From Candidatus Eisenbacteria bacterium (GTDB lineage: Bacteria > Orphanbacterota > Orphanbacteria > Orphanbacterales > Orphanbacteraceae), in contig JAFGGD010000034.1 of NCBI GenBank assembly GCA_016930695.1, positions 1 through 64,000 of the forward strand: a DNA stretch of 64,000 nt, written 5' to 3'. The position numbers and the translations under genes are program-made. Below the pieces are notes generated by a model. That model ran no database searches. It was given only the letters and a program-made list of their open reading frames with translations, and was not told the origin of the DNA. This document shows positions 1 to 64,000 of this stretch, piece by piece (position 1 is the first letter of the stretch; every line of letters starts with the position of its first letter).

Positions 1-562
1 CGCCTCGTGCCCCGAACCCTCGTGACGAAACCATCCCTCCCCGCGGCCTATCGAATTCTTCGGTGCCGGATACCTTTTCACTCGCTACGCTCATGAAAAG
101 AGAATCCGGGACCGAAGAGCGCTAACCCTCTCCCGCCATCCTCTCCGCCTCCTCCTCGGACGGACGGCGTGATCCTTCGAGGAGGAGGGGCGGGCGGGAC
201 CCCCACCTCTCGAGGTGCGTGAGAAATGGCCGCGCGAGGTCGCACCCTTGTGGAAACTCCGTGGCAATCATGAACCCACCCAGGGGGCGGCACGCCCCGG
301 ACTCCGAGAGGGATTACCCGTCCGTCCCTCTCCCCACACCGTGCCCCGAAGGGAGAGCCGGCGGGGGAAGGGGATAATTCGATACCGATAACGATTCCAA
401 ACGGTACGGATCCCTCCTTCGTCGCTTCACGCGCCCGGGGGCGCTTGACAGGTGGGGCGGTCACCCGCAGACTGATAAGCCGTCCGTGAAGCGGGCTCGG
501 TTCAGGGAGACCGGTGCCCGGCCGATGATCCGTTTGGAAGGATCGATCGAAAAGGGGCAAGG
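1..562. other. Non-coding upstream region
   Basis: I see no convincing gene here. A 160-codon open frame on the minus strand (78-560) is a low-complexity, Pro/Gly/Arg-rich translation of GC-rich DNA with no recognisable domain. The region holds one copy of a dispersed 60-bp repeat (55-114) and a consensus -35 hexamer TTGACA at 445-450. The best -10 at normal spacing is only CAGACT (468-473), so promoter strength is uncertain. The downstream ATPase gene starts at 563. Confidence 0.6.
55..114 (-). repeat. Dispersed intergenic repeat, copy 1
   Basis: Read on the minus strand, this 60-nt block matches 21500-21559 on the plus strand at about 50 of 60 positions by manual alignment, with no gaps. 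The most conserved part is TCCGGCACCGAAGAAT, preceded by an AGCGAG core. Both copies lie in intergenic DNA. It is probably one member of a genome-wide repeat family; function unknown. Confidence 0.7.
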
Positions 563-1744
563 ATGTACTGCCAGTACTACGGGTTCTCCGAGGATCCGTT
601 TCAACTCACGCCGGACCCGCAGTTCCTCTATCTGGACGAGGTGTACCGCGAGGCGATGGCGCACCTCGAATACGGGGTGACCAGCGGTAGGGGATACGTT
701 CTCCTCACCGGTGAAGTGGGAACCGGCAAGACCACCCTGATCCACTCTTTCCTCGATCAGCACCGGGAGGACCTCCTCACCGCTTTCATCTTCTCCACCG
801 CCATGAACTTCGTCGAGCTTCTGAAGATGATCCACGAGGATTTCGAAACCGGTTTCCGGGGCGAGGACTCGGAGGCGATTCTCCTGATCGAGCTGAATCG
901 CTTCCTGCTTCGCAAGTACCACGAAGGGGTTCGGTGCGTGCTGATCCTGGACGAAGCGCAGAATCTGAGCGTGGAGCTTCTCGAGAAGATCCGGATGCTC
1001 TCCAACCTGGAGGCGCGGAAGTCGAAGCTCGTCCAAACCGTGCTGGTGGGGCAGCCGGAGCTGGTCGGCAAGCTGGAGAGGGAGGATCTCCGGCAGCTGA
1101 AGCAACGCGTGGCGGTTCGCTTCGACATCCCGCCGATGACGGCGGACAGAACCGAGAATTACATCCGGCACAGGCTCGGCGTGGCCGGCTCGCCGGACCG
1201 CGGTCTGTTCACCGATCAGGCGGTTCGTCTGGTGCAGAAAGAGGCGGGGGGAATCCCGCGGCTCATCAACGTGATCTGCTCCAACAGCCTCCTGCTCGGC
1301 TTCGGGATGGGGGTGAGCCGGATCGACGAACGCGTGATCGGGGAGGTGATTCGGGACATGAACCGCGGACTGGACCGATTCCGCGGTTCCGAAAAGCCGG
1401 AGCGGCCGGTGGCGGCGCCTCTCCCGGCGTCCCCGCCCGCCCACTCCCTCCCCGCGACGGGGGACGCGCCCCTCACGGCGCGTGAAGGGGCCGCCTATCT
1501 ACGCGTTTCCGTTCGAACCCTGCGGGAGCTCTTCCGCTCCGGCTCGATCCCCTGCGTGAAGGTGGGGGGAGGGTGGCGCGTTCTCCGGAGCGACCTGGAT
1601 TCCTTCGTCCGGGGCGTCGCCGCCGGCACGGCCGCGCGGCATGACCCCGCCGGGGAGAGCGGATCGCGCGACCGGGAGGAGGACCGCCCCTTCGTTCCGG
1701 ATCCCGCCGCCGTTCCGGTCCGGGGGGAGGAGGACGGCCGGTGA
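563..1744 (+). CDS. ExeA/GspA-type AAA ATPase with C-terminal excisionase-like HTH
   Basis: This 393-residue protein begins with the 'YxxFxxxPFxLTPDPxFLYL' signature of ExeA/GspA-like ATPases, which bind ATP at the inner membrane in secretion or exopolysaccharide systems. Walker A is GEVGTGKT (50-57) and Walker B is VLILDEAQ (126-133). The lid region follows to about residue 270, and a Pro/Ala linker spans about 275-302. Residues 304-350 (LTAREGAAYLRVSVRTL onward, ending DSFVRG) form an excisionase/MerR-type winged HTH. No transmembrane segment or peptidoglycan-binding domain is visible, unlike classical ExeA. The ATG at 563 follows an AAGG-type ribosome site. Its TGA overlaps the GTG of galE, so the two are probably co-translated. 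Family assignment is firm; cellular role is inferred only. Confidence 0.85.
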   Translation: MYCQYYGFSEDPFQLTPDPQFLYLDEVYREAMAHLEYGVTSGRGYVLLTGEVGTGKTTLIHSFLDQHREDLLTAFIFSTAMNFVELLKMIHEDFETGFRGEDSEAILLIELNRFLLRKYHEGVRCVLILDEAQNLSVELLEKIRMLSNLEARKSKLVQTVLVGQPELVGKLEREDLRQLKQRVAVRFDIPPMTADRTENYIRHRLGVAGSPDRGLFTDQAVRLVQKEAGGIPRLINVICSNSLLLGFGMGVSRIDERVIGEVIRDMNRGLDRFRGSEKPERPVAAPLPASPPAHSLPATGDAPLTAREGAAYLRVSVRTLRELFRSGSIPCVKVGGGWRVLRSDLDSFVRGVAAGTAARHDPAGESGSRDREEDRPFVPDPAAVPVRGEEDGR

Positions 1745-2727
1745 AGATTCTGGTGACCGGCGGGGCCGGATACATCGGTAGTCATACCGTAAAGGAACTG
1801 GTCCGGGCCGGCCACAAGCCGGTCGTTCTGGACGATCTCTCCGAGGGCCACCGCCCGGCGGTCCGGGGCGCGCCCCTGCATGTCTTCAGCCTCGCGGATC
1901 GGGAACGCCTCGCCGCGCTCTTCGAGGCCGAGCGTTTCGAGGCGGTCGTCCACTTCGCCGCTCACTGCTACGTGGGCGAGTCGATGGAGGATCCTCTCAA
2001 GTACTGGCGAAACAACACGGCGAACGCGCTGAACCTCCTGGAGGCGACCGTCGCCGCGGGGGTCCGCGCCTTCGTCTTCTCCTCCACCTGCGCCACCTAC
2101 GGGGAGCCGGAGAGAATCCCTCTCACCGAGGACCATCCCCAGAATCCGGTCAACGTCTACGGGGAAACGAAACTGGCGGTGGAACGAATGCTCCGCTCCG
2201 CGGATCGGGCCTATGGACTCCGGTACGCCGCGCTCCGCTACTTCAACGCCGCCGGCGCGGATCCGGAAGGGGAACTGGGGGAGGATCACGATCCGGAGAC
2301 GCACCTTATCCCCCTGGTTCTCCAGGTCGCCCTCGGCAAAAGGCCGGAGATCCGCGTATTCGGCGATGATTACGAAACACCGGACGGAACCTGCATCCGT
2401 GATTATATTCATGTCGTGGACCTGGCGCAGGCGCACATCCTCGCCCTGCGACACCTGGCCGGCGGCGGCGGGAGCCTGGCGGTGAACGTCGGGACCGGCC
2501 GCGGCTATTCGGTGCGCGAGGTGATCGAGTGCGCCCGCGGGGTCTCGGGCCATCCCATTCCGGCGGTTGTCGACCAGCGGCGCCCCGGCGACCCGGCCCG
2601 TCTCGTCGCGGGGAACGACATGGTCCGCCGCCTGCTCGGTTGGGCGCCCCGCTATCCCGATCTCGAGGATGTCGTTTCCTCGGCCTGGAATTGGCACAGA
2701 GACCACCCAGACGGCTACGGGATTTGA
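1741..2727 (+). CDS. galE: UDP-glucose 4-epimerase
   Basis: This 328-residue short-chain dehydrogenase interconverts UDP-glucose and UDP-galactose in the cytoplasm, supplying galactosyl units for surface polysaccharide or the Leloir pathway. The NAD-binding motif GGAGYIG is at 7-13. The SSTCATYG block (from 114) supplies the catalytic Ser/Thr, and the Tyr-x3-Lys pair is Y140/K144 in [14 protein letters not shown] and the C-terminal [11 protein letters not shown] are typical of GalE. Length matches the family. The start is GTG, overlapping the stop of the upstream ATPase gene by 4 bp, which indicates translational coupling. The last codons overlap the promoter of the next gene. Confidence 0.95.
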
Positions 2728-2753
2728 CGGGAAGCCCGGTCCCTCCGTACAAT
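2724..2753 (+). promoter_or_regulatory. Promoter for tlpA-like gene, overlapping galE stop
   Basis: TTGACG (2724-2729), an 18-bp spacer and TACAAT (2748-2753) form a near-consensus sigma70 promoter straddling the galE stop codon. It lies about 40 bp before the TTG start at 2793. The thioredoxin gene can therefore be transcribed independently of galE. Confidence 0.6.
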
Positions 2754-2792
2754 CGGTTCGTATTCCAGAGAATCACGGAAAGGAGTCCTGTC

Positions 2793-3320
2793 TTGATCAA
2801 ACATGTCCTGGCCCCGGCTCTGATCACTCTCCTCTTCCTCGCTCCGGCCTGTTCCAAGCAGGAGGAGAAGGGGAACCCGTCGGCGCCGGCGGCGCCGGAG
2901 TTCGCGGTGAACGCCGTCGACGACAACCGGGTGATCCATCTCACGGACTACAGAGGAAAAGTCCTGGTGCTCAACTTCTGGGCCACCTGGTGCCCGCCCT
3001 GCAAGATGGAGATCCCCGCCTTCAACGAACTCTACAAAGAGTACCAAGGCGACGGGTTGGAGTTTCTCGGCGTCAGCGTCGATCAGGGCGGCTTGGATGC
3101 GGTGAATTCCTATCTCGCTTCCGGCCCGAACAATCCCGCCGTGCCCGGTTATCCCGTGGCGATGGCGAACGATGGGATCGTGCGCGCCTTCCACGCGATT
3201 CAGCCGCTCGGGTCGATCCCCACCACGTTCATCATCGATCGAAAGGGGCGGATCCAGAAAATCGTGGTCGGCTCGCGCGAGAAGAGCGAGTTCGAATCGA
3301 TGGTCACCGCGCTTCTGTAG
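2793..3320 (+). CDS. TlpA-like thioredoxin-fold lipoprotein
   Basis: This 175-residue envelope disulfide reductase-like protein belongs to the TlpA/ResA family, usually involved in cytochrome c maturation or general thiol reduction. The TTG start at 2793 is chosen because AGGAG sits 7 nt upstream and the protein then opens with a signal peptide ending in a lipobox-like LAPAC (Cys about residue 21). A longer reading frame extending back into galE is unlikely. The redox motif is WCPPCK in the usual [10 protein letters not shown] context. The cis-proline region [11 protein letters not shown] and the GVSVD strand are both present. A terminator follows directly, so this looks like a single-gene unit. 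Confidence 0.88.
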
Positions 3321-3346
3321 ACGGGATTGCGCGCGGAAAATACGCT

Positions 3347-3385
3347 GCGGCTTCGGCGGGGATCCCCACCGAAGCCGTTTTTTTA
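3347..3385 (+). terminator. Rho-independent terminator
   Basis: The stem CGGCTTCGG (3348-3356) pairs with CCGAAGCCG (3369-3377) and is followed by seven T residues. It terminates the tlpA-like transcript. Confidence 0.85.
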
Positions 3386-3521
3386 AGGGCGGCGAGCGGC
3401 GAAGGAGCGCCCTCCTCTTCGCGAGGGCGACGGACCGGATCGGGGATCGGCCGAGCCCACTCGATCCGTTCCGCCGCCCGTGGTATCTTGGAACGACCAC
3501 CTTCGAGGGAGGAGCGCCGGC

Positions 3522-5009
3522 GTGCTGGTCCTTTTCAACGGCAGGATCGGATGGGGGGCGGTGGGGGAAACCGCCCTGCTGGCGCGCGCGGGGATCATCG
3601 AAGCGGTCGGCGGTGATGGAGAAATCCTGGACCTCGCCCCCGCCCGGGCGGAGAGAATCGATCTGCGGGGGGGGCTCCTGCTTCCCGGATTCACCGACGC
3701 GCACGTCCACCTTCTTCACCTCGGCCGCCTTTTGCACCGTACCGATCTGGGAGAGGCGCTCTCCCTCGCCGGGGCGCTGGAGAGGATCGAGCGGACCGTT
3801 CGGGAGAGCGCCGAGCCGGTCCTTTTCTTCGAAGGGGCCGACGAGTCGCTCTGGCCGGAGCGCCGCCTGCCGACGCGCCGGGAGCTGGACCGCCTCGAAC
3901 CGCGCCGTCCGCTCCTGGTTCGCCGTGTCTGCATGCACATCGCCGTCGCGAACGGTCCCGCGTTGGAGCGGATCGGCGCCCGCCGCCCGGACGTGGACCC
4001 GGAGAGTGGGAGATGCGAGGAGGAGTCGGTTCTTCATCTGGAGGACGGCCCTTTCCGGCCATCGGAGGAAGAGGATCGCCGGGCGGTGCTGCGCGCCCAG
4101 GAGAGGGCGCTTTCGTTCGGAGTCACCACGGTCCACGAGATCGATTCCCCCCGGTTCGCGCGGGTCTGGCGCGCCCTGGAGAGTGAGGGACGCCTCCGGA
4201 CGCGCGTCTTCTTTTACGCGGCCTCGGCGCCGGAGGAGACGGCGGAGCTGGCGGCGGAAAACCGGGAAGGGGATCTCTTCCGTGTCGCCGGCGTGAAGGC
4301 GTTCTTGGACGGATCGATCGGGGGATGCACGGCGGCGGTGACGGAGCCCTATCCGACCGGCGGCGACGGGACGCTTCTTCTGGAACGCGATGCCGTCGAA
4401 AAGTTGATCCGTAAGGCGGAGGAACTCGAGCTGCCGGTGGCGCTTCACGCCATCGGAGATCGGGCGATCGAGGAGGCTCTCGCCGCCCACGAGGCGATCC
4501 GGCGGGAGGGCCCGCCCCCCGTTCCCCACAGGATCGAGCACGCGGAGATGCTCACGCCCGCCCAGGCCGGCCGTGTCCGCCGCCAGGGGCTCCTCCTTTC
4601 CATGCAGCCCAACTTCCCGCTCCGGTGGGGCGGCCCCGGGGGGCTCTACGAGACGCGTGTCGGGCGGGAGAGAGCCCGCGGTTGGAACCGGATCGGCGAG
4701 TGGATCCGCGCGGGGATTCCGGTCGCCTTTGGGTCCGACGGCATGCCTTTCGATCCTTTCACCGGGATGGAGGGAGCCGTCCGCCATCCCGTCCCGGCGG
4801 AGAGGATCTCGCCGGAGGAAGCCTTCCACGCCTACTCCGGGAGGGCGGAGCGCTTCGTTCCCGGCGGAGGCGCGGGCGGGTCGATCGCCCCCGGTCGCCG
4901 CGCGGATCTGATTCTGTTCGACGGTCCGCCGGCGGAGGGGGAGCCGCTGCGCCGGGAAAGGCTGGCCCGCGTGTTCGCGGCGGGGGAGACGGTGTATGTG
5001 CGCGAGTGA
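3522..5009 (+). CDS. Amidohydrolase family 3 protein (YtcJ-like)
   Basis: This 495-residue metal-dependent hydrolase is related to N-substituted formamide deformylase and YtcJ proteins, which cleave amide bonds in small molecules. The GTG at 3522 is preferred over one 42 nt upstream because a GGAGGA site sits 8 nt before it and the protein then starts at the usual 'VLVLFNGRI' strand. The metal-binding HxH lies in [10 protein letters not shown]. Further metal or catalytic regions are [33 protein letters not shown] and [11 protein letters not shown]. The C-terminal composite sheet ends [14 protein letters not shown], as expected. The last 14 bp overlap rarA. Substrate cannot be inferred. Confidence 0.88.
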
Positions 5010-6432
5010 GGAGACCCCGGACCTCTTCGGCGTCGGCCAGGGAGAAGGGGAGTCGAAAGAGCCGCGAAGCCCGCTGGCGGACCGTCTCCGGCCGCGTACG
5101 CTGGAGGAGTTCGTCGGCCAGGGGCATCTGCTCGGCGAAGGGGCGGTCCTGGAGAGGATGATCCGGGGGGGCGAACTCCTTTCCGTCATCTTCTGGGGGC
5201 CGCCGGGGACGGGGAAGACCACCCTCGCGCGGCTCATGGCGCGTTACGCCGGCGCCGTCTTTCTCGAGTTCAGCGCCGTTCTCTCCGGTGTAAAGGAGAT
5301 ACGCGAGGCCGTCGTCCGGGCCCGAAGGGAGAGGGACCTCCGTGGAAAGCGGACCATCCTTTTCGTCGACGAGATCCACCGCTTCAACAAGGCGCAACAG
5401 GACGCCTTCCTCCCCCACATGGAGGACGGGACCATCACTCTTGTGGGCGCGACCACCGAGAATCCTTCCTTCGAGGTGAACGCGGCGCTTCTCAGCCGGA
5501 CCAGGGTCTTCACCCTCGAACCGTTACGCGAGGAGGATGTGGTCTCCATCCTGGACCGCGCGCTGGAGGACCCGGAACGCGGCCTCGGCGTTCGCGTCGA
5601 AATCGGACCGGAGGAGAAGCTGAGGATCGTTTCCTTCAGCGAGGGGGACGCGCGCCGCGCCCTCTCTCTGTTGGAGCTGGCGGTGCGGATGGCGGCCGCC
5701 GGGGAGGGGGGCGCATGCCGGGTGACGGGGGAGACGATCGACGCGGCGGCGCAGAAGAAGGCGCTCCTTTACGACAAAAGCGGGGAAGAGCACTACAACC
5801 TGATCAGCGCGCTCCATAAAAGTCTACGCGGCAGCAACCCGGACGCGGCGCTTTACTATGCGGTCCGCATGATCGAGTCGGGCGAGGACCCCCGCTACCT
5901 CCTCCGGCGCCTGATTCGTTTCGCCGTCGAGGACGTGGGGCTCGCCGATCCACGGGCGCTCGCCGTGGCGTTGAACGCCGACGACACCTACCGTCGCCTC
6001 GGATCTCCCGAAGGGGACCTCGCCGTCGCCGAGGCGGTGATCTACCTCGCCGTCACCCCCAAATCGAACGCCCTTTACGCCGCGTATAAAAAGGTGCAAG
6101 GGGACATCCGCGAGAGGCCTTCCCTCCCCGTTCCCAAGCATCTCCGCAACGCGCCGACCCGCCTCATGAAGGAACTCGATTACGGGAAGGGGTACGTCTA
6201 CGACCCGAATGATCCGGAGGGAGGGATGGCGCAGGAGCACCTCCCCCAAAATCTCCGGGGGCGCCGTTATTACGAGCCGAAGGGGGAGGGGGTGGAGCGG
6301 GAGATCCGGAAGAGGCTCGAGGAGTGGCGGGCGAACCGCGAGCGGGCGTCGAAGGGGAGGGGGAAGGGGGAGACCTCTCCGAAAGGAAAAGAGCGACGCG
6401 ACGAATCGGGTGGTTCCGTAAAACCATCCTAA
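4996..6432 (+). CDS. rarA: Replication-associated recombination protein A (MgsA/RarA)
   Basis: This 478-residue clamp-loader-like AAA+ ATPase acts at stalled replication forks. Walker A is GPPGTGKT (68-75) and Walker B is [10 protein letters not shown] (121-130), followed by the family-typical [15 protein letters not shown] and [12 protein letters not shown] sensor region. The C-terminal tetramerisation part has [30 protein letters not shown]-type sequence and the [21 protein letters not shown] block. A strongly basic tail of about 40 residues makes it somewhat longer than the usual 440-450. The ATG lies inside the end of the amidohydrolase gene (14-bp overlap), implying co-transcription with that unrelated gene. 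Confidence 0.95.
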
Positions 6433-6493
6433 TATGAAGAAACAATAATAGTTATGGCCTTGGTCCCCGCTCCTGCTTTCCGCCTGCCGTCCG

Positions 6494-6535
6494 GTTTTCT
6501 CCCCGTTTTCTCCCCGTTTTCTCCCCCTGTTTTCC
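6494..6535. repeat. Short tandem repeat, 11-bp unit
   Basis: The unit GTTTTCTCCCC occurs three times in perfect tandem (6494-6504, 6505-6515, 6516-6526), followed by a degenerate fourth copy. It lies between rarA and the hybrid kinase gene in an intergenic stretch whose left end (6430-6460) is unusually AT-rich for this window. Confidence 0.85.
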
Positions 6536-6708
6536 ACTGATTCAATCATTCCGGAAAATGCGCGATAAGAAGAAGGTAAGCCGCAATCGGGGGGGTTGCG
6601 CTTCGCCCGGGACCGAGTCGGTTCGGTGCGGCGATTCGCCTCGACCGGCCGAATCCCGGCGCGGGGTGGAGATGCGCCCGCCGCGACGGTTCGCACCTCT
6701 TGCGGGGC

Positions 6709-12006
<5,298 letters not shown>

Positions 12007-12453
12007 TCGAAACGCGTTTCCCCCGACCCCCCACCTGCCGGCCATCGCCCCGCCTTCGGCGTCGTGTCCCCTCTCTCTCTCGTTCTTTCGACCCCGAAAA
12101 TAGGCCGCGCGCTCGGTAAGAGAACGCGCCGCACTCCCGAAATTACCCTACGAACTTCCCATCCGATCCCGGCGGGGGCGAGCCGGGGCCGAAAACCGGG
12201 TCCGTGCAGTTCCTCTTGAATGCCACGGTCGATCCGGGCGATTCCCATTGATCCCATCACGAACACCCCCCGATGATGCATGCATCCAATAGGGAACCAA
12301 AGGACTCCTTGCAGCAAACGGTTTGTATGAGCTTATAAAATAGTCGGTTAGCGTGTGTGCAGCTATTTTGATTAATTGATTGACTTAATCGATCGTTTGA
12401 TTATAATAAAAGACAAAGTGGGAAACGGTCGTGGCTGGATCGGAGGTGTACGG
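12007..12453. other. Intergenic region upstream of the ABC efflux operon
   Basis: No gene is visible. The left part is GC-rich and pyrimidine-rich and contains the palindromes GAAACGCGTTTC (12008-12019) and GATGCATGCATC near 12275. From about 12310 the DNA becomes AT-rich and contains the tetR promoter and operator candidates described separately. No clear T-tract terminator follows the kinase gene. Confidence 0.6.
12370..12407 (+). promoter_or_regulatory. tetR/ABC-efflux operon promoter with overlapping operator
   Basis: TTGACT (12380-12385), a 16-bp spacer and a perfect TATAAT (12402-12407) precede the tetR start by about 47 bp. A perfect 6-bp inverted repeat, GATTAA (12370-12375) and TTAATC (12385-12390) with a 9-bp spacer, overlaps the -35 box. 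That position suits a TetR-type repressor, so autoregulation is inferred. Confidence 0.65.
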
Positions 12454-13164
12454 ATGGAAGAAAGAGGGGAGGGGGCCGGGACTCCGGAAAGACTCCGCGG
12501 ACTTCTGGAGGAACTCCCGGAGGAGTTGGCGCCCCCCGCCCCCGAGTCGCCGGCCGGCAGAATCCTCGCCGCGGCGAGGGATCTCGCCGCCGAGTCGGGC
12601 TTGGAGGGAATCTCCATGCGGGCGGTCGCGGAGGGGGCCGGCGTCAACCAGGCGATGATTCACTATTATTTCGGTTCCAAAGAGAAGATGATCGGCGCCT
12701 TGGTTCGCCGGGAGATCCTCTGCATCTTGCGGGACGTGGTCCGCGGCTTGGACGCCGCCCCGGCGGGATCGGATCTGCTCGTGAGCTTCCCCCTCCGCCT
12801 TCTCGACGCGCTCCGCTCGGATCGAATTCGCCTGCGGCTCGTGCGGCGGGTTCTCGCCACCCACCCGGACCGTCTCTCCCGGGCGATCCATGAATTGGGG
12901 CGGCACGGCCTGCTCGGATCGAGCCGCATCCTTCTCGAGCGGATCGAGAGCGAGCGGGAGGAGGGGAGTCTCCCCGGCGTGGAACCCCGTTCGGTTCTGC
13001 TTTTTTTGCTCTCTTCGGTGTACGGGCTGGTCCTGTTGGAACCGGTGGCGCGGACACTCATCGGCTTTCACATGGAGGACGACGCCGACTGGCGCGGTTA
13101 CGGCGTCGATCTCGGCTTCCTGATCGGGAAGGGCCTCCGGGGCGGGGCCGGAAGGGAGGAGTGA
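12454..13164 (+). CDS. TetR family transcriptional regulator
   Basis: This 236-residue regulator should repress the efflux operon it heads. The HTH spans about 52-73 (ISMRAVAEGAGVNQAMIHYYFGSKEKM), a typical TetR recognition helix ending in YYF.SKE. An unusual 30-residue Glu/Pro-rich stretch precedes the usual N-terminal helix. The ATG at 12454 follows GGAGG by 7 nt; an upstream TTG (12376) would fall inside the promoter and is rejected. The C-terminal ligand-binding half has no specific signature. Its stop overlaps the region just before the tolC start, consistent with one transcript. Confidence 0.9.
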   Translation: MEERGEGAGTPERLRGLLEELPEELAPPAPESPAGRILAAARDLAAESGLEGISMRAVAEGAGVNQAMIHYYFGSKEKMIGALVRREILCILRDVVRGLDAAPAGSDLLVSFPLRLLDALRSDRIRLRLVRRVLATHPDRLSRAIHELGRHGLLGSSRILLERIESEREEGSLPGVEPRSVLLFLLSSVYGLVLLEPVARTLIGFHMEDDADWRGYGVDLGFLIGKGLRGGAGREE

Positions 13165-13166
13165 AA

Positions 13167-14486
13167 ATGCGGTATCGGTCCGGGATCGCCGCGCTCGTGT
13201 TCGCGCTGTCCGCCTCGTGGGTCGGCGCCGCTCCGTCATCGGAAGGGGAGAGGGGGGGCGTTCTGACGCTGGAGCGATGTGTGTCGCTCGCCCGGGAAAA
13301 CGCTCCCCGCCTCCGGGCGGCCTCCGCCGGAGCGGAGGCGGCGCGGGCGCGGGCCGACGAGGCGTCGTCGCGAAGATTCCCCTCGGCCGACCTGGGCGGC
13401 AGTTATCGATTCACCAGTGAAGTGATGAAAAAGGAGATCTCCATCGGCTTCGGTCTCCCTCCCTTCGCGCTCGCTTTCGGCGACGAACATCAGGCGGATT
13501 GGAATCTGGGGATCGTCGTTCCGATTTTCACCGGTGGGGAACTGGGGCGGATCGCGCGGGCGGAGGAGGCGGAGGCGCGCGCGGCGGAGAAGACGAGCGA
13601 AGCGGCTTTGCTCGATCTGACGAGGGATGTGCGCGCGGCGTTCTTCACCGCCATGGGACGGCGGGCGGGCGCGGATGCGGCGGCGCTCGCCGTCGATCGC
13701 CTGGAGAGAAGGGTGAGGGAGTTGGACGCCGCGATACGCCTGGGGGGGGCGACCGCGGAGGACAGGCTCCGCGCGGAGGCGCGTCTCGGCGACGCGCGCC
13801 GGCGGATGTTGCGCGCCGAGGCCTCGAGGGACTCGGCGGCATTCGAGCTGGGGCGCCTGATCGGGCAACCCGGTCTTCCCGCATCGCCCGAGGGGGATCT
13901 GGAGGAGTCGATCTTGAAAGGTCGCGATCTCTCGACGGATCGGATCGCGGGGAGACCCGAACTGGCGGCGATGGAGAAACGACGGGAGCGGATGGAATCG
14001 CTGGCCGCGGCGGCGGGCGGGAGGTTTCTTCCCCGAGTGATGGGTGATCTCCGCGCCCATTACGGCCGGCCGGGCGTGGACGTTTTCGAGAACGACTGGA
14101 TGGAGTACGCCACCGCCTCCCTCTCGCTGAACTGGACGCTCTGGGATTTCGGCGGGCGGTCCGCCGCCAAACGCCGGGCGGAGGCGGGCGTCCGCCGGGC
14201 GGATGCGGAACGGCGCGAGATGGAGGATGTTTTCGTCGCCGCCCACGGGACGGCCGAATCCCTTTTACGCTCGTCGCGGCTCGAGTGGGCCGAGGCGGAA
14301 CGCCGGGTGGAGCTGAGCCGGGCGATTGTGGATCTCGTCGGCCGTCGCCGGGCGGAGGCCGAGGCTTCGGAGAGCGAGTACCTGGACGCCGAGGACGATC
14401 GCGCCGAGGCCGAAATCGGTTTGGCCCTCGCCTACGCCCGGATTCGGCTCGCGGAAACGGCTCTTCTCTGGACGTTGGGCCAATGA
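13167..14486 (+). CDS. TolC-family outer membrane efflux protein
   Basis: This 439-residue outer-membrane channel forms the exit duct of the ABC efflux system encoded downstream. A signal peptide (about residues 1-21, ending SWVGAA) is followed by two OEP repeats of long Ala/Glu/Arg-rich helices. SADLGGSYRFTSEV and ATASLSLNWTLWDFGG are the conserved beta-strand/turn elements at equivalent places in each repeat. The ATG at 13167 has AGGAG 5 nt upstream; a GTG two codons earlier is possible. The tetR stop lies 2 bp before this start. Confidence 0.88.
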   Translation: MRYRSGIAALVFALSASWVGAAPSSEGERGGVLTLERCVSLARENAPRLRAASAGAEAARARADEASSRRFPSADLGGSYRFTSEVMKKEISIGFGLPPFALAFGDEHQADWNLGIVVPIFTGGELGRIARAEEAEARAAEKTSEAALLDLTRDVRAAFFTAMGRRAGADAAALAVDRLERRVRELDAAIRLGGATAEDRLRAEARLGDARRRMLRAEASRDSAAFELGRLIGQPGLPASPEGDLEESILKGRDLSTDRIAGRPELAAMEKRRERMESLAAAAGGRFLPRVMGDLRAHYGRPGVDVFENDWMEYATASLSLNWTLWDFGGRSAAKRRAEAGVRRADAERREMEDVFVAAHGTAESLLRSSRLEWAEAERRVELSRAIVDLVGRRRAEAEASESEYLDAEDDRAEAEIGLALAYARIRLAETALLWTLGQ

Positions 14487-14506
14487 TCGCGGAGGAGATG
14501 AAACGG

Positions 14507-15418
14507 ATGAGAAGAACAAAGGGAGCGGGGAGGAGCGGTGCGTTTCCCCGAGGCGCGGCGGCGCTGATCGTGCTGGTCGTGGCGGCCGGATGCATGGGCG
14601 ACGAAAAGCCCCGCCCCGCCGGCACCTTCGAGGCGGCAACGGTCGACGTGGCGCCCGTCCAGAGCGGCCGAACGCTTCTCGTGGCCGCCGAAGAGGGGGA
14701 ACGGATCGCCGCGGGGGATACGTTGATCCTTTTAGACACGGATCTGATCGGGCTCCGCCGGACCGAGGCCGAAGCGGGACGCGCGGGCCTCCGGGCTCAG
14801 CGCGCCGCCGGGGCGGCCGAAATCGACCAGGCGGAGAGGAGCCTGGCGCATCTGGAGACCACGCGGGAGAGGGCTGGAAAGCTGCGCGACGCGGGAACCG
14901 CCACGGACCAACGGGTGGATGACCTTACCGCCGAACGGGACATGGCGCGGAGCCGTCTCGCGGCGGCGCGGGCGCGCGTCGAGGCGATCGACGCCGAAGG
15001 GAAACGATTGGACGCGGCGCTTGCCGTTTTCGACCGGCAGATCCGGGACGGCGTCATCGTTTCTCCCGTGTCCGGCACGGTGTTGGCGCGCGCCCTCGAG
15101 CCGGGGGAGGTGGCCGTCGCCGGCCGCACCGCCCTCCGCGTGGCCGACCTCTCGGAGATGGAGCTACGGATTTATCTGGAAGCGATCGACCTGGATCGGG
15201 TGCGCGTGGGCGACGAACTCCCGGTCCTGGCGGACGCGCTCCCCGGCGAACGGCTCGTCGGAAGGGTGAGTTGGATCAGCGACGAAGCGGAGTTCACGCC
15301 CAAGAACGCCCAAACCCGAAACGCCCGCGCCCAGCTTGTCTACGCGGTCAAACTGCGGGTTCCCAATCCGGAGGGGCGTCTTCACGTGGGGATGGCGGCG
15401 GAGGTGAGAATTCCTTGA
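14507..15418 (+). CDS. HlyD/YbhG-like periplasmic adaptor lipoprotein
   Basis: This adaptor (about 303 residues) should link the inner-membrane ABC-2 transporter to TolC. A basic N-terminus and hydrophobic stretch end in a lipobox (VAAGC), so it is probably lipid-anchored. Next come a lipoyl-like half (VQSGRTLLVAAEEGERIAAGDTLILLD), a long alpha-hairpin (about 85-185) and the second lipoyl half IVSPVSGTVLARALEPGEVAVAG. A beta-barrel follows. The chosen ATG (14507) has AGGAG 9 nt upstream. ATG 14483 overlaps the tolC stop in an ATGA arrangement and is an equally plausible coupled start. Confidence 0.85.
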   Translation: MRRTKGAGRSGAFPRGAAALIVLVVAAGCMGDEKPRPAGTFEAATVDVAPVQSGRTLLVAAEEGERIAAGDTLILLDTDLIGLRRTEAEAGRAGLRAQRAAGAAEIDQAERSLAHLETTRERAGKLRDAGTATDQRVDDLTAERDMARSRLAAARARVEAIDAEGKRLDAALAVFDRQIRDGVIVSPVSGTVLARALEPGEVAVAGRTALRVADLSEMELRIYLEAIDLDRVRVGDELPVLADALPGERLVGRVSWISDEAEFTPKNAQTRNARAQLVYAVKLRVPNPEGRLHVGMAAEVRIP

Positions 15419-16362
15419 CAGGCGAAACGCCCGCCCTGTTCGTCGAGGATTTGCGGAAGAGCTACGGCGCCGCCGCCGCGCTCCGCGGGCTCTCCCTCGC
15501 GGTGGAGGCGGGTCGGATCTGCGGCCTGATCGGTCCCGACGGGGCGGGGAAAACCACCGCCATGCGGATCCTATGCGGTCTTCTCCGCGCGGACGGCGGA
15601 ACCGCGCGAATCCTCGGCCGGGATTGTACGGCCGAGGCGGTTTGGGTGAAGGAGCGGATCGGCTACATGCCGCAGCGGTTCAGCCTCTACCCGGACCTCA
15701 CCGTCGCCGAAAACATCCGTTTCTTCGCCGATCTCTTCGGCGTACCGGCGGAGGAACGCGCCGTCCGGGAGGCGCGGCTCATGGAATTCAGCCGTCTCGC
15801 TCCCTTCCGGAAGCGTCGCGCGGGAAAACTCTCCGGAGGGATGAAGCAGAAACTCGCGCTCTGCGCCACGCTGATCCACACGCCGAGGGTGCTGATCCTG
15901 GACGAGCCGACAACCGGCGTGGATCCGGTCAGCCGCCGCGAGTTCTGGCAAATCCTGCGGGAGTTGGCCGAGGATGGACTCGCCCTTCTGATCAGCACGC
16001 CCTACATGGACGAGGCGGATCTTTGCGATGAGGTGGTCCTGATGCACCGGGGAACGGCGATCGCCCGCGGCGCGCCGTCGCAGCTCGCCTCCCTCTTTCC
16101 CCGCCGCATCCTGGAGGTCTCCGGCGCGGGATTGACCGAAGCGCTCGTTCGGCTCGAAAGCGCGGCGCTTCCCGGCGTCGCGGTGCGGCGCTTCGGCGAC
16201 CGTCTCCATCTGGTTTACGACGACGACGGGCAGGCGGCGGATACGGCACGACTCCTGGAGGGTTGCGGCGTGTCTATCGAAACGGCGCGACCCGGTGTGG
16301 AGGATCTTTTTTTGGAGCGGATGGGGGCCGAGGAGGGCTCCGGCGAAAAGGGTGAAACATGA
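15415..16362 (+). CDS. ABC transporter ATPase (first half of YbhF-like pair)
   Basis: This 315-residue nucleotide-binding subunit of an ABC-2 drug exporter has Walker A GPDGAGKT (40-47), signature LSGGM (139-143) and Walker B VLILDEPT (about 159-166). A C-terminal extension of about 90 residues (ILEVSGAGLTEALVRL...) is typical of DrrA-type ATPases. The start is TTG, overlapping the adaptor's TGA, with GGAGG 10 nt upstream; no in-frame ATG or GTG lies near. In E. coli YbhF this domain is fused to a second ATPase; here the two are separate genes overlapping by 4 bp. Confidence 0.9.
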   Translation: MTGETPALFVEDLRKSYGAAAALRGLSLAVEAGRICGLIGPDGAGKTTAMRILCGLLRADGGTARILGRDCTAEAVWVKERIGYMPQRFSLYPDLTVAENIRFFADLFGVPAEERAVREARLMEFSRLAPFRKRRAGKLSGGMKQKLALCATLIHTPRVLILDEPTTGVDPVSRREFWQILRELAEDGLALLISTPYMDEADLCDEVVLMHRGTAIARGAPSQLASLFPRRILEVSGAGLTEALVRLESAALPGVAVRRFGDRLHLVYDDDGQAADTARLLEGCGVSIETARPGVEDLFLERMGAEEGSGEKGET

Positions 16363-17117
16363 ACCTCTCTCCGGCCCCGCGAATCGCCGGAACGGTCGAA
16401 GCGGCCGTCTCCGCCCGCGGCCTCACCCGGCGCTTCGGTTCCTTTACCGCCGTCGATGGAATCGATCTGGACGTGGCGCCCGGCGAGATCTTCGGCTTTC
16501 TCGGCGCGAACGGCGCCGGGAAAACCACGGCGATCCGGATGCTCTGCGGTCTCCTTCGCCCGACCGCCGGCTCGGCGACGGTGGCCGGCTGCCGGGTGGG
16601 ACCGGAATCGAGCGCCCTTCGCCGGCGCATCGGTTACATGAGCCAGCGTTTCAGCCTCTACGAGGATCTGACGGTGCGCGAGAACATGGCTTTCTTCGGC
16701 GGCGTCTACGGGCTTTCCCCGGGGCGGATCCGGGATCGCGCCGCCGCGCTTCTCCCGCAACTCGGCCTTTCCGGCCGCGAAGACCGTCTCGCCGGTGCCC
16801 TCCCCCTCGGCTACAAACAGCGTCTCGCCCTCGGCTCCGCGCTCCTGCACGAGCCGCGCGTCCTCTTTCTCGACGAGCCGACCGGCGGCGTGGATCCTCT
16901 GGCGCGTCGCTCCTTCTGGGATCTGATCTACGCCCGCGCCGCCGCGGGGACCACCGTTTTCGTCACCACGCACTACATGGACGAAGCGGAGTATTGCGGT
17001 CGAGTCTCGATCATGATCGAGGGGCGCATCGTCGCGCTGGACACGCCGGCGGGGCTGAAGCGTTCCACGGGCGGAAAGGACATGCAGGACGTTTTCCTTA
17101 GGCTGGTGGACCGATGA
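16359..17117 (+). CDS. ABC transporter ATPase (second half of YbhF-like pair)
   Basis: This 252-residue ATPase has Walker A GANGAGKT (49-56) and Walker B VLFLDEPTGGVDP. In place of the canonical LSGG signature it carries LPLGYKQR, a variant known from the C-terminal half of YbhF-like proteins. It therefore probably pairs with the preceding ATPase as an asymmetric heterodimer. ATGA overlaps join it to both neighbours. The C-terminus is short (KDMQDVFLRLVDR) and lacks the long extension of its partner. Confidence 0.9.
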   Translation: MNLSPAPRIAGTVEAAVSARGLTRRFGSFTAVDGIDLDVAPGEIFGFLGANGAGKTTAIRMLCGLLRPTAGSATVAGCRVGPESSALRRRIGYMSQRFSLYEDLTVRENMAFFGGVYGLSPGRIRDRAAALLPQLGLSGREDRLAGALPLGYKQRLALGSALLHEPRVLFLDEPTGGVDPLARRSFWDLIYARAAAGTTVFVTTHYMDEAEYCGRVSIMIEGRIVALDTPAGLKRSTGGKDMQDVFLRLVDR

Positions 17118-18211
17118 GAAAGATCGCCGCCATCGCGCGCAAGGAAGTCCTTCACATCCTCAGGGACCGGCGCAGCCTCGCCGTGGCGATTCTCATGCCT
17201 CTCGCGATGGTCCTCCTTTACGGCTCCGCCATCGACATGGAGCTCCGCGAACTGCCCGTGGGCGTCCTCGACCAGGACCGGAGTGATAGCAGCCGCGAAT
17301 TTCTCCTCGCCCTCGCGTCGAGCAAATTCAACGTGATCGCCGAGATCCTTCCGGGCCGCGGCGCCGTGGAGCCCGGATTCCGGCGCGGCCGTTTTCTCGC
17401 GGCGCTGGTGATCCCCCGGGGATTCGCGGAGCGCCTGGAGAGGGGAGAGGTTTCCCCGCTGCAGGTGTTGGTGGACGGCTCGGACGCCGCCACCGCCGCG
17501 ATCGCCGAGAACTACCTCCTCGCGGTGAGCGCCCTCGAGAACGCGCGGCTTCGAGGAGAGGGAACGGCGGCCCCCTTCACCGTCCGGACCCGAATATTCT
17601 TCAACCCCGAACTGACCAGCGCCGATTTCGTCGTTCCGGGGTTGACCGCCCTCATTCTGATGATGATCTGCGCGCTCCTTACCAGCATCGCCCTTACCCG
17701 AGAGAAGGAGAACGGCACGCTGGAGCAGATCCTCACGACGCCGGTCTCTCCCGCGCAGGTGGTTCTGGGCAAGGTCCTTCCCTACGTGGGGCTCGGCGCG
17801 ATCGACGCCACGCTGGTGCTGGCGACGGGGAGGATCGCCTTCGGCGTGCCGATGGCCGGCTCCTGGTGGGTCTTGGCGGCGTACAGCCTCCTTTTCATCG
17901 TCATCGCCCTCTCCATGGGGCTGCTCATCTCCGCGCGCTCGTCGACCCTCCGCGTCGCGATGATGGCGGCCCTGATGGCGACCATGCTCCCCACCATGAT
18001 CCTGTCCGGTTTTCTCTTCCCCGTCGCCGGCATGCCCGAGCCGCTGCAGTGGCTCTGTCGTCTCATGCCGGCCACCCACTACCTGGTGGTGATTCGCGGT
18101 ATCCTGCTGAAGGGACGTGCCTGGTTCCCGGTGGAGACGGCGGTGCTCCTCGGAATGGGCGCCGTTCTCCTCACGGCGGCTGTGCGCGGTTTCCGCCGCG
18201 ACCTGGAGTGA
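17114..18211 (+). CDS. ABC-2 type transporter permease (YbhS-like)
   Basis: This 365-residue integral inner-membrane permease has an N-terminal TM (about 20-40, RSLAVAILMPLAMVLLYG), a large periplasmic domain (about 45-175) and five C-terminal TM helices. The ABC-2 signature TREKENGTLEQILTTPVSPAQVVLGK precedes the last TM cluster, and EPLQWLCRLMPATHYLVVIRGILLKG is family-typical. It overlaps the ATPase upstream (ATGA). With the next gene it should form the heterodimeric membrane pore. Confidence 0.9.
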   Translation: MRKIAAIARKEVLHILRDRRSLAVAILMPLAMVLLYGSAIDMELRELPVGVLDQDRSDSSREFLLALASSKFNVIAEILPGRGAVEPGFRRGRFLAALVIPRGFAERLERGEVSPLQVLVDGSDAATAAIAENYLLAVSALENARLRGEGTAAPFTVRTRIFFNPELTSADFVVPGLTALILMMICALLTSIALTREKENGTLEQILTTPVSPAQVVLGKVLPYVGLGAIDATLVLATGRIAFGVPMAGSWWVLAAYSLLFIVIALSMGLLISARSSTLRVAMMAALMATMLPTMILSGFLFPVAGMPEPLQWLCRLMPATHYLVVIRGILLKGRAWFPVETAVLLGMGAVLLTAAVRGFRRDLE

Positions 18212-18216
18212 AGCGA

Positions 18217-19338
18217 ATGGGTCCTCTTCTCTGCATCGTGCGCAAGGAGCTGATCCAGCTGCGGCGGGACAAGGCGCTCCTCCGTCTCGTTCTGGCCGTT
18301 CCGATGCTTCAGCTCCTGATCTTCGCCTACGCCATCAACAACGACCTCAAGAACGTGAGGGTGAGCGTGCTGGACGAGGACCGGACCCCTCTCACGCGGC
18401 GGCTCGCGGAGGCGCTCTACCAGGCGGACGCTTTCGTTCCGGGGCCGGCGCCCGCGGGCGAGGCGGACGCCGCGGAGCTGCTCCGGAGGAGCGAGACGGA
18501 CCTCATGGTGCATGTGCCCCGCGGATTCACCCGCGCCGTGCTGCGGGGGGAGTCGCCGCAGGTAGGCGTGGTCGTGGACGGGACGAACAGCAGCACGGCG
18601 GGCCGCGCCGCCGGTTACACCGAAGCGGTTTTGACGCGGGAGGCGGTGCGTCTCTTCCGCGCGGAGGCGGGAGCGCGAGCGGCGGCCCAGACGGGGCGGA
18701 TCTCGACGACGACCCGCTTTCTCTTCAACCCGGAGCTGGAGAGCCGAATCTACATGGTGCCGGGGATCATCGTCATGTTGGTCACCATCATCTCCGTGTT
18801 CGTTACCGGAATGGCGGTGGTCCGGGAGAAAGAGATCGGCACTCTCGAGCAGGTGCGCGTGACCCCTCTTTCGACGACGGCGTACCTGATCGGGAAGACG
18901 CTCCCCTTCGCGGCGATCGCGCTGGTGGATCTCGTCCTCGCGACGGCCTTCGCCATGGCTTGGTTCGGCGTTCCCATGGTCGGATCGCCGCTGACGCTTC
19001 TGGCGGGTGTGCTCGCCTACCTGACCGTGACCCTCGGCCTCGGGCTCCTCGCCTCCGCCGCTTCGGGCACGCAGCAGCAGGCGATGTTCACGATCTGGTT
19101 CTTTCTCATCTTCGCGGTTCTTCTCAGCGGTTTTTTCGTTCCCGTGCAGAACATGCCGTCCTGGGCGCGCGCGCTCACCTGGCTGAACCCGATGCGGTTT
19201 TTCATGAACGTGGTGCGCGGGGTCCTACTTCGCGGCGCGGGTTTCGCGGACCTCCGAACCGAGTTTCTGATGCTCCTGGGAATGGGCGCGCTCGCCTATG
19301 GTTCGGCGGCGCTCCGTTTCGGCCGGGAGGGGGAGTAG
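18217..19338 (+). CDS. ABC-2 type transporter permease (YbhR-like)
   Basis: This 373-residue permease is paralogous to its upstream neighbour, with the same layout: one N-terminal TM, a periplasmic domain, then five TM helices. The ABC-2 signature is REKEIGTLEQVRVTPLSTTAYLIGK. The conserved FVPVQNMPSWARALTWLNPMRFFMNVVRGVLLRG block lies near the C-terminus. The ATG at 18217 follows GGAG and lies 5 bp after the previous stop. A strong terminator follows, closing the seven-gene operon. Confidence 0.9.
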   Translation: MGPLLCIVRKELIQLRRDKALLRLVLAVPMLQLLIFAYAINNDLKNVRVSVLDEDRTPLTRRLAEALYQADAFVPGPAPAGEADAAELLRRSETDLMVHVPRGFTRAVLRGESPQVGVVVDGTNSSTAGRAAGYTEAVLTREAVRLFRAEAGARAAAQTGRISTTTRFLFNPELESRIYMVPGIIVMLVTIISVFVTGMAVVREKEIGTLEQVRVTPLSTTAYLIGKTLPFAAIALVDLVLATAFAMAWFGVPMVGSPLTLLAGVLAYLTVTLGLGLLASAASGTQQQAMFTIWFFLIFAVLLSGFFVPVQNMPSWARALTWLNPMRFFMNVVRGVLLRGAGFADLRTEFLMLLGMGALAYGSAALRFGREGE

Positions 19339-19369
19339 GGGCGCGCTCCGGCTTCCTTCGGTCGTGAGA

Positions 19370-19404
19370 AAGGGCGCGACGGTTTCTTCCCGCCGCGCCC
19401 TTTT
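19370..19404. terminator. Bidirectional terminator
   Basis: AAGGGCGCG (19370-19378) pairs with CGCGCCCTT (19394-19402), followed by TTTT. It lies between the convergent ABC operon and the M3 peptidase gene and can serve the plus strand; the minus-strand tract is weaker. Confidence 0.75.
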
Positions 19405-19428
19405 CGATCGAAAACGAGTTTCGGGCCG

Positions 19429-21342
19429 CTAGTCCACGCCGAGGAGCCGCTCCATCTCGGTGATGGTCCGGTCCATGAGCCGCGCCGCCGCATCCACCGC
19501 TTCCGGTTTCGTCCAGTCCAAGCCGGCCTTTTTCAGAAGCGTGAGGGGAGGCGCGGAGCTTCCCGACTTCAGCATGTCCAAGTAGCGCTCCACCGCCGAG
19601 GGATCGCCGGACTGCACCTTCTCGGCGAAGGCGATTCCCGAGGAGAGGCCGGTGGCGTAAGTATACATGTAAAACTTGTAATAGAAGTGGCCCACGTAGG
19701 CCCATTCCATGCCGTCGTTCTCGCCGAGGGAGAACCCCGGTCCGTAGTAGTCCCGGACCAGCGCGGCGTAGGTGGAGTCGAGGAAGGAGGCGGTGAGCGA
19801 CACGCCGCGCTCCGCCGCCTCGTGGGCGGCCAGTTCGAACTCGGCGAAAAGTGTCTGCCTGTAGATCGTGGTCCGGATGCTCTCGAGCAGCTCGTTCAGA
19901 AGAAAGAGCTTCACTTCCCGGGACTCGGCGTTGCGCATGAGGTCGTCGGCGAGGAGCTTCTCGTTGCAGGTGGAGGCGATTTCGGCGATGAAGCTCGCGT
20001 AGTCGGCCGTGACGTAGGGTTGGTTGGTGTTGGACAGGTGGGTATGAAGCGCGTGGCCGTACTCATGGGCGAGCGTGGAGAGGCCGTCGTAATCGTCGAA
20101 CCAGTTCATCTTTACGAAGGGACGAACGCCGTACACGCTGGCGCTGAAGGCGCCGCTCTCCTTGTGCTCGTGCGGGTAAAGGTCGATCCAACCGTTGGCC
20201 GGATCGAGGCCGGTCCGGAGAACGCTGCCGTACTCGTCGCCGAGCGGCGCGAGGGCTTCCGGGAGGATCCGCCGCGCATCTTCGAAGGTGAACGTCATCT
20301 CCTCGCTCGGCACCAGGGGAACGTAGAGGTCGTAGATATACAGATCATCGAGGCCGAGCACCTTCTTCCGCAGCTCCACGTAGCGATGGAGGGGCTCGAG
20401 GTTGGCGCGGATCGCCGTGATCAGGTTGCGGTAGACGGCGGGGTCGATGTCGTCCATCGCCAGATAGGCCTCGAGGGAGGAGTCGTATCCGCGCGACCGG
20501 GAAAAGAAGACCGTTTGGTTCACCTGTCCCGCGAAAGTCGCGGCGAAGACGTGCTGGTATTGGCGGAGCGTGCCGAAGAAGGCCTCCACCGCCTCGCGCC
20601 TCACCTCCCTGTCCGGCGAGCGCCGGAAGCGCGGGTAGTTGGAGAAGGCGAGCTGCACCGGTTCGCCGTCCTCGCCGGTGACCATCGGAAGGGGGATGTC
20701 GTTCATCATCGAGTTAAATGTCTTCTCGTGATCGGAGGGAAGTTCGTTCAGGTCGATCTCCGCCCACAGGTTGTCGCCGGCGAGGGAGAGGATCCGCTCC
20801 GCCTCGGCGTCGAGAACCCGATTCTTCCGCCGCCTGATCTCGTCGATGTAGGGGCGGTACGCCTCGAGCGCCGGTTCCCGTTCGTAAGCGGCGCGCATCG
20901 CCCCGTCGTTCAGGGCGAGGATTTCCCGGCGGATGAAGGACGCTTCCGCCATCAGATCGTTCATCGCCTGGAGCGCGCGGTCGTTCATCGCCTGGAGTTC
21001 GGTGGAGACCAGATCGGTTTGCAGGCGAAGGTTGGCGTAGAGGGTCAGTTTATTGGTCGCAAGACGGGTGTCGAAGTAGAGGGCGAGACACTCCCGGAGC
21101 GCTTGGGGATCGGAAAGCCGTCCCGCGTATCCGGCGAGCTTTTCCCGCTCGGTGTTCACCTTCTCCAGGGAGGGCCCGAAGGCGGCATCATTCGGAAGGA
21201 GCACCGAGAGGTCCCACTTATAAATGTCGGGAATCTCGCTGCGGGGCATGTTGGCGTCCGGCGTGAAGGTCGACGCCGAAGACGCAGCGAGAAGAAGGAG
21301 AGCAAGGACCGGAAGAAGCGGGGTTCGTCGCAAGTCGTGCAT
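19429..21342 (-). CDS. pepF: Secreted oligoendopeptidase F-like M3 metallopeptidase
   Basis: This 637-residue zinc peptidase cleaves short peptides. The start at 21342 (ATG, with AGGTGAAC immediately upstream) gives a clear Sec signal peptide of about 22 residues (LLPVLALLLLAASSAS), so it should act outside the cytoplasm, whereas characterised PepF enzymes are cytoplasmic. The zinc motif HEYGH is at 426-430 in STLAHEYGHALH, and the third ligand is in FIAEIASTCNE (about residue 454). SVYGVRPFVKMNWFDDYDGL and GMEWAYVGHFYYKFYMYTYATGL are typical PepF blocks. It is transcribed divergently from an S9 peptidase gene. Confidence 0.92.
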   Translation of the reverse strand: MHDLRRTPLLPVLALLLLAASSASTFTPDANMPRSEIPDIYKWDLSVLLPNDAAFGPSLEKVNTEREKLAGYAGRLSDPQALRECLALYFDTRLATNKLTLYANLRLQTDLVSTELQAMNDRALQAMNDLMAEASFIRREILALNDGAMRAAYEREPALEAYRPYIDEIRRRKNRVLDAEAERILSLAGDNLWAEIDLNELPSDHEKTFNSMMNDIPLPMVTGEDGEPVQLAFSNYPRFRRSPDREVRREAVEAFFGTLRQYQHVFAATFAGQVNQTVFFSRSRGYDSSLEAYLAMDDIDPAVYRNLITAIRANLEPLHRYVELRKKVLGLDDLYIYDLYVPLVPSEEMTFTFEDARRILPEALAPLGDEYGSVLRTGLDPANGWIDLYPHEHKESGAFSASVYGVRPFVKMNWFDDYDGLSTLAHEYGHALHTHLSNTNQPYVTADYASFIAEIASTCNEKLLADDLMRNAESREVKLFLLNELLESIRTTIYRQTLFAEFELAAHEAAERGVSLTASFLDSTYAALVRDYYGPGFSLGENDGMEWAYVGHFYYKFYMYTYATGLSSGIAFAEKVQSGDPSAVERYLDMLKSGSSAPPLTLLKKAGLDWTKPEAVDAAARLMDRTITEMERLLGVD

Positions 21343-21447
21343 GTTCACCTCGATCGGCCCGGGATGGGGGCGCCCCGCGCCGGAAGAAAGGAAAGCCGCG
21401 GATCGATAGGGGGGCGCGCGGACCGGCGCGACCACCTGTCTCACACA

Positions 21448-21476
21448 AGGATAGCCGCCTTCGCTCCGGGAGACAA
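21448..21476 (-). promoter_or_regulatory. Promoter for pepF
   Basis: On the minus strand TTGTCT (21476-21471), a 17-bp spacer and TATCCT (21453-21448) form a good sigma70 promoter. It lies about 105 bp before the pepF start codon. Confidence 0.5.
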
Positions 21477-21499
21477 GCACCGGGAAAAGGGTCCCCTCT

Positions 21500-21559
21500 C
21501 GGTACCGGGTTTTCTTCTCAAGAGCAAAGCGAGCGAAGAGGTGTCCGGCACCGAAGAAT
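21500..21559 (+). repeat. Dispersed intergenic repeat, copy 2
   Basis: This is the plus-strand partner of 55-114 (about 50 of 60 identical). Its end is followed by a degenerate direct repeat: GTGTCCGGCACCGAAGAA at 21541 and GTGTCCGGCGCCGATGAA at 21570, period 29 bp. This suggests local expansion of the element. Confidence 0.7.
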
Positions 21560-21679
21560 CCGGGAGAGGGTGTCCGGCGCCGATGAAGCCGGGATCGACG
21601 GTCCCGTCGGAAATGGTGTATTCTGATCGGGAAGCGATCGCGTCAATCATTCGAAAACCAGCCCATCGGGAGAGAAACC

Positions 21680-23779
21680 ATGCGCATCGATCGAATTCCG
21701 CGAACCGCCGCGTGGGGGGGACTGTTCCTTCTGCTCGGCCTCTCTTGGACCGCCACCCGGGCGGCGGAGCCCCCGGAGAGGACCCACGATCTCACCGTGG
21801 AGGATTACTTCACCCAGGGGTTCATTTACGACTGCGTGATCGCGCCGGAGGGCGGGCACGTGGCGCTCACCGACCTGCGTTGGGACCTGGACGCGGACAC
21901 GCGCCACACCGATCTGTGGATCGCCGACGTCCGGACCGGGCGTCTCCGCCGCGCCACCTTCCACCCCACGAACGACGGCTCGCCCAGTTGGAGTCCCGAC
22001 GGCCGATGGGTCTACTTCACCAGCCGGCGCGGTGAGAAGGGGGATCTGCCCCCCCGGAACGGGAAAACGCAGGTCTGGAAGGTCGCCGTGGACGGCGGGG
22101 AGCCGGAACCGGTCACCCGTTTCAAGGACGGCGTGGAGGACTACTCCCTCTCCGCGGACGGGCGCACCCTCTACTACGTGAAATCAAGCGAGCAGGTGGA
22201 GGATCCCTGGAAGGATCTCAAGGAGACCCACGACGAACTCGAGTACGGCCGCGGGGTCATGAACACCAGCGAACTCTGGTCGCTCGACCTCGAGACCTGG
22301 CGGACCGAGAAGCTGATCGACGAGGGGCGCGTGATCCGCGAGTTCGCCGTCTGCCCCTGCGGCGGCCGAATCGCGATGATCACCACGCCGAACGAGGAGA
22401 ACATCTCCAACGAGGGGCTCTCGCGGGTCGATGTCTGGGACCGGAAGAGCGGCGAGATCACGATCGTGCCGGACCGCCTCTGGCGGGCCGAGGCGCCCTC
22501 TCCCTACGGCTGGCTCGAGGGTCTCGCCTGGTCCGCCGACGCCGCGGCTCTCGCCTTCCGCGTCGACTTCGACGGCTATCCGGCGGAGCTGATCGTGACG
22601 CACTTCGGCGGCGGCGCGCCGGTTTCCCGCCGGCTGGATCGCCCCCGCGAACTCACCCTCGGCGGCGAACCGGACATTCGGTGGATCGGCGACTCCAAGG
22701 ACATCTGTTTCCTGGCCGAAGAGAAGGCGCGGGTGCGCCTCGCCTGCGTGCGGAACGTCACCCCCGGCGGCCAGGGAGCCTTCGAGATTCTCACCCCGGG
22801 CGATTGGGTCGCCAAGACCTTCGACCTGACGGCGGACGGGCGCACCTACGCTGCGGCGCTCGGCGACGTAACCCAGCCGAACGACGTGTTCATAGGCGCC
22901 ACCCGGGGAAAGGGTAAGCCGCGCCGGATCACCCGTATCAACCCGCAGATCGATACCTGGAAACTCCCGCAAATCGAGATCGTACAATGGGCCGGCGCGG
23001 GCGGCGATACGGTGGAGGGAATCCTGGAACTGCCCCCCGGCTACGAGAAAGGGGATGGACCGCTCCCCCTTCACGTGGCGCTTCACGGCGGACCCACGGC
23101 GGCGGATCTTTTCTACTTCGAGTTTTGGATCTACGGGCGCGGCCTCTGGCCGGCGCTCGGCTGGGCGGTTTTCGCCCCCAACTACCGCGGCTCCACCGGC
23201 TACGGCGACCGTTTCATGACCGATCTGATCGGCGCCGAGTGCGACATCGAGGTGGAGGACGTGATGAAGGGGGTGGACATGCTGATCGAGCGCGGTATCG
23301 CCGATCCGGAGCGAATGGCCGTTTCCGGATGGAGCAACGGCGGCTTCGTCACCAACTGCATCATCACGCAGACGGACCGGTTCAAGGCGGCCTCCTCCGG
23401 CGCCGGCGTGCTCGATATGGCGCTGCAGTGGGGGATCGAAGACACGCCGGGTCACGTGGTCAACTACATGGAAGGGCTCCCCTGGGAGAAGCCGGAGGCG
23501 TACCGCAAGGCCTCGCCTCTCTGGGCGCTGAATCGCGTGAAGACCCCCACGCTGATCCACGTCGGCGGGGAGGATCCCCGGGTGCCGGCGGCGAACGCCC
23601 GGGCGCTTTTCCGCGGACTCGACTTCTACCTCGGCGTTCCGACGGAGCTGGTGGTCTATCCGGGCCAGGGACACGGGCTCGGCAAGTATACCTATAGAAA
23701 GGCGAAGCTCGAGTGGGACATCGCCTGGTTCGATCGTTGGGTCCTCGGCGAGAACGCGGAGGATCCGGAAAAGCCTTAG
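21680..23779 (+). CDS. Secreted S9 family prolyl oligopeptidase / acylaminoacyl-peptidase-like
   Basis: This 699-residue serine peptidase has an N-terminal beta-propeller and a C-terminal alpha/beta hydrolase. A signal peptide (about 1-29, ending ATRAAE) directs export. Propeller repeats include GSPSWSPDGRWVYFTS and YSLSADGRTLYYVKS. The catalytic triad is Ser552 in GWSNGG, Asp632 in GGEDPRVP and His665 in GQGHGLG. The oxyanion region is HGGPTAADLFYFEFWIYG, and NYRGSTGYGDRF is the family signature. The enzyme should trim oligopeptides outside the cytoplasm, matching the divergent exported M3 peptidase. A terminator follows. Confidence 0.92.
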   Translation: MRIDRIPRTAAWGGLFLLLGLSWTATRAAEPPERTHDLTVEDYFTQGFIYDCVIAPEGGHVALTDLRWDLDADTRHTDLWIADVRTGRLRRATFHPTNDGSPSWSPDGRWVYFTSRRGEKGDLPPRNGKTQVWKVAVDGGEPEPVTRFKDGVEDYSLSADGRTLYYVKSSEQVEDPWKDLKETHDELEYGRGVMNTSELWSLDLETWRTEKLIDEGRVIREFAVCPCGGRIAMITTPNEENISNEGLSRVDVWDRKSGEITIVPDRLWRAEAPSPYGWLEGLAWSADAAALAFRVDFDGYPAELIVTHFGGGAPVSRRLDRPRELTLGGEPDIRWIGDSKDICFLAEEKARVRLACVRNVTPGGQGAFEILTPGDWVAKTFDLTADGRTYAAALGDVTQPNDVFIGATRGKGKPRRITRINPQIDTWKLPQIEIVQWAGAGGDTVEGILELPPGYEKGDGPLPLHVALHGGPTAADLFYFEFWIYGRGLWPALGWAVFAPNYRGSTGYGDRFMTDLIGAECDIEVEDVMKGVDMLIERGIADPERMAVSGWSNGGFVTNCIITQTDRFKAASSGAGVLDMALQWGIEDTPGHVVNYMEGLPWEKPEAYRKASPLWALNRVKTPTLIHVGGEDPRVPAANARALFRGLDFYLGVPTELVVYPGQGHGLGKYTYRKAKLEWDIAWFDRWVLGENAEDPEKP

Positions 23780-23809
23780 CGTCGCAAGGATCGCGGGACG
23801 CGGATCAAA

Positions 23810-23839
23810 AAAAGCCCCCGGCGGCCGCCGGGGGCTTTT
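23810..23839. terminator. Bidirectional terminator
   Basis: This 30-bp palindrome (AAAAGCCCCCGGC arm, GCCGGGGGCTTTT arm) is flanked by A and T tracts. It ends both the S9 peptidase transcript and the minus-strand glpD transcript. Confidence 0.9.
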
Positions 23840-23876
23840 CATGCATTCGGGGAAAGGGGCGGCCCCGCTCCGCCGC

Positions 23877-25532
23877 TCAACCGTCCCGGAGGCCCGCCCG
23901 GAAGACCTCCCGCGTCTCGTCGATCTCTCTTTTCGTCCGCGCCCCGTCCCATCCCGCCTCGGCGGCGACCACCGCCGCGCACTCTTCCAGCGCGCCGTCG
24001 CCGGGGTCGCCGAAGAGGCCCAATTCGGTCCTGCGGAAGACCACGTCGGCGAGCTTCATCGCCGCCTCTTCGCGGACCGCGTGAACCGCCTCCGCCGCGA
24101 TCACCGGGGACGACGGGGAGAAGGGGGTCCCCGGGTCCCGGCCGACGGGCGTATGGGCGAGCACCTCCGGATAGGCGCCGCCGTAGTTGCGCGCCAGATG
24201 GCGCACCGTATCCTCGCCCAGAGCACCGCCGTCCCGCCGGATCGCCCCGGCGAGGAATTCGTCGAACCGCCCGATCGAACCGCCCCAAAGGGGCGTTATC
24301 CCGGTGCGGCAGGGGGGAGGCTTCACCCCGCGATCGCGGAAGACACGGTCCACGATCCCCTCCGCGACCCTGCGGGCCATGGTGAACTTGATCCCCACCA
24401 CGGACAGAAGACCCGCCGGGCCTCCTTCGCGCGCGTGATCGATCAGGCGCGCCTTGGTGGTCAGTTTCCACTCTCCCCGAGCGGCGGCCCGTTCATCGGC
24501 GGGGAGGAGGCCGGTGTGCACGAAGGCCGCGTCTTCCCGCCGGAGTCCGAGTCCGGGACGGGCGCGGCGAAGCTCGGCGAGAAAGCCCTCCACCTGCTCC
24601 TCCCGGACCGCCGGCCGCTCCAGGTCTCCCTTCTCGACGGGGAATTCGGCGATGCCGACGAGGGAGTGATCGTGCCAGGGGAGGAGGAAGAAGTAGCGGC
24701 CGTGCCGACCGAGAAGGCCGACGGAGCCGCGCGGGACCGGTCGCCGCACGATCAGGTACATCACCTTGAGGAGAGGCACCGGCCGGACCGGCTCGCCGGT
24801 GAGGCGCCGGTTCAGGCCCTCCGCCCACGGACCCGCGGCGTTCACGACGAAACGCGCCCGCACGTCCCTCTCCGACCGATCCCCTTGGAGACGGTCCCGC
24901 ACCCGCACGCCGGCGGCGCGGCCCCCCTCCAGGATGAGCCCCGTCGCCTCCGTGTAGTTCACGAGAGTCGCGCCGTCCTCCGCGGCCGACCGGAGGAAAC
25001 CGAAGAGGAGCCGTTCCGAGTTGTGAATCCCGCCGTCGTGAAAGACGGCGCCCCCGGTGAGCGCCGGCTCGTCGAGTTCCGGAAGCGTCTCCAGGCTCTC
25101 CCGCCTGTCGATCAGCCGGCCCCGCGGAATCCGCCTCCGCGGGTCGTCGAGACGGTTCCGATCGAGGCTGAGGAGATCATAGACGAGCAGGGCCGCGCCG
25201 AGGAGCCAGCGCGGCTTGCCGCCGTCCCGGTAGGTGGGGATCAGGAAGGGAGAGGGATAAACCAAGTGGGGCGCGACGGTGAACCAAGCGCGGCGCTCCT
25301 CCACCGACGAGCGGATCCTAGGGAGATCCATGTTCTGCAGGTAGCGGAAGCCGCCGTGGATCGTTTTCTGGGAGTGGAAGGTGGTTCCCCGCCCGAAGTC
25401 GTCCTTCTCGACGAGAGCCGTTCGGAGGCCGCGCTGCGCGGCGTCGCGGGCGATGCAGGAGCCGTAGATCCCGCCCCCGATCACGCAGAGGTCGTAAATC
25501 CCGTCGGAGAGTCTGTCCGGGATCCTTTTCAT
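23877..25532 (-). CDS. glpD: FAD-dependent glycerol-3-phosphate dehydrogenase
   Basis: This 551-residue flavoenzyme oxidises glycerol 3-phosphate to dihydroxyacetone phosphate, passing electrons to quinones at the inner membrane. The FAD-binding GGGIYG is at 19-24 with Glu42 ending the second strand (ALVEKDDFGRGT). The substrate and FAD regions QKTIHGGFRYLQ, NAAGPWAEGLN and GIKFTMARRVAEGIVD match GlpD/GlpA, as does the C-terminal GWDGARTKREID. The usual SSRSSKLIHGG is changed to TTFHSQKTIHGG. The ATG at 25532 is 1 bp after the methyltransferase stop, so the two genes are likely co-transcribed. Confidence 0.92.
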   Translation of the reverse strand: MKRIPDRLSDGIYDLCVIGGGIYGSCIARDAAQRGLRTALVEKDDFGRGTTFHSQKTIHGGFRYLQNMDLPRIRSSVEERRAWFTVAPHLVYPSPFLIPTYRDGGKPRWLLGAALLVYDLLSLDRNRLDDPRRRIPRGRLIDRRESLETLPELDEPALTGGAVFHDGGIHNSERLLFGFLRSAAEDGATLVNYTEATGLILEGGRAAGVRVRDRLQGDRSERDVRARFVVNAAGPWAEGLNRRLTGEPVRPVPLLKVMYLIVRRPVPRGSVGLLGRHGRYFFLLPWHDHSLVGIAEFPVEKGDLERPAVREEQVEGFLAELRRARPGLGLRREDAAFVHTGLLPADERAAARGEWKLTTKARLIDHAREGGPAGLLSVVGIKFTMARRVAEGIVDRVFRDRGVKPPPCRTGITPLWGGSIGRFDEFLAGAIRRDGGALGEDTVRHLARNYGGAYPEVLAHTPVGRDPGTPFSPSSPVIAAEAVHAVREEAAMKLADVVFRRTELGLFGDPGDGALEECAAVVAAEAGWDGARTKREIDETREVFRAGLRDG

Positions 25533-25533
25533 G

Positions 25534-26358
25534 TCAGCGAACCGCCTTGACCACGAGATGAGCGCCGAAGGGGCGAACGATCCTCTCCGGCGTGATCCGG
25601 AAGAGGCCGAGGAGGAGAGAATAGACGAACCGCGCCGCCGCGCCGCGGTGGAGCCCCGTCTCGGCGGGGAAACGCTCCGGTACGATCTCGACGCGGGAGA
25701 AGCCGGCGAGCATCTTGCGGAGCTCCCGGGGAGAGTAAGAGCGGAAGACGGGCGCCTCTTCGTGCCGGAGGTTCTTCCCGGACAGTTTGGAAAGGAGGGT
25801 GAGCCAGGAGTATCGGTTGTAGGCCATGAGGAACATCTCTCCTCCCGGCGCGAGAACCCGGTGGATCTCGCCGATCATGCGGGCCGGGTCGGGGGTGTAG
25901 GGGAGGACGCCGTGGGCGTAAACCAAATCGAAGCTCCCGTCCGGGAAGGACATCGCTTCGCCGTTCATGACCCGGAAATCGCCGGCGAGCCCGTGCATGT
26001 CGAAATAGCGCTTTGCCTCTTCCAGGCGCGACGGGGCCAGCTCGATTCCGGTTGCGCGGGCGCCTCCGCGGGCGAAGCGAATCAGGTCGAGGCCGATCCG
26101 ACAACCGATCTCGAGAACGCGCTTCCCCCGCCAGGCGCCGAAATCGACGTGGCGGGGGAGATAATCGAGCCTTCCCACGCGGAACTCCTCCAACTCGGCG
26201 AAATGCTCCACCGTGCCCGCGGGCCGGACGGCGACGCGCACGTCGTCGTAGAGGAATTCGTCCCAGAAACGGCGTACCGTCTCGACCGCCCCGTCCGTTT
26301 CGGGGGGGGAGGTGGCGTTGCGATTTCGCGCCCCGCCGGTATCGTCGATTCGATTCAT
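25534..26358 (-). CDS. Class I SAM-dependent methyltransferase
   Basis: This 274-residue cytoplasmic methyltransferase has motif I VLEIGCRIGLDLIRFA, motif II acidic ELAPS, motif post-I MNGEAMSFPDGSFDLVYAHGVL and motif III APGGEMFLMAYNRYSW. The order and spacing fit Methyltransf_11/25 enzymes. The C-terminal 80 residues (SYSPRELRKMLAGFSRVEIVPERFP) resemble enzymes acting on quinones, lipids or sugars, but the substrate is not identifiable. The ATG at 26358 lacks a strong ribosome site; a small inverted repeat TCACT/AGTGA (26360-26374) lies just before it. It heads a transcription unit with glpD. Confidence 0.8.
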   Translation of the reverse strand: MNRIDDTGGARNRNATSPPETDGAVETVRRFWDEFLYDDVRVAVRPAGTVEHFAELEEFRVGRLDYLPRHVDFGAWRGKRVLEIGCRIGLDLIRFARGGARATGIELAPSRLEEAKRYFDMHGLAGDFRVMNGEAMSFPDGSFDLVYAHGVLPYTPDPARMIGEIHRVLAPGGEMFLMAYNRYSWLTLLSKLSGKNLRHEEAPVFRSYSPRELRKMLAGFSRVEIVPERFPAETGLHRGAAARFVYSLLLGLFRITPERIVRPFGAHLVVKAVR

Positions 26359-26424
26359 TTCACTACACAAGTGATATCCGCTCCGCAGAAAACACCGCGC
26401 GCCTGCCCGGCCGTCGTCGCCCGG

Positions 26425-26453
26425 AGTATAGGGGATCCGGCGGCCGTTGTCTT
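26425..26453 (-). promoter_or_regulatory. Promoter for methyltransferase-glpD unit
   Basis: On the minus strand AAGACA (26453-26448), a 17-bp spacer and TATACT (26430-26425) lie in the gap between the RND pump gene and the methyltransferase. This suggests separate transcription from the efflux operon. Confidence 0.5.
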
Positions 26454-26492
26454 TCGGGAAGGGAGATCGCGTCGCCGTATCCCGTTCTCGGC

Positions 26493-29400
26493 TTACGCCG
26501 CTTCGACGCTTCCGCCCCGGCCACGGGTCAGCAGCGCACGCCCTTTCTCCATCAATTCCTCCACCAGGAGGTAGAGGCTCGGGACCAGCACGAGCGTGAT
26601 CCCCGTGGCGAAGAGGATTCCGTAGCCGAGGGAGAGGGCCATGGGGATCATGAAACGCGCCTGCCTGGAGGTCTCGAAGATCATCGGCGAGAGGCCGCCG
26701 AATGTGGTGAGCGTGGTGAGCAGGATGGGGCGGAATCGACGCACCCCCGCTTGGTGGATCGCCTCCACCTTCGGGACGCCCTCGCTCCGGAGACGGTTCG
26801 CCTTGTCGATCAACACGAGCGAGTCGTTGATCACCACGCCGGAGAGGGCGACGATTCCCATCATGCTCATGACGCTTAAACTGTAACCCATGATGTAATG
26901 GCCGATCACGGCGCCGACGATGCCGAAGGGGATCGAGATCATCACCACCAGCGGTTGGGTGTAGCTGCGGAACGGGATCGCCAATAGGGCGTAGGCGGCG
27001 AGCAGGGCGAGGGCGAAGCCGCCGACAAGCGAACTCATGCTCTCCTTCATGTCCGCCTGCCGCCCCTCGTAGGCGTATTGGAGGCCGGGGTGGTCTTTCG
27101 CGAGCGCCGGGAGAGTTTCCCGATCCAGGTCGGCCTGAACCGTGGAGGTCTTCTCGAAGGGCTCCACGTTGCAGGTCACCTGCACGGTCCGGCGACCGTT
27201 TCGCCGGGTGATCGTCGTGTAGGCGCGCCCGCGTTCCACATCGGCGATCTCCATCAACGGCACCCAGATCCCGGCCGGAGTGCGCACCATCAGCTTCTCG
27301 ACGTCCGATTCCCGGGTCCGCTGCTCCTCGGGAAGGCGGACGAGAACGCGCACCTCGTTGCGGCCGCGCTGCTGCCGGATCGCTTGAGATCCGTAGAAGG
27401 CGGAACGGACCTGGCGCGCCACGTCGTCGGCGTTCAGCCCGAGCGCCCGCCCCTCCGGGCGGATCCGGAAGTCCAACTGTTCCTTCCCCGGGCTGTAGCC
27501 GTCGTCGATGTCCTTCGTGTAGGCGAACTCGTCGAGCCGCGCCGCCAGATCGGTGCTCGCCCGGTCGAGCGCGTCGATGTCCCGGTGGGCGAGTTCCACC
27601 GTGAGCGACGCGCCCGACCCGGGGCCGCCCCGGTCCGACTCGAAGCGGAGCATCTCCAGACCCGGGATTTGTCCCGTCTCCTCGCGCCAGAAACTGCTGA
27701 AGGCGGAAGTGCCGAGGGGACGCACGTCCGGATCGGTCAGATAGACCGTGACCTCCACGCGGTTCTCCTCGATATCGCCGAGAACCCCCTCGGCGAGTCG
27801 CTCGCCGCCGTGCGCGTCGATCACGCGCCGCGCCGCCTTCTGCATCCGATCCCGCACCTCGCGGGCGCGATCCATCGGCGTTCCGTAGGGGAGCACCGCC
27901 GTGGCGATGGCGTAGTCCGACTCCACCTTGGGCATGAGGACCATTCCCATCCGCCCGCTCTTCACGTAAGAGAGGACCAGGAGAAGAACCGCCAGGCCGA
28001 TCGCCACGGTGATCCGGCGGTGATGGAGGGTCCAGTCGAGGAACGGCGCGTACCGGCCGTGGATGAAGCGGTCCACCCGCGCGGCGAAGGAGCGCTGCCA
28101 CCGCTCGATGCGTCGCATCACTTTTCCGTAGCCTTCGGGCGGGCTGTACGCGAGGTGGGCGGGGAGGATGAAGAGCGCCTCCACCCAGGAAACGAGGAAC
28201 ACGGTGATCACCACAATGGGAATGGTGATCCATATCTTTCCCATAACGCCGGGGATCAGGGCGAGGGGGAGGAATGCGACGATGTTGGTCAGGATGCTGA
28301 AGCTGATCGGCATCGCCACTTCCCGAGCGCCCCGGATCGCCGCGTCGAGGAAGTTCATCCCCTTCCGCCGATACTCGTAAATGTTCTCTCCCGCCACGAT
28401 GGCGTCGTCCACCACGATGCCGAGGGCGACGATGAACGCGAACATGCTGATCATGTTGATCGTGACGCCCAGGCCGGGGAGGAAGAGGAGTCCGCCGAGG
28501 AAGGAGACGGGGATCCCCATGGTCACCCAGAAGGCGAGACGCAGCTCCAGGAAGAGCCCGAGCACCACCAGCACCAGGATCAGCCCGAGAAAGGCGTTTC
28601 GGAGGAGAAGGTGGAGGCGCTGGCCGTAGATTTCCGAACGGTCTTCCGTGACCGACAGGTTCACGCCGGGCGGGAGCCCGGCCGTGAGGTCCTCCATCGC
28701 CTCGTGAACCGCCGCCGCCACGCCGAGCGGGGTTTGGTCGCCGACGCGGTAGATCTCCAGGTCCACGCAGGGGAAACCCTCGAAGCGCCGCTCCCGGTTC
28801 GCCTCTTCGAAGCCCTCCCGGACGGTGGCGATATCGCCGAGGCGGACCACGCCTCCGCCGGGAGTCGTGATCACCGGCAACTCGGCGAACTCCCGCGCCC
28901 AGTCGCGCCTTTCCTTGACCCGTAAAAGTATTTCCCCGCCCTCGGTTTTCACCGAGCCGCCGGGCAACTCCAGAGCGGCCTCGGAGAGGATTCGCGCCAC
29001 GCCGTCCAGCGAGAGGCCGTAGGCGCGCAGTTCCTCGCGGGAAATCTCCGCGTGGATCTCGTAATCCCGCACGCCCGCGAGGTCCACCTGGGTGATTCCG
29101 GGAAGGGCGAGCAGGCGGTCCCGCGTCTCCTCGCTGATCTCCCGAAGAACCCATTCGTCCACGTCGCCGTAGAGGGTGAGCTGCGTGACCAGGCGCCGCC
29201 GCGTGACCAGGCTGACCCGCGGCTCCTCCGCGTCCAGAGGAAAGGTGACGATGCGCGCCACCTCCTGGTCGATCTCCTGGTAGGCTTTCTGGGCGTTCAC
29301 GCCGGTCTGCAGTTCCGCCGTGATCGTGCCGGCCCCTTCCCGCGCGACGGCGGTCACCTCCTTGATCTCCGAGATCCCGCGGATCGCCTCCTCCACCACC

Positions 29401-29612
29401 AAAACGATTCCCTGCTCGACCTCCTCGGGCGAGGCGCCGGGATAGGCTATGGTGACGGTGACCAGATCCAGGTCGAAGTCGGGGAAGACCTCCTGCTTGA
29501 TGCGGCTCGTCGTGAAGAGACCGCCGACGAGAAAGACGATCATCAGGATGTTGGCCGTGACGTGGTTTTTCGCCATCCACGCGATCGGCCCCCTTTGTTC
29601 GGTCGCCGTCAT
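26493..29612 (-). CDS. RND efflux transporter permease (HAE1/AcrB-like)
   Basis: This 1039-residue inner-membrane proton-driven exporter has the usual 12-TM, two-repeat layout. TM1 starts at about residue 15 (HVTANILMIVFLVGGLF). TM4 carries the proton-relay Asp pair D402/D403 in GIVVDDAIVAGENIYEYRRKG. The second half has the corresponding GIVALSGVVINDSLVLIDKANRL. Two large periplasmic loops follow TM1 and TM7. The charge of the relay region and the EVFPDFDLDLVTVTIAYPGASPEEVE loop are typical of HAE1-type drug or lipid exporters rather than metal pumps. It overlaps the adaptor gene by 4 bp. Confidence 0.93.
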   Translation of the reverse strand: MTATEQRGPIAWMAKNHVTANILMIVFLVGGLFTTSRIKQEVFPDFDLDLVTVTIAYPGASPEEVEQGIVLVVEEAIRGISEIKEVTAVAREGAGTITAELQTGVNAQKAYQEIDQEVARIVTFPLDAEEPRVSLVTRRRLVTQLTLYGDVDEWVLREISEETRDRLLALPGITQVDLAGVRDYEIHAEISREELRAYGLSLDGVARILSEAALELPGGSVKTEGGEILLRVKERRDWAREFAELPVITTPGGGVVRLGDIATVREGFEEANRERRFEGFPCVDLEIYRVGDQTPLGVAAAVHEAMEDLTAGLPPGVNLSVTEDRSEIYGQRLHLLLRNAFLGLILVLVVLGLFLELRLAFWVTMGIPVSFLGGLLFLPGLGVTINMISMFAFIVALGIVVDDAIVAGENIYEYRRKGMNFLDAAIRGAREVAMPISFSILTNIVAFLPLALIPGVMGKIWITIPIVVITVFLVSWVEALFILPAHLAYSPPEGYGKVMRRIERWQRSFAARVDRFIHGRYAPFLDWTLHHRRITVAIGLAVLLLVLSYVKSGRMGMVLMPKVESDYAIATAVLPYGTPMDRAREVRDRMQKAARRVIDAHGGERLAEGVLGDIEENRVEVTVYLTDPDVRPLGTSAFSSFWREETGQIPGLEMLRFESDRGGPGSGASLTVELAHRDIDALDRASTDLAARLDEFAYTKDIDDGYSPGKEQLDFRIRPEGRALGLNADDVARQVRSAFYGSQAIRQQRGRNEVRVLVRLPEEQRTRESDVEKLMVRTPAGIWVPLMEIADVERGRAYTTITRRNGRRTVQVTCNVEPFEKTSTVQADLDRETLPALAKDHPGLQYAYEGRQADMKESMSSLVGGFALALLAAYALLAIPFRSYTQPLVVMISIPFGIVGAVIGHYIMGYSLSVMSMMGIVALSGVVINDSLVLIDKANRLRSEGVPKVEAIHQAGVRRFRPILLTTLTTFGGLSPMIFETSRQARFMIPMALSLGYGILFATGITLVLVPSLYLLVEELMEKGRALLTRGRGGSVEAA

Positions 29613-30823
29613 CGGCTTTCCGCCTCCTCCGCTCCGTCGCCGGGCGCCTCACCGGAAACGCCCTCCTGCACCCGGAGGGGCATCCCTTCCACGGGGGCGC
29701 CGATCTCCGTGGTGACCAGCCTCTCGCCCGTCTCGAGCCCTTCCGCCGCCAGGATCCGGTCCTCGCCGACGTACACCGGCTTGATTTTCCGGATCCGGAG
29801 AAGATTGTCTTCATCCATCAACCAAACGGTCGAACCGTCGTGGACGTGACGGCGATTGACGGCCACCACGTCCCGGAGCGTTCGTCCCAGAATCTCGACG
29901 CGCACGAAGGCGTTCATCAGAAGCACCGGCTTTCCCGCGTTCTCCGGGCGGAGGGAGAGTGGGTCCTCCACCTCGACGAGAAGGCGGGCCATGCGCCCTT
30001 CCGCCTCCAGGCTGCCGAGGCGACGAAGCACGCGGCCGGAGCGCCGCTCGCCCTCGTCCCACGCCGTGTCCTGGCGGATCCACACGGTCGACGCGCTGTC
30101 GCCGTTTCCCTCGGGGATGCGGATCCACCGGAGTTCGTCGGCGGGCACCGGCACTTCCAACCAGAAAACGTCCGTGCCGGCCAGATCGGCGATCACCGTG
30201 TTCGCCGACAGGACCGTTCCTTTATCGACGTGCTTTTCTTCGACCACGGCGTTGAAAGGGGCGGTGATCCGCGTCCGTTCCCGGTCGAGGAGCGCCTGAT
30301 CGAGGGAGGCCGCCGCCGCCGCGCGGGCGCTCCGCGCCGTCTCCAGCTGGGGCCGGCGGAGTACCAATTCCGCCTCCGATTCGCTCAGGTCCTCGCCCAG
30401 AAGTTCGTACTCCCGGCGCGCGACCGCCTGGCGCCCCTCCTCCAGCAACCGGTTCTCCTCGGCCTTGGCCAGATCGTCTTCCCTCTGGCGGACGGCCAGG
30501 TCGTAGTCGCGCCGGTCGATACGGAGAATCGTTTCACCCTCGGCGAGGACGCCGCCGGGGACAAAGGATTCGCTCACTTCCACGACCTCTCCGCCGACGA
30601 TGGCGCGCAGTTCCACCGAACGGGCCGCCGTCACCGTCCCCATCGCCTCGATCACCACCGGGACGTCGTTTCTCTCGAGGGGGAGCACTTCCACCAGCCG
30701 CGCCTGCCGCTGGGGGACGCGCCTGGGGGACTCGGGACCGGTGTTCGCGATGACCGCCGCGACGAGGCCGGCGCCCGCCAGTATGCAGAGGGGGAGCCAA
30801 AAGGTGCGTACCGATCGTTTCAA
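29609..30823 (-). CDS. RND efflux periplasmic adaptor (membrane fusion protein)
   Basis: This 404-residue adaptor couples the RND pump to the outer-membrane channel. The TTG start at 30823 overlaps the channel gene's TGA and has AAGGA 7 nt upstream; longer frames reaching into the channel gene are rejected. One N-terminal TM anchor (TFWLPLCILAGAGLVAAVIA, about 6-25) is followed by a lipoyl half, an alpha-hairpin (about 115-195), the second lipoyl half RITAPFNAVVEEKHVDKGTVL, a beta-barrel and a membrane-proximal domain (VVAVNRRHVHDGSTVWLMDE). An acidic tail ends the protein. Confidence 0.9.
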   Translation of the reverse strand: MKRSVRTFWLPLCILAGAGLVAAVIANTGPESPRRVPQRQARLVEVLPLERNDVPVVIEAMGTVTAARSVELRAIVGGEVVEVSESFVPGGVLAEGETILRIDRRDYDLAVRQREDDLAKAEENRLLEEGRQAVARREYELLGEDLSESEAELVLRRPQLETARSARAAAAASLDQALLDRERTRITAPFNAVVEEKHVDKGTVLSANTVIADLAGTDVFWLEVPVPADELRWIRIPEGNGDSASTVWIRQDTAWDEGERRSGRVLRRLGSLEAEGRMARLLVEVEDPLSLRPENAGKPVLLMNAFVRVEILGRTLRDVVAVNRRHVHDGSTVWLMDEDNLLRIRKIKPVYVGEDRILAAEGLETGERLVTTEIGAPVEGMPLRVQEGVSGEAPGDGAEEAESR

Positions 30824-32238
30824 GACTCCATCCTTTCCTCGTAAAGGTTTGCGCCCCCGTCGATTGCTTCGGGATTCCATCCGCCGCCGAGAGCGCGGCA
30901 GAGCTGGATGCGGTATTGAATCCACGCGCGCCGGGCGGTGAGAGAGGAGCGTTGCAGCGCCTGCTGCGACGTCAGCGCCTCGAGAACGCGCAGGTAATCC
31001 GCCTGGCCGCTCAGGTAGTCGTCGCGGCTCCGCTCGACGAGCGCGTCCGCCGTCTCGAGCTGCAGGCGAACGCTCTCGAGATACTCCCCCTGCCTCGCCT
31101 CCCGCGCGAGGGCGTCCTCTACTTCCCGGAGGGCGGCGAGAACGGCGCTCTCGTAGGCGTGAAAGGCTTCCCGGGCGGCCGCTTCCCTTCGGTCCGCCTC
31201 GGCGGAGCGGGCGCCGCCGTCCAGCAGGGGGAGGGCGAGATTGGCGGCCAGTCTGCCGAACCAGTCGCCGAAGAGGACCGACGTTTGGGCGCCGCCTGTG
31301 CTCCCCGAGGCGCTGAGCGAGATCTTGGGGAATCGGTCCGCCAGGGCGGCGGCGAATTCCGCGTTCGCCGCGGCCACGTCCAGGCGGGCGGCGCGCAGGT
31401 CGGGGCGGCGACGGAGCAGGTCGGCGGGGAGGCCTGTCTCCGGGAGAGCGGGGAGATCGATCAGGACCGCTTCCGTCCCGATCCGTTCCCGGGGGGTCCT
31501 GCCGACGAGAACCGCGAGCTGGTGGCGGAGCGTGGCGAGGCGCGCCTCGGCGAGATGCAGGTCACCGCGGACCGCCTCGGTCACCCTCCTCTGGGTGAGC
31601 ACGTCCGACGCGCCGGTCAGTCCGCTTCGGAAGCGGAGGCGCACCAGATCGAGCATCCGCTCGTTCGTGCCGACTTGCTCCTCCAGCAGGCGGACCTGCG
31701 CCGCCGCTTCGGCCGTTTCGTACCAGACCGAGGCGATGGACGCGCTCAGGGAAAGCTCCGCCGCCCGGAGGTCCTCGCCCGCGGCCCGCGAGGAGAGGAG
31801 CGCCGATCGGCGTCCGGCGCGGAGGCGCCCCCACAGGTCGATCTCATAGGAGGCGGCCGCGCCGAGGGCGTAATCATTCTCGTAGATGTCCGGTCCCTCC
31901 TCCGGCCAGGAGGCGGAGCGGGACGCGTCTCCGGACGCGTTCAACGCCGGGCGCAGGCCGGCTCCTCCCTTCCGGGCGAGGGCGCGGGCTTGGTCGAGCC
32001 GGTCCCGCCACGCCGCCAGGTCCGGGCTCCCGGCGAGTCCTTCCTCGATGGCGGCGTCGAGAGCGCCGTCGCCGAAGGCGGTCCACCACCGCCCCGGGAG
32101 CGGTTTCGTGCCGCCGTCTCCGAAGGATTCGGGGAGACCGGCGATGGCCGGGACGTCCCGGCGGCCGACGGAGCATGCGGTGAGGAGAAGGAGAAGAAAC
32201 GCGGCGGCTCTCTCCACGGTTCGTTTCGGCCTTTTCAT
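30820..32238 (-). CDS. NodT-family outer membrane efflux lipoprotein
   Basis: This 472-residue TolC-like channel is secreted and lipidated (LLLLLTAC lipobox near residue 22). Two OEP repeats follow; characteristic segments are WWTAFGDGALDAAIEEGL, ASYEIDLWGRLRAG and LGDWFGRLAANLALPLLDGGARSAE. RFRSGLTGASDVLTQR and RDDYLSGQADYLRVLEALTSQQ are the paired conserved coils. It completes the tripartite pump with the next two genes. The ATG overlaps the tetR stop (ATGA). Confidence 0.9.
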   Translation of the reverse strand: MKRPKRTVERAAAFLLLLLTACSVGRRDVPAIAGLPESFGDGGTKPLPGRWWTAFGDGALDAAIEEGLAGSPDLAAWRDRLDQARALARKGGAGLRPALNASGDASRSASWPEEGPDIYENDYALGAAASYEIDLWGRLRAGRRSALLSSRAAGEDLRAAELSLSASIASVWYETAEAAAQVRLLEEQVGTNERMLDLVRLRFRSGLTGASDVLTQRRVTEAVRGDLHLAEARLATLRHQLAVLVGRTPRERIGTEAVLIDLPALPETGLPADLLRRRPDLRAARLDVAAANAEFAAALADRFPKISLSASGSTGGAQTSVLFGDWFGRLAANLALPLLDGGARSAEADRREAAAREAFHAYESAVLAALREVEDALAREARQGEYLESVRLQLETADALVERSRDDYLSGQADYLRVLEALTSQQALQRSSLTARRAWIQYRIQLCRALGGGWNPEAIDGGANLYEERMES

Positions 32239-32915
32239 CGGATTCCCTCCACCGTCGAAGCAGCGCCGCGACCCGCGATTTTATCCTTTAGGTCCAAAAG
32301 TCCCGCGCGGGCGAAACGGAAGAGATGATCGGCGAGCGCGTCCGGGTCGAAACGGGGTGGGGCCCGGTGGGGGAGAGGGTGGAGGCGTTGGCGCATCCGG
32401 TGCATTCCCAACCCCATGCAGGGGGCGAGGACGGCGAGACGGCACATCTCCATCTCTTCCGGGGTCACCCCCTCGCCGAGAAAATCGCGGAGGATCGTTT
32501 CAAACGCCCTGTTCTTCCTCTTCCAACCTTCCATCAGCGCTTCCGCGAGAAAGGGTTGCGGGTCGTGGATCTCGAAAACCAGAATACGGGAGAAGCGGCC
32601 CGCCGCCCCCTCGTCCAAAATACGTTTAATATGTGAACTGAGAAAAAAGCGCAGGCGTTCCTCGGCGGGCGCGCCGGGTTCGGGATGTTCGAGCGGATGG
32701 AACTCCTCGGCCAGCGCGGCGGTATACTCCCAGACTTCCCGATAGAGATCTTCCTTGCCGCCGAAATGATAACTGACGGCGGCCTGGTTCACCCCCGCCG
32801 CTTCGCGGATCCGGGAGACGGTTCCTTCCGTGTAACCCACTTCGGCGAACACTTCGCTCGCCGCCTCGAGGATCTTCTGCCTCGTTTCCCGTCCATCGCT
32901 TCTGGGAGAACGCAT
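32235..32915 (-). CDS. TetR family regulator (CerR-like C-terminus)
   Basis: This 226-residue repressor heads the RND efflux operon. The ATG at 32915 has a perfect AGGAGG 7 nt upstream; an upstream in-frame extension would cover the promoter. The HTH (about 25-50) reads GTVSRIREAAGVNQAAVSYHFGGKEDLYREV. The C-terminal half (LRFFLSSHIKRILDEGAAGRFSRILVFEIHDP) resembles the CerR/YbiH C-terminal domain. Binding to the palindrome overlapping its own -35 box is inferred from position. Confidence 0.9.
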   Translation of the reverse strand: MRSPRSDGRETRQKILEAASEVFAEVGYTEGTVSRIREAAGVNQAAVSYHFGGKEDLYREVWEYTAALAEEFHPLEHPEPGAPAEERLRFFLSSHIKRILDEGAAGRFSRILVFEIHDPQPFLAEALMEGWKRKNRAFETILRDFLGEGVTPEEMEMCRLAVLAPCMGLGMHRMRQRLHPLPHRAPPRFDPDALADHLFRFARAGLLDLKDKIAGRGAASTVEGIR

Positions 32916-32940
32916 CGCGAGCCTCCTAACTGGAAACGAA

Positions 32941-32971
32941 AATATAAAACGAGTGTTTGAATTTGTCAAAC
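32941..32971 (-). promoter_or_regulatory. Consensus promoter and operator of the RND operon
   Basis: On the minus strand a perfect TTGACA (32969-32964), a 17-bp spacer and TATATT (32946-32941) precede tetR by about 26 bp. A 17-bp dyad, GTTTGA-N5-TCAAAC (32955-32971), covers the -35 box. A second small dyad, AAAC-N4-GTTT, lies in the spacer. The layout is that of a self-repressed TetR operator. Confidence 0.8.
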
Positions 32972-33156
32972 CAATCGGGGCGGATTCGTAACTATTTATA
33001 ATGCAATGGAATAAAAGCTATCGGATCGCGCGCGCTCCCTCGCCGCCGTATCGGGAGAAGGGGAGAAGATCGCCGGAATCGAGGCGCGCGCGTTGACCGG
33101 AGAGGAGCGGCGCGCCCTTCCCGGAACATGGGGAACGCCATCTCCACCGGAAGGGG

Positions 33157-34479
33157 CTAGAAAGTGCGTTCGGGGGATCCGGCGGGCATTCTCTCCACGA
33201 GGCGGTTCTCCCCCCACGCGGCCCGGACGAGATCGAAGGCGTCGTACAGCTCGCCGGTCGCCGTTCGCGCCTCGAACCGGAGAGTGTCGCTGTCGACGGA
33301 AACGACCTGATAGAACTGTGTGTTCTCGGCGGCCCTCACCATCCAGCGTTCCTCGGGGAGTTCGTACATCTTCGGTCCGCTCACGGAGACGACATACACG
33401 GGGCCCTTCGGATCGGCCCCGCCGGTGTCCCCCGGCAGGTTTCGGCCGCGCGCGTAGGTGTGGTCGTGCCCCTGGAGAACCAGATCGACGCCGTACCGAT
33501 CGAAGAGGGGACGCCACAACTCACGCAGTTCCTTGTTGTCCCGGTTTTGCGCCGCCGAGAAGACCGGATGGTGGAATGTAACCACGGTCCAGCGTTCTCC
33601 GCCCTCCCGGAGAACCCGGTCCAGCCAGGTAGCCTGTCGTTCCGGGTTGTCGCGGGAGTTCAACACGATCACGCGAACGCCGTTGTAGACGAAGGTGTAG
33701 GCGTATTCCTCCATTCCGGCGGGACCGTTCTCGGGGAGCGTGAACTGGGCGCGCCAGTGCGCCGTGGGGAGATCGGCGTCTCCCGCCCACCGCCGGTGAT
33801 ACTCGTGGTTGCCGACGACGGGGACGCTCGCCGTCTGGGCGTGTATCCACCCGCCCGCTTGGAACCACTCGGCCCAGATCGCGTCGTCGTCGCCGGTGGT
33901 GACCAGATCGCCCGTGTGAATCAAAAAGCGCGCGTCCGGCGCGGAGGCGTAGGCGGCGCGCACCACACGGGACCAGGAGCCGAGGATGTTGTTCTGTGCG
34001 TCTCCGAGATAGAGAAAGCGGAAGGGTTCGTCTTTCTCCCCGGCCGCGCGCAGCGTGAACCACTCGCTCCATCCCGCGCTGCTCCCGACGCGATAGAGAT
34101 AGGACTCGCCGGGGAGGAGCCCGGAGAAGAGAACGGAGTGACAAAGCGCCGCACCGCTCTCCGTATCGAAACGCTCCGTCCTCGCCCGGATACGGCGCGC
34201 GTTCCGGTGGAAATCGGGGGAGGGATCGGCCGGCGTGATTTCGGCGAAGGCGTCCCCCACGGAGTCGTCCGTGCGCCAGGTCACGGCCCGGCAGGTGGAG
34301 GGGTCGCCGGCGAAGGTTTGGATGATACGGTCGGGCAGAGGGGAGGGGGCGGGGTCGACGTCCGCCGTGGGGCCGTAGTCGCCGCCTCCGGCCGGCGCGG
34401 CCAGGAAGAGCGCGAGGAGCGCGGCGATGGTGGAGAGGACGCGTCGCGGGCGGTCGGATACGAGTCGAGAACCGCGCAT
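33157..34479 (-). CDS. Secreted purple acid phosphatase-like metallophosphoesterase
   Basis: This 440-residue exported hydrolase has a basic N-terminus and signal peptide (TIAALLALFLAAPAGGG). A fibronectin-III-like N-terminal domain (IIQTFAGDPSTCRAVTWRTDD to about residue 150) is followed by a calcineurin-like domain. Metal-ligand motifs appear in order: GDAQ, HTGDLVTTGDD, VVGNHEYH, VTFHHPVFS and LQGHDHTYARG. The first motif is GDAQNN rather than GDxG/GDxY. The ATG at 34479 has AGGAGG 9 nt upstream. Substrates are probably phosphomonoesters or phosphodiesters outside the cytoplasm. It stands alone on its strand. Confidence 0.88.
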   Translation of the reverse strand: MRGSRLVSDRPRRVLSTIAALLALFLAAPAGGGDYGPTADVDPAPSPLPDRIIQTFAGDPSTCRAVTWRTDDSVGDAFAEITPADPSPDFHRNARRIRARTERFDTESGAALCHSVLFSGLLPGESYLYRVGSSAGWSEWFTLRAAGEKDEPFRFLYLGDAQNNILGSWSRVVRAAYASAPDARFLIHTGDLVTTGDDDAIWAEWFQAGGWIHAQTASVPVVGNHEYHRRWAGDADLPTAHWRAQFTLPENGPAGMEEYAYTFVYNGVRVIVLNSRDNPERQATWLDRVLREGGERWTVVTFHHPVFSAAQNRDNKELRELWRPLFDRYGVDLVLQGHDHTYARGRNLPGDTGGADPKGPVYVVSVSGPKMYELPEERWMVRAAENTQFYQVVSVDSDTLRFEARTATGELYDAFDLVRAAWGENRLVERMPAGSPERTF

Positions 34480-34576
34480 GGCGGAAAACCTCCTGCTGGA
34501 TGAGTCCGGGCGGACCCTCTCTCCGGTCCGACCCATTCGCCGGGGTCGGGCACAGCATACGGCAAGATCTCCCTCC

Positions 34577-34677
34577 GGGGAAGGGTGGGTTCGAACCCAC
34601 GAGGCGCGGCGCCTCCTTGGACAGGCCGCTTGAAAGCCGCGATCCCCGGCCGTCCCCCGGCGGGGGGAAGTCCCCCC
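34577..34677 (-). other. Degenerate tRNA-like element (class II, possible tRNA remnant)
   Basis: Read on the minus strand there is an anticodon-loop-like TTTCAAG (34635-34629). It is followed by a variable-arm-like hairpin GAGGCG/CGCCTC (34615-34610 / 34606-34601) and directly by a T-arm-like GTGGGTTCGAACCCAC (34600-34585). The T-loop is one nucleotide short, the anticodon stem does not pair properly and the acceptor halves match poorly. I therefore do not call a functional tRNA. A decayed Sec, Ser or Leu tRNA or an attachment-site remnant would fit. Confidence 0.25.
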
Positions 34678-34722
34678 TGCTCGGTCTTTTGGGTGCACCG
34701 GCGCGGAGAGGGACGGTGGATC

Positions 34723-34752
34723 TTGCCGGACCGGATCGCGCGGCTGTATGCT
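34723..34752 (+). promoter_or_regulatory. Promoter for POT-like transporter
   Basis: TTGCCG (34723-34728), an 18-bp spacer and TATGCT (34747-34752) lie about 65 bp before the transporter start. Confidence 0.4.
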
Positions 34753-34817
34753 GCCGGGACACGCGCCGTCCCGGTAGGGCGCTCTCGATCGACGGACAGG
34801 AGGGAGGAACGCCGACG

Positions 34818-36239
34818 ATGACCGAGGAGAAACGCCGCGAAGAGGAGCCGCAAGGGATCCCGAACCCGATCACCGAACTGATCGACTCGATCCGGGAACT
34901 GCGGGGCGCGCCGGCCGGTTTCTGGTACACCAACGTCGCCTACTGGATGGACGGCATCGCCTACTTCGGGATGCTCACTCTTCTCGCCATGTTTTTCCAC
35001 GATCTGGCGGGGCTGTCGGACGACACGGGGCACAAGCTGGTCTCCGTATACACCGGCCTCATCAGCGGGCTCATGCTCGTTTTCGGTCCCGTCGCGGACA
35101 AGCTCGGCGTCCGCCGATCCCTGATCGTCTCGGTGGTGCTCTACATCATCGGCAGGATCTGGTTCCCCCTCGCCCCGAGCCTGGTGCCGCCCGGGTCGAC
35201 GCTCATGATCGTCCTCTCCGTGGTGGCGCTCGTCATCGCCGCCGCCGGGAACGGCTTCATGCAGCCCGCCTGTTACGCCGGCGTCCGCAGGTTCACCGAC
35301 GAGAAGACCGCCGCCATGGGTTACGGACTCCTCTACGCCGGCATGAACCTCGGAATCGTCGTCATCGGCCTCCTCTCGTCGCGGATCCGGACCGGGCTTC
35401 ACATCGGCAGCCCCTTCGATTTCGACGGCTTTGGCATCACCGGCGTTTTCTGGTTTTGCGTCGGCGTGAACGTGCTCATGCTCGTGCTGCTTCTCTTTTT
35501 CTTCACGCCGAAAGTGGAAAGGGAGTCGACGATCTTGGGCGCGGGCCCGGAAGGGGCGGAGGGAAAGGGGGACGCCGGACCGCGACGCGGCCCCGTGGAA
35601 GGGATCGTGCACTGGTTCCATACGAGCCCCCTTCTGAACGCACGGTTCATGTTCTTCATCTTCGTCCTCCTCCCCGTGCAGACCCTTTTCGCCTATCAGT
35701 GGTTGGTGCTCCCGCAGTACGTCACGCGCGCCTACTCGGAAGCGGTGGCGAACAACATGGAAACGATCGTGAACGTCTCCAACCCGCTGATCATCGTGCT
35801 CGGCGTACCGGTGATCACCGCCCTGACCCGCCGCGTTCCCGTCTACCGGATGATGATCATCGGGTCGATGGTGAGCGCCCTTCCCACCTTTTTCTTCACC
35901 GCCGGGCCGAGCTTTACGCTTCTGATGGCGTACATCGTTCTCTTCTCCATCGGCGAGGCGCTCTGGCAGCCCCGTTTCCTCCAGTACGCCGCCGAGCTCG
36001 CCCCGGAGGGGCGGACCGGCGCTTACATCGCCTTCGCCAACATCCCCTGGTTCCTGATCAAGTTCCTCGCCGGCCTCTACACGGGCCGGATGATGGAGAT
36101 CTACTGCCCGGCGGAGGGGCCGACGCGGACCGAGACGATGTGGCTGGTCTACGCGCTGATCGCGCTGGCGAGCCCCATCGGACTTCTCATCGGCCGCAAG
36201 TGGGTCGAGAGAGGTCTCCGGGAGAAGGGGGATGGCTGA
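34818..36239 (+). CDS. MFS transporter resembling the POT/PTR oligopeptide family
   Basis: This 473-residue inner-membrane carrier has about 12 predicted helices. YTGLISGLMLVFGPVADKLGVRRSLIVS is the MFS/POT loop 2-3 signature; GNGFMQPACYAGVRRFTDE and WFCVGVNVLMLVLLLFFF fit the same family. In POT proteins TM1 carries ExxERFxYYG; the equivalent here reads MDGIAYFGM, so the proton-coupling Glu/Arg are replaced by Asp/Gly. A charged cytoplasmic loop (about 235-270) separates the halves. The ATG at 34818 follows AGGGAGGA by 9 nt. Peptide uptake is plausible given the nearby exported peptidases but is inference only. Confidence 0.75.
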   Translation: MTEEKRREEEPQGIPNPITELIDSIRELRGAPAGFWYTNVAYWMDGIAYFGMLTLLAMFFHDLAGLSDDTGHKLVSVYTGLISGLMLVFGPVADKLGVRRSLIVSVVLYIIGRIWFPLAPSLVPPGSTLMIVLSVVALVIAAAGNGFMQPACYAGVRRFTDEKTAAMGYGLLYAGMNLGIVVIGLLSSRIRTGLHIGSPFDFDGFGITGVFWFCVGVNVLMLVLLLFFFTPKVERESTILGAGPEGAEGKGDAGPRRGPVEGIVHWFHTSPLLNARFMFFIFVLLPVQTLFAYQWLVLPQYVTRAYSEAVANNMETIVNVSNPLIIVLGVPVITALTRRVPVYRMMIIGSMVSALPTFFFTAGPSFTLLMAYIVLFSIGEALWQPRFLQYAAELAPEGRTGAYIAFANIPWFLIKFLAGLYTGRMMEIYCPAEGPTRTETMWLVYALIALASPIGLLIGRKWVERGLREKGDG

Positions 36240-36472
36240 GGACCGGCCGGGAAGGCCGGCATCGATCGCGCGGATCGGAGTGAACCAAAGGGGCTCGTTC
36301 CTCGTCTTTTCTTGCAAGGCGCGGGCGCTTCCGGGCGCGCCGCGCCGCGAATAGGTGCCCACCTCGCAGTGGAGTGGACCCCGTCCGGGTTCGTTCCGGC
36401 GGGACGGGCCCGCGACGGAACGACCGCCGGGCTCTCCTTCCCGCGACACCCACCGTATGGAAGGAAATCGCA

Positions 36473-37453
36473 ATGACGACACACCGAGAAAAGAGAGCGC
36501 GCGCCGCGGGGGTGGCGCCGTTCCTTCTGGCCGTCCTGCTCGGGATCGCTCCCGTTCCGGGGGCGGCGCAAGATGTCCCTCCGGATCCGCTCGATGAATG
36601 CGTCCGGCTCGCCCCGCTCTTCCGGGAGGCGGTCGACGCGGGGGAATGGACGCTCGCCCTCGAAACGGGCGAGGAGATGGCCTGGCAGGCGATGACCCTG
36701 CACACCGACCTTCTTTTCGAGATCGCCCGCCAGCACGCGTTGCTCGGCGAGCCGGCGGAAGCGTATCTCTGGCTCGACCGGGCGCGGGCGGCCGGTTTCT
36801 GGGATGTCATGCGGGTGCGCGAGGACGAGGCGTTCGCGAATCTGATCACCGAGGATCATTTCCGCGCGCTGCTTCGCGGAATATGGCTCAACGGGTACAT
36901 CGCCATGCTCGAGAGAGACGAGAGGGACGACTTCCAGATGCCCGCCCGCGTGATGGAGACCCTCGCCCTCGAACCGGGCGAGCGGGTGGCGGACGTGGGC
37001 GCCGGATCGGGCTATTTCACCATCCCGGTGGCGAAGGCGGTCGGGCCGGAGGGGGTCGTTTGGGCGATGGACATCCGTCAGGAGATGCTCGACTTTCTCG
37101 AGAAACGTCTCCGGGGAGAGAAGATCGAGAACGTCCGCGTGCGGCTGGTGGAGCCGGACGATCCCGGCCTTCCGCCCGGAGGGGTGGATACCATCCTGAT
37201 GGTGGACACGTGGCATTACATCCGCGACCCGGCGTACGCGGCGAAGCTGCGGGCCGGCCTCGCTCCGGGGGGGCGGGTGGTGGTGATCGACTACCGGCCC
37301 AAACCTTGGGAAGAACGCCCCTGGGGGGTTCCTCCCCAGCAGCAGACGCCGCGGGAGGAGTTGGACGCCCACTTCGCCGAGGCGGGACTCCAACCGGTAC
37401 GGGTGCACGACTTTCTTCCGGAGCAGTACTTCGTGGAGTACGAGGCGCGCTGA
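36473..37453 (+). CDS. Exported SAM-methyltransferase-like protein
   Basis: This 326-residue protein has a clear signal peptide (FLLAVLLGIAPVPGAAQ, cleavage near residue 33). A helical region (about 38-135) containing a TPR-like QHALLGEPAEAYLWLDRARAAGF follows. A class I methyltransferase domain comes last: motif I VADVGAGSGYFTIPVA, acidic residue in MDIRQE, VDTILMVDTWHYI and APGGRVVVIDYRP. The ATG at 36473 follows AAGGAA. A SAM-binding fold outside the cytoplasm is odd because SAM is not normally available there. Either it binds another ligand or the signal acts as an anchor. The next gene converges from the other strand. Confidence 0.75.
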   Translation: MTTHREKRARAAGVAPFLLAVLLGIAPVPGAAQDVPPDPLDECVRLAPLFREAVDAGEWTLALETGEEMAWQAMTLHTDLLFEIARQHALLGEPAEAYLWLDRARAAGFWDVMRVREDEAFANLITEDHFRALLRGIWLNGYIAMLERDERDDFQMPARVMETLALEPGERVADVGAGSGYFTIPVAKAVGPEGVVWAMDIRQEMLDFLEKRLRGEKIENVRVRLVEPDDPGLPPGGVDTILMVDTWHYIRDPAYAAKLRAGLAPGGRVVVIDYRPKPWEERPWGVPPQQQTPREELDAHFAEAGLQPVRVHDFLPEQYFVEYEAR

Positions 37454-37495
37454 TCGGCGGGGCGGGCGGGGGGACGCGCGCGCGCGGTGCGTTCC

Positions 37496-40400
37496 TCAGT
37501 CCGCCCCTTCTTCCAATTCCCGGCGAGCCGTTTCCGGGTATTCGTCCGCGCTCCCCGGCGCCATCCCCTCGCGGAGCCGGGGGGACTTGAGCGCTCGGAC
37601 CATCTCTCCGCGGAGCTTTTCCGCCCTCTCCCGGGCGTTGGGGGTGAGCGTCTCCCGTTCCAAGAGGAAACCGAGCAGTCGGGCCGCGCGGTCCGGGTCG
37701 CCCGCGCCGAAGCGGACCCGGGCGATCTCGCCGAGCGTCTCGAGAACGGTGGGCTCGTCCATGTCCTCCAAGGCGGGGCGGAGCGCCGCCCGGTACCGGC
37801 GGAGCGCCCCGCCCCAATCTCCGTCCTCGGCGGCGATCCTGCCGGCGGCGAGATCCAGCCAGGCGCTCCGGTAGCCGCGCACGCTCCCGATGTCCAGCGG
37901 GGGGTTTCTCTCGTTGGAACGGAGTTCCTCTCCCCGGTCCACGATCTGGCCGAGCAGGAAACGGGCCTCCTGCAGGTCCCCGGAGGCGAAGGCGTTGTCG
38001 GCGAGCACCGCGTAGAGAAGATTCACCCAGGAAAGATCCCCCAATGATTGAGCGAAGTCGACCGCGGATTCCAGCTCTTCTCGGGCTCGGTCCCAGCGAC
38101 CCATGTCGTAGGCGATCATCCCGAGGCGGGTCTGGGAGAAGGCGACGCGCCAGTCGTGCCCCATTTCCCGGGAGAGTCGAATGCACTCCTCGAAAAGGCG
38201 GAAGGTCTCGTCGAAGTTTCCCGTGCGCCGCGCCAGCGTCCCGATCCTCTCCAGGATGTTGACGCACCCGTCCAGGTCCTCCCCCATCTCCCGGCGGATT
38301 CGGACGCTTTCCCAGTATCGTTTTTTCGCCACGCGGGGCAGGTCCTGCTGTTCGGCGATTCTCCCGAGAAGAACGTGGGAGAGGGCGATCCCCCAACGAT
38401 CCCCCATCTGATGCCGTAGCCGGAGGCATTTCTGCCCGCACCGGAGCGCCTCGTCGTGATCCGTGTGGGTGAGGATGCTGCTGATCACCTCCAGGGTCAT
38501 GGCTTCCCAGAAACGGTTCCCTTCTCTTTCGAAGATGGCGAGGGCTTCCTCGAGCCGGACTTTCTCCTTTTCGGCGTAATCCATGAAGAGGATCGCCGAC
38601 ACGACCAGGGCGAAGGCGTACTCCGGTGTCGGACCGAGCGGCTCCAACGTCTTCAGGCCGCGGCGGATCAGTTCCTCGCAGAGGCCGACCCGCTCGTATC
38701 GCACGAACCAGGCGCGCCCGGTGTAGAGCGCGCCGAGGAGGAGGCCGGCGTCCTCTTCGTCGCGTTTTTCGAGGAGGCGGATCGCTTCGTCGAAGAAGTC
38801 CGCCCCTTCCGGAAAACGGCTCCGGATATCGAAGTAGAGGAACAGGGTGAAGAACGCCCCTCTCATCGATTCGATCCGGCCCATTTCCGACGCCCGGATC
38901 CATGCGGTTCGTATGTTCTCGATTTCCCGGGCGATCTCCATCAGGGCTTCCTTCTGCCCCCCACCCTCGATCGCCTTTTCCAGCCGCGCCATTTTCTTCA
39001 GGTAGTAATCGACCAGCTTGCCGACGACCTCGTCGTGCTCCTCCTGGTTTTCCCGGAGCTTCTCCTCCGCGAATTGGCGGAGGACCTCGTGAATCTCGTA
39101 GCGCCCGGAGGGATCCGCATGGAGCAGGGATTTGTCCCCCAGGATCTCCAGCACGCCGATGGGGCAACCCGCCGTCTCTCTCGCCGCCTCGCGAGTGAAC
39201 CCTCCCCGGAAGGAAGCGAGGCGGCGGAAACAGGTCCTCTCCTTCTCGGACAGCATCTTCCAGGAATGATCGAAAACCGCCCGGATGCTCCTGTGTCGCT
39301 CGGGAATGTTTCTCTGGCGGCTGGTGAGAAAGTCGAGGCTCTTCTCGATCTCGGCGTCGATCTCGTCGCACCGGAACATCTTGGTCCACGCCGCGGCGAG
39401 TTCGATACCGAGGGGTCCCCCGCGAAGGCGCCTGCAGATACGGCCGATCGCATCCCGGTTGTCTTCTTCGGGGGTGAAGGAAACATCCGCCCTCTTCGCG
39501 GCGTTCAGAAAGAGCCGCACCGCCGGGGAGGAATCGTACTCCTCCCGATCCGCCCCCTCCTCGGGATAGGGGAGTCCATCCAGTTCGAGGACGTACTCTC
39601 CGCCCATGCGGAGCCTTTCCCGGGAGGTGGCGATCACCTGAACATCCGGCGCTTCCTCGAGAATCTCCCGGACGTCGTCCAGGGCTCCGAGGAGATGCTC
39701 CATGTTGTCCAGGACGAGGAGCATTCTCTTTTCCCGCAGGTAATCCGCCAGGAGGCGCCTCTCCGAAACGCCGGCCCGGCGACCGGCCGCTCCCTTTTCC
39801 CCCTTGCCGCGGGGGAGGGGGACGCGGAGGGTCTCCACGATCGTCGGGATCAGGTTTTTCGGGGATACGACCGAGGCGAGGGGGACGAAAAAGATGCCGT
39901 CCGGATAAGCGCCCAACTGCTCTTCCGCCGCCTGGATCGCCAGGCGGGTTTTTCCGCTCCCCCCCGGACCGACCAGGGTGAGCAGCCGCCAGTCCGGGTC
40001 CCCGAGAAGGCGCCTGATCTCCCCCATTTCTTCCTCACGGCCGATGAAACGCGTCTCCCGGGCGGGCAGGTTGTGCCGGGACCTTTCCACCTCGGGGGCC
40101 CGCGCGATTCTCGCGAGGCCGGCCGAGAGGATCCGGTTTCGGAGTTCGGTGGTTTCCTCGGCGGGGGTCAGCCCCAGCTCCTTCTCCAGCAGGCGGGCGC
40201 TCTGATCGTAGAGTTCGATGGCGGAGGTTCGTTGCCCCGCTTCGGTGTAGAGGTCCATCATCTCCCGCTGCGCCGGTTCGTGGAAGGGATCCAGAGAAAG
40301 CCAACGCCGGCCGTAGAGAATCGCCTTGTCGAACTCGTGTCGGGTTCTGTGGTACCGGACGAGTCGATCGAGCACCGACGCAAACTCGGCCCGCGCCGTC

Positions 40401-40873
40401 TCCTTCTCGTGGAGCTGCCATTCGTCGAAGGAGTAGCTGTCCTTCAGGCCGAAGCCGGCCATGAAGTGATCCCTGTAGAGAGAGGCGGCCCCGGCGAGGA
40501 GGTCGGCGTCGCGGGGAGGTATGTCGAAACCGCGTCCGTCGGTCCCCCGGCCGGCGCGGGAGCGCTCCCGGAACTCGATCACGTCGGTCCACACGCCCTC
40601 GCGCGCCAGTTCCACCGTGTCGTACTCCGCCGACAACTCGATCGGCGCGACCTCCTGTTTCAGGATCCAGAGGAGGTTTCTGAGATTGGCGTGGCTGCGC
40701 GCCGGGTCCGCTTCCGGCCAAAGAAGGGTGGAGAGCGCCTCCCGGCTGTGGCTCCGGCCGGTGACGGCGAGATAGGCGAGAAGCGCGAGCGCTTTCCGGC
40801 GCCGGATGGGGATCAAACGATCTCCGCGACGGATCAGCGGTGTTCCGAGGAGGTGGATCTTCAGAGGTATCAA
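37496..40873 (-). CDS. SARP-like regulator: OmpR-type DNA-binding, BTAD, NB-ARC ATPase and TPRs
   Basis: This 1125-residue cytoplasmic regulator resembles AfsR/MalT-type STAND proteins. The N-terminal winged helix (about 1-90, with RRRKALALLAYLAV and LSTLLWPEADPARSHANLRNLLW) is followed by a bacterial transcriptional activation domain (about 125-250, SLYRDHFMAGF... LYDQSARLLEKELGL). The STAND ATPase begins TRFIGREEEM with Walker A GPGGSGKT (302-309) and Walker B MLLVLDNMEHLL. From about 650 to 1110 TPR-like helical repeats (CGQKCLRLRHQMGDRWGIALSHVLLGRIAEQQ and similar) form the sensor part. The TTG at 40873 has GGAG 6 nt upstream. Target genes and ligand are unknown. Confidence 0.85.
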   Translation of the reverse strand: MIPLKIHLLGTPLIRRGDRLIPIRRRKALALLAYLAVTGRSHSREALSTLLWPEADPARSHANLRNLLWILKQEVAPIELSAEYDTVELAREGVWTDVIEFRERSRAGRGTDGRGFDIPPRDADLLAGAASLYRDHFMAGFGLKDSYSFDEWQLHEKETARAEFASVLDRLVRYHRTRHEFDKAILYGRRWLSLDPFHEPAQREMMDLYTEAGQRTSAIELYDQSARLLEKELGLTPAEETTELRNRILSAGLARIARAPEVERSRHNLPARETRFIGREEEMGEIRRLLGDPDWRLLTLVGPGGSGKTRLAIQAAEEQLGAYPDGIFFVPLASVVSPKNLIPTIVETLRVPLPRGKGEKGAAGRRAGVSERRLLADYLREKRMLLVLDNMEHLLGALDDVREILEEAPDVQVIATSRERLRMGGEYVLELDGLPYPEEGADREEYDSSPAVRLFLNAAKRADVSFTPEEDNRDAIGRICRRLRGGPLGIELAAAWTKMFRCDEIDAEIEKSLDFLTSRQRNIPERHRSIRAVFDHSWKMLSEKERTCFRRLASFRGGFTREAARETAGCPIGVLEILGDKSLLHADPSGRYEIHEVLRQFAEEKLRENQEEHDEVVGKLVDYYLKKMARLEKAIEGGGQKEALMEIAREIENIRTAWIRASEMGRIESMRGAFFTLFLYFDIRSRFPEGADFFDEAIRLLEKRDEEDAGLLLGALYTGRAWFVRYERVGLCEELIRRGLKTLEPLGPTPEYAFALVVSAILFMDYAEKEKVRLEEALAIFEREGNRFWEAMTLEVISSILTHTDHDEALRCGQKCLRLRHQMGDRWGIALSHVLLGRIAEQQDLPRVAKKRYWESVRIRREMGEDLDGCVNILERIGTLARRTGNFDETFRLFEECIRLSREMGHDWRVAFSQTRLGMIAYDMGRWDRAREELESAVDFAQSLGDLSWVNLLYAVLADNAFASGDLQEARFLLGQIVDRGEELRSNERNPPLDIGSVRGYRSAWLDLAAGRIAAEDGDWGGALRRYRAALRPALEDMDEPTVLETLGEIARVRFGAGDPDRAARLLGFLLERETLTPNARERAEKLRGEMVRALKSPRLREGMAPGSADEYPETARRELEEGAD

Positions 40874-40944
40874 TGCGGTCTCCCCATTCCCCCTATATGA
40901 GAATCGGCCGCTCCCATCATACGCAAAGAGGGGGAATGAGACCA

Positions 40945-40990
40945 GAGGTGACGATCAGGAGACGGCCCCCACGTAATATGAACCGGAAAA
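40945..40990 (+). promoter_or_regulatory. Promoter-like motif shared with the propeller modules (copy 1)
   Basis: GGTGACGATCAGGAGACGGC is followed 6 to 7 bp later by ACGTAATATG. A closely similar block precedes both exported DJ-1 genes (near 42391 and 45113). It lies about 60 bp before the permease start. Confidence 0.4.
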
Positions 40991-41030
40991 GCACGTCTCG
41001 CCCCTTCCCGGGGGCGTGGGGAGGGGAAGA

Positions 41031-42098
41031 ATGCGGTCCGATACCATACGCGTCTTTCCGGCCGAGGAGGCGATTCGGCCGGTCCCCGGCGGAGCGCCGT
41101 CCGGTGGGGTCCGTTCCCGGCCGTCCTTCCGGCGCGTCGCCGTCGTCGGGACGCTCGGTTTCTCCCTTCTCTTCTGGGCGGCCGATTTCGTCTACCGGAC
41201 GGTGGAGGATATCTCCTTCGTGAACCGGGAGGAGTGCGTGCTCATCCGCGCCCTCCCGCCGATCGGCGACCTCCTCTGGGAGTACTTCGTGGAGACGCTG
41301 ATTCTGGTCCTCGTCGGCGCCTTTTTCGCCGTTCTTCTCGGCCGCTGGTTCCTTCGTTTCCGGCGCTTCTACCCCCGCGGTCCGGCGACCGCCTTTCTCT
41401 GCGGATCCGTTCTGCCGGTCTGCGCCTGTTCGGCGATCCCTCTTCTTTCGAGCATGAAGGGGAGGTGGCGTTTCGGGACCGCCCTCTCCTTCGTCCTCGC
41501 CGCCCCTCTTCTCAGCCCCTATATTCTGGTCCTTTCCTTCACCGTTCTCGGTCCGGTCTACGGCGCGCTCCGCGTCGCCGGCGCTTTTTTGACGGTGATG
41601 GGGAGCACGGCCTTCCTGAGCGCTCTCGTCCGGCGGAACCGCTCTTTCGGAGCGGAGTGGGTCCGGGGCTCCTGCGACCGCTCCTGCGCCGCCGCCGGGG
41701 GGGACGTGGTCGAAGAGACGTGGGCCCTCTTCCGCCGCATGATCCCCTACCTTTTGGCCGCCGGTGTGCTCGGTCTCGCACTCGAGTCGCTCGGCCCGCG
41801 GCGGTTCCTCCTGCTGCGGAGCCTTTCGGAGGGCCCTTGGGGAGTGCTCGCCTGGATCGGGGTCGGCATTCCTCTCTATTTCTGCGGCGGCTCGGAGGTC
41901 CTCTTCCTCCGGCCCCTCATGGAGCACGGCTTCCCGGTCGGGACGGCGGTCGCCTTCAGCCTGACCGCGACGGCGATCTGCTCTTCGTCGATCGCCATGC
42001 TGATTCAGGCGATCGGCGCCCGCCTGACCGCCGCGCTCGTCATCTCGGTTCTCACGATCGCGACCGCGCTCGCCCTCGTCCTGAACGCGCTTTTCTGA
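41031..42098 (+). CDS. UPF0718/ArsP-like permease
   Basis: This 355-residue inner-membrane protein has about eight TM helices in two repeats. The family hallmark GSVLPVCACSAIPL occurs in the first half and GIPLYFCGGSEVLFL plus ATAICSSSIAMLIQA in the second. Relatives (YraQ, ArsP, SO_0444-type) export organoarsenicals, copper or zinc. A central cytoplasmic loop contains SCDRSCAAAGG, a Cys-x3-Cys pair that could bind metal. The ATG at 41031 is preceded by GGGGAAGA. No metalloregulator is adjacent; the gene stands between the SARP-like regulator and the propeller modules. Confidence 0.78.
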   Translation: MRSDTIRVFPAEEAIRPVPGGAPSGGVRSRPSFRRVAVVGTLGFSLLFWAADFVYRTVEDISFVNREECVLIRALPPIGDLLWEYFVETLILVLVGAFFAVLLGRWFLRFRRFYPRGPATAFLCGSVLPVCACSAIPLLSSMKGRWRFGTALSFVLAAPLLSPYILVLSFTVLGPVYGALRVAGAFLTVMGSTAFLSALVRRNRSFGAEWVRGSCDRSCAAAGGDVVEETWALFRRMIPYLLAAGVLGLALESLGPRRFLLLRSLSEGPWGVLAWIGVGIPLYFCGGSEVLFLRPLMEHGFPVGTAVAFSLTATAICSSSIAMLIQAIGARLTAALVISVLTIATALALVLNALF

Positions 42099-42647
42099 GA
42101 AAGGCGGGAGCGGGAACACCCCCCCCTCGCGTCTCGCCGATTCCTTTCGTATAGTGGCATCGATCGGACGGCGACCTCTCCCACGGGACTCCCACCCGTT
42201 TCTCCCTCGACCGGTCCCCGGCGCCCCCGATACGACCGGAAGTCCCACCGAAGAATTTCACGAAAACCACTCCTCTGCCTTGAACGGTGCGCCCGGCGCG
42301 GCGGCGAATCGCGAATGGTGCTCTTTTCAGCGGCCGGACCCCCTTCGGCCTCGAAAAAACGCCTCCGGCGATCGTTGCGAGACGGTTCGGGTGACGATGA
42401 GGAGACGCCGGAAGCGGGATAATTTCAATCGTACATGGTCGATGGACGCCGTAGGTGGGACATTCCCGTCGCCGCGGGCGGGGGGGATGCTCGGTGATCC
42501 GGAAGAGCGTGTGCGCTGTGAGGGGGGCGCCCGGCGGCGGGCGGCGGATAACGAGTCGGTCCGTCGTTCGGCCGGGACGCCTCCCCACCTTCGAAGGGAA
42601 TCGGGAAGCATCTCCGGTAAGTACAAATTAGGGAAAGGAAGGAAGGC
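42099..42647. other. Long 5' region of propeller module 1
   Basis: In 549 bp I see no convincing gene; open frames here have low-complexity Arg/Pro-rich translations. A TATAGT box lies near 42151. At 42391-42432 is the shared GGTGACGATGAGGAGACGCC motif followed by GGATAATTTC. A long leader of about 200 nt would then precede the DJ-1 gene at 42648. Confidence 0.55.
42391..42432 (+). promoter_or_regulatory. Shared promoter-like motif (copy 2)
   Basis: GGGTGACGATGAGGAGACGC, then GATAAT about 20 bp after TGACGA. It matches the block upstream of the permease (40945) and, with gaps, that at 45113. ACGCCTCCGG 30 bp upstream is also shared with the 45113 copy. Confidence 0.4.
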
Positions 42648-43304
42648 ATGCGCAAAGCGAACAACGCGCTGGTCATCGCCGCGCTCTTCACCCTCCTGCT
42701 CGTGACCGCCTCCGCCTCGGTCGCCGGCGCGGAGGGTGAGGCCGGCGCCCGGTCCGGGGAGGTGAGCGTGCTGGCCATGATGTGCACCCCCTACGGACTC
42801 AACTACAACCTGATCCAGGACGTGATGGACCTGTACGGGTGGAACGTCACCACCATCGCCGTGTCCGACACGGTCAATCCGTGCGCCGACGGAAGCCCGA
42901 TCGTCGTGGACACCCTGGTGACCGAGGTGGACGACCTCTCCGCCTGGGACTGTCTCTTCATCATGCCCGCCCGCGCCTACACCGGAACCTCTCACGCCGA
43001 CCTGTTGGCGAGCCCGGAGGCGCTCGATCTGGTCGCGCGCGCGGACTCGATGGAGATGGTCATCGGCACGGTTTGCGGGGGCGTCCGCGTCCTCGCCGCG
43101 GCGGACATCCTGAGCGGCGTGACCGTCACCGGCCATCTGGACTACAAGCAGGAGTATCTCGACGCGGGCGCGATCTGGGCGGGCGACGTGGTCCCGCCGG
43201 TGGTGGACGGACGCATCCTCACCACCCGGCGCGGGCAGTATTACCGCACGCAGATCTGCGAAGCCCTCCGCCGGATGATCGACGACAACCGCGCCGCCCG
43301 ATAG
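42648..43304 (+). CDS. Exported DJ-1/PfpI-fold protein, module 1
   Basis: This 218-residue protein has a signal peptide (about 1-28, LVIAALFTLLLVTASASVAGAEG) and a DJ-1/PfpI core. The nucleophile-elbow Cys143 lies in GTVCGGVRVLAAADIL. In PfpI peptidases the residue after this Cys is His; here it is Gly, so classical PfpI proteolysis is doubtful. The strand-1 MMCTPYG segment carries a second conserved Cys46, and IIMPAR-like FIMPARAYTG matches the fold's Glu/Arg strand without the usual Glu. RBS is GGAAGGAAGG. The propeller gene starts 38 bp downstream. A paralogue with the same features is at 45294. Function is unknown. Confidence 0.8.
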   Translation: MRKANNALVIAALFTLLLVTASASVAGAEGEAGARSGEVSVLAMMCTPYGLNYNLIQDVMDLYGWNVTTIAVSDTVNPCADGSPIVVDTLVTEVDDLSAWDCLFIMPARAYTGTSHADLLASPEALDLVARADSMEMVIGTVCGGVRVLAAADILSGVTVTGHLDYKQEYLDAGAIWAGDVVPPVVDGRILTTRRGQYYRTQICEALRRMIDDNRAAR

Positions 43305-43342
43305 GCGCGGGCGGCTCGAACGAAAGGAACGGGAGAAGGATC

Positions 43343-44809
43343 ATGAAGAGAACGTTCATCATCGGATTCCTGATCGCCGCCGCCTTCGGTTCGGCCGGGG
43401 CCCAGCTGGACTCGGTCTGGACGCGTCCCTTCGGCGGCCCGGGGAACGACGGTTTCCGCTCGGTGGTCGCCACGAGCGACGGCGCGATTCTGGCGGTCGG
43501 TTACACCTACTCCTTCGGCGCCGCGGACGTGAACGTCTACGCGGTGAAGGCGGACGCGAACGGCGACACGATTTGGACGCGCGCCTACGGAGGAGCGGGA
43601 CGGGACTACGGGTACGGCGTCTGTGAAACCGCCGACGGCGGATACGTCATCACCGGCTACACGACCACCGCCTCCGCCGGTTATGAGGACCTTTATCTGA
43701 TCAAGATCGACGCGGACGGCGACACGCTCTGGACACGCTCGTACGGAGGCGCCGGCACCGACGAGGGGCGGGCGGTCTCCGCCACCTCCGACGGCTACAT
43801 CCTGGCCGCCGGGACGACGGAGAGCTACGGGGCGGGGCTCGGCGATATCTGGCTCCTCAAGCTGGACGCCGCGGGCGACACCGTCTGGACGCGCACCTAC
43901 GGAGGCGTGGAGCACGACTGGGCCCTCGGGATCTGCGAGACCGGCGCCGGGATCTACGGCCTCTCCGCCACGACCGGTTCGACGAGCGACAACCGGGACA
44001 TCGAAGTGCTCCGCGTCGATCCGAGCGGCGCCCTCCTCTCGGACAACTGGTACGGGAACACCGCCGCCATCTCTCCCGACTGGGGGGGAGGGATCTGCGC
44101 CACCCAAGACAGCGGCCTGGCGGTAGGCGGTTTCCGTTCCCAGGAGGGGAACGTGGGAGACGCCTGCGTTCTCGTTCTCTACGGCGACGGGAGCCAGCGC
44201 TTTTTCCGCACCTACAGCAAGAACTTCTACCAGTACGCATGCGACGTGTTGCAGACCTGGGACAACGCATTCCTCACATGCGGAGCCGACAAGGACCCGA
44301 CCACCATGTCGAACGATCTCTACCTGCTCGCGCGCAAGGCGGGCGCGGGTTGGGTCGTCGACCAGACCATCGGCGGCCCGGGGAACGAGTGGGGGAGCGC
44401 CATCGACGAGATCGCTCCCGGGCATTATGTGGTCGCCGGGCACACGAATTCCTACGGCGCCGGCGGCTTCGACGGCTGGCTCGTTCGCTTGAAGGATCCG
44501 GCCACCTCCGTCGGCGGAGTGGAGGACTTGGACCGCCGCGTCTTCTTCTCCCCGCCGCGCCCGAACCCGGCGCGCGCATCCCTCGCCTTCCGGATGAATC
44601 TGTCCTCTTCCGGATCGGTGAACCTACGCGTGATCGATGTCTCGGGACGTCACGTGCGGACGCTCCACAGAGGCGACGTCGGCCCGGGCGCCCATGACTT
44701 CCGTTGGGACACGCGGGACGACCGGGGCCGCGAGGTGGCGTCCGGCGTCTATTTCATCGTGGCGGACGGATCGGTTACCGGGATGAGGCGGGCGGTGGTG
44801 ATCCGCTAA
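43343..44809 (+). CDS. Exported seven-repeat propeller protein with FlgD-Ig-like C-terminus, module 1
   Basis: This 488-residue protein has a signal peptide (MKRTFIIGFLIAAAFGSAGA). Seven repeats of about 53 residues (about 21-398) follow the pattern YGG..D.G....T.DGGY...G.T.S.G..D.Y..K.D..GDT.WTR. A linker leads to PPRPNPARASLAF, then a FlgD-Ig-like sandwich (about 410-488) with NLRVIDVSGRHVRTL, WDTRDDRGREVASGVYF and the terminal RRAVVIR. Such C-terminal modules act as secretion/attachment signals in type IX-like systems, but no such system is seen here. The repeats degrade toward the end (repeats 5-6). The protein is exactly as long as its paralogue at 46001. A strong terminator follows. Confidence 0.85.
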   Translation: MKRTFIIGFLIAAAFGSAGAQLDSVWTRPFGGPGNDGFRSVVATSDGAILAVGYTYSFGAADVNVYAVKADANGDTIWTRAYGGAGRDYGYGVCETADGGYVITGYTTTASAGYEDLYLIKIDADGDTLWTRSYGGAGTDEGRAVSATSDGYILAAGTTESYGAGLGDIWLLKLDAAGDTVWTRTYGGVEHDWALGICETGAGIYGLSATTGSTSDNRDIEVLRVDPSGALLSDNWYGNTAAISPDWGGGICATQDSGLAVGGFRSQEGNVGDACVLVLYGDGSQRFFRTYSKNFYQYACDVLQTWDNAFLTCGADKDPTTMSNDLYLLARKAGAGWVVDQTIGGPGNEWGSAIDEIAPGHYVVAGHTNSYGAGGFDGWLVRLKDPATSVGGVEDLDRRVFFSPPRPNPARASLAFRMNLSSSGSVNLRVIDVSGRHVRTLHRGDVGPGAHDFRWDTRDDRGREVASGVYFIVADGSVTGMRRAVVIR

Positions 44810-44896
44810 CCCCGGCGCGCGTCCCCCAAGCGCCCCGCGCGGACCGCCGGAAGACGGCCCGCGCTCCCCCACGGGGCGCCTCGCCCTCCTTCACCC

Positions 44897-44933
44897 GGGC
44901 GGTCCGTCCCCACGCGGACGGACCGCCCTTTTT
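44897..44933 (+). terminator. Strong rho-independent terminator
   Basis: The 13-bp perfect stem GGGCGGTCCGTCC (44897-44909) / GGACGGACCGCCC (44916-44928) is followed by five T residues. It closes propeller module 1. Confidence 0.95.
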
Positions 44934-45112
44934 CATCTCCTTTAATACGCCGGGATCGCGATCCGGAGGGGGGATTTCCCCTTTCGATCACGCGACGGCT
45001 CTCGTCCCGTTCGAAATCACCGGCCCGCGATCCGGCCGATCCGTCGCGCCCTCCCCTCCAACGACGCCACGACTCCGCCGCACGGAGAAGAGACGCCTCC
45101 GGAGACGCTCGG

Positions 45113-45161
45113 GTGACGGCCCAAGAGACGATCGCCGGACGGCCCCCGCTCATAATCATTC
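45113..45161 (+). promoter_or_regulatory. Shared promoter-like motif (copy 3)
   Basis: GGGTGACGGCCCAAGAGACG, then GACGGCCCCCGCTCATAATC. The first part aligns with the motif at 42391 and the second (GACGGCCCCC followed by TAAT) with that at 40945. Position relative to the DJ-1 gene of module 2 is about 135 bp upstream. Confidence 0.4.
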
Positions 45162-45293
45162 TTGAAGAGTGAGATCCCGAGCCGTGGTCCGACACCGGCG
45201 GGCCGGAAAAGGAAGAGTCCACGCTCCGAAATGGTCCGCGCCGGACGGCCCGCGAGGGTCCGGCGCGAGAGAAGAAAGGAAGGAAAGAGGGCT

Positions 45294-45962
45294 ATGAAGA
45301 GAATCATCCTCGTTCTGATCTCCTTGGCGGCGGTTCTCGCCGCCGCTACGGGCATTCCGTCCGTTCCGGCGGCCGAAACCGGCGCCGGAGGGGGGGGGCG
45401 ATCGGGTGAGGTGCGCGTCCTGGCGCTCCTCTGCGCTCCCTTCGGCACCAACACGAACCTGATGAGGGATTGGATGGAACTTTACGGGTGGACCGTCACC
45501 ACCACCGGCGTGGTCGATTCGGTCGCCCGCTGCGCCTACGGAGGCCCATACGTGGTGGACACCCTGGTCTCCGAGATCGACGACGTCACGGCTTGGGACA
45601 TCCTCTTCATCATGCCCTCCCGCGCATGGACCGGCAATTCCCACGCGCAGCTGCTGGCGGACCAGGACGCGCTCGATCTGGTCGCGGCGGCGGCGGCGGC
45701 GGACCTGGTGGTCGCCTCCATGTGCGGCGGGACCCGCGTGCTCGCCGCGGCGGACGTGATCGACGGGAGGCAAGTGACCGGGCGGCCCGAATACCTCGCG
45801 GAGTACGAGGCCGCCGGCGCCACCTACGTCACCTACCCGGTTCCGCCCGTTCAGGACGGAAACATCATCACATCAAGGGATGGCCAGTATTACGGGAGGA
45901 GGATCTGCGAGGTCGCGCGGGCGACGCTGGACAGTCTGCGCGCCGCCAAAGCGGGCGACTGA
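45294..45962 (+). CDS. Exported DJ-1/PfpI-fold protein, module 2
   Basis: This 222-residue paralogue of the protein at 42648 has a signal peptide (LVLISLAAVLAAATGIPSVPAAE), a Gly-rich linker, then the DJ-1 core. Cys144 sits in ASMCGGTRVLAAADVI, again followed by Gly rather than His. LLCAPFG (Cys47), ELYGWTVTT, VVDTLVSEIDDVTAWDILFIMPSRAWTGNSHAQLL and GQYY.R.ICE are shared with module 1. The ATG at 45294 follows GGAAAGAGG. The gap to the propeller gene is 38 bp, the same as in module 1. Confidence 0.8.
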   Translation: MKRIILVLISLAAVLAAATGIPSVPAAETGAGGGGRSGEVRVLALLCAPFGTNTNLMRDWMELYGWTVTTTGVVDSVARCAYGGPYVVDTLVSEIDDVTAWDILFIMPSRAWTGNSHAQLLADQDALDLVAAAAAADLVVASMCGGTRVLAAADVIDGRQVTGRPEYLAEYEAAGATYVTYPVPPVQDGNIITSRDGQYYGRRICEVARATLDSLRAAKAGD

Positions 45963-46000
45963 TCACGGACAGGCGGCGGTTTTTCATAAGGAGATGAACC

Positions 46001-47467
46001 ATGCGACGCATACTCGGAATCGGGCTGTTCTCTCTCGCCTTTGCCGGCGCGGCGGCGGCCCAACTGGATTCGATTTGGGCGCGCACCTACGGCGGCCCCT
46101 CCAACGACGGTTTTCGGTCCGTCGCCGTCACCGCCGACGGCGGTTTCCTGGCGGTCGGGTACACCTACTCCTTCGGCGCCGGGAACACGGACCTCTACGC
46201 GGTGCGCGCCGACGGAAACGGGGACACGCTCTGGACAAGGACCTACGGCGGTGCGGGACGGGATTACGGGTGGGGCTGCGCTCCGACCGCGGACGGCGGT
46301 TTCGCCATCGCCGGCTACACCACCTCGCGCGGGTCGGGGAAGGAGGACCTCTGGCTGGTCCGTATCGATTCCGGCGGCGACACGCTCTGGACGCGCGCTT
46401 ACGGCGGCCCCCGAGACGACGAGGGACGCGCGATTCTGGAGACGCCCGAGGGGGATCTGATGGTGGTGGGTTGGACCGATGTGGGGGCGAATGAACTCGA
46501 CCTCTGGATTCTCCGAACCGAAAGCGACGGCGATACCCTTTGGACCCGGCGATACGGCGGGACCGGCGTCGACGTCGGCTACGCGATCGCGCGGACCGCG
46601 GACGGTTTTTACGCGGCGGTCGGTTGGGACGGCGAGGACGGGGGATACCAGCAGGCGCTTCTCGTCAAAGTGGACGACGACGGTTACGAGGTTTGCTCGG
46701 AAATCTACGGAAACGATCACCCGGTGAACTACGAATGGGCGATGGATGTCTGCGCGCTGGAGGACAGCGGCGTCGTCATGAGCGTTACACGCGGCGTTGA
46801 GGGGAGCGACCCCGCCGACGCCGGATATGTCCAGACCTTCGGCGACTGTTCCCAGAGGCGCTACCGGGCCAACACCGGAGTCTATTACGAGTACGGGAAC
46901 GGGATTCTGCGGAAGTGGGACGGCGCGTTTCTGGTCGCCGGGGCGAGCAAGAGAGAGAACGACCACACCAACGATCTCTTTCTCGCGGAGCGGTCCGGCG
47001 GGGCCGGCTGGATCTACAACCAAGCCATCGGCGGCGCCGGCACGGACTGGGCGCAGGCCCTGGAGAGGATCTCTCCCGGCCGCTATGTCCTCGCGGGCCA
47101 CACGAACTCGGAGGGGGCGGGCGGTTTCGACGCCTGGCTGGTTCTCGTTCAGGAACAGAGCGTTTCCGTCGAGGCCGGGGAGCCTGCGGCCCGGTCCGCC
47201 CTCCTCTCGGCGCCGCGGCCGAACCCGGCCCGTTCCTCCCTCGCCTTCTCGATCCACATGGCCCGGTCGGGATCGGTCGACCTCCGCGTTCTGAACGTGG
47301 CGGGCAAGGTGGTCCGCAGATTGCATGGAGGCGATCTCCCTCCGGGGACGCACACCTTCGAGTGGGACACCCGGAACGACCGGGGAAGGCCGGTCTCCAG
47401 CGGTGTCTACTTCCTCGCCGCCGAAGGGGCGGTCCACGGGATGAGAAAGGCGATCGTGCTGCGCTGA
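46001..47467 (+). CDS. Exported seven-repeat propeller protein with FlgD-Ig-like C-terminus, module 2
   Basis: This 488-residue paralogue of the protein at 43343 has a signal peptide (ILGIGLFSLAFAGAAAA) followed by seven repeats of the same type, e.g. TLWTRTYGGAGRDYGWGCAPTADGGF and WDGEDGGYQQALLVKVDDDGYE. The C-terminal module starts PRPNPARSSLAFSI and ends VYFLAAEGAVHGMRKAIVLR. Repeats 1-4 and the Ig-like end are most conserved between copies; repeats 5-6 differ most. The ATG at 46001 follows AAGGAG. A surface-exposed or secreted role is inferred from the signal peptide and sorting-type end; the ligand is unknown. Confidence 0.85.
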   Translation: MRRILGIGLFSLAFAGAAAAQLDSIWARTYGGPSNDGFRSVAVTADGGFLAVGYTYSFGAGNTDLYAVRADGNGDTLWTRTYGGAGRDYGWGCAPTADGGFAIAGYTTSRGSGKEDLWLVRIDSGGDTLWTRAYGGPRDDEGRAILETPEGDLMVVGWTDVGANELDLWILRTESDGDTLWTRRYGGTGVDVGYAIARTADGFYAAVGWDGEDGGYQQALLVKVDDDGYEVCSEIYGNDHPVNYEWAMDVCALEDSGVVMSVTRGVEGSDPADAGYVQTFGDCSQRRYRANTGVYYEYGNGILRKWDGAFLVAGASKRENDHTNDLFLAERSGGAGWIYNQAIGGAGTDWAQALERISPGRYVLAGHTNSEGAGGFDAWLVLVQEQSVSVEAGEPAARSALLSAPRPNPARSSLAFSIHMARSGSVDLRVLNVAGKVVRRLHGGDLPPGTHTFEWDTRNDRGRPVSSGVYFLAAEGAVHGMRKAIVLR

Positions 47468-47505
47468 TCGGATGCGAAGCAATCAAGGGGGCTCCGGCCC
47501 CCTTC

Positions 47506-47561
47506 GGAGACCCGGCGTTCCACGGACCACCTCCAGAAACGCGCCGGGTCTCCTCCTTTTT
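47506..47561 (+). terminator. Rho-independent terminator
   Basis: The 12-bp stem GGAGACCCGGCG (47506-47517) / CGCCGGGTCTCC (47542-47553) with a 24-nt loop is followed by TCCTTTTT. It closes propeller module 2. Confidence 0.85.
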
Positions 47562-47589
47562 CCTCGAACGGCACCCGTCGACGAAATAC

Positions 47590-47618
47590 TTGACAAATGT
47601 TTAGCTTTTCGATACGAT
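47590..47618 (+). promoter_or_regulatory. Promoter for dinB-like gene
   Basis: A perfect TTGACA (47590-47595), a 17-bp spacer and TACGAT (47613-47618) form a strong promoter about 83 bp before the start codon. Confidence 0.7.
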
Positions 47619-47700
47619 TCCCGGGTGGTTGCCTCGAAAGCGTCGGTGGGGATCGGACCCGGCGGAGGGCGTCCGGGCCGGACGAAGAGAGAGGGAGACG

Positions 47701-48225
47701 ATGAACTGGACCGAATTTCTGAAGAAGGAGATGGAGGAGGCCTACGAAACGACGGAGAAGCTGATGGATTTCGTGGAGGAAGGCTCTCTCGGCTGGAAGC
47801 CGGCGACGGGCTCCAATTGGATGACCGTGGGGCAGGTTCTCCATCACCTGGGCAACGCATGCGGTCTTTCGATGCGCGGTTTCATCACGGGCGATTGGGG
47901 ATTGCCGGACGGGACGGATCTCGCCGAGATGTCGCCGGAGGAGATGATGCCTCCCGCCGAGAAGCTACCCGCCGTCGGGAGCGTCGCGGAGGCGAAGAAG
48001 ATGCTTTCCGAGGACAGGAAGGTCGCGCGGGAAGCCCTGGGATCGACCTCGGAGGGGGATCTCTCCTCCAAAAAGGCGCCCGCCCCTTGGAATCCCACGC
48101 CGATGATCCTGGGGCACAGGTTGCATCAGATGATTCTCCACCTGGTCCTGCACAGGGCGCAGCTTTTCTATTATCTCAAGCTTCAGGGGAAGCCGGTGCA
48201 CACCGGCCATCTCTGGGGGATGTAG
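47701..48225 (+). CDS. DinB/YfiT-like four-helix protein
   Basis: This 174-residue cytoplasmic four-helix-bundle protein has a His triad typical of DinB-like putative metal-dependent enzymes: HHLGNACG in helix 2 and HQMILHLVLHRAQLFYYL in helix 4. SWMTVGQVL-type and PMILGHRLHQM segments are family-like. Relatives act as thiol transferases or detoxification enzymes, but many are uncharacterised. The ATG at 47701 has AGGGAG 3 nt upstream. It has its own strong promoter and is followed by an 11-bp GC hairpin (48238-48265) without a T-tract. Confidence 0.8.
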   Translation: MNWTEFLKKEMEEAYETTEKLMDFVEEGSLGWKPATGSNWMTVGQVLHHLGNACGLSMRGFITGDWGLPDGTDLAEMSPEEMMPPAEKLPAVGSVAEAKKMLSEDRKVAREALGSTSEGDLSSKKAPAPWNPTPMILGHRLHQMILHLVLHRAQLFYYLKLQGKPVHTGHLWGM

Positions 48226-48330
48226 CGGAGCGGAGAACGGCCGGCCCGGGTTTGCGGGCCGGCCGGCGCGCTTCAGGGGAAAGGACCGGCGCGGAAGGCC
48301 GCGCGGCGGGGCGGTTCGTCCGGCGGCGGA

Positions 48331-48771
48331 TCAGACCGCCGTGCCCGAGCCGTTCTTCTTTACGAACATCCGATAGATGATCCTTTCGATCAAGACGAGC
48401 GCGCCTCCCATGCCGACGCAGGAAAGTCCCGGAAGCCCTTCCTGCGTCCCTTCCGTGATCGTGATCACTATGGTCATCACCACGCCGATCAGGATGAAGA
48501 AGACGCCGATTGCGAGGAGCCAGATCCGTGTGGTCCGGTAGTCGCTCGGTTTCTTCTCTTTTTTCTCTTTCTTCCCGTAGAGGATTTCGGGGATCTCCTT
48601 CCCCTGCTCCATCAGGAACAACCTCTCCTTGTGCAGTCGCTCCTTTTCCTTGTGGCGCAGGACCATCGCGACGATACCGATCGCGATGAAACCGAGGAAA
48701 ATGCCGGCGAACATGAGAAAGGGAAGCGCTTCCTGGAGCAAGCGGCCGGTTACGGCGAGAGAGTCGGGCAT
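48331..48771 (-). CDS. Small membrane protein, DUF6249-like
   Basis: This 146-residue protein of unknown function has three predicted TM helices: about 12-36 (ALPFLMFAGIFLGFIAIGIVAMVL), about 85-107 (IWLLAIGVFFILIGVVMTIVITI) and a weaker one near 115-132. A highly charged cytoplasmic segment (about 39-80, rich in Lys/Glu, with KKEKKEKKPSDY) separates the first two. The ATG at 48771 follows AGGAG by 7 nt. The layout resembles DUF6249 proteins, often found beside ECF sigma genes. The sigma gene is divergent, about 280 bp away. Confidence 0.65.
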   Translation of the reverse strand: MPDSLAVTGRLLQEALPFLMFAGIFLGFIAIGIVAMVLRHKEKERLHKERLFLMEQGKEIPEILYGKKEKKEKKPSDYRTTRIWLLAIGVFFILIGVVMTIVITITEGTQEGLPGLSCVGMGGALVLIERIIYRMFVKKNGSGTAV

Positions 48772-48962
48772 GACGGTTCTCCTTGGGATTCGGTTCTCAG
48801 CGGGGGTTTTCGCCTCCCCGCGGTTCTTTCGATTTTTCCGCTTCCACCCCTTCCGACTCCCGAGACGCCCGTTTGTTTCACCGAAGGGCGGGGCGTTCGT
48901 GTGAAACCTTTCCGTTTCCCGTGAGTCCAATAAGGAGAAGACGAGTTCCCCGCTGCTTCTCG

Positions 48963-48990
48963 TTGCGTTTCCGGGCCCCGGGCTTACAAT
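48963..48990 (+). promoter_or_regulatory. Promoter for ECF sigma gene
   Basis: TTGCGT (48963-48968), a 16-bp spacer and TACAAT (48985-48990) precede the sigma gene by about 57 bp. Confidence 0.45.
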
Positions 48991-49047
48991 CGGAATGGGG
49001 ATGGGAGAGCGCGGGGGAGGGAGCGGCTCGGGTGAATCGGAAGGTGG

Positions 49048-49656
49048 ATGGAACCGAAGACGGAGCGGACCGACGAAGAGTTGGTGAGGCGCTGTCTCGC
49101 CGGGGACCGGGACAGTTTCGCCTTTTTGGTGGACCGTCACAAGGATCGCGTCTTCTGGTTGGTCCGCCGAACCGCCGGGAATGAGGAGGCGGAAGATCTG
49201 ACGCAGGAGACCTTTCTTCGCGCGTATCGGGCTCTTCCCCGGTTCCGCGGCGAAAGCCTCTTCGGGACCTGGCTCTACACGATCGCCCGGAACATCGCCC
49301 TCTCCCACTTAAGGAAGCGATCGGGGAGGGGGGAAGCGATCAGCTTCGAGGAGGAAGGGGAGGAGAAGATCCACCTGCTGGCGGAAGGGACGATCCGGCC
49401 GGAAGAGGCGTTCGAGGAGAAGGATCTGGCGGATCGGGTGAGGGCGCTGGTGGAACGGTTGCCGGAACCGTACCGCACCGTGATCACCCTCTATCATCTC
49501 CATCAGCTGCGCTATGAGGAGATCGCCGCCGTCATGGATCTGCCCCTCGGCACGGTGAAGACGAACCTGCACCGGGCGAGAAAGCGCCTCCGGGACCTGG
49601 TTCTGCTGGAGACCGGTCTCCGGAGCGCCGCGGAAGGAAAAGGGGGAATCGAGTGA
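49048..49656 (+). CDS. ECF-type RNA polymerase sigma factor
   Basis: This 202-residue sigma factor has region 2 (about 10-80: ELVRRCLAGDRDSFAFLVDRHKDRVFWLVRR, then EAEDLTQETFLRAYRALPRFRGESLFGTWLYTIARN) and region 4 (about 130-185: LPEPYRTVITLYHLHQLRYEEIAAVMDLPLGTVKTNLHRARKRLR). The TQETFLRAY -10-recognition helix and LGTVKTNLHRA HTH are canonical. No region 1 or 3 is present. The next gene, overlapping by 4 bp (GTGA), encodes its probable anti-sigma factor. A membrane-stress type of control is inferred. Confidence 0.93.
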   Translation: MEPKTERTDEELVRRCLAGDRDSFAFLVDRHKDRVFWLVRRTAGNEEAEDLTQETFLRAYRALPRFRGESLFGTWLYTIARNIALSHLRKRSGRGEAISFEEEGEEKIHLLAEGTIRPEEAFEEKDLADRVRALVERLPEPYRTVITLYHLHQLRYEEIAAVMDLPLGTVKTNLHRARKRLRDLVLLETGLRSAAEGKGGIE

Positions 49657-50213
49657 AAAACGATTCATGCGCCCTCTCGATCGACCGGATCGCACGGATG
49701 CTCGGCGGTTTCCTTCCGGAGACGGAGCGGACGGAGCTGGAAAACCATCTGCGGGACTGTTCCCGTTGCCGCGCCGAACTCGCCCTCCAAAGGGCGATCG
49801 GGGATGCGCTCGCCGAGAAGCCCGCCGCCGTTCTCCCGGCCGATTTCACGGAGCGTGTCATGGGGCGGCTGGAGCATTTTCCCACGCGCCTGCGTCCCCG
49901 GCTCCGTCCCGTCCTTCTGCGGGGCGCGGCGGTGGCCGTTCTCGTCGCGGCCTCACTCGCGCCTCTCCTCTCCGGTGGTCGGGGTGGGGGCGTCGGGCTC
50001 TCCGGGGTGGTGGAGAGGGTGGGCTCGGTTTTCGCCGTTCTTGCCGCTCCCCTCGAATGGTCTCTTCGCGGCATCGCTTCCCTGGCGGAGCCGGCCATGG
50101 AAGCGGCGGCCCGGATGATTCCTCTCGGGCCGATTCCACTCCTCGCCCTCCTCCTCGTCGGGGCGAGCGGCGTCTGGGGTCTCCGGGCTTTCCACGACTA
50201 CCTGCGGGAATAG
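49653..50213 (+). CDS. Zinc-finger anti-sigma factor (membrane-anchored)
   Basis: This 186-residue protein has a putative zinc-binding ENHLRDCSRCRAEL motif (His-x3-Cys-x2-Cys, about residues 31-38), the hallmark of ZAS-domain anti-sigma factors. One clear TM lies near 88-105 (LLRGAAVAVLVAASLAPLL) and a second near 155-175 (PIPLLALLLVGASGVWGL). The GTG start overlaps the sigma factor stop. It should hold the sigma factor at the membrane until a signal arrives. The periplasmic sensor portion is short and has no known domain. Confidence 0.85.
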   Translation: MKNDSCALSIDRIARMLGGFLPETERTELENHLRDCSRCRAELALQRAIGDALAEKPAAVLPADFTERVMGRLEHFPTRLRPRLRPVLLRGAAVAVLVAASLAPLLSGGRGGGVGLSGVVERVGSVFAVLAAPLEWSLRGIASLAEPAMEAAARMIPLGPIPLLALLLVGASGVWGLRAFHDYLRE

Positions 50214-50246
50214 GAGAGCGGGGCGTGCGCGGAAGCACTGTTTCCG

Positions 50247-50290
50247 CTTAAAAAAACGGGGGGAAGGCATCCCCTCCCCCCGGTTTCTCT
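50247..50290 (-). terminator. Terminator of the GIN-domain gene
   Basis: On the minus strand a GGGGGG/CCCCCC-based stem (about 50285-50251) is followed by seven T residues, i.e. an A-tract at 50250-50256 on the plus strand. It lies between the convergent anti-sigma and GIN genes. Confidence 0.75.
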
Positions 50291-50313
50291 CGCGATGCGA
50301 ATCGGCGATTCCT

Positions 50314-51159
50314 TTAGTGGAAGATCACGTTACCCGAACCGTGGACGTTGCTCCGCACCTTCCCCTTCCCCCGGCAGTGCAGATTTCCCGATCCGTGAAT
50401 CTCCGCCTCGATCGCCGTGTCGGCCTGGATCGAGGCGTCCCCGGAGCCGTGGATCGACACGTCCGCCCGGTCGCTCTTCATGCCCGAGGCGGAGTAGTCC
50501 CCGGAGCCGTGGATCGAAACGGTCTGCTCGATCGTTTCGCCTCCGCCGATCTTGACGTCTCCCGAGCCGTCGATCCGGACCCGCAGTTCCCGCGTTTCCG
50601 TTCGGGCGACCCGGATGTCGCCGGATCCGGAAATCCGCGCGCTGAGGTTCTCTACACGGAGATCGCCGAGGGCGATGTCCCCCGAGCCGTGCGTTTCGAT
50701 CCGCACGTCCTTGGCGCGCAGATCCTCCCCCTCGAGATCGCCGGAGCCGTGGATCTCGATCCGGAAGTCTCCCGTCTCTATGTCGCCGAGCAATACGTCG
50801 CCCGAGGCGGACAGTTGAATCCGATCCAGGTTTTTCACGGTGAGTTCGTATCGGATCGGCTTGCCGGGGTCGAGGTTCACCCGGTCCTTCCGTCCGATGC
50901 TCAGGTGGCCGTCTTCGTTCTCGATCTCCAGGTACTCGAAAATGTTTTCCTGGGCCCGCACGCGCAGTCCTTCCCGGTCCCCCTGTTCGATGACGAGGGT
51001 TCCGACGGCGGCGAGCGTCACTTCCCGGGCGCCGGCGGCGTCGAACTCCCGATCCACCAACGGCCCCTCGCCTCGGATCTTCTCGTGTCCGAAGGGTCCC
51101 CAACCGGCGGTGCAGAACAGGAACGCCGCCGCCGTACCGATGAAAAGAGCTTTTCGCAT
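50314..51159 (-). CDS. Exported head-GIN-domain (DUF2807) protein
   Basis: This 281-residue protein has a signal peptide (MRKALFIGTAAAFLFCTAGWG) and a right-handed beta-helix-like GIN domain. After an EFDAAGAREVTLAAVGTLVIEQGD head, the turn motif [HSD]GSGD/N recurs every 18-21 residues (IHGSGDLEGEDL, THGSGDIALGDL, ISGSGDIRVARTE, IDGSGDVKIGG, IHGSGDYSASG, IHGSGDASIQAD, IHGSGNLHCRG, VHGSGNVIFH). This makes a regular coil-per-repeat stack. Such proteins are described as putative auto-transporter adhesins but are exported by Sec here. The gene converges on the ECF sigma/anti-sigma pair and could be in its regulon. Confidence 0.85.
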   Translation of the reverse strand: MRKALFIGTAAAFLFCTAGWGPFGHEKIRGEGPLVDREFDAAGAREVTLAAVGTLVIEQGDREGLRVRAQENIFEYLEIENEDGHLSIGRKDRVNLDPGKPIRYELTVKNLDRIQLSASGDVLLGDIETGDFRIEIHGSGDLEGEDLRAKDVRIETHGSGDIALGDLRVENLSARISGSGDIRVARTETRELRVRIDGSGDVKIGGGETIEQTVSIHGSGDYSASGMKSDRADVSIHGSGDASIQADTAIEAEIHGSGNLHCRGKGKVRSNVHGSGNVIFH

Positions 51160-51301
51160 GTTTCTCCTCTCGTTTCCCGTCCGGGCGGCGCAACCCGGAG
51201 CGCCGCCGTTCTCGGGGTTCGATCCCGAAAGAGAAGACGGTCCGGGCGGGAGAAAGGTTTAGAGGATCGGCCGCCGGAGGAGGAGGGCGGGGCGCCTTCG
51301 A

Positions 51302-51985
51302 TCAGTCGCCGAGCCAGAATCGGACGATGTAGTAAAAGGCGGCCACCCCGTCCTTCCAGCCGATCTTTTTCCCCTCGGCGTAATCACGGCCGTCGTAGGA
51401 GATGGGGATCTCGTAGACGCGGTACTTGCGCCGGGCGATCTTGGCGGTGATCTCCGGCTCGATGCCGAACCGGTTCGCCTTCAAAGGAAGCGATTTCAGA
51501 ATGTCCGACTTGAAGACCTTGTAGCAGGTCTCCATGTCGGTGAGATTCAGGTTGGTGAACATGTTGGAGATCGTCGTGAGGGTCTTGTTCCCGAGGTAGT
51601 GCCAGTACAGATGGACCCGGACCTCTTCCCCCTTGAAGCGGCTGCCGTACACCACGTCCGCCCGGCCGTCGACGATCGGCCGGACCAGCCGGGGATACTC
51701 GCCCGGGTTGTACTCGAGGTCCGCGTCCTGGATGACGGCGATGTCGCCCGTGATGTGGGGGATGGCGGTTCGGATGGCGGCCCCTTTTCCCTGATTCTTC
51801 TCGTGAAGAAGGACGCGTACGTTTCCTCCCTCGAGTTCCTTCAGAATCTCCCGAGTCCCGTCGGTGCTGCAATCGTCGACCAGGACGATCTCCTTCTCCA
51901 GATCCACTTCCTGGATCCGGCGGATGATCTCCCGGAGCGTCCTCTCTTCGTTGAAAACCGGGACGATGACGGAAAGCACGGGCAT
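51302..51985 (-). CDS. Family 2 glycosyltransferase (dolichol-phosphate mannosyltransferase-like)
   Basis: This 227-residue cytoplasmic glycosyltransferase transfers a sugar from a nucleotide donor to a lipid phosphate or similar acceptor. The GT-A fold opens [34 protein letters not shown] supplies the UDP/GDP-binding Asp and [15 protein letters not shown] holds the metal-binding DxD-like motif. YGSRFKGE and the C-terminal [28 protein letters not shown] are typical of DPM1/polyprenyl phosphate transferases. No TM is present, unlike GtrB-type enzymes. It is transcribed divergently from the S9 lipoprotein peptidase. Confidence 0.9.
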
Positions 51986-52020
51986 GGAAGCCTCCTATCC
52001 GAATGAAATTGGTAGCGTTA

Positions 52021-52049
52021 AGGCTATCCGTCGGCGCCGGTCCTGTCAA
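52021..52049 (-). promoter_or_regulatory. Promoter for glycosyltransferase gene
   Basis: On the minus strand TTGACA (52049-52044), a 17-bp spacer and TAGCCT (52026-52021). The spacer begins GGACCGGCGCCGA, nearly the same as in the divergent promoter at 52101. Confidence 0.6.
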
Positions 52050-52100
52050 CGGAAAGTTCTTCCCTATCGGCGGCGGCGCGCCCCCGCTTTCCCTTTCAAC

Positions 52101-52130
52101 TTGACAGGTCCCGGCGCCGATTCGTACGTT
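52101..52130 (+). promoter_or_regulatory. Promoter for S9 lipoprotein peptidase gene
   Basis: TTGACA (52101-52106), an 18-bp spacer and TACGTT (52125-52130). The spacer begins GGTCCCGGCGCCGA, mirroring the divergent promoter and suggesting a shared regulator site. Confidence 0.55.
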
Positions 52131-52296
52131 CAAGCGGTTTCATTTTTGTCCCACAGCTCGCGTCCGGAGAGCGGAGTTCCGAGAGGTTCGCCCTCCGGAT
52201 CGGGTACCGCCGATCGATCGCGGCCGGAGTCGTCCGCACCGCGGTTTACCCCCGTTGCCCGGGGAGAGAGATCCCCGGTTCGGAAGGAGAACGACC

Positions 52297-54261
<1,965 letters not shown>

Positions 54262-54375
54262 ACGAACGAATCGAACGATCCCACGGGGGGTTCCGGGATC
54301 GCGGCCCGCGCCGCCGTCCCGGGCCCCCCGAACGACCCGACTCCCTTCCCCCCGCGCGAGGAGCGCGCCCATCTC

Positions 54376-55695
54376 ATGACGAAACCGCTTTGGATGAAGC
54401 TCTTCCCGCTTTTCCTGCTGGCGGCGCTCGCCTGCGCCTCTTCGGAAAGGGAGGAGGCGGCGTCGGAGATTTTCGTCGCCGGGGAAGAAACCGCCGTGGC
54501 GGAGGAATCGCTGACCGTCGAGGCGGGGAGTCTTCGCAGGGGGGAAACGCCGATGGGTTGGGCGCTCCGGGCCGGCCTCGATCGGAACGAGGCGGCGGAC
54601 GCGCTTGCCGCCCTCGCCCCGTATCTCCCCCCGTCCCGCTACCGAACCGACGACAGGATCGAGGCCCAGCGCGACCTCGCGGGGAGCCTGGTCCGCTTCG
54701 CCGTCACCCGCCGCCACCGGGAGCGCTTCGTCGCGGAGCGCGAGGGAGAGGGATGGAGCGCGCGGCTCGACGCGCCGCCTCTCCGCAAGGAGATCGTCCG
54801 CTTCGAGGGGGAGATCGACGGCTCCCTCTGGGAATCGCTCCGGTCCGAGGGGGCGCCGGCGGATCTTGTGGTTCGTTTCGCCGATATTTTTTCCTGGACC
54901 TTCGATTTCCTGACCGATTGCCGGGCCGGCGACCGGTACTCTTTTCTCGTCGAGGCGTACTTCGAGGGGGACGAGCTGAACCGTTACGGCGATCTTCTCG
55001 TCGCCCGGTACGAGGGGGACCGTGGGAGCGTCTCCGGCGTGATCTACGAGCCGGAGGGGGAGCGCGCGAGCTACTACGCGCCGGACGGAACGTCGCTCCG
55101 CAAGATCTTTCTGCGATCCCCGCTCAATTACCGCCGGATCAGCTCGGGGTTCAGCCGAAGCCGTTACCACCCGATCCTGAAGTACTACCGTCCCCACCTG
55201 GGAATCGATTACGCAGCCGCCTCCGGGACGCCGGTGGTGAGCGTCGGCGACGGCACGGTGATTTTCTCCGGCCGCAAGGGGGGCTTCGGCAACTACGTGG
55301 AGGTGCGGCACAGCCATTCCTACACCACCTGCTACGGCCATCTCTCCCGGTTCGGCAAGGGGGTCCGGAACGGAGCGAGGGTGACGCAGGGGCAGGTGAT
55401 CGGTTATGTGGGCTCCACCGGCCTCGCCACCGGACCCCATCTGGACTTCCGTATGCGTCGCGGGACGACCTACATCAATCCCCTGTCGGTGAATCTCCCC
55501 TCCGCCGATCCGGTTCCCGCCGAACGCCTCAAGGATTTCTACTTCGTCTCCCGCGTTCACTTCGCCGCCCTCGATTTCTTCCCCAGCGGATCCACCGAGG
55601 GGAGGAGGGACTTCTTCACCCTCGCCTATCGGGCCGGTCCTTCGGCGGGGCTCATCCCCGGCGCGGGCGGCTCGCAGGATCATCCGATCCCTTGA
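54376..55695 (+). CDS. M23 family cell-wall endopeptidase (LytM domain) lipoprotein
   Basis: This 439-residue peptidoglycan hydrolase or activator carries a lipobox-like LAALAC near residue 20. An N-terminal helical/OapA-like part (about 45-130) and a Csd3-type inhibitory or substrate-binding region (about 135-240) precede LytM. Zinc and catalytic residues: H274/D278 in HLGIDYAA, His322 in CYGHLSRF and His355 in GPHLDF. The second His of the canonical HxH zinc motif is Asp357 here (HLD), so Asp may act as the ligand, as in some Csd3-like relatives. It acts on cross-links in the periplasm. GAGGAG lies about 12 nt before ATG 54376. Confidence 0.88.
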   Translation: MTKPLWMKLFPLFLLAALACASSEREEAASEIFVAGEETAVAEESLTVEAGSLRRGETPMGWALRAGLDRNEAADALAALAPYLPPSRYRTDDRIEAQRDLAGSLVRFAVTRRHRERFVAEREGEGWSARLDAPPLRKEIVRFEGEIDGSLWESLRSEGAPADLVVRFADIFSWTFDFLTDCRAGDRYSFLVEAYFEGDELNRYGDLLVARYEGDRGSVSGVIYEPEGERASYYAPDGTSLRKIFLRSPLNYRRISSGFSRSRYHPILKYYRPHLGIDYAAASGTPVVSVGDGTVIFSGRKGGFGNYVEVRHSHSYTTCYGHLSRFGKGVRNGARVTQGQVIGYVGSTGLATGPHLDFRMRRGTTYINPLSVNLPSADPVPAERLKDFYFVSRVHFAALDFFPSGSTEGRRDFFTLAYRAGPSAGLIPGAGGSQDHPIP

Positions 55696-55720
55696 GCCCC
55701 GTGGGAACCCCGTCCGTCGA

Positions 55721-55749
55721 TTGACGGCGACCCGCCCCTCTGCTACCGT
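55721..55749 (+). promoter_or_regulatory. Promoter for apgM
   Basis: TTGACG (55721-55726), a 17-bp spacer and TACCGT (55744-55749), about 42 bp before the apgM start. Confidence 0.55.
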
Positions 55750-55790
55750 CGGTTCGACGTCCACGCGAACTTTTCCGGAGGGATTTCGGA

Positions 55791-56996
55791 ATGAACGTAC
55801 ACGATCTATTGCCTTCGCTCGCCCAAGAGAAGGGGGAGAAAATCGTCTTCGTCGTGTTCGACGGCCTCGGCGGCCTCCCGGACCGGGTGAGCGGCAAGAC
55901 CGAACTGGAAGCGGCGAGCAAACCCAATCTGGACCGTCTCGCCAAGAAGGGGCAGCTCGGCCTGATCGATCCGGTCGGCCCGGGGATCACGCCCGGCAGC
56001 GGACCGGGCCACCTGGGAATCTTCGGTTACGACCCGCTCGAGTATCAGGTGGGGCGGGGGGTGCTGGAGTCCTTCGGCATCGGTTTCGAGCTGAACGAGA
56101 TCGACCTGGCGGCTCGGATCAATTTCTGCACGCTCGACGGCGAGGGGCGGATCACCGACCGGCGGGCGGGGAGAATCCCCACCGAGGAGTGCGAACGTCT
56201 CACGGCGCTTCTCGAGGGGATCGAGATCCCCGGCGTGGAGGTGTTCGTCCGACCCGTGAAGGAGCACCGGGCGGCGGTGATCTTCCGCGGGGACGGGTTG
56301 GAGGACGGGCTCACCGACTCGGATCCGCAGGCGACGGGGGTGGAACCCGATCCCGTGCGGGCGCTGAAGCCCGAAGCGGAGCGCTCGGCGGAGATCGCCA
56401 ACCGTTGGATCGCGGAAGCCCGGGAGAGGCTCCGCGGCGAGGAGCGGGCGAACGGCCTCATGCTCCGCGGCATCTCCCGCTATCGTCCCTTCCCTTCCTT
56501 CCGGGAGCGTTACGGCCTTCGGGCGGTGGCGCTGGCGCTCTACCCGATGTACCGCGGGCTGGCCCGCCTGGTCGGGATGGACGTTTTGGATGTAAAGGGA
56601 TCAAACGCGTCCAGCTTCGAGGCGGTCACGGCGCACTATAACGAATACGATTTCTTTTTCGTTCACATCAAGGATACGGACAAGGCGGGCGAGGACGGCG
56701 ACGGGGAAGCGAAGCGGAAGGCGATCGAGAAGACGGACCGGTTGTTCGCCCGTCTCGACGACCTGCCCGACAAAGTGGTCATCGTCACGGGGGACCACTC
56801 CACGCCGTCGCAGCTGAAGTCGCACAGCTGGCATCCGGTCCCTTTCCTGATTCAGGGAAGGACGGTCCGCCCGGACGATCGTGCCCGGTTCGGCGAGAGC
56901 GACTGCTCCGGCGGGTCCCTCGGTCGTTTCCCGGCGATTCACATTCTCCCACTCGCCCTGGCCCATGCCGGGCGGCTCAAGAAATTCGGTGCCTGA
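55791..56996 (+). CDS. apgM: 2,3-bisphosphoglycerate-independent phosphoglycerate mutase, archaeal type
   Basis: This 401-residue cytoplasmic enzyme of the alkaline phosphatase superfamily interconverts 3- and 2-phosphoglycerate in glycolysis. IVFVVFDGLGGLPD supplies the first metal ligand; TELEAASKPNLDRLAKKGQLGLIDPVGPGITPGSGPGHLGIFGYDP contains the active-site Ser in PGSGPGH. YDFFFVHIKDTDKAGEDGDGEAK and VVIVTGDHSTPSQLKSHSWHPVPFLI are the remaining metal motifs. Length and motifs fit the archaeal aPGAM group also found in some bacteria. RBS GGAGGG precedes ATG 55791. Its end overlaps lnt by 8 bp. Confidence 0.93.
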   Translation: MNVHDLLPSLAQEKGEKIVFVVFDGLGGLPDRVSGKTELEAASKPNLDRLAKKGQLGLIDPVGPGITPGSGPGHLGIFGYDPLEYQVGRGVLESFGIGFELNEIDLAARINFCTLDGEGRITDRRAGRIPTEECERLTALLEGIEIPGVEVFVRPVKEHRAAVIFRGDGLEDGLTDSDPQATGVEPDPVRALKPEAERSAEIANRWIAEARERLRGEERANGLMLRGISRYRPFPSFRERYGLRAVALALYPMYRGLARLVGMDVLDVKGSNASSFEAVTAHYNEYDFFFVHIKDTDKAGEDGDGEAKRKAIEKTDRLFARLDDLPDKVVIVTGDHSTPSQLKSHSWHPVPFLIQGRTVRPDDRARFGESDCSGGSLGRFPAIHILPLALAHAGRLKKFGA

Positions 56997-58569
56997 ACGA
57001 ACCGATCTCCGCGGAGGGGCGGGAGGGGGGAGACTCGCCCTTCTCGTCCCGTTTCTCGCCGGGGTCGTCGCTTCGCTCCCCTTCCAGAAACACGTGCCCG
57101 GCGCGTTCGTCCTCTTTTCCCTCGTCCCCTTCCTGCTGATTCTGCGGAGCGAGTCCCGGGATCGATCCCTCTTCCGCGCGCTCCGGACCGGCTGGCTCTT
57201 CGGCTTCGGCTTTTTTCTCGCGCTCCTTTATTGGGTCGCTCTTCTCGCCGAGACGGAGATCCCGGTTCGGGCGATCGCGGCGGGGGGATATCTCCTTCTC
57301 TCCGCCTACCTCGCCTTTTTCCCGGGGCTCTTCGCGGCCGCCCTCCGGCTCGGGTCGCGGCGTTTCCCCGCGTTCCTTCTCGCCCCCGTTCTCTGGGGCG
57401 TGCTGGAGTATCTCCGCGCGTCGGGTCCCCTCGGCTTTCCCTGGGGAGCGCCCGGATACGCACTGATCGAATATGCGTCTCTGGTGCAGATCGCCCGGCT
57501 CGGCGGGGTGGACGCGGTCACCTTCGCCGTGGTCGCCGTGAACGCCCTCGTCGCGGAGGGGATGGTCGGCTTCGCCCGAGAGCGTCCCCGAACGGGCGTC
57601 GCCGCCTTCGCCGCCGCAGCCCTCCTTCTCTTCGGGATCGGCCTGGACGGCGTTCGGGCGGTCCGCTCCAAAATCCGAGCCGAGGGGCGCCCTCTTCGGA
57701 TCGCGGTGGTCCAGCCCGACATCTCCGCCGAGAAGAAATGGGACGAGGACTACAAGGAGAAATCGATCGAGATTCTGGGAGGACTCACCCGCGAGGCGGC
57801 GGAGAGGGAGGGCCCTCTCGACCTGGCGGTCTGGCCGGAGACGGGCGTGCCCGCTTACGTGCTTCACGAGCACCGCTACCTACGGATGATCCTGGAGGTG
57901 GTGGAGGAGACCGGCGTTCCGCTTCTCTTCGGCTTCCCCAACGCCGAGTACCGGGTCGAAACCGGCTACGAGTATTACAACTCGGCGATGCTCCTCGACC
58001 GGGAAGGCCGCTCGGTCGGAGAGTACAGGAAGATCCATCTAGTCCCCTTCGGGGAGAGGCTTCCCCTGCACGGGAAGGTGGGTTGGATCACCGATCTGAA
58101 CTTCGGCGAGGCGGACTTCAATCCCGGTACGTCCTACACGGTCTTCCCCCTGGGCGGGACCTCCTTCTCCGCCAATATCTGTTTCGAGGCGATTTTCCCA
58201 CCCCTGATCCGCCGTTTCGCGCGGGAGGGTTCCCGTTTTCTGGTGAACCTGACCAACGACGCCTGGTTCGGAACCACCGCCGCGCCGCACCAGCACGCAG
58301 CCATGGCCCGGATGCGCTCCGTCGAGACCGGCCTCTTCCTCGCCCGCTCCGCCAACACGGGCATCAGCCTGATCGCCGATCCCCGCGGGCGTGTGCTGAA
58401 GAGCATCGGTCTCTTCGAGAGAGGCGCGGTGACGGCGGAGATCCTACCGGTCCGGAGCCGCACCTTTTCGGTCCGGCACGGCGACTGGCTCCCCGCCGTC
58501 GAGGCGGCTCTGGCGGCGATTTTTCTGTTGCTCTCCCCGGCGTCTCGGCGGCGGACTCTTCTCTTCTGA
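56989..58569 (+). CDS. lnt: Apolipoprotein N-acyltransferase
   Basis: This inner-membrane enzyme of about 526 residues adds the third acyl chain to lipoprotein N-termini, consistent with the many lipoproteins in the window. Six or so N-terminal TM helices (about 10-235) precede a nitrilase-like domain. The catalytic triad is Glu284 (LAVWPETGVP), Lys348 (YRKIHLVPFGE) and Cys398 (ANICFEAIFP). VNLTNDAWFGTTAAPHQHAAMARMRSVETG is the family block after the Cys. The start is uncertain: GTG 56989 overlaps the apgM stop, while an in-frame ATG lies at 56965. A bidirectional terminator follows. Confidence 0.93.
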   Translation: MPERTDLRGGAGGGRLALLVPFLAGVVASLPFQKHVPGAFVLFSLVPFLLILRSESRDRSLFRALRTGWLFGFGFFLALLYWVALLAETEIPVRAIAAGGYLLLSAYLAFFPGLFAAALRLGSRRFPAFLLAPVLWGVLEYLRASGPLGFPWGAPGYALIEYASLVQIARLGGVDAVTFAVVAVNALVAEGMVGFARERPRTGVAAFAAAALLLFGIGLDGVRAVRSKIRAEGRPLRIAVVQPDISAEKKWDEDYKEKSIEILGGLTREAAEREGPLDLAVWPETGVPAYVLHEHRYLRMILEVVEETGVPLLFGFPNAEYRVETGYEYYNSAMLLDREGRSVGEYRKIHLVPFGERLPLHGKVGWITDLNFGEADFNPGTSYTVFPLGGTSFSANICFEAIFPPLIRRFAREGSRFLVNLTNDAWFGTTAAPHQHAAMARMRSVETGLFLARSANTGISLIADPRGRVLKSIGLFERGAVTAEILPVRSRTFSVRHGDWLPAVEAALAAIFLLLSPASRRRTLLF

Positions 58570-58583
58570 ACGGTTCGTGGGCG

Positions 58584-58612
58584 AAAAAAAAGGACCCCCG
58601 AGGGGGTCCTTT
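58584..58612. terminator. Bidirectional terminator
   Basis: GGACCCCC-GA-GGGGGTCC (58592-58609) is flanked by eight A residues and TTT. It lies between the convergent lnt and TPR-thioredoxin genes. Confidence 0.88.
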
Positions 58613-58633
58613 CCTACGCGTCCGGCGGCACGC

Positions 58634-60592
58634 TCAGCGGGCGAGGGCGTAATCGATCTTGAGGCGCATCTCCTCGTCCCCTTTCTCTTCGTCGAAACCG
58701 ACGATCTTGAAGAGGATCGTTCCGTCCCGTCCGATGAGGCAGGTGGTGGGAATCGCCGGAACGGCGAAAAGCTCCGCCGCGGTTTTTACCCCTTCGCCGG
58801 GATCCAGGTCGAGGTAGTAGGGCATGGTGAGACCCAACTCCCCCCACTTTTCACGGACGCCGGCCAGGCGCTCTTCGTCGGCGGTTCTCTCCCAGACGTT
58901 GATCGGAAGAACAATCAGATCGTCGCCCGCCTCTTTTCTTGTCTCATAAATCGTTTCTACGTGCGGCAGGGAGCGGCGGCAAGGCCCGCACCAGGTGGCC
59001 CAGAAATCGATCAACACCGGGCGGCCGAGGAAACCGGCCAGGGTGAGGGTGTCGCCCCCCGTGTCCAGGAAGCGGATCTCCGGAACGGGCCAGCGGAGCG
59101 CCCTCCGGTCCAGGCGGGCCATCGCCTCGGCCCGGCCCTCCTCGCGGAGCCGGGCGGCGTGGGCGTCGAAGTCCCCTTCCCCCTCCGCCTCCCAGAGTGC
59201 GCGCCACTCTTCCGTCGCTTCCCCGGAGGGTCGGGCGGCGCGGGCGAGAAGGTCGTATGCCTCGAGGGCGCCCTCGGTGTCCCCCGTTCGAGAGCGGATC
59301 CGGGCGGCGCGCAGGAGCATGTCGGGCGTCGCCTGCTCCGGGAGATCCCGGAGAGCCCTGCCGAGCGCCTCCGCCGCCCCGGCGTCGTCGCCGCGCGTTT
59401 CCCGGACGCGGGCGAGCAGGTGGAGGAGAGAGGCGAGGGTCTCCCTCCGGTTTCTCTCCCACTCCGCGGGGGAAAGCCCCTCGCCGGCGGACGGCGATGC
59501 GCCTTCCTCTTCGCGGATCGCGCGGAGAAGCGTCTCCTCCGCTTCGTCCAAAAGCTCCCCTTCATCGAGGAGGGTTTCCGCGTAGAGGGAGAGGACGAAG
59601 CGTTCCACGGGCTTCCCCTCATGGATCAACGCTCGCGCGTTCTCTCTCTCGCCCAGGTAGCGCAGGTAGAGATAGATGGCGTAGGTGCGCGCCTCCTCCG
59701 CTTCCTTCGCGTCCGGGTGCTCCCGGGCGAAGCGCTCCATCTCCCGGGCGAAGCGCCCGCGGTCTTCCTCCTCCATCACGCGACGGTAGAGCACCGAGGA
59801 GGCGAACCGGGTCCGGGGGAAACGGGCGATCAGCGCGTCGGTGAGGCTGTCCCGGAGCGTCTCACCGCCGATCAGGGCGTAGAGGTCGAGCGCTCCCTCC
59901 GTTGCGGGCGGGGGCTCGGTCCAGTTCTCTTGATTCATGAAAAATTGGTCCGCCTCGGCGCGCGCCGCCGCGAGCAACGAGTCCGCGCGGGCTTTATCCG
60001 GTTCTTCCTTCTCAAGGACGCGGGCCCACCGGACGAAACGCGCCTCGGCCGACTCCGGGCGTTCCTCCACCGACTTCTCCAGTTCCTCGAGCGCCCGCGC
60101 GCGGTCCCGGGGGACGCGAACCACGTCGGTGAGCCTCTCCTCGCCGGCGAGGAGGCGGTAGTACTGGTAACGCGCGCCGGCGACGGGCGTCTCCCCTTCA
60201 TGGAAGAGAAGCACCCACGGGTCTCCCCGGTTGTTGTCCACCACCTCCGGGTCGGTGGGATCGACGAAAGCGCACACCAGAAGGACGGGTTCCTTCGGGG
60301 TCAGTTCCACCGGCGCGAGCGCAGCCTCCCAGGCCGGGCCGCGGCGTTCCATCGGGACCTCTCCGGCGAGGAGACCGCCCTCCTTGTCGACCAGCGTGAA
60401 GCGGAAGACCGCCGACCCGGAGCGAAGAGGGGACGGGGAGAGGCCGGGGGTATAGCGGACGGTGATCCGGTCCGCCGGGGTCGGTCTCTCCGGCGTGAAA
60501 GCCACGGTTTTCTCCTCTCCCTTCCGCGCACAGGACGCGAGAAGAGCGAGGATGAGGATCGGGGGAAGGATGGCGCGCGTGATCCGGTTCAT
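58634..60592 (-). CDS. TPR-containing lipoprotein with C-terminal TlpA-like thioredoxin domain
   Basis: This 652-residue envelope protein starts at 60592 (ATG, with AGGTGAAC directly upstream); a lipobox LALLASC (Cys about 21) follows. Residues about 30-140 form a beta-rich domain (PADRITVRYTPGLSPSPL...). Residues about 150-480 are Ala/Glu/Arg-rich TPR-like helices. Residues about 495-650 are a TlpA thioredoxin domain with WCGPC (Cys535, Cys538), LPINVWE and cis-Pro VPAIPTTCLIGRDG. The architecture suggests a thioredoxin docked through repeats to partner proteins for thiol reduction outside the cytoplasm. It is the second TlpA-like protein here; the other (2793) lacks the repeats. Confidence 0.85.
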   Translation of the reverse strand: MNRITRAILPPILILALLASCARKGEEKTVAFTPERPTPADRITVRYTPGLSPSPLRSGSAVFRFTLVDKEGGLLAGEVPMERRGPAWEAALAPVELTPKEPVLLVCAFVDPTDPEVVDNNRGDPWVLLFHEGETPVAGARYQYYRLLAGEERLTDVVRVPRDRARALEELEKSVEERPESAEARFVRWARVLEKEEPDKARADSLLAAARAEADQFFMNQENWTEPPPATEGALDLYALIGGETLRDSLTDALIARFPRTRFASSVLYRRVMEEEDRGRFAREMERFAREHPDAKEAEEARTYAIYLYLRYLGERENARALIHEGKPVERFVLSLYAETLLDEGELLDEAEETLLRAIREEEGASPSAGEGLSPAEWERNRRETLASLLHLLARVRETRGDDAGAAEALGRALRDLPEQATPDMLLRAARIRSRTGDTEGALEAYDLLARAARPSGEATEEWRALWEAEGEGDFDAHAARLREEGRAEAMARLDRRALRWPVPEIRFLDTGGDTLTLAGFLGRPVLIDFWATWCGPCRRSLPHVETIYETRKEAGDDLIVLPINVWERTADEERLAGVREKWGELGLTMPYYLDLDPGEGVKTAAELFAVPAIPTTCLIGRDGTILFKIVGFDEEKGDEEMRLKIDYALAR

Positions 60593-60694
60593 GTTCACCT
60601 CCCGTAGTCGAAGATCGCCCGCGAGGTTATCACAGAGGGCGAACGGGGTCGCCGGGAAAGGAGGGAGAGGGGCCGGGCGCGGCGACGATAGACC

Positions 60695-60724
60695 TTGCTG
60701 GGCGCTCGCCGCCGGGAATAGAAT
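60695..60724 (+). promoter_or_regulatory. Promoter for CCC-like transporter
   Basis: TTGCTG (60695-60700), an 18-bp spacer and TAGAAT (60719-60724), about 30 bp before the start codon. Confidence 0.5.
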
Positions 60725-60754
60725 CGCCACGATTCAGGGGAGGGAAGAGGAGCG

Positions 60755-62936
60755 ATGGAAAGGACGGAAGGAAAACTGGGGACTTTTCTGGGGGTGTACG
60801 CCCCCACGATCTTGACGATCCTCGGGGTGATCCTCTTTCTGCGGGTCGGCTGGCTCGTGGGGAGTCTGGGACCGGCGCGCCTCCTCGCCGTCGTCCTCCT
60901 CGCCAATAGCATCACGGCGATTACGGCTTTTTCCTTCTCGTCGGTGGCGACCAACACCCGCGTCGGGACCGGGGGGGCTTACTACATCATCTCCAGGAGC
61001 CTCGGCATTGAAGCGGGCGGGGCGATCGGCATTCCCCTCTTTCTCTCGCAGGCTCTATCGGTGACCCTGTACTCCTTCGGTTTGGCCGAGTCGCTCCGCT
61101 TTCTCTGGCCGGGCGTTCCCCTGCAAACCGCCGCGGTGATCATCATACTGGCCGTAGCGGGGATCGCCCTGCTCGGCGCGAAGCAGGCGCTCCGGACGCA
61201 GATTCCCCTGATGGTGCTCGTGGGCGCCTCGCTGGTCGCCCTCGTCGTGGGGGCGCTTCTCCGGCCCGCGGTCCCCGCCGCGCCGCCCCCCGGTCCGGGC
61301 GAGAGCATCGGTTTCTGGATCGGTTTCGCGATCTTCTTTCCGGCGGTGACCGGCGTGATGGCCGGGCTCGGTCTCTCCGGCGATTTGCGGAATCCGGGCC
61401 GCGCGATTCCGCTCGGCACTTTGGCGGCCGTCTTCACCGGATGGGTGATCTACCTCATCGTGCCCGTTCTTCTCCACCGGGCCGCCCCGGCGGATGCGCT
61501 TCGGAACGATTCCCTCGTCTGGACGCGGATCGCCCTTCTCGGCCCGTGGATCGTTTTCCCCGGCCTTTGGGCGGCGATCTTCTCGTCGGCGGTCGGGTCG
61601 ATCCTGGGCGCCCCGCGGACGCTGCAGGCCCTCGCCAGGGATGGACTCGCGCCCCGCTTTCTCGGCGGGTCGGGCGAGGGGAGTAAGGCCCTCCTGCCGG
61701 GGCTCGCCGTCTCACTCGTCATCGCCCTCTCGGCGACGGCGCTCGGCGGGCTGAACGCGGTGGCCGCGCTGGTGACGATGTTCTTCCTCACCGTGTACGG
61801 GACGGCGAACCTGGTCGCCGCCTTCGAAACGCTGAGCGGTGACACCTCCTGGCGGCCCAAAATCCGAGTTCCCTGGCCGGTCGCGCTGGCCGGCGGCTTC
61901 GCCTGCGTGGCCGTGATCTTCCTGATCCGACCCCTGATGGGGGCCGTCGCCCTTCTCGCCGAGCTGGCTCTTTGGATAGTACTCTCCCGGCGCGAATACG
62001 CCGCCAACTGGGGGGACGTCCGCCGTGGGCTCTATGAGAGCGTGATCCGCTGGGCGTTGGTCCGCCTCGCCGACAGGCCGCCGAGCGCCCGGAACTGGCG
62101 CCCCCACGTTCTCGTTTTCACGAGCGATCCGTTGCGGGAACTCGATCTGGTCCGCTTCGGCGACTGGTTCAGCCAGGGGAGGGGAGTGGTCACGGTCTGT
62201 CGCCTGGTCGTCGGCGACCTGCTCAAGGACGATCTCGGTCTGGCGGAGAAGCGCCTCGAAATTCAGGAGATTCTGGACGCGGAAAAGCTCACCGCTTTCG
62301 CCGAAGTGGACGTGGTGCGGGAACTGGTGGATGGGGTCGTTCAGGTGGCGCAGGCGAACGGCATGGCGGGAATCGCGAGCAACACGGTCCTTCTCGGTTG
62401 GCCGGAGGAGGAGTCGCTCCAGGTGCAGTTCCTGAGGAGCATGCGCCGTCTGGAGGTCCTCAATAAGTCGCTGGTGCTGGCGCGGATCCGACCGAGCCGC
62501 GCCTACCGCCGCGAGGGGGTGAGGCGGACGATCCATATCTGGTGGGGCGGGCCTGCAGAGGAACGGCGACCTGATGCTCCTCCTGGCGCACCTGCTGGCC
62601 CGAAATCCTTCCTGGAGGGACGCGAGGGTCCGCGTGATGAGTGTCGCCTCCACCGAGACGGCCCGATCCCAAACCGAATCGTTTCTCGCCGGGCTGATCG
62701 CGGAAATCCGGATCCGGGCGGAGACGGAGGTGATCCTCAAGCCGAAGGATACGACCGTCACGGAATTGATTCAGGAGAGAAGCAAGGACGCCGAGGTCGT
62801 CTTCCTCGGGCTCGCCACGCCGGAGCGGGGCGAGGAGGCGGAATACGCCGGGCGTCTCGAAAAGCTCGCCGGGGATCTCCCGATGGTGTTTTTCGTCAAG
62901 AACGCGAGCCTCTTCATCGGCGAGTTGATGACCTGA
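60755..62936 (+). pseudogene. Cation-chloride cotransporter-like permease, interrupted by a one-base frameshift
   Basis: The reading frame from ATG 60755 encodes an APC-superfamily transporter: GTFLGVYAPTILTILGVILFLRVGW opens TM1, with about 12 TM helices to residue about 415. A cytoplasmic C-terminal domain starts NWRPHVLVFTSDP. At 62546-62552 one extra base shifts the frame: IHIWWGG continues as PAEERRPDAPP, whereas the +1 frame continues LQRNGDLMLLLAHLLARN. That is the conserved CCC continuation, and it runs to a stop at 62936. With the extra base removed the product is about 726 residues. A G-run (GGGG-C-GGG at 62544-62551) is the likely slip site. This is either a real mutation or a sequencing/assembly error. 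The alternative 781-residue reading has a low-complexity end. Confidence 0.85.
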
Positions 62937-62949
62937 TCGGGCGACGCCG

Positions 62950-62983
62950 CCGGCCCTCGCCCCCCTTCCCGACGGAGGGCCGG
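62950..62983 (+). terminator. Hairpin after transporter gene
   Basis: CCGGCCCTC (62950-62958) pairs with GAGGGCCGG (62975-62983). Only a C/T-rich tail follows, so it is a weak terminator candidate. Confidence 0.4.
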
Positions 62984-63061
62984 TCCCCTTCGCCGGCGCT
63001 CCCGCCAGCGCCAAGATACGGTTCAAGGACGCGCCGCCCCTTCCGCCCGTGTCCTTTCTCT

Positions 63062-63090
63062 TTGACCGGGCTCGGCCGACGTGTTTCAAT
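63062..63090 (+). promoter_or_regulatory. Promoter for truA
   Basis: TTGACC (63062-63067), a 17-bp spacer and TTCAAT (63085-63090). It implies a leader of about 110 nt before truA. Confidence 0.5.
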
Positions 63091-63207
63091 GCGTTTTTAG
63101 GGAGGAAGGCGCCTCCGCGGCGCCGAGAGACCGGCCGAGAACGCGCGCCGGGGAAGGTCGGCCCCCTCCCGGAAGAGCACCCCTTCTCCGATTCGTTCGG
63201 TTTACGC

Positions 63208-63969
63208 ATGTATATCTTCGGCATCGAAGTCCGTTTCGAGGGCACCGACTTCGCCGGCTGGCAGGTCCAGCCCGGCCGTCGCACCGTACAGGGGGAGATC
63301 GAGTGCGCCCTCGCCCGGCTTTTCGGCGGGCCGGTCCGCCTGCACGGCGCGGGGAGGACCGATGCGGGCGTGCACGCCCTCCGCGCCGTCGCCGCCTTCC
63401 ACGTCGAGACGGACCTGGACGCCGACACCATCGGCCGCGCCCTCCGCGCGATGCTCCCTCCGGATATCCTCCTCCTCCGGGCCGCCCCGGCGCGGGAGGG
63501 GTTCGACCCGAGGCGGCACGCCCTCTCCCGCACCTACCGCTATCGGATCCTCCGGGGCGCGGATCCCTTCCGGCGGCGTTTCGTGTGGGAACGACGGGGG
63601 GCGCTCCGGATCGAACCGATGGCCCGCGCCGTCTTCGACCTCCTCGGCGAGAGGGACCACACCTCCTTCGCCGCCTCCACGCGGAAGGGGCGGGAAAACA
63701 CGGTCCGGGTCGACCATGCTTCTTGGGAAGAAGAGGGAGACGAGATCCGTTTCACCATTACGGCGAACCGCTTCCTTCATCACATGGTTCGTAATATAGT
63801 GGGGACTTTCGTGGAGATCGGGAGGGGAACGCGCCTGTCGGACGGCATCGCCGGTCTCCTCGAGGCGCGGGACAGACGCCTCGCGGGACCGACCGCGCCG
63901 GCCCGCGGCCTCTGCCTCGTGGAAATCGATTACGGCGAAGGATGGGCCGCCCGCGGACCCACCGCCTGA
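63208..63969 (+). CDS. truA: tRNA pseudouridine(38-40) synthase
   Basis: This 253-residue enzyme isomerises uridines in the anticodon arm of tRNAs. The catalytic Asp52 is in GAGRTDAGVHA; YRYRILRG, NRFLHHMVRNIVGTFVEIGRG and APARGLCLVEIDY are the other TruA signatures. The start ATG 63208 places the first strand (YIFGIEVRFEGTDFAGWQVQPG) correctly, although no clear Shine-Dalgarno precedes it. The long leader from the promoter at 63062 is unexplained. The next gene begins 12 bp after the stop. Confidence 0.95.
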   Translation: MYIFGIEVRFEGTDFAGWQVQPGRRTVQGEIECALARLFGGPVRLHGAGRTDAGVHALRAVAAFHVETDLDADTIGRALRAMLPPDILLLRAAPAREGFDPRRHALSRTYRYRILRGADPFRRRFVWERRGALRIEPMARAVFDLLGERDHTSFAASTRKGRENTVRVDHASWEEEGDEIRFTITANRFLHHMVRNIVGTFVEIGRGTRLSDGIAGLLEARDRRLAGPTAPARGLCLVEIDYGEGWAARGPTA

Positions 63970-63981
63970 GGAGGAGATCGG

Positions 63982-64000
63982 ATGAGGTTTTTCCTGGACA
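63982..64000 (+). CDS. Start of probable transaldolase / fructose-6-phosphate aldolase (partial)
   Basis: Only six codons lie in the window (MRFFLD), after an excellent GAGGAGGAG ribosome site. MxFFLDTA is the characteristic N-terminus of the small transaldolase/TalC family, so this is probably the first strand of that TIM barrel. The call rests on very little sequence. Confidence 0.5.

What the first reader, a model, noticed from the sequence alone, without database searches (positions are those of the whole stretch)
42648..47467. Duplicated two-gene module: exported DJ-1/PfpI protein plus 488-residue propeller protein with sorting-type C-terminus
Two consecutive modules share gene order, a 38-bp intergenic gap, identical propeller length (488 residues), strong terminators and related upstream motifs. 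Both DJ-1 proteins keep the elbow Cys (C143/C144) and a second conserved Cys (C46/C47), but have Gly instead of His after the elbow Cys. The coupling of an exported cysteine-bearing DJ-1-fold protein with a seven-repeat propeller cargo is not one I recognise as a described system. The exported enzyme could modify, mature or protect its propeller partner, or both could act on one extracellular substrate. The pairing is seen in sequence; the function is inference.
Basis: partly seen in the sequence, partly recalled or inferred. Interest (0 to 1): 0.78.

Follow-up and report, generated by a model that had tools for sequence, protein, structure and literature searches.

The report
Exported DJ-1–propeller partner proteins
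Two neighbouring gene pairs each encode an exported relative of the DJ-1 protein next to a seven-bladed propeller protein, and in many unrelated microbes the same two parts are joined in one protein, so they almost certainly work as one unit outside the cell, although what they act on is unknown.

Summary
Two tandem pairs (DJ-1 fold with a signal-peptide-like N-terminus, then a 488-aa propeller, 38-bp gaps) lie at 42648-47467. The DJ-1s belong to a distinct family lacking the usual catalytic Glu and His but with two Cys (C79, C143) invariant in 29/29 aligned members. I found 33 members by DJ-1 searches. Of 23 exported bacterial-type members (one is a Thermoplasmatales archaeon), 22 are followed by the same seven-bladed propeller: 16 fused (two with a frame break), 6 as the next gene. 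The 23rd, in this genome, is fused to an FG-GAP propeller. Conversely, in 18 genomes all 21 full-length hits to the propeller profile are DJ-1-linked; generic propellers match only in pieces. AlphaFold2 places both domains of a native fusion confidently (pTM 0.90). The propeller's nearest solved relative is CylK's, whose active site lies at a two-domain interface. Best reading: a composite cell-surface protein binding or converting an extracellular ligand at the DJ-1/propeller junction. Partnership is well supported; chemistry is inferred. I found no description in open literature. New variant of known folds.

The parts
42648..43304 (+). DJ-1 A: exported DJ-1/PfpI-fold protein, 218 aa, signal-peptide-like N-terminus, invariant C79 and C143, no sorting tail
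43343..44809 (+). Propeller A: 488 aa, signal-peptide-like N-terminus, seven-bladed propeller of the DJ-1-linked family, C-terminal FlgD_ig/Por-type tail
44561..44761 (+). Sorting-type tail of propeller A (one of 107 in the genome; 22.4 bits, just under the curated cut-off of 23)
44897..44928 (+). Terminator-like 13-bp stem followed by a T-run, between the two modules
45294..45962 (+). DJ-1 B: paralogue of DJ-1 A, 222 aa, signal-peptide-like N-terminus, invariant C80 and C144, no sorting tail
46001..47467 (+). Propeller B: paralogue of propeller A, 488 aa, same architecture
47506..47553 (+). Terminator-like 12-bp stem (24-nt loop) followed by TCCTTTTT, after module B
41016..42098 (+). ArsP_1-type permease (PF03773) just upstream, same strand; a homologue (42% identical) lies next to the split module of a Zixibacterium (L081). 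Possible third member, weak evidence

Best explanation
Each pair encodes one two-part extracellular protein. The DJ-1 protein caps the seven-bladed propeller, permanently and probably rigidly, and the pair binds or converts an extracellular ligand at the junction, where the DJ-1 nucleophile-elbow cysteine (C143) and its family-specific partner cysteine (C79) would supply covalent or redox chemistry. In this organism the two parts are separate genes; in many other phyla they are one chain (signal peptide, DJ-1, propeller, often PKD and LamG, sorting tail). Because only the propeller carries the sorting tail, DJ-1 would have to bind it in the periplasm and be carried out with it. Shown: the family, the fusions, the adjacency, reciprocal exclusivity in the genomes searched, the invariant cysteines, the tail, and an SprA-type translocon gene. 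Predicted: the rigid two-domain arrangement. Inferred: the site at the junction, the chemistry and the piggyback export.
For: Fusions in the same order in Gemmatimonadota bin29 (4 copies), Fermentibacteria, CSSED10-310, Bacteroidota, Eisenbacteria, Zixibacteria, Chloroflexi and a Thermoplasmatales archaeon. Split pairs elsewhere in G318 (13-bp gap), Zixibacteria, Cloacimonadota and bacterium Bin_338. All 21 full-length propeller hits in 18 genomes are DJ-1-linked. A propeller profile built without the window scores propellers A and B full length at 339 and 318 bits, inside the leave-one-out range of true members (281-517); generic propellers give fragments of at most 228 bits. The [FY]Y[DEQ]Y[GA] loop in blade 6 is in both window propellers and 12 others, in none of 26 generic ORFs. 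AF2 of a native fusion: pLDDT 88, pTM 0.90 over 579 residues, of which DJ-1 is about 32%; an unplaced DJ-1 should hold pTM near 0.65-0.7 (that expectation is my estimate). C79 and C143 29/29; C79 in 1 of 38 generic PfpI. C79 is kept in relatives without an evident signal peptide (L103, L104, L107), which argues for function rather than only a structural disulfide. CylK's active site lies between the same kind of propeller and its N-terminal domain (PMC8916777). All 5 complete split modules: DJ-1 without tail, propeller with tail. SprA_N hit in this genome; T9SS moves folded proteins (PMC9251779).
Against: No model coordinates were available, so the C79-C143 distance and the DJ-1 face touching the propeller were not measured. 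The usual DJ-1/PfpI Glu and His are missing, so catalysis may be lost. The window DJ-1 pair falls outside the main fused clade (95/91) and its placement is weak (75/38), so its pairing could be older than, or independent of, the fused one. Deep tree agreement is not resolved. Asgard archaeal members have an Ig-like stretch and a membrane anchor instead of a propeller. No ligand is known.
Confidence: 0.5

Rival explanations
1. The DJ-1 part is a non-catalytic stability or chaperone cap of the propeller, as the Hsp31-derived C-terminal domain is for large-subunit catalases.
For: A precedent exists for a DJ-1-superfamily domain that gives stability and chaperone activity after fusion (PMC9137513). 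The activating Glu and the His are lost. Permanent fusion fits a cap.
Against: C143 and C79 stay invariant in 29/29 sequences across phyla, also in relatives without a propeller, which a mere cap would not need.
Confidence: 0.25
2. The whole is a surface adhesin or glycan-binding display protein: PKD and LamG parts bind carbohydrate, the propeller is a spacer or binding face, and DJ-1 is a passive ligand-binding module.
For: PKD and LamG follow the propeller in Eisenbacteria, Fermentibacteria, Gemmatimonadota and G318; sorting tails or a lipoprotein signal (L101, by eye) place it at the surface.
Against: The window proteins have no LamG or PKD, and many members are DJ-1 plus propeller only; invariant cysteines are not explained.
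Confidence: 0.12
3. Thiophilic metalloid or redox handling: the Cys pair binds or senses arsenic, mercury or oxidants outside the cell, together with the ArsP_1 permease.
For: ArsP_1 permease beside the split module in the window and in a Zixibacterium; two invariant Cys. The Glu18 site is mostly Asn here, and E18N raises Cys106 oxidation in human DJ-1 (PMC6089991).
Against: Only two of about 22 loci have the permease; the N52-E18 match is my own alignment, one residue uncertain.
Confidence: 0.08
4. Secreted PfpI-type protease or deglycase acting on proteins or carbonyl compounds.
For: Foldseek and HMM place DJ-1 A with PfpI and DJ-1d; the nucleophile Cys is kept.
Against: His after the Cys is absent in 28/29, and the Glu column is Gly in all.
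Confidence: 0.05

Closest known systems
DJ-1/PfpI superfamily (PfpI PH1704, Arabidopsis DJ-1d, human DJ-1)
   Same: Fold and nucleophile-elbow Cys
   Different: Exported, second invariant Cys (C79), no His after the Cys, Glu column is Gly, obligate propeller partner in bacteria
CylK, Friedel-Crafts alkylase (N-terminal Ca-binding domain plus seven-bladed propeller)
   Same: Nearest solved propeller (HMM E 1.8e-42, Foldseek 7e-22, 23% identity); partner domain on the N-terminal side with the active site at the interface
   Different: The partner is DJ-1, not the Ca-binding domain that supplies Arg105; no Tyr at the Tyr473-like position of any blade of the window propellers; extracellular, with a sorting tail
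DUF5122 / delta-60 repeat propellers
   Same: Repeat type of the blades
   Different: A fixed, colinear seven-blade order with its own blade-6 loop; generic ones match only in pieces
Large-subunit catalases with Hsp31-derived domain
   Same: A DJ-1-superfamily domain fused to another fold
   Different: Catalase partner, different place in the chain (C-terminal), no sorting tail
T9SS cargo with C-terminal sorting domain
   Same: Propeller tails resemble the Por-type tail; SprA gene present
   Different: The DJ-1 partner has no tail of its own

Membership tests
DJ-1/PfpI superfamily | Fold and sequence profile | tested here: met
   PF01965 above the cut-off; AF2 pLDDT 88; Foldseek 1g2i E 1.4e-12
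DJ-1/PfpI superfamily | Cys at the nucleophile elbow | tested here: met
   C143 in 29/29
PfpI protease / deglycase | His after the Cys and conserved Glu near the N-terminus | tested here: not met
   No His in 28/29; Glu column is Gly in 29/29; generic PfpI have His 31/38 and Glu or Gln 31/38
PfpI protease / deglycase | Curated subfamily score | tested here: not met
   TIGR01382 36.3 and 51.6 bits against a cut-off of 139
CylK-type alkylating enzyme | Seven-bladed propeller of the CylK type | tested here: met
   HMM E 1.8e-42; 28 propeller strands in the fused model
CylK-type alkylating enzyme | Ca-binding N-terminal domain with Arg105, and Tyr473 on the propeller | tested here: not met
   N-terminal partner is DJ-1; Tyr473 mapped by hand on the printed alignment, no Tyr at that position in any blade of A or B
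T9SS type A cargo | Signal peptide and C-terminal sorting domain | tested here: inconclusive
   Tail of A at 22.4 bits against a cut-off of 23; FlgD_ig above its cut-off in both; signal peptides judged by eye
T9SS type A cargo | Translocon SprA in the genome | tested here: met
   SprA_N 62.9 bits, C45:6160-7254; other T9SS parts not searched
DJ-1-propeller family (this report) | Two invariant Cys and the colinear propeller next door or in the same chain | tested here: met
DJ-1-propeller family (this report) | Physical complex of the two parts | not testable with these tools
   Only a predicted fusion model

The most novel reading that the evidence does not exclude
A previously undescribed, widespread class of composite surface enzymes in which a DJ-1 cysteine pair and a CylK-like propeller form one active site outside the cell, and in which the split form exports its tail-less DJ-1 half by riding on the T9SS-tagged propeller.
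Probability: 0.25. Interest if true: 0.82.

Novelty: new variant of a known kind. Interest (0 to 1): 0.62.

Why it matters
DJ-1-fold proteins are studied mostly as cytosolic enzymes and redox sensors, and delta-60 type propellers are common surface repeats of unknown use. A family that joins the two outside the cell across bacterial phyla and archaea gives both a testable function. The split form also offers a clean test of whether T9SS can carry a protein that has no sorting tail.

Tried and rejected
(1) First genome-contig scan with three sequences found nothing because the patterns were too narrow; the ten-row alignment worked. (2) Tree agreement as proof of co-inheritance: shallow pairs agree, deep signal is absent once close pairs are dropped; not claimed. 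(3) CylK-type alkylation: rejected on missing residues. (4) PfpI protease or deglycase: disfavoured on missing Glu and His. (5) Conserved third gene: no single neighbour recurs widely; ArsP_1, BTAD/NB-ARC/TPR, LytTR plus kinase and TetR each recur in two or three loci. A nine-locus neighbour cluster I take to reflect shared repeat and sorting-tail domains; not checked. (6) C46/C47 as conserved: rejected. (7) Phylum-level surveys for G064 and G318 gave only 1 and 4 genomes. (9) Literature searches for an exported DJ-1/PfpI plus propeller found no description in the open-licence library; subscription papers were not searchable.

Full report
What is there. The four genes are at the stated coordinates with the stated lengths, 38-bp gaps, and terminator-like stems after each pair. 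The copies are 55% and 50% identical in protein. Pfam and NCBIfam give DJ-1/PfpI for the first genes and DUF5122/delta-60 repeats with a FlgD_ig tail for the second. The tail is ordinary: 107 places in this genome match that family, and an SprA-type translocon gene is present. Signal peptides were judged by eye.

The DJ-1 family. Searching 386 genomes with a three-sequence profile gave a sharp gap: a handful of hits at E below 1e-43, then generic PfpI at E above 1e-14. A second scan with ten sequences found 29 true members in named genomes. Counting distinct loci found by DJ-1 searches I get 33: the two window copies, one more in this genome (contig 26), 20 with a propeller in other bacteria or in one Thermoplasmatales archaeon, seven in Asgard archaea, two in Bipolaricaulis and one in a Spirochaete. 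C143 and C79 are invariant in all 29 aligned. Generic PfpI have C79 in 1 of 38. The Glu column is Gly in all; 28 of 29 lack His after the Cys.

The partnership. Of the 23 exported bacterial-type members, 22 are followed by the same propeller. Sixteen are fused (one of them, L106, has a frame break within the DJ-1 part, and one, L090, an in-frame TGA within the propeller, both possibly sequencing errors), and six are split: window A and B, G318, Bin_338, a Zixibacterium and a Cloacimonadota contig that ends inside the propeller. The 23rd, on contig 26 of this genome, is fused to an FG-GAP propeller on its N-terminal side. The Asgard members are DJ-1 plus an Ig-like stretch and a C-terminal membrane anchor, read by eye. 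The reverse search with the propeller profile in 18 chosen genomes gave 21 full-length hits at E below 1e-80, all DJ-1-linked, including one copy (L131) not found by the DJ-1 scan; all other propellers matched in pieces, and none of those with a fetched locus had a DJ-1 nearby. These genomes were mostly chosen because they contain a member, so this is exclusivity within them, not a census.

Window propellers belong to that family. With the window left out of the profile, A and B score 339 and 318 bits over the full length, inside the leave-one-out range of 281-517. They also share the aromatic blade-6 loop (FYQYA and YYEYG), seen in 12 other DJ-1-linked propellers and in none of 26 generic ORFs.

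Trees. In the DJ-1 tree the 21 fused or split members other than the window form one side of a branch (95/91), and the window pair (100/98) lies outside, placed weakly (75/38) near propeller-less members. Fused and split states changed at least four times on that tree. In the propeller tree the supported pairs (window A/B, L096/L097, L100/L101, L088/L093) match those of the DJ-1 tree, but distance correlation vanishes without close pairs. No relative was found in six same-family genomes, so presence is patchy and the tandem duplication is known from this assembly only.

Structure. AF2 gives DJ-1 A at pLDDT 88 and pTM 0.81, nearest PfpI. A native fusion (L101, DJ-1 plus propeller) gives pLDDT 88.1 and pTM 0.90, with 28 propeller strands. 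A pTM this high over two domains suggests a confident mutual placement; the value expected without it is my estimate. The nearest solved propeller is that of CylK, whose active site lies between the propeller top face and its N-terminal domain (PMC8916777). CylK's catalytic Tyr is absent at the equivalent place in every blade of A and B, by hand mapping, so this is a precedent for architecture, not for chemistry.

Mechanism. Shown: pairing, fusion, family identity, invariant cysteines, tail, SprA. Predicted: rigid placement. Inferred: a ligand site at the junction using C143 and C79. A transient maturation role is unlikely because most members stay joined. In all five complete split modules DJ-1 has no tail and the propeller has one; since T9SS passes folded proteins (PMC9251779), carrying DJ-1 out as a passenger is plausible and testable. 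The main rival is a stability or chaperone cap, as in large catalases (PMC9137513).

Novelty. I found no description of an exported DJ-1/PfpI domain with a propeller in the searchable literature; that library holds open-licence papers only. Both folds are known; the composite, its spread and the two-cysteine family appear new.

Noticed in passing
L074:4097-6415 (G000 contig 26): Third DJ-1 family member in this genome, fused C-terminally to an FG-GAP propeller; elbow reads WCRG.
   Followed up: partly
window 37496-40873 (-) and L102:8174-11017 (-): BTAD/NB-ARC/TPR regulator near the module in the window and right beside the fused gene in CSSED10-310 (34% identity over 890 aa).
   Followed up: partly
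L080, L087, L092, just upstream of the fused gene: LytTR response regulator plus histidine kinase pairs beside the DJ-1-propeller gene in three loci.
   Followed up: partly
L068:751-1452 and L100:4059-4676: TetR-like regulators next to the module; assignment to TetR by eye, similarity between them by tblastn.
   Followed up: partly
L083, L084, L085, L089, L094, L095, L099: Asgard archaeal members: exported DJ-1 with an Ig-like stretch and a C-terminal membrane anchor, no propeller.
   Followed up: partly
L087: Contig filed under Alphaproteobacteria carries a Por-type tail and a LytTR/kinase pair like those of Bacteroidota loci; possible binning error.
   Followed up: no
L096 and L097: Closely similar DJ-1-propeller-PKD-LamG proteins in MAGs filed under Eisenbacteria and Fermentibacteria; lateral transfer or misassigned bins.
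   Followed up: no
window 49048-50213: ECF sigma factor followed by a zinc-finger anti-sigma-like protein, downstream of the module.
   Followed up: no
window 50314-51159 (-): DUF2807/DUF4097 putative adhesin-type protein.
   Followed up: no
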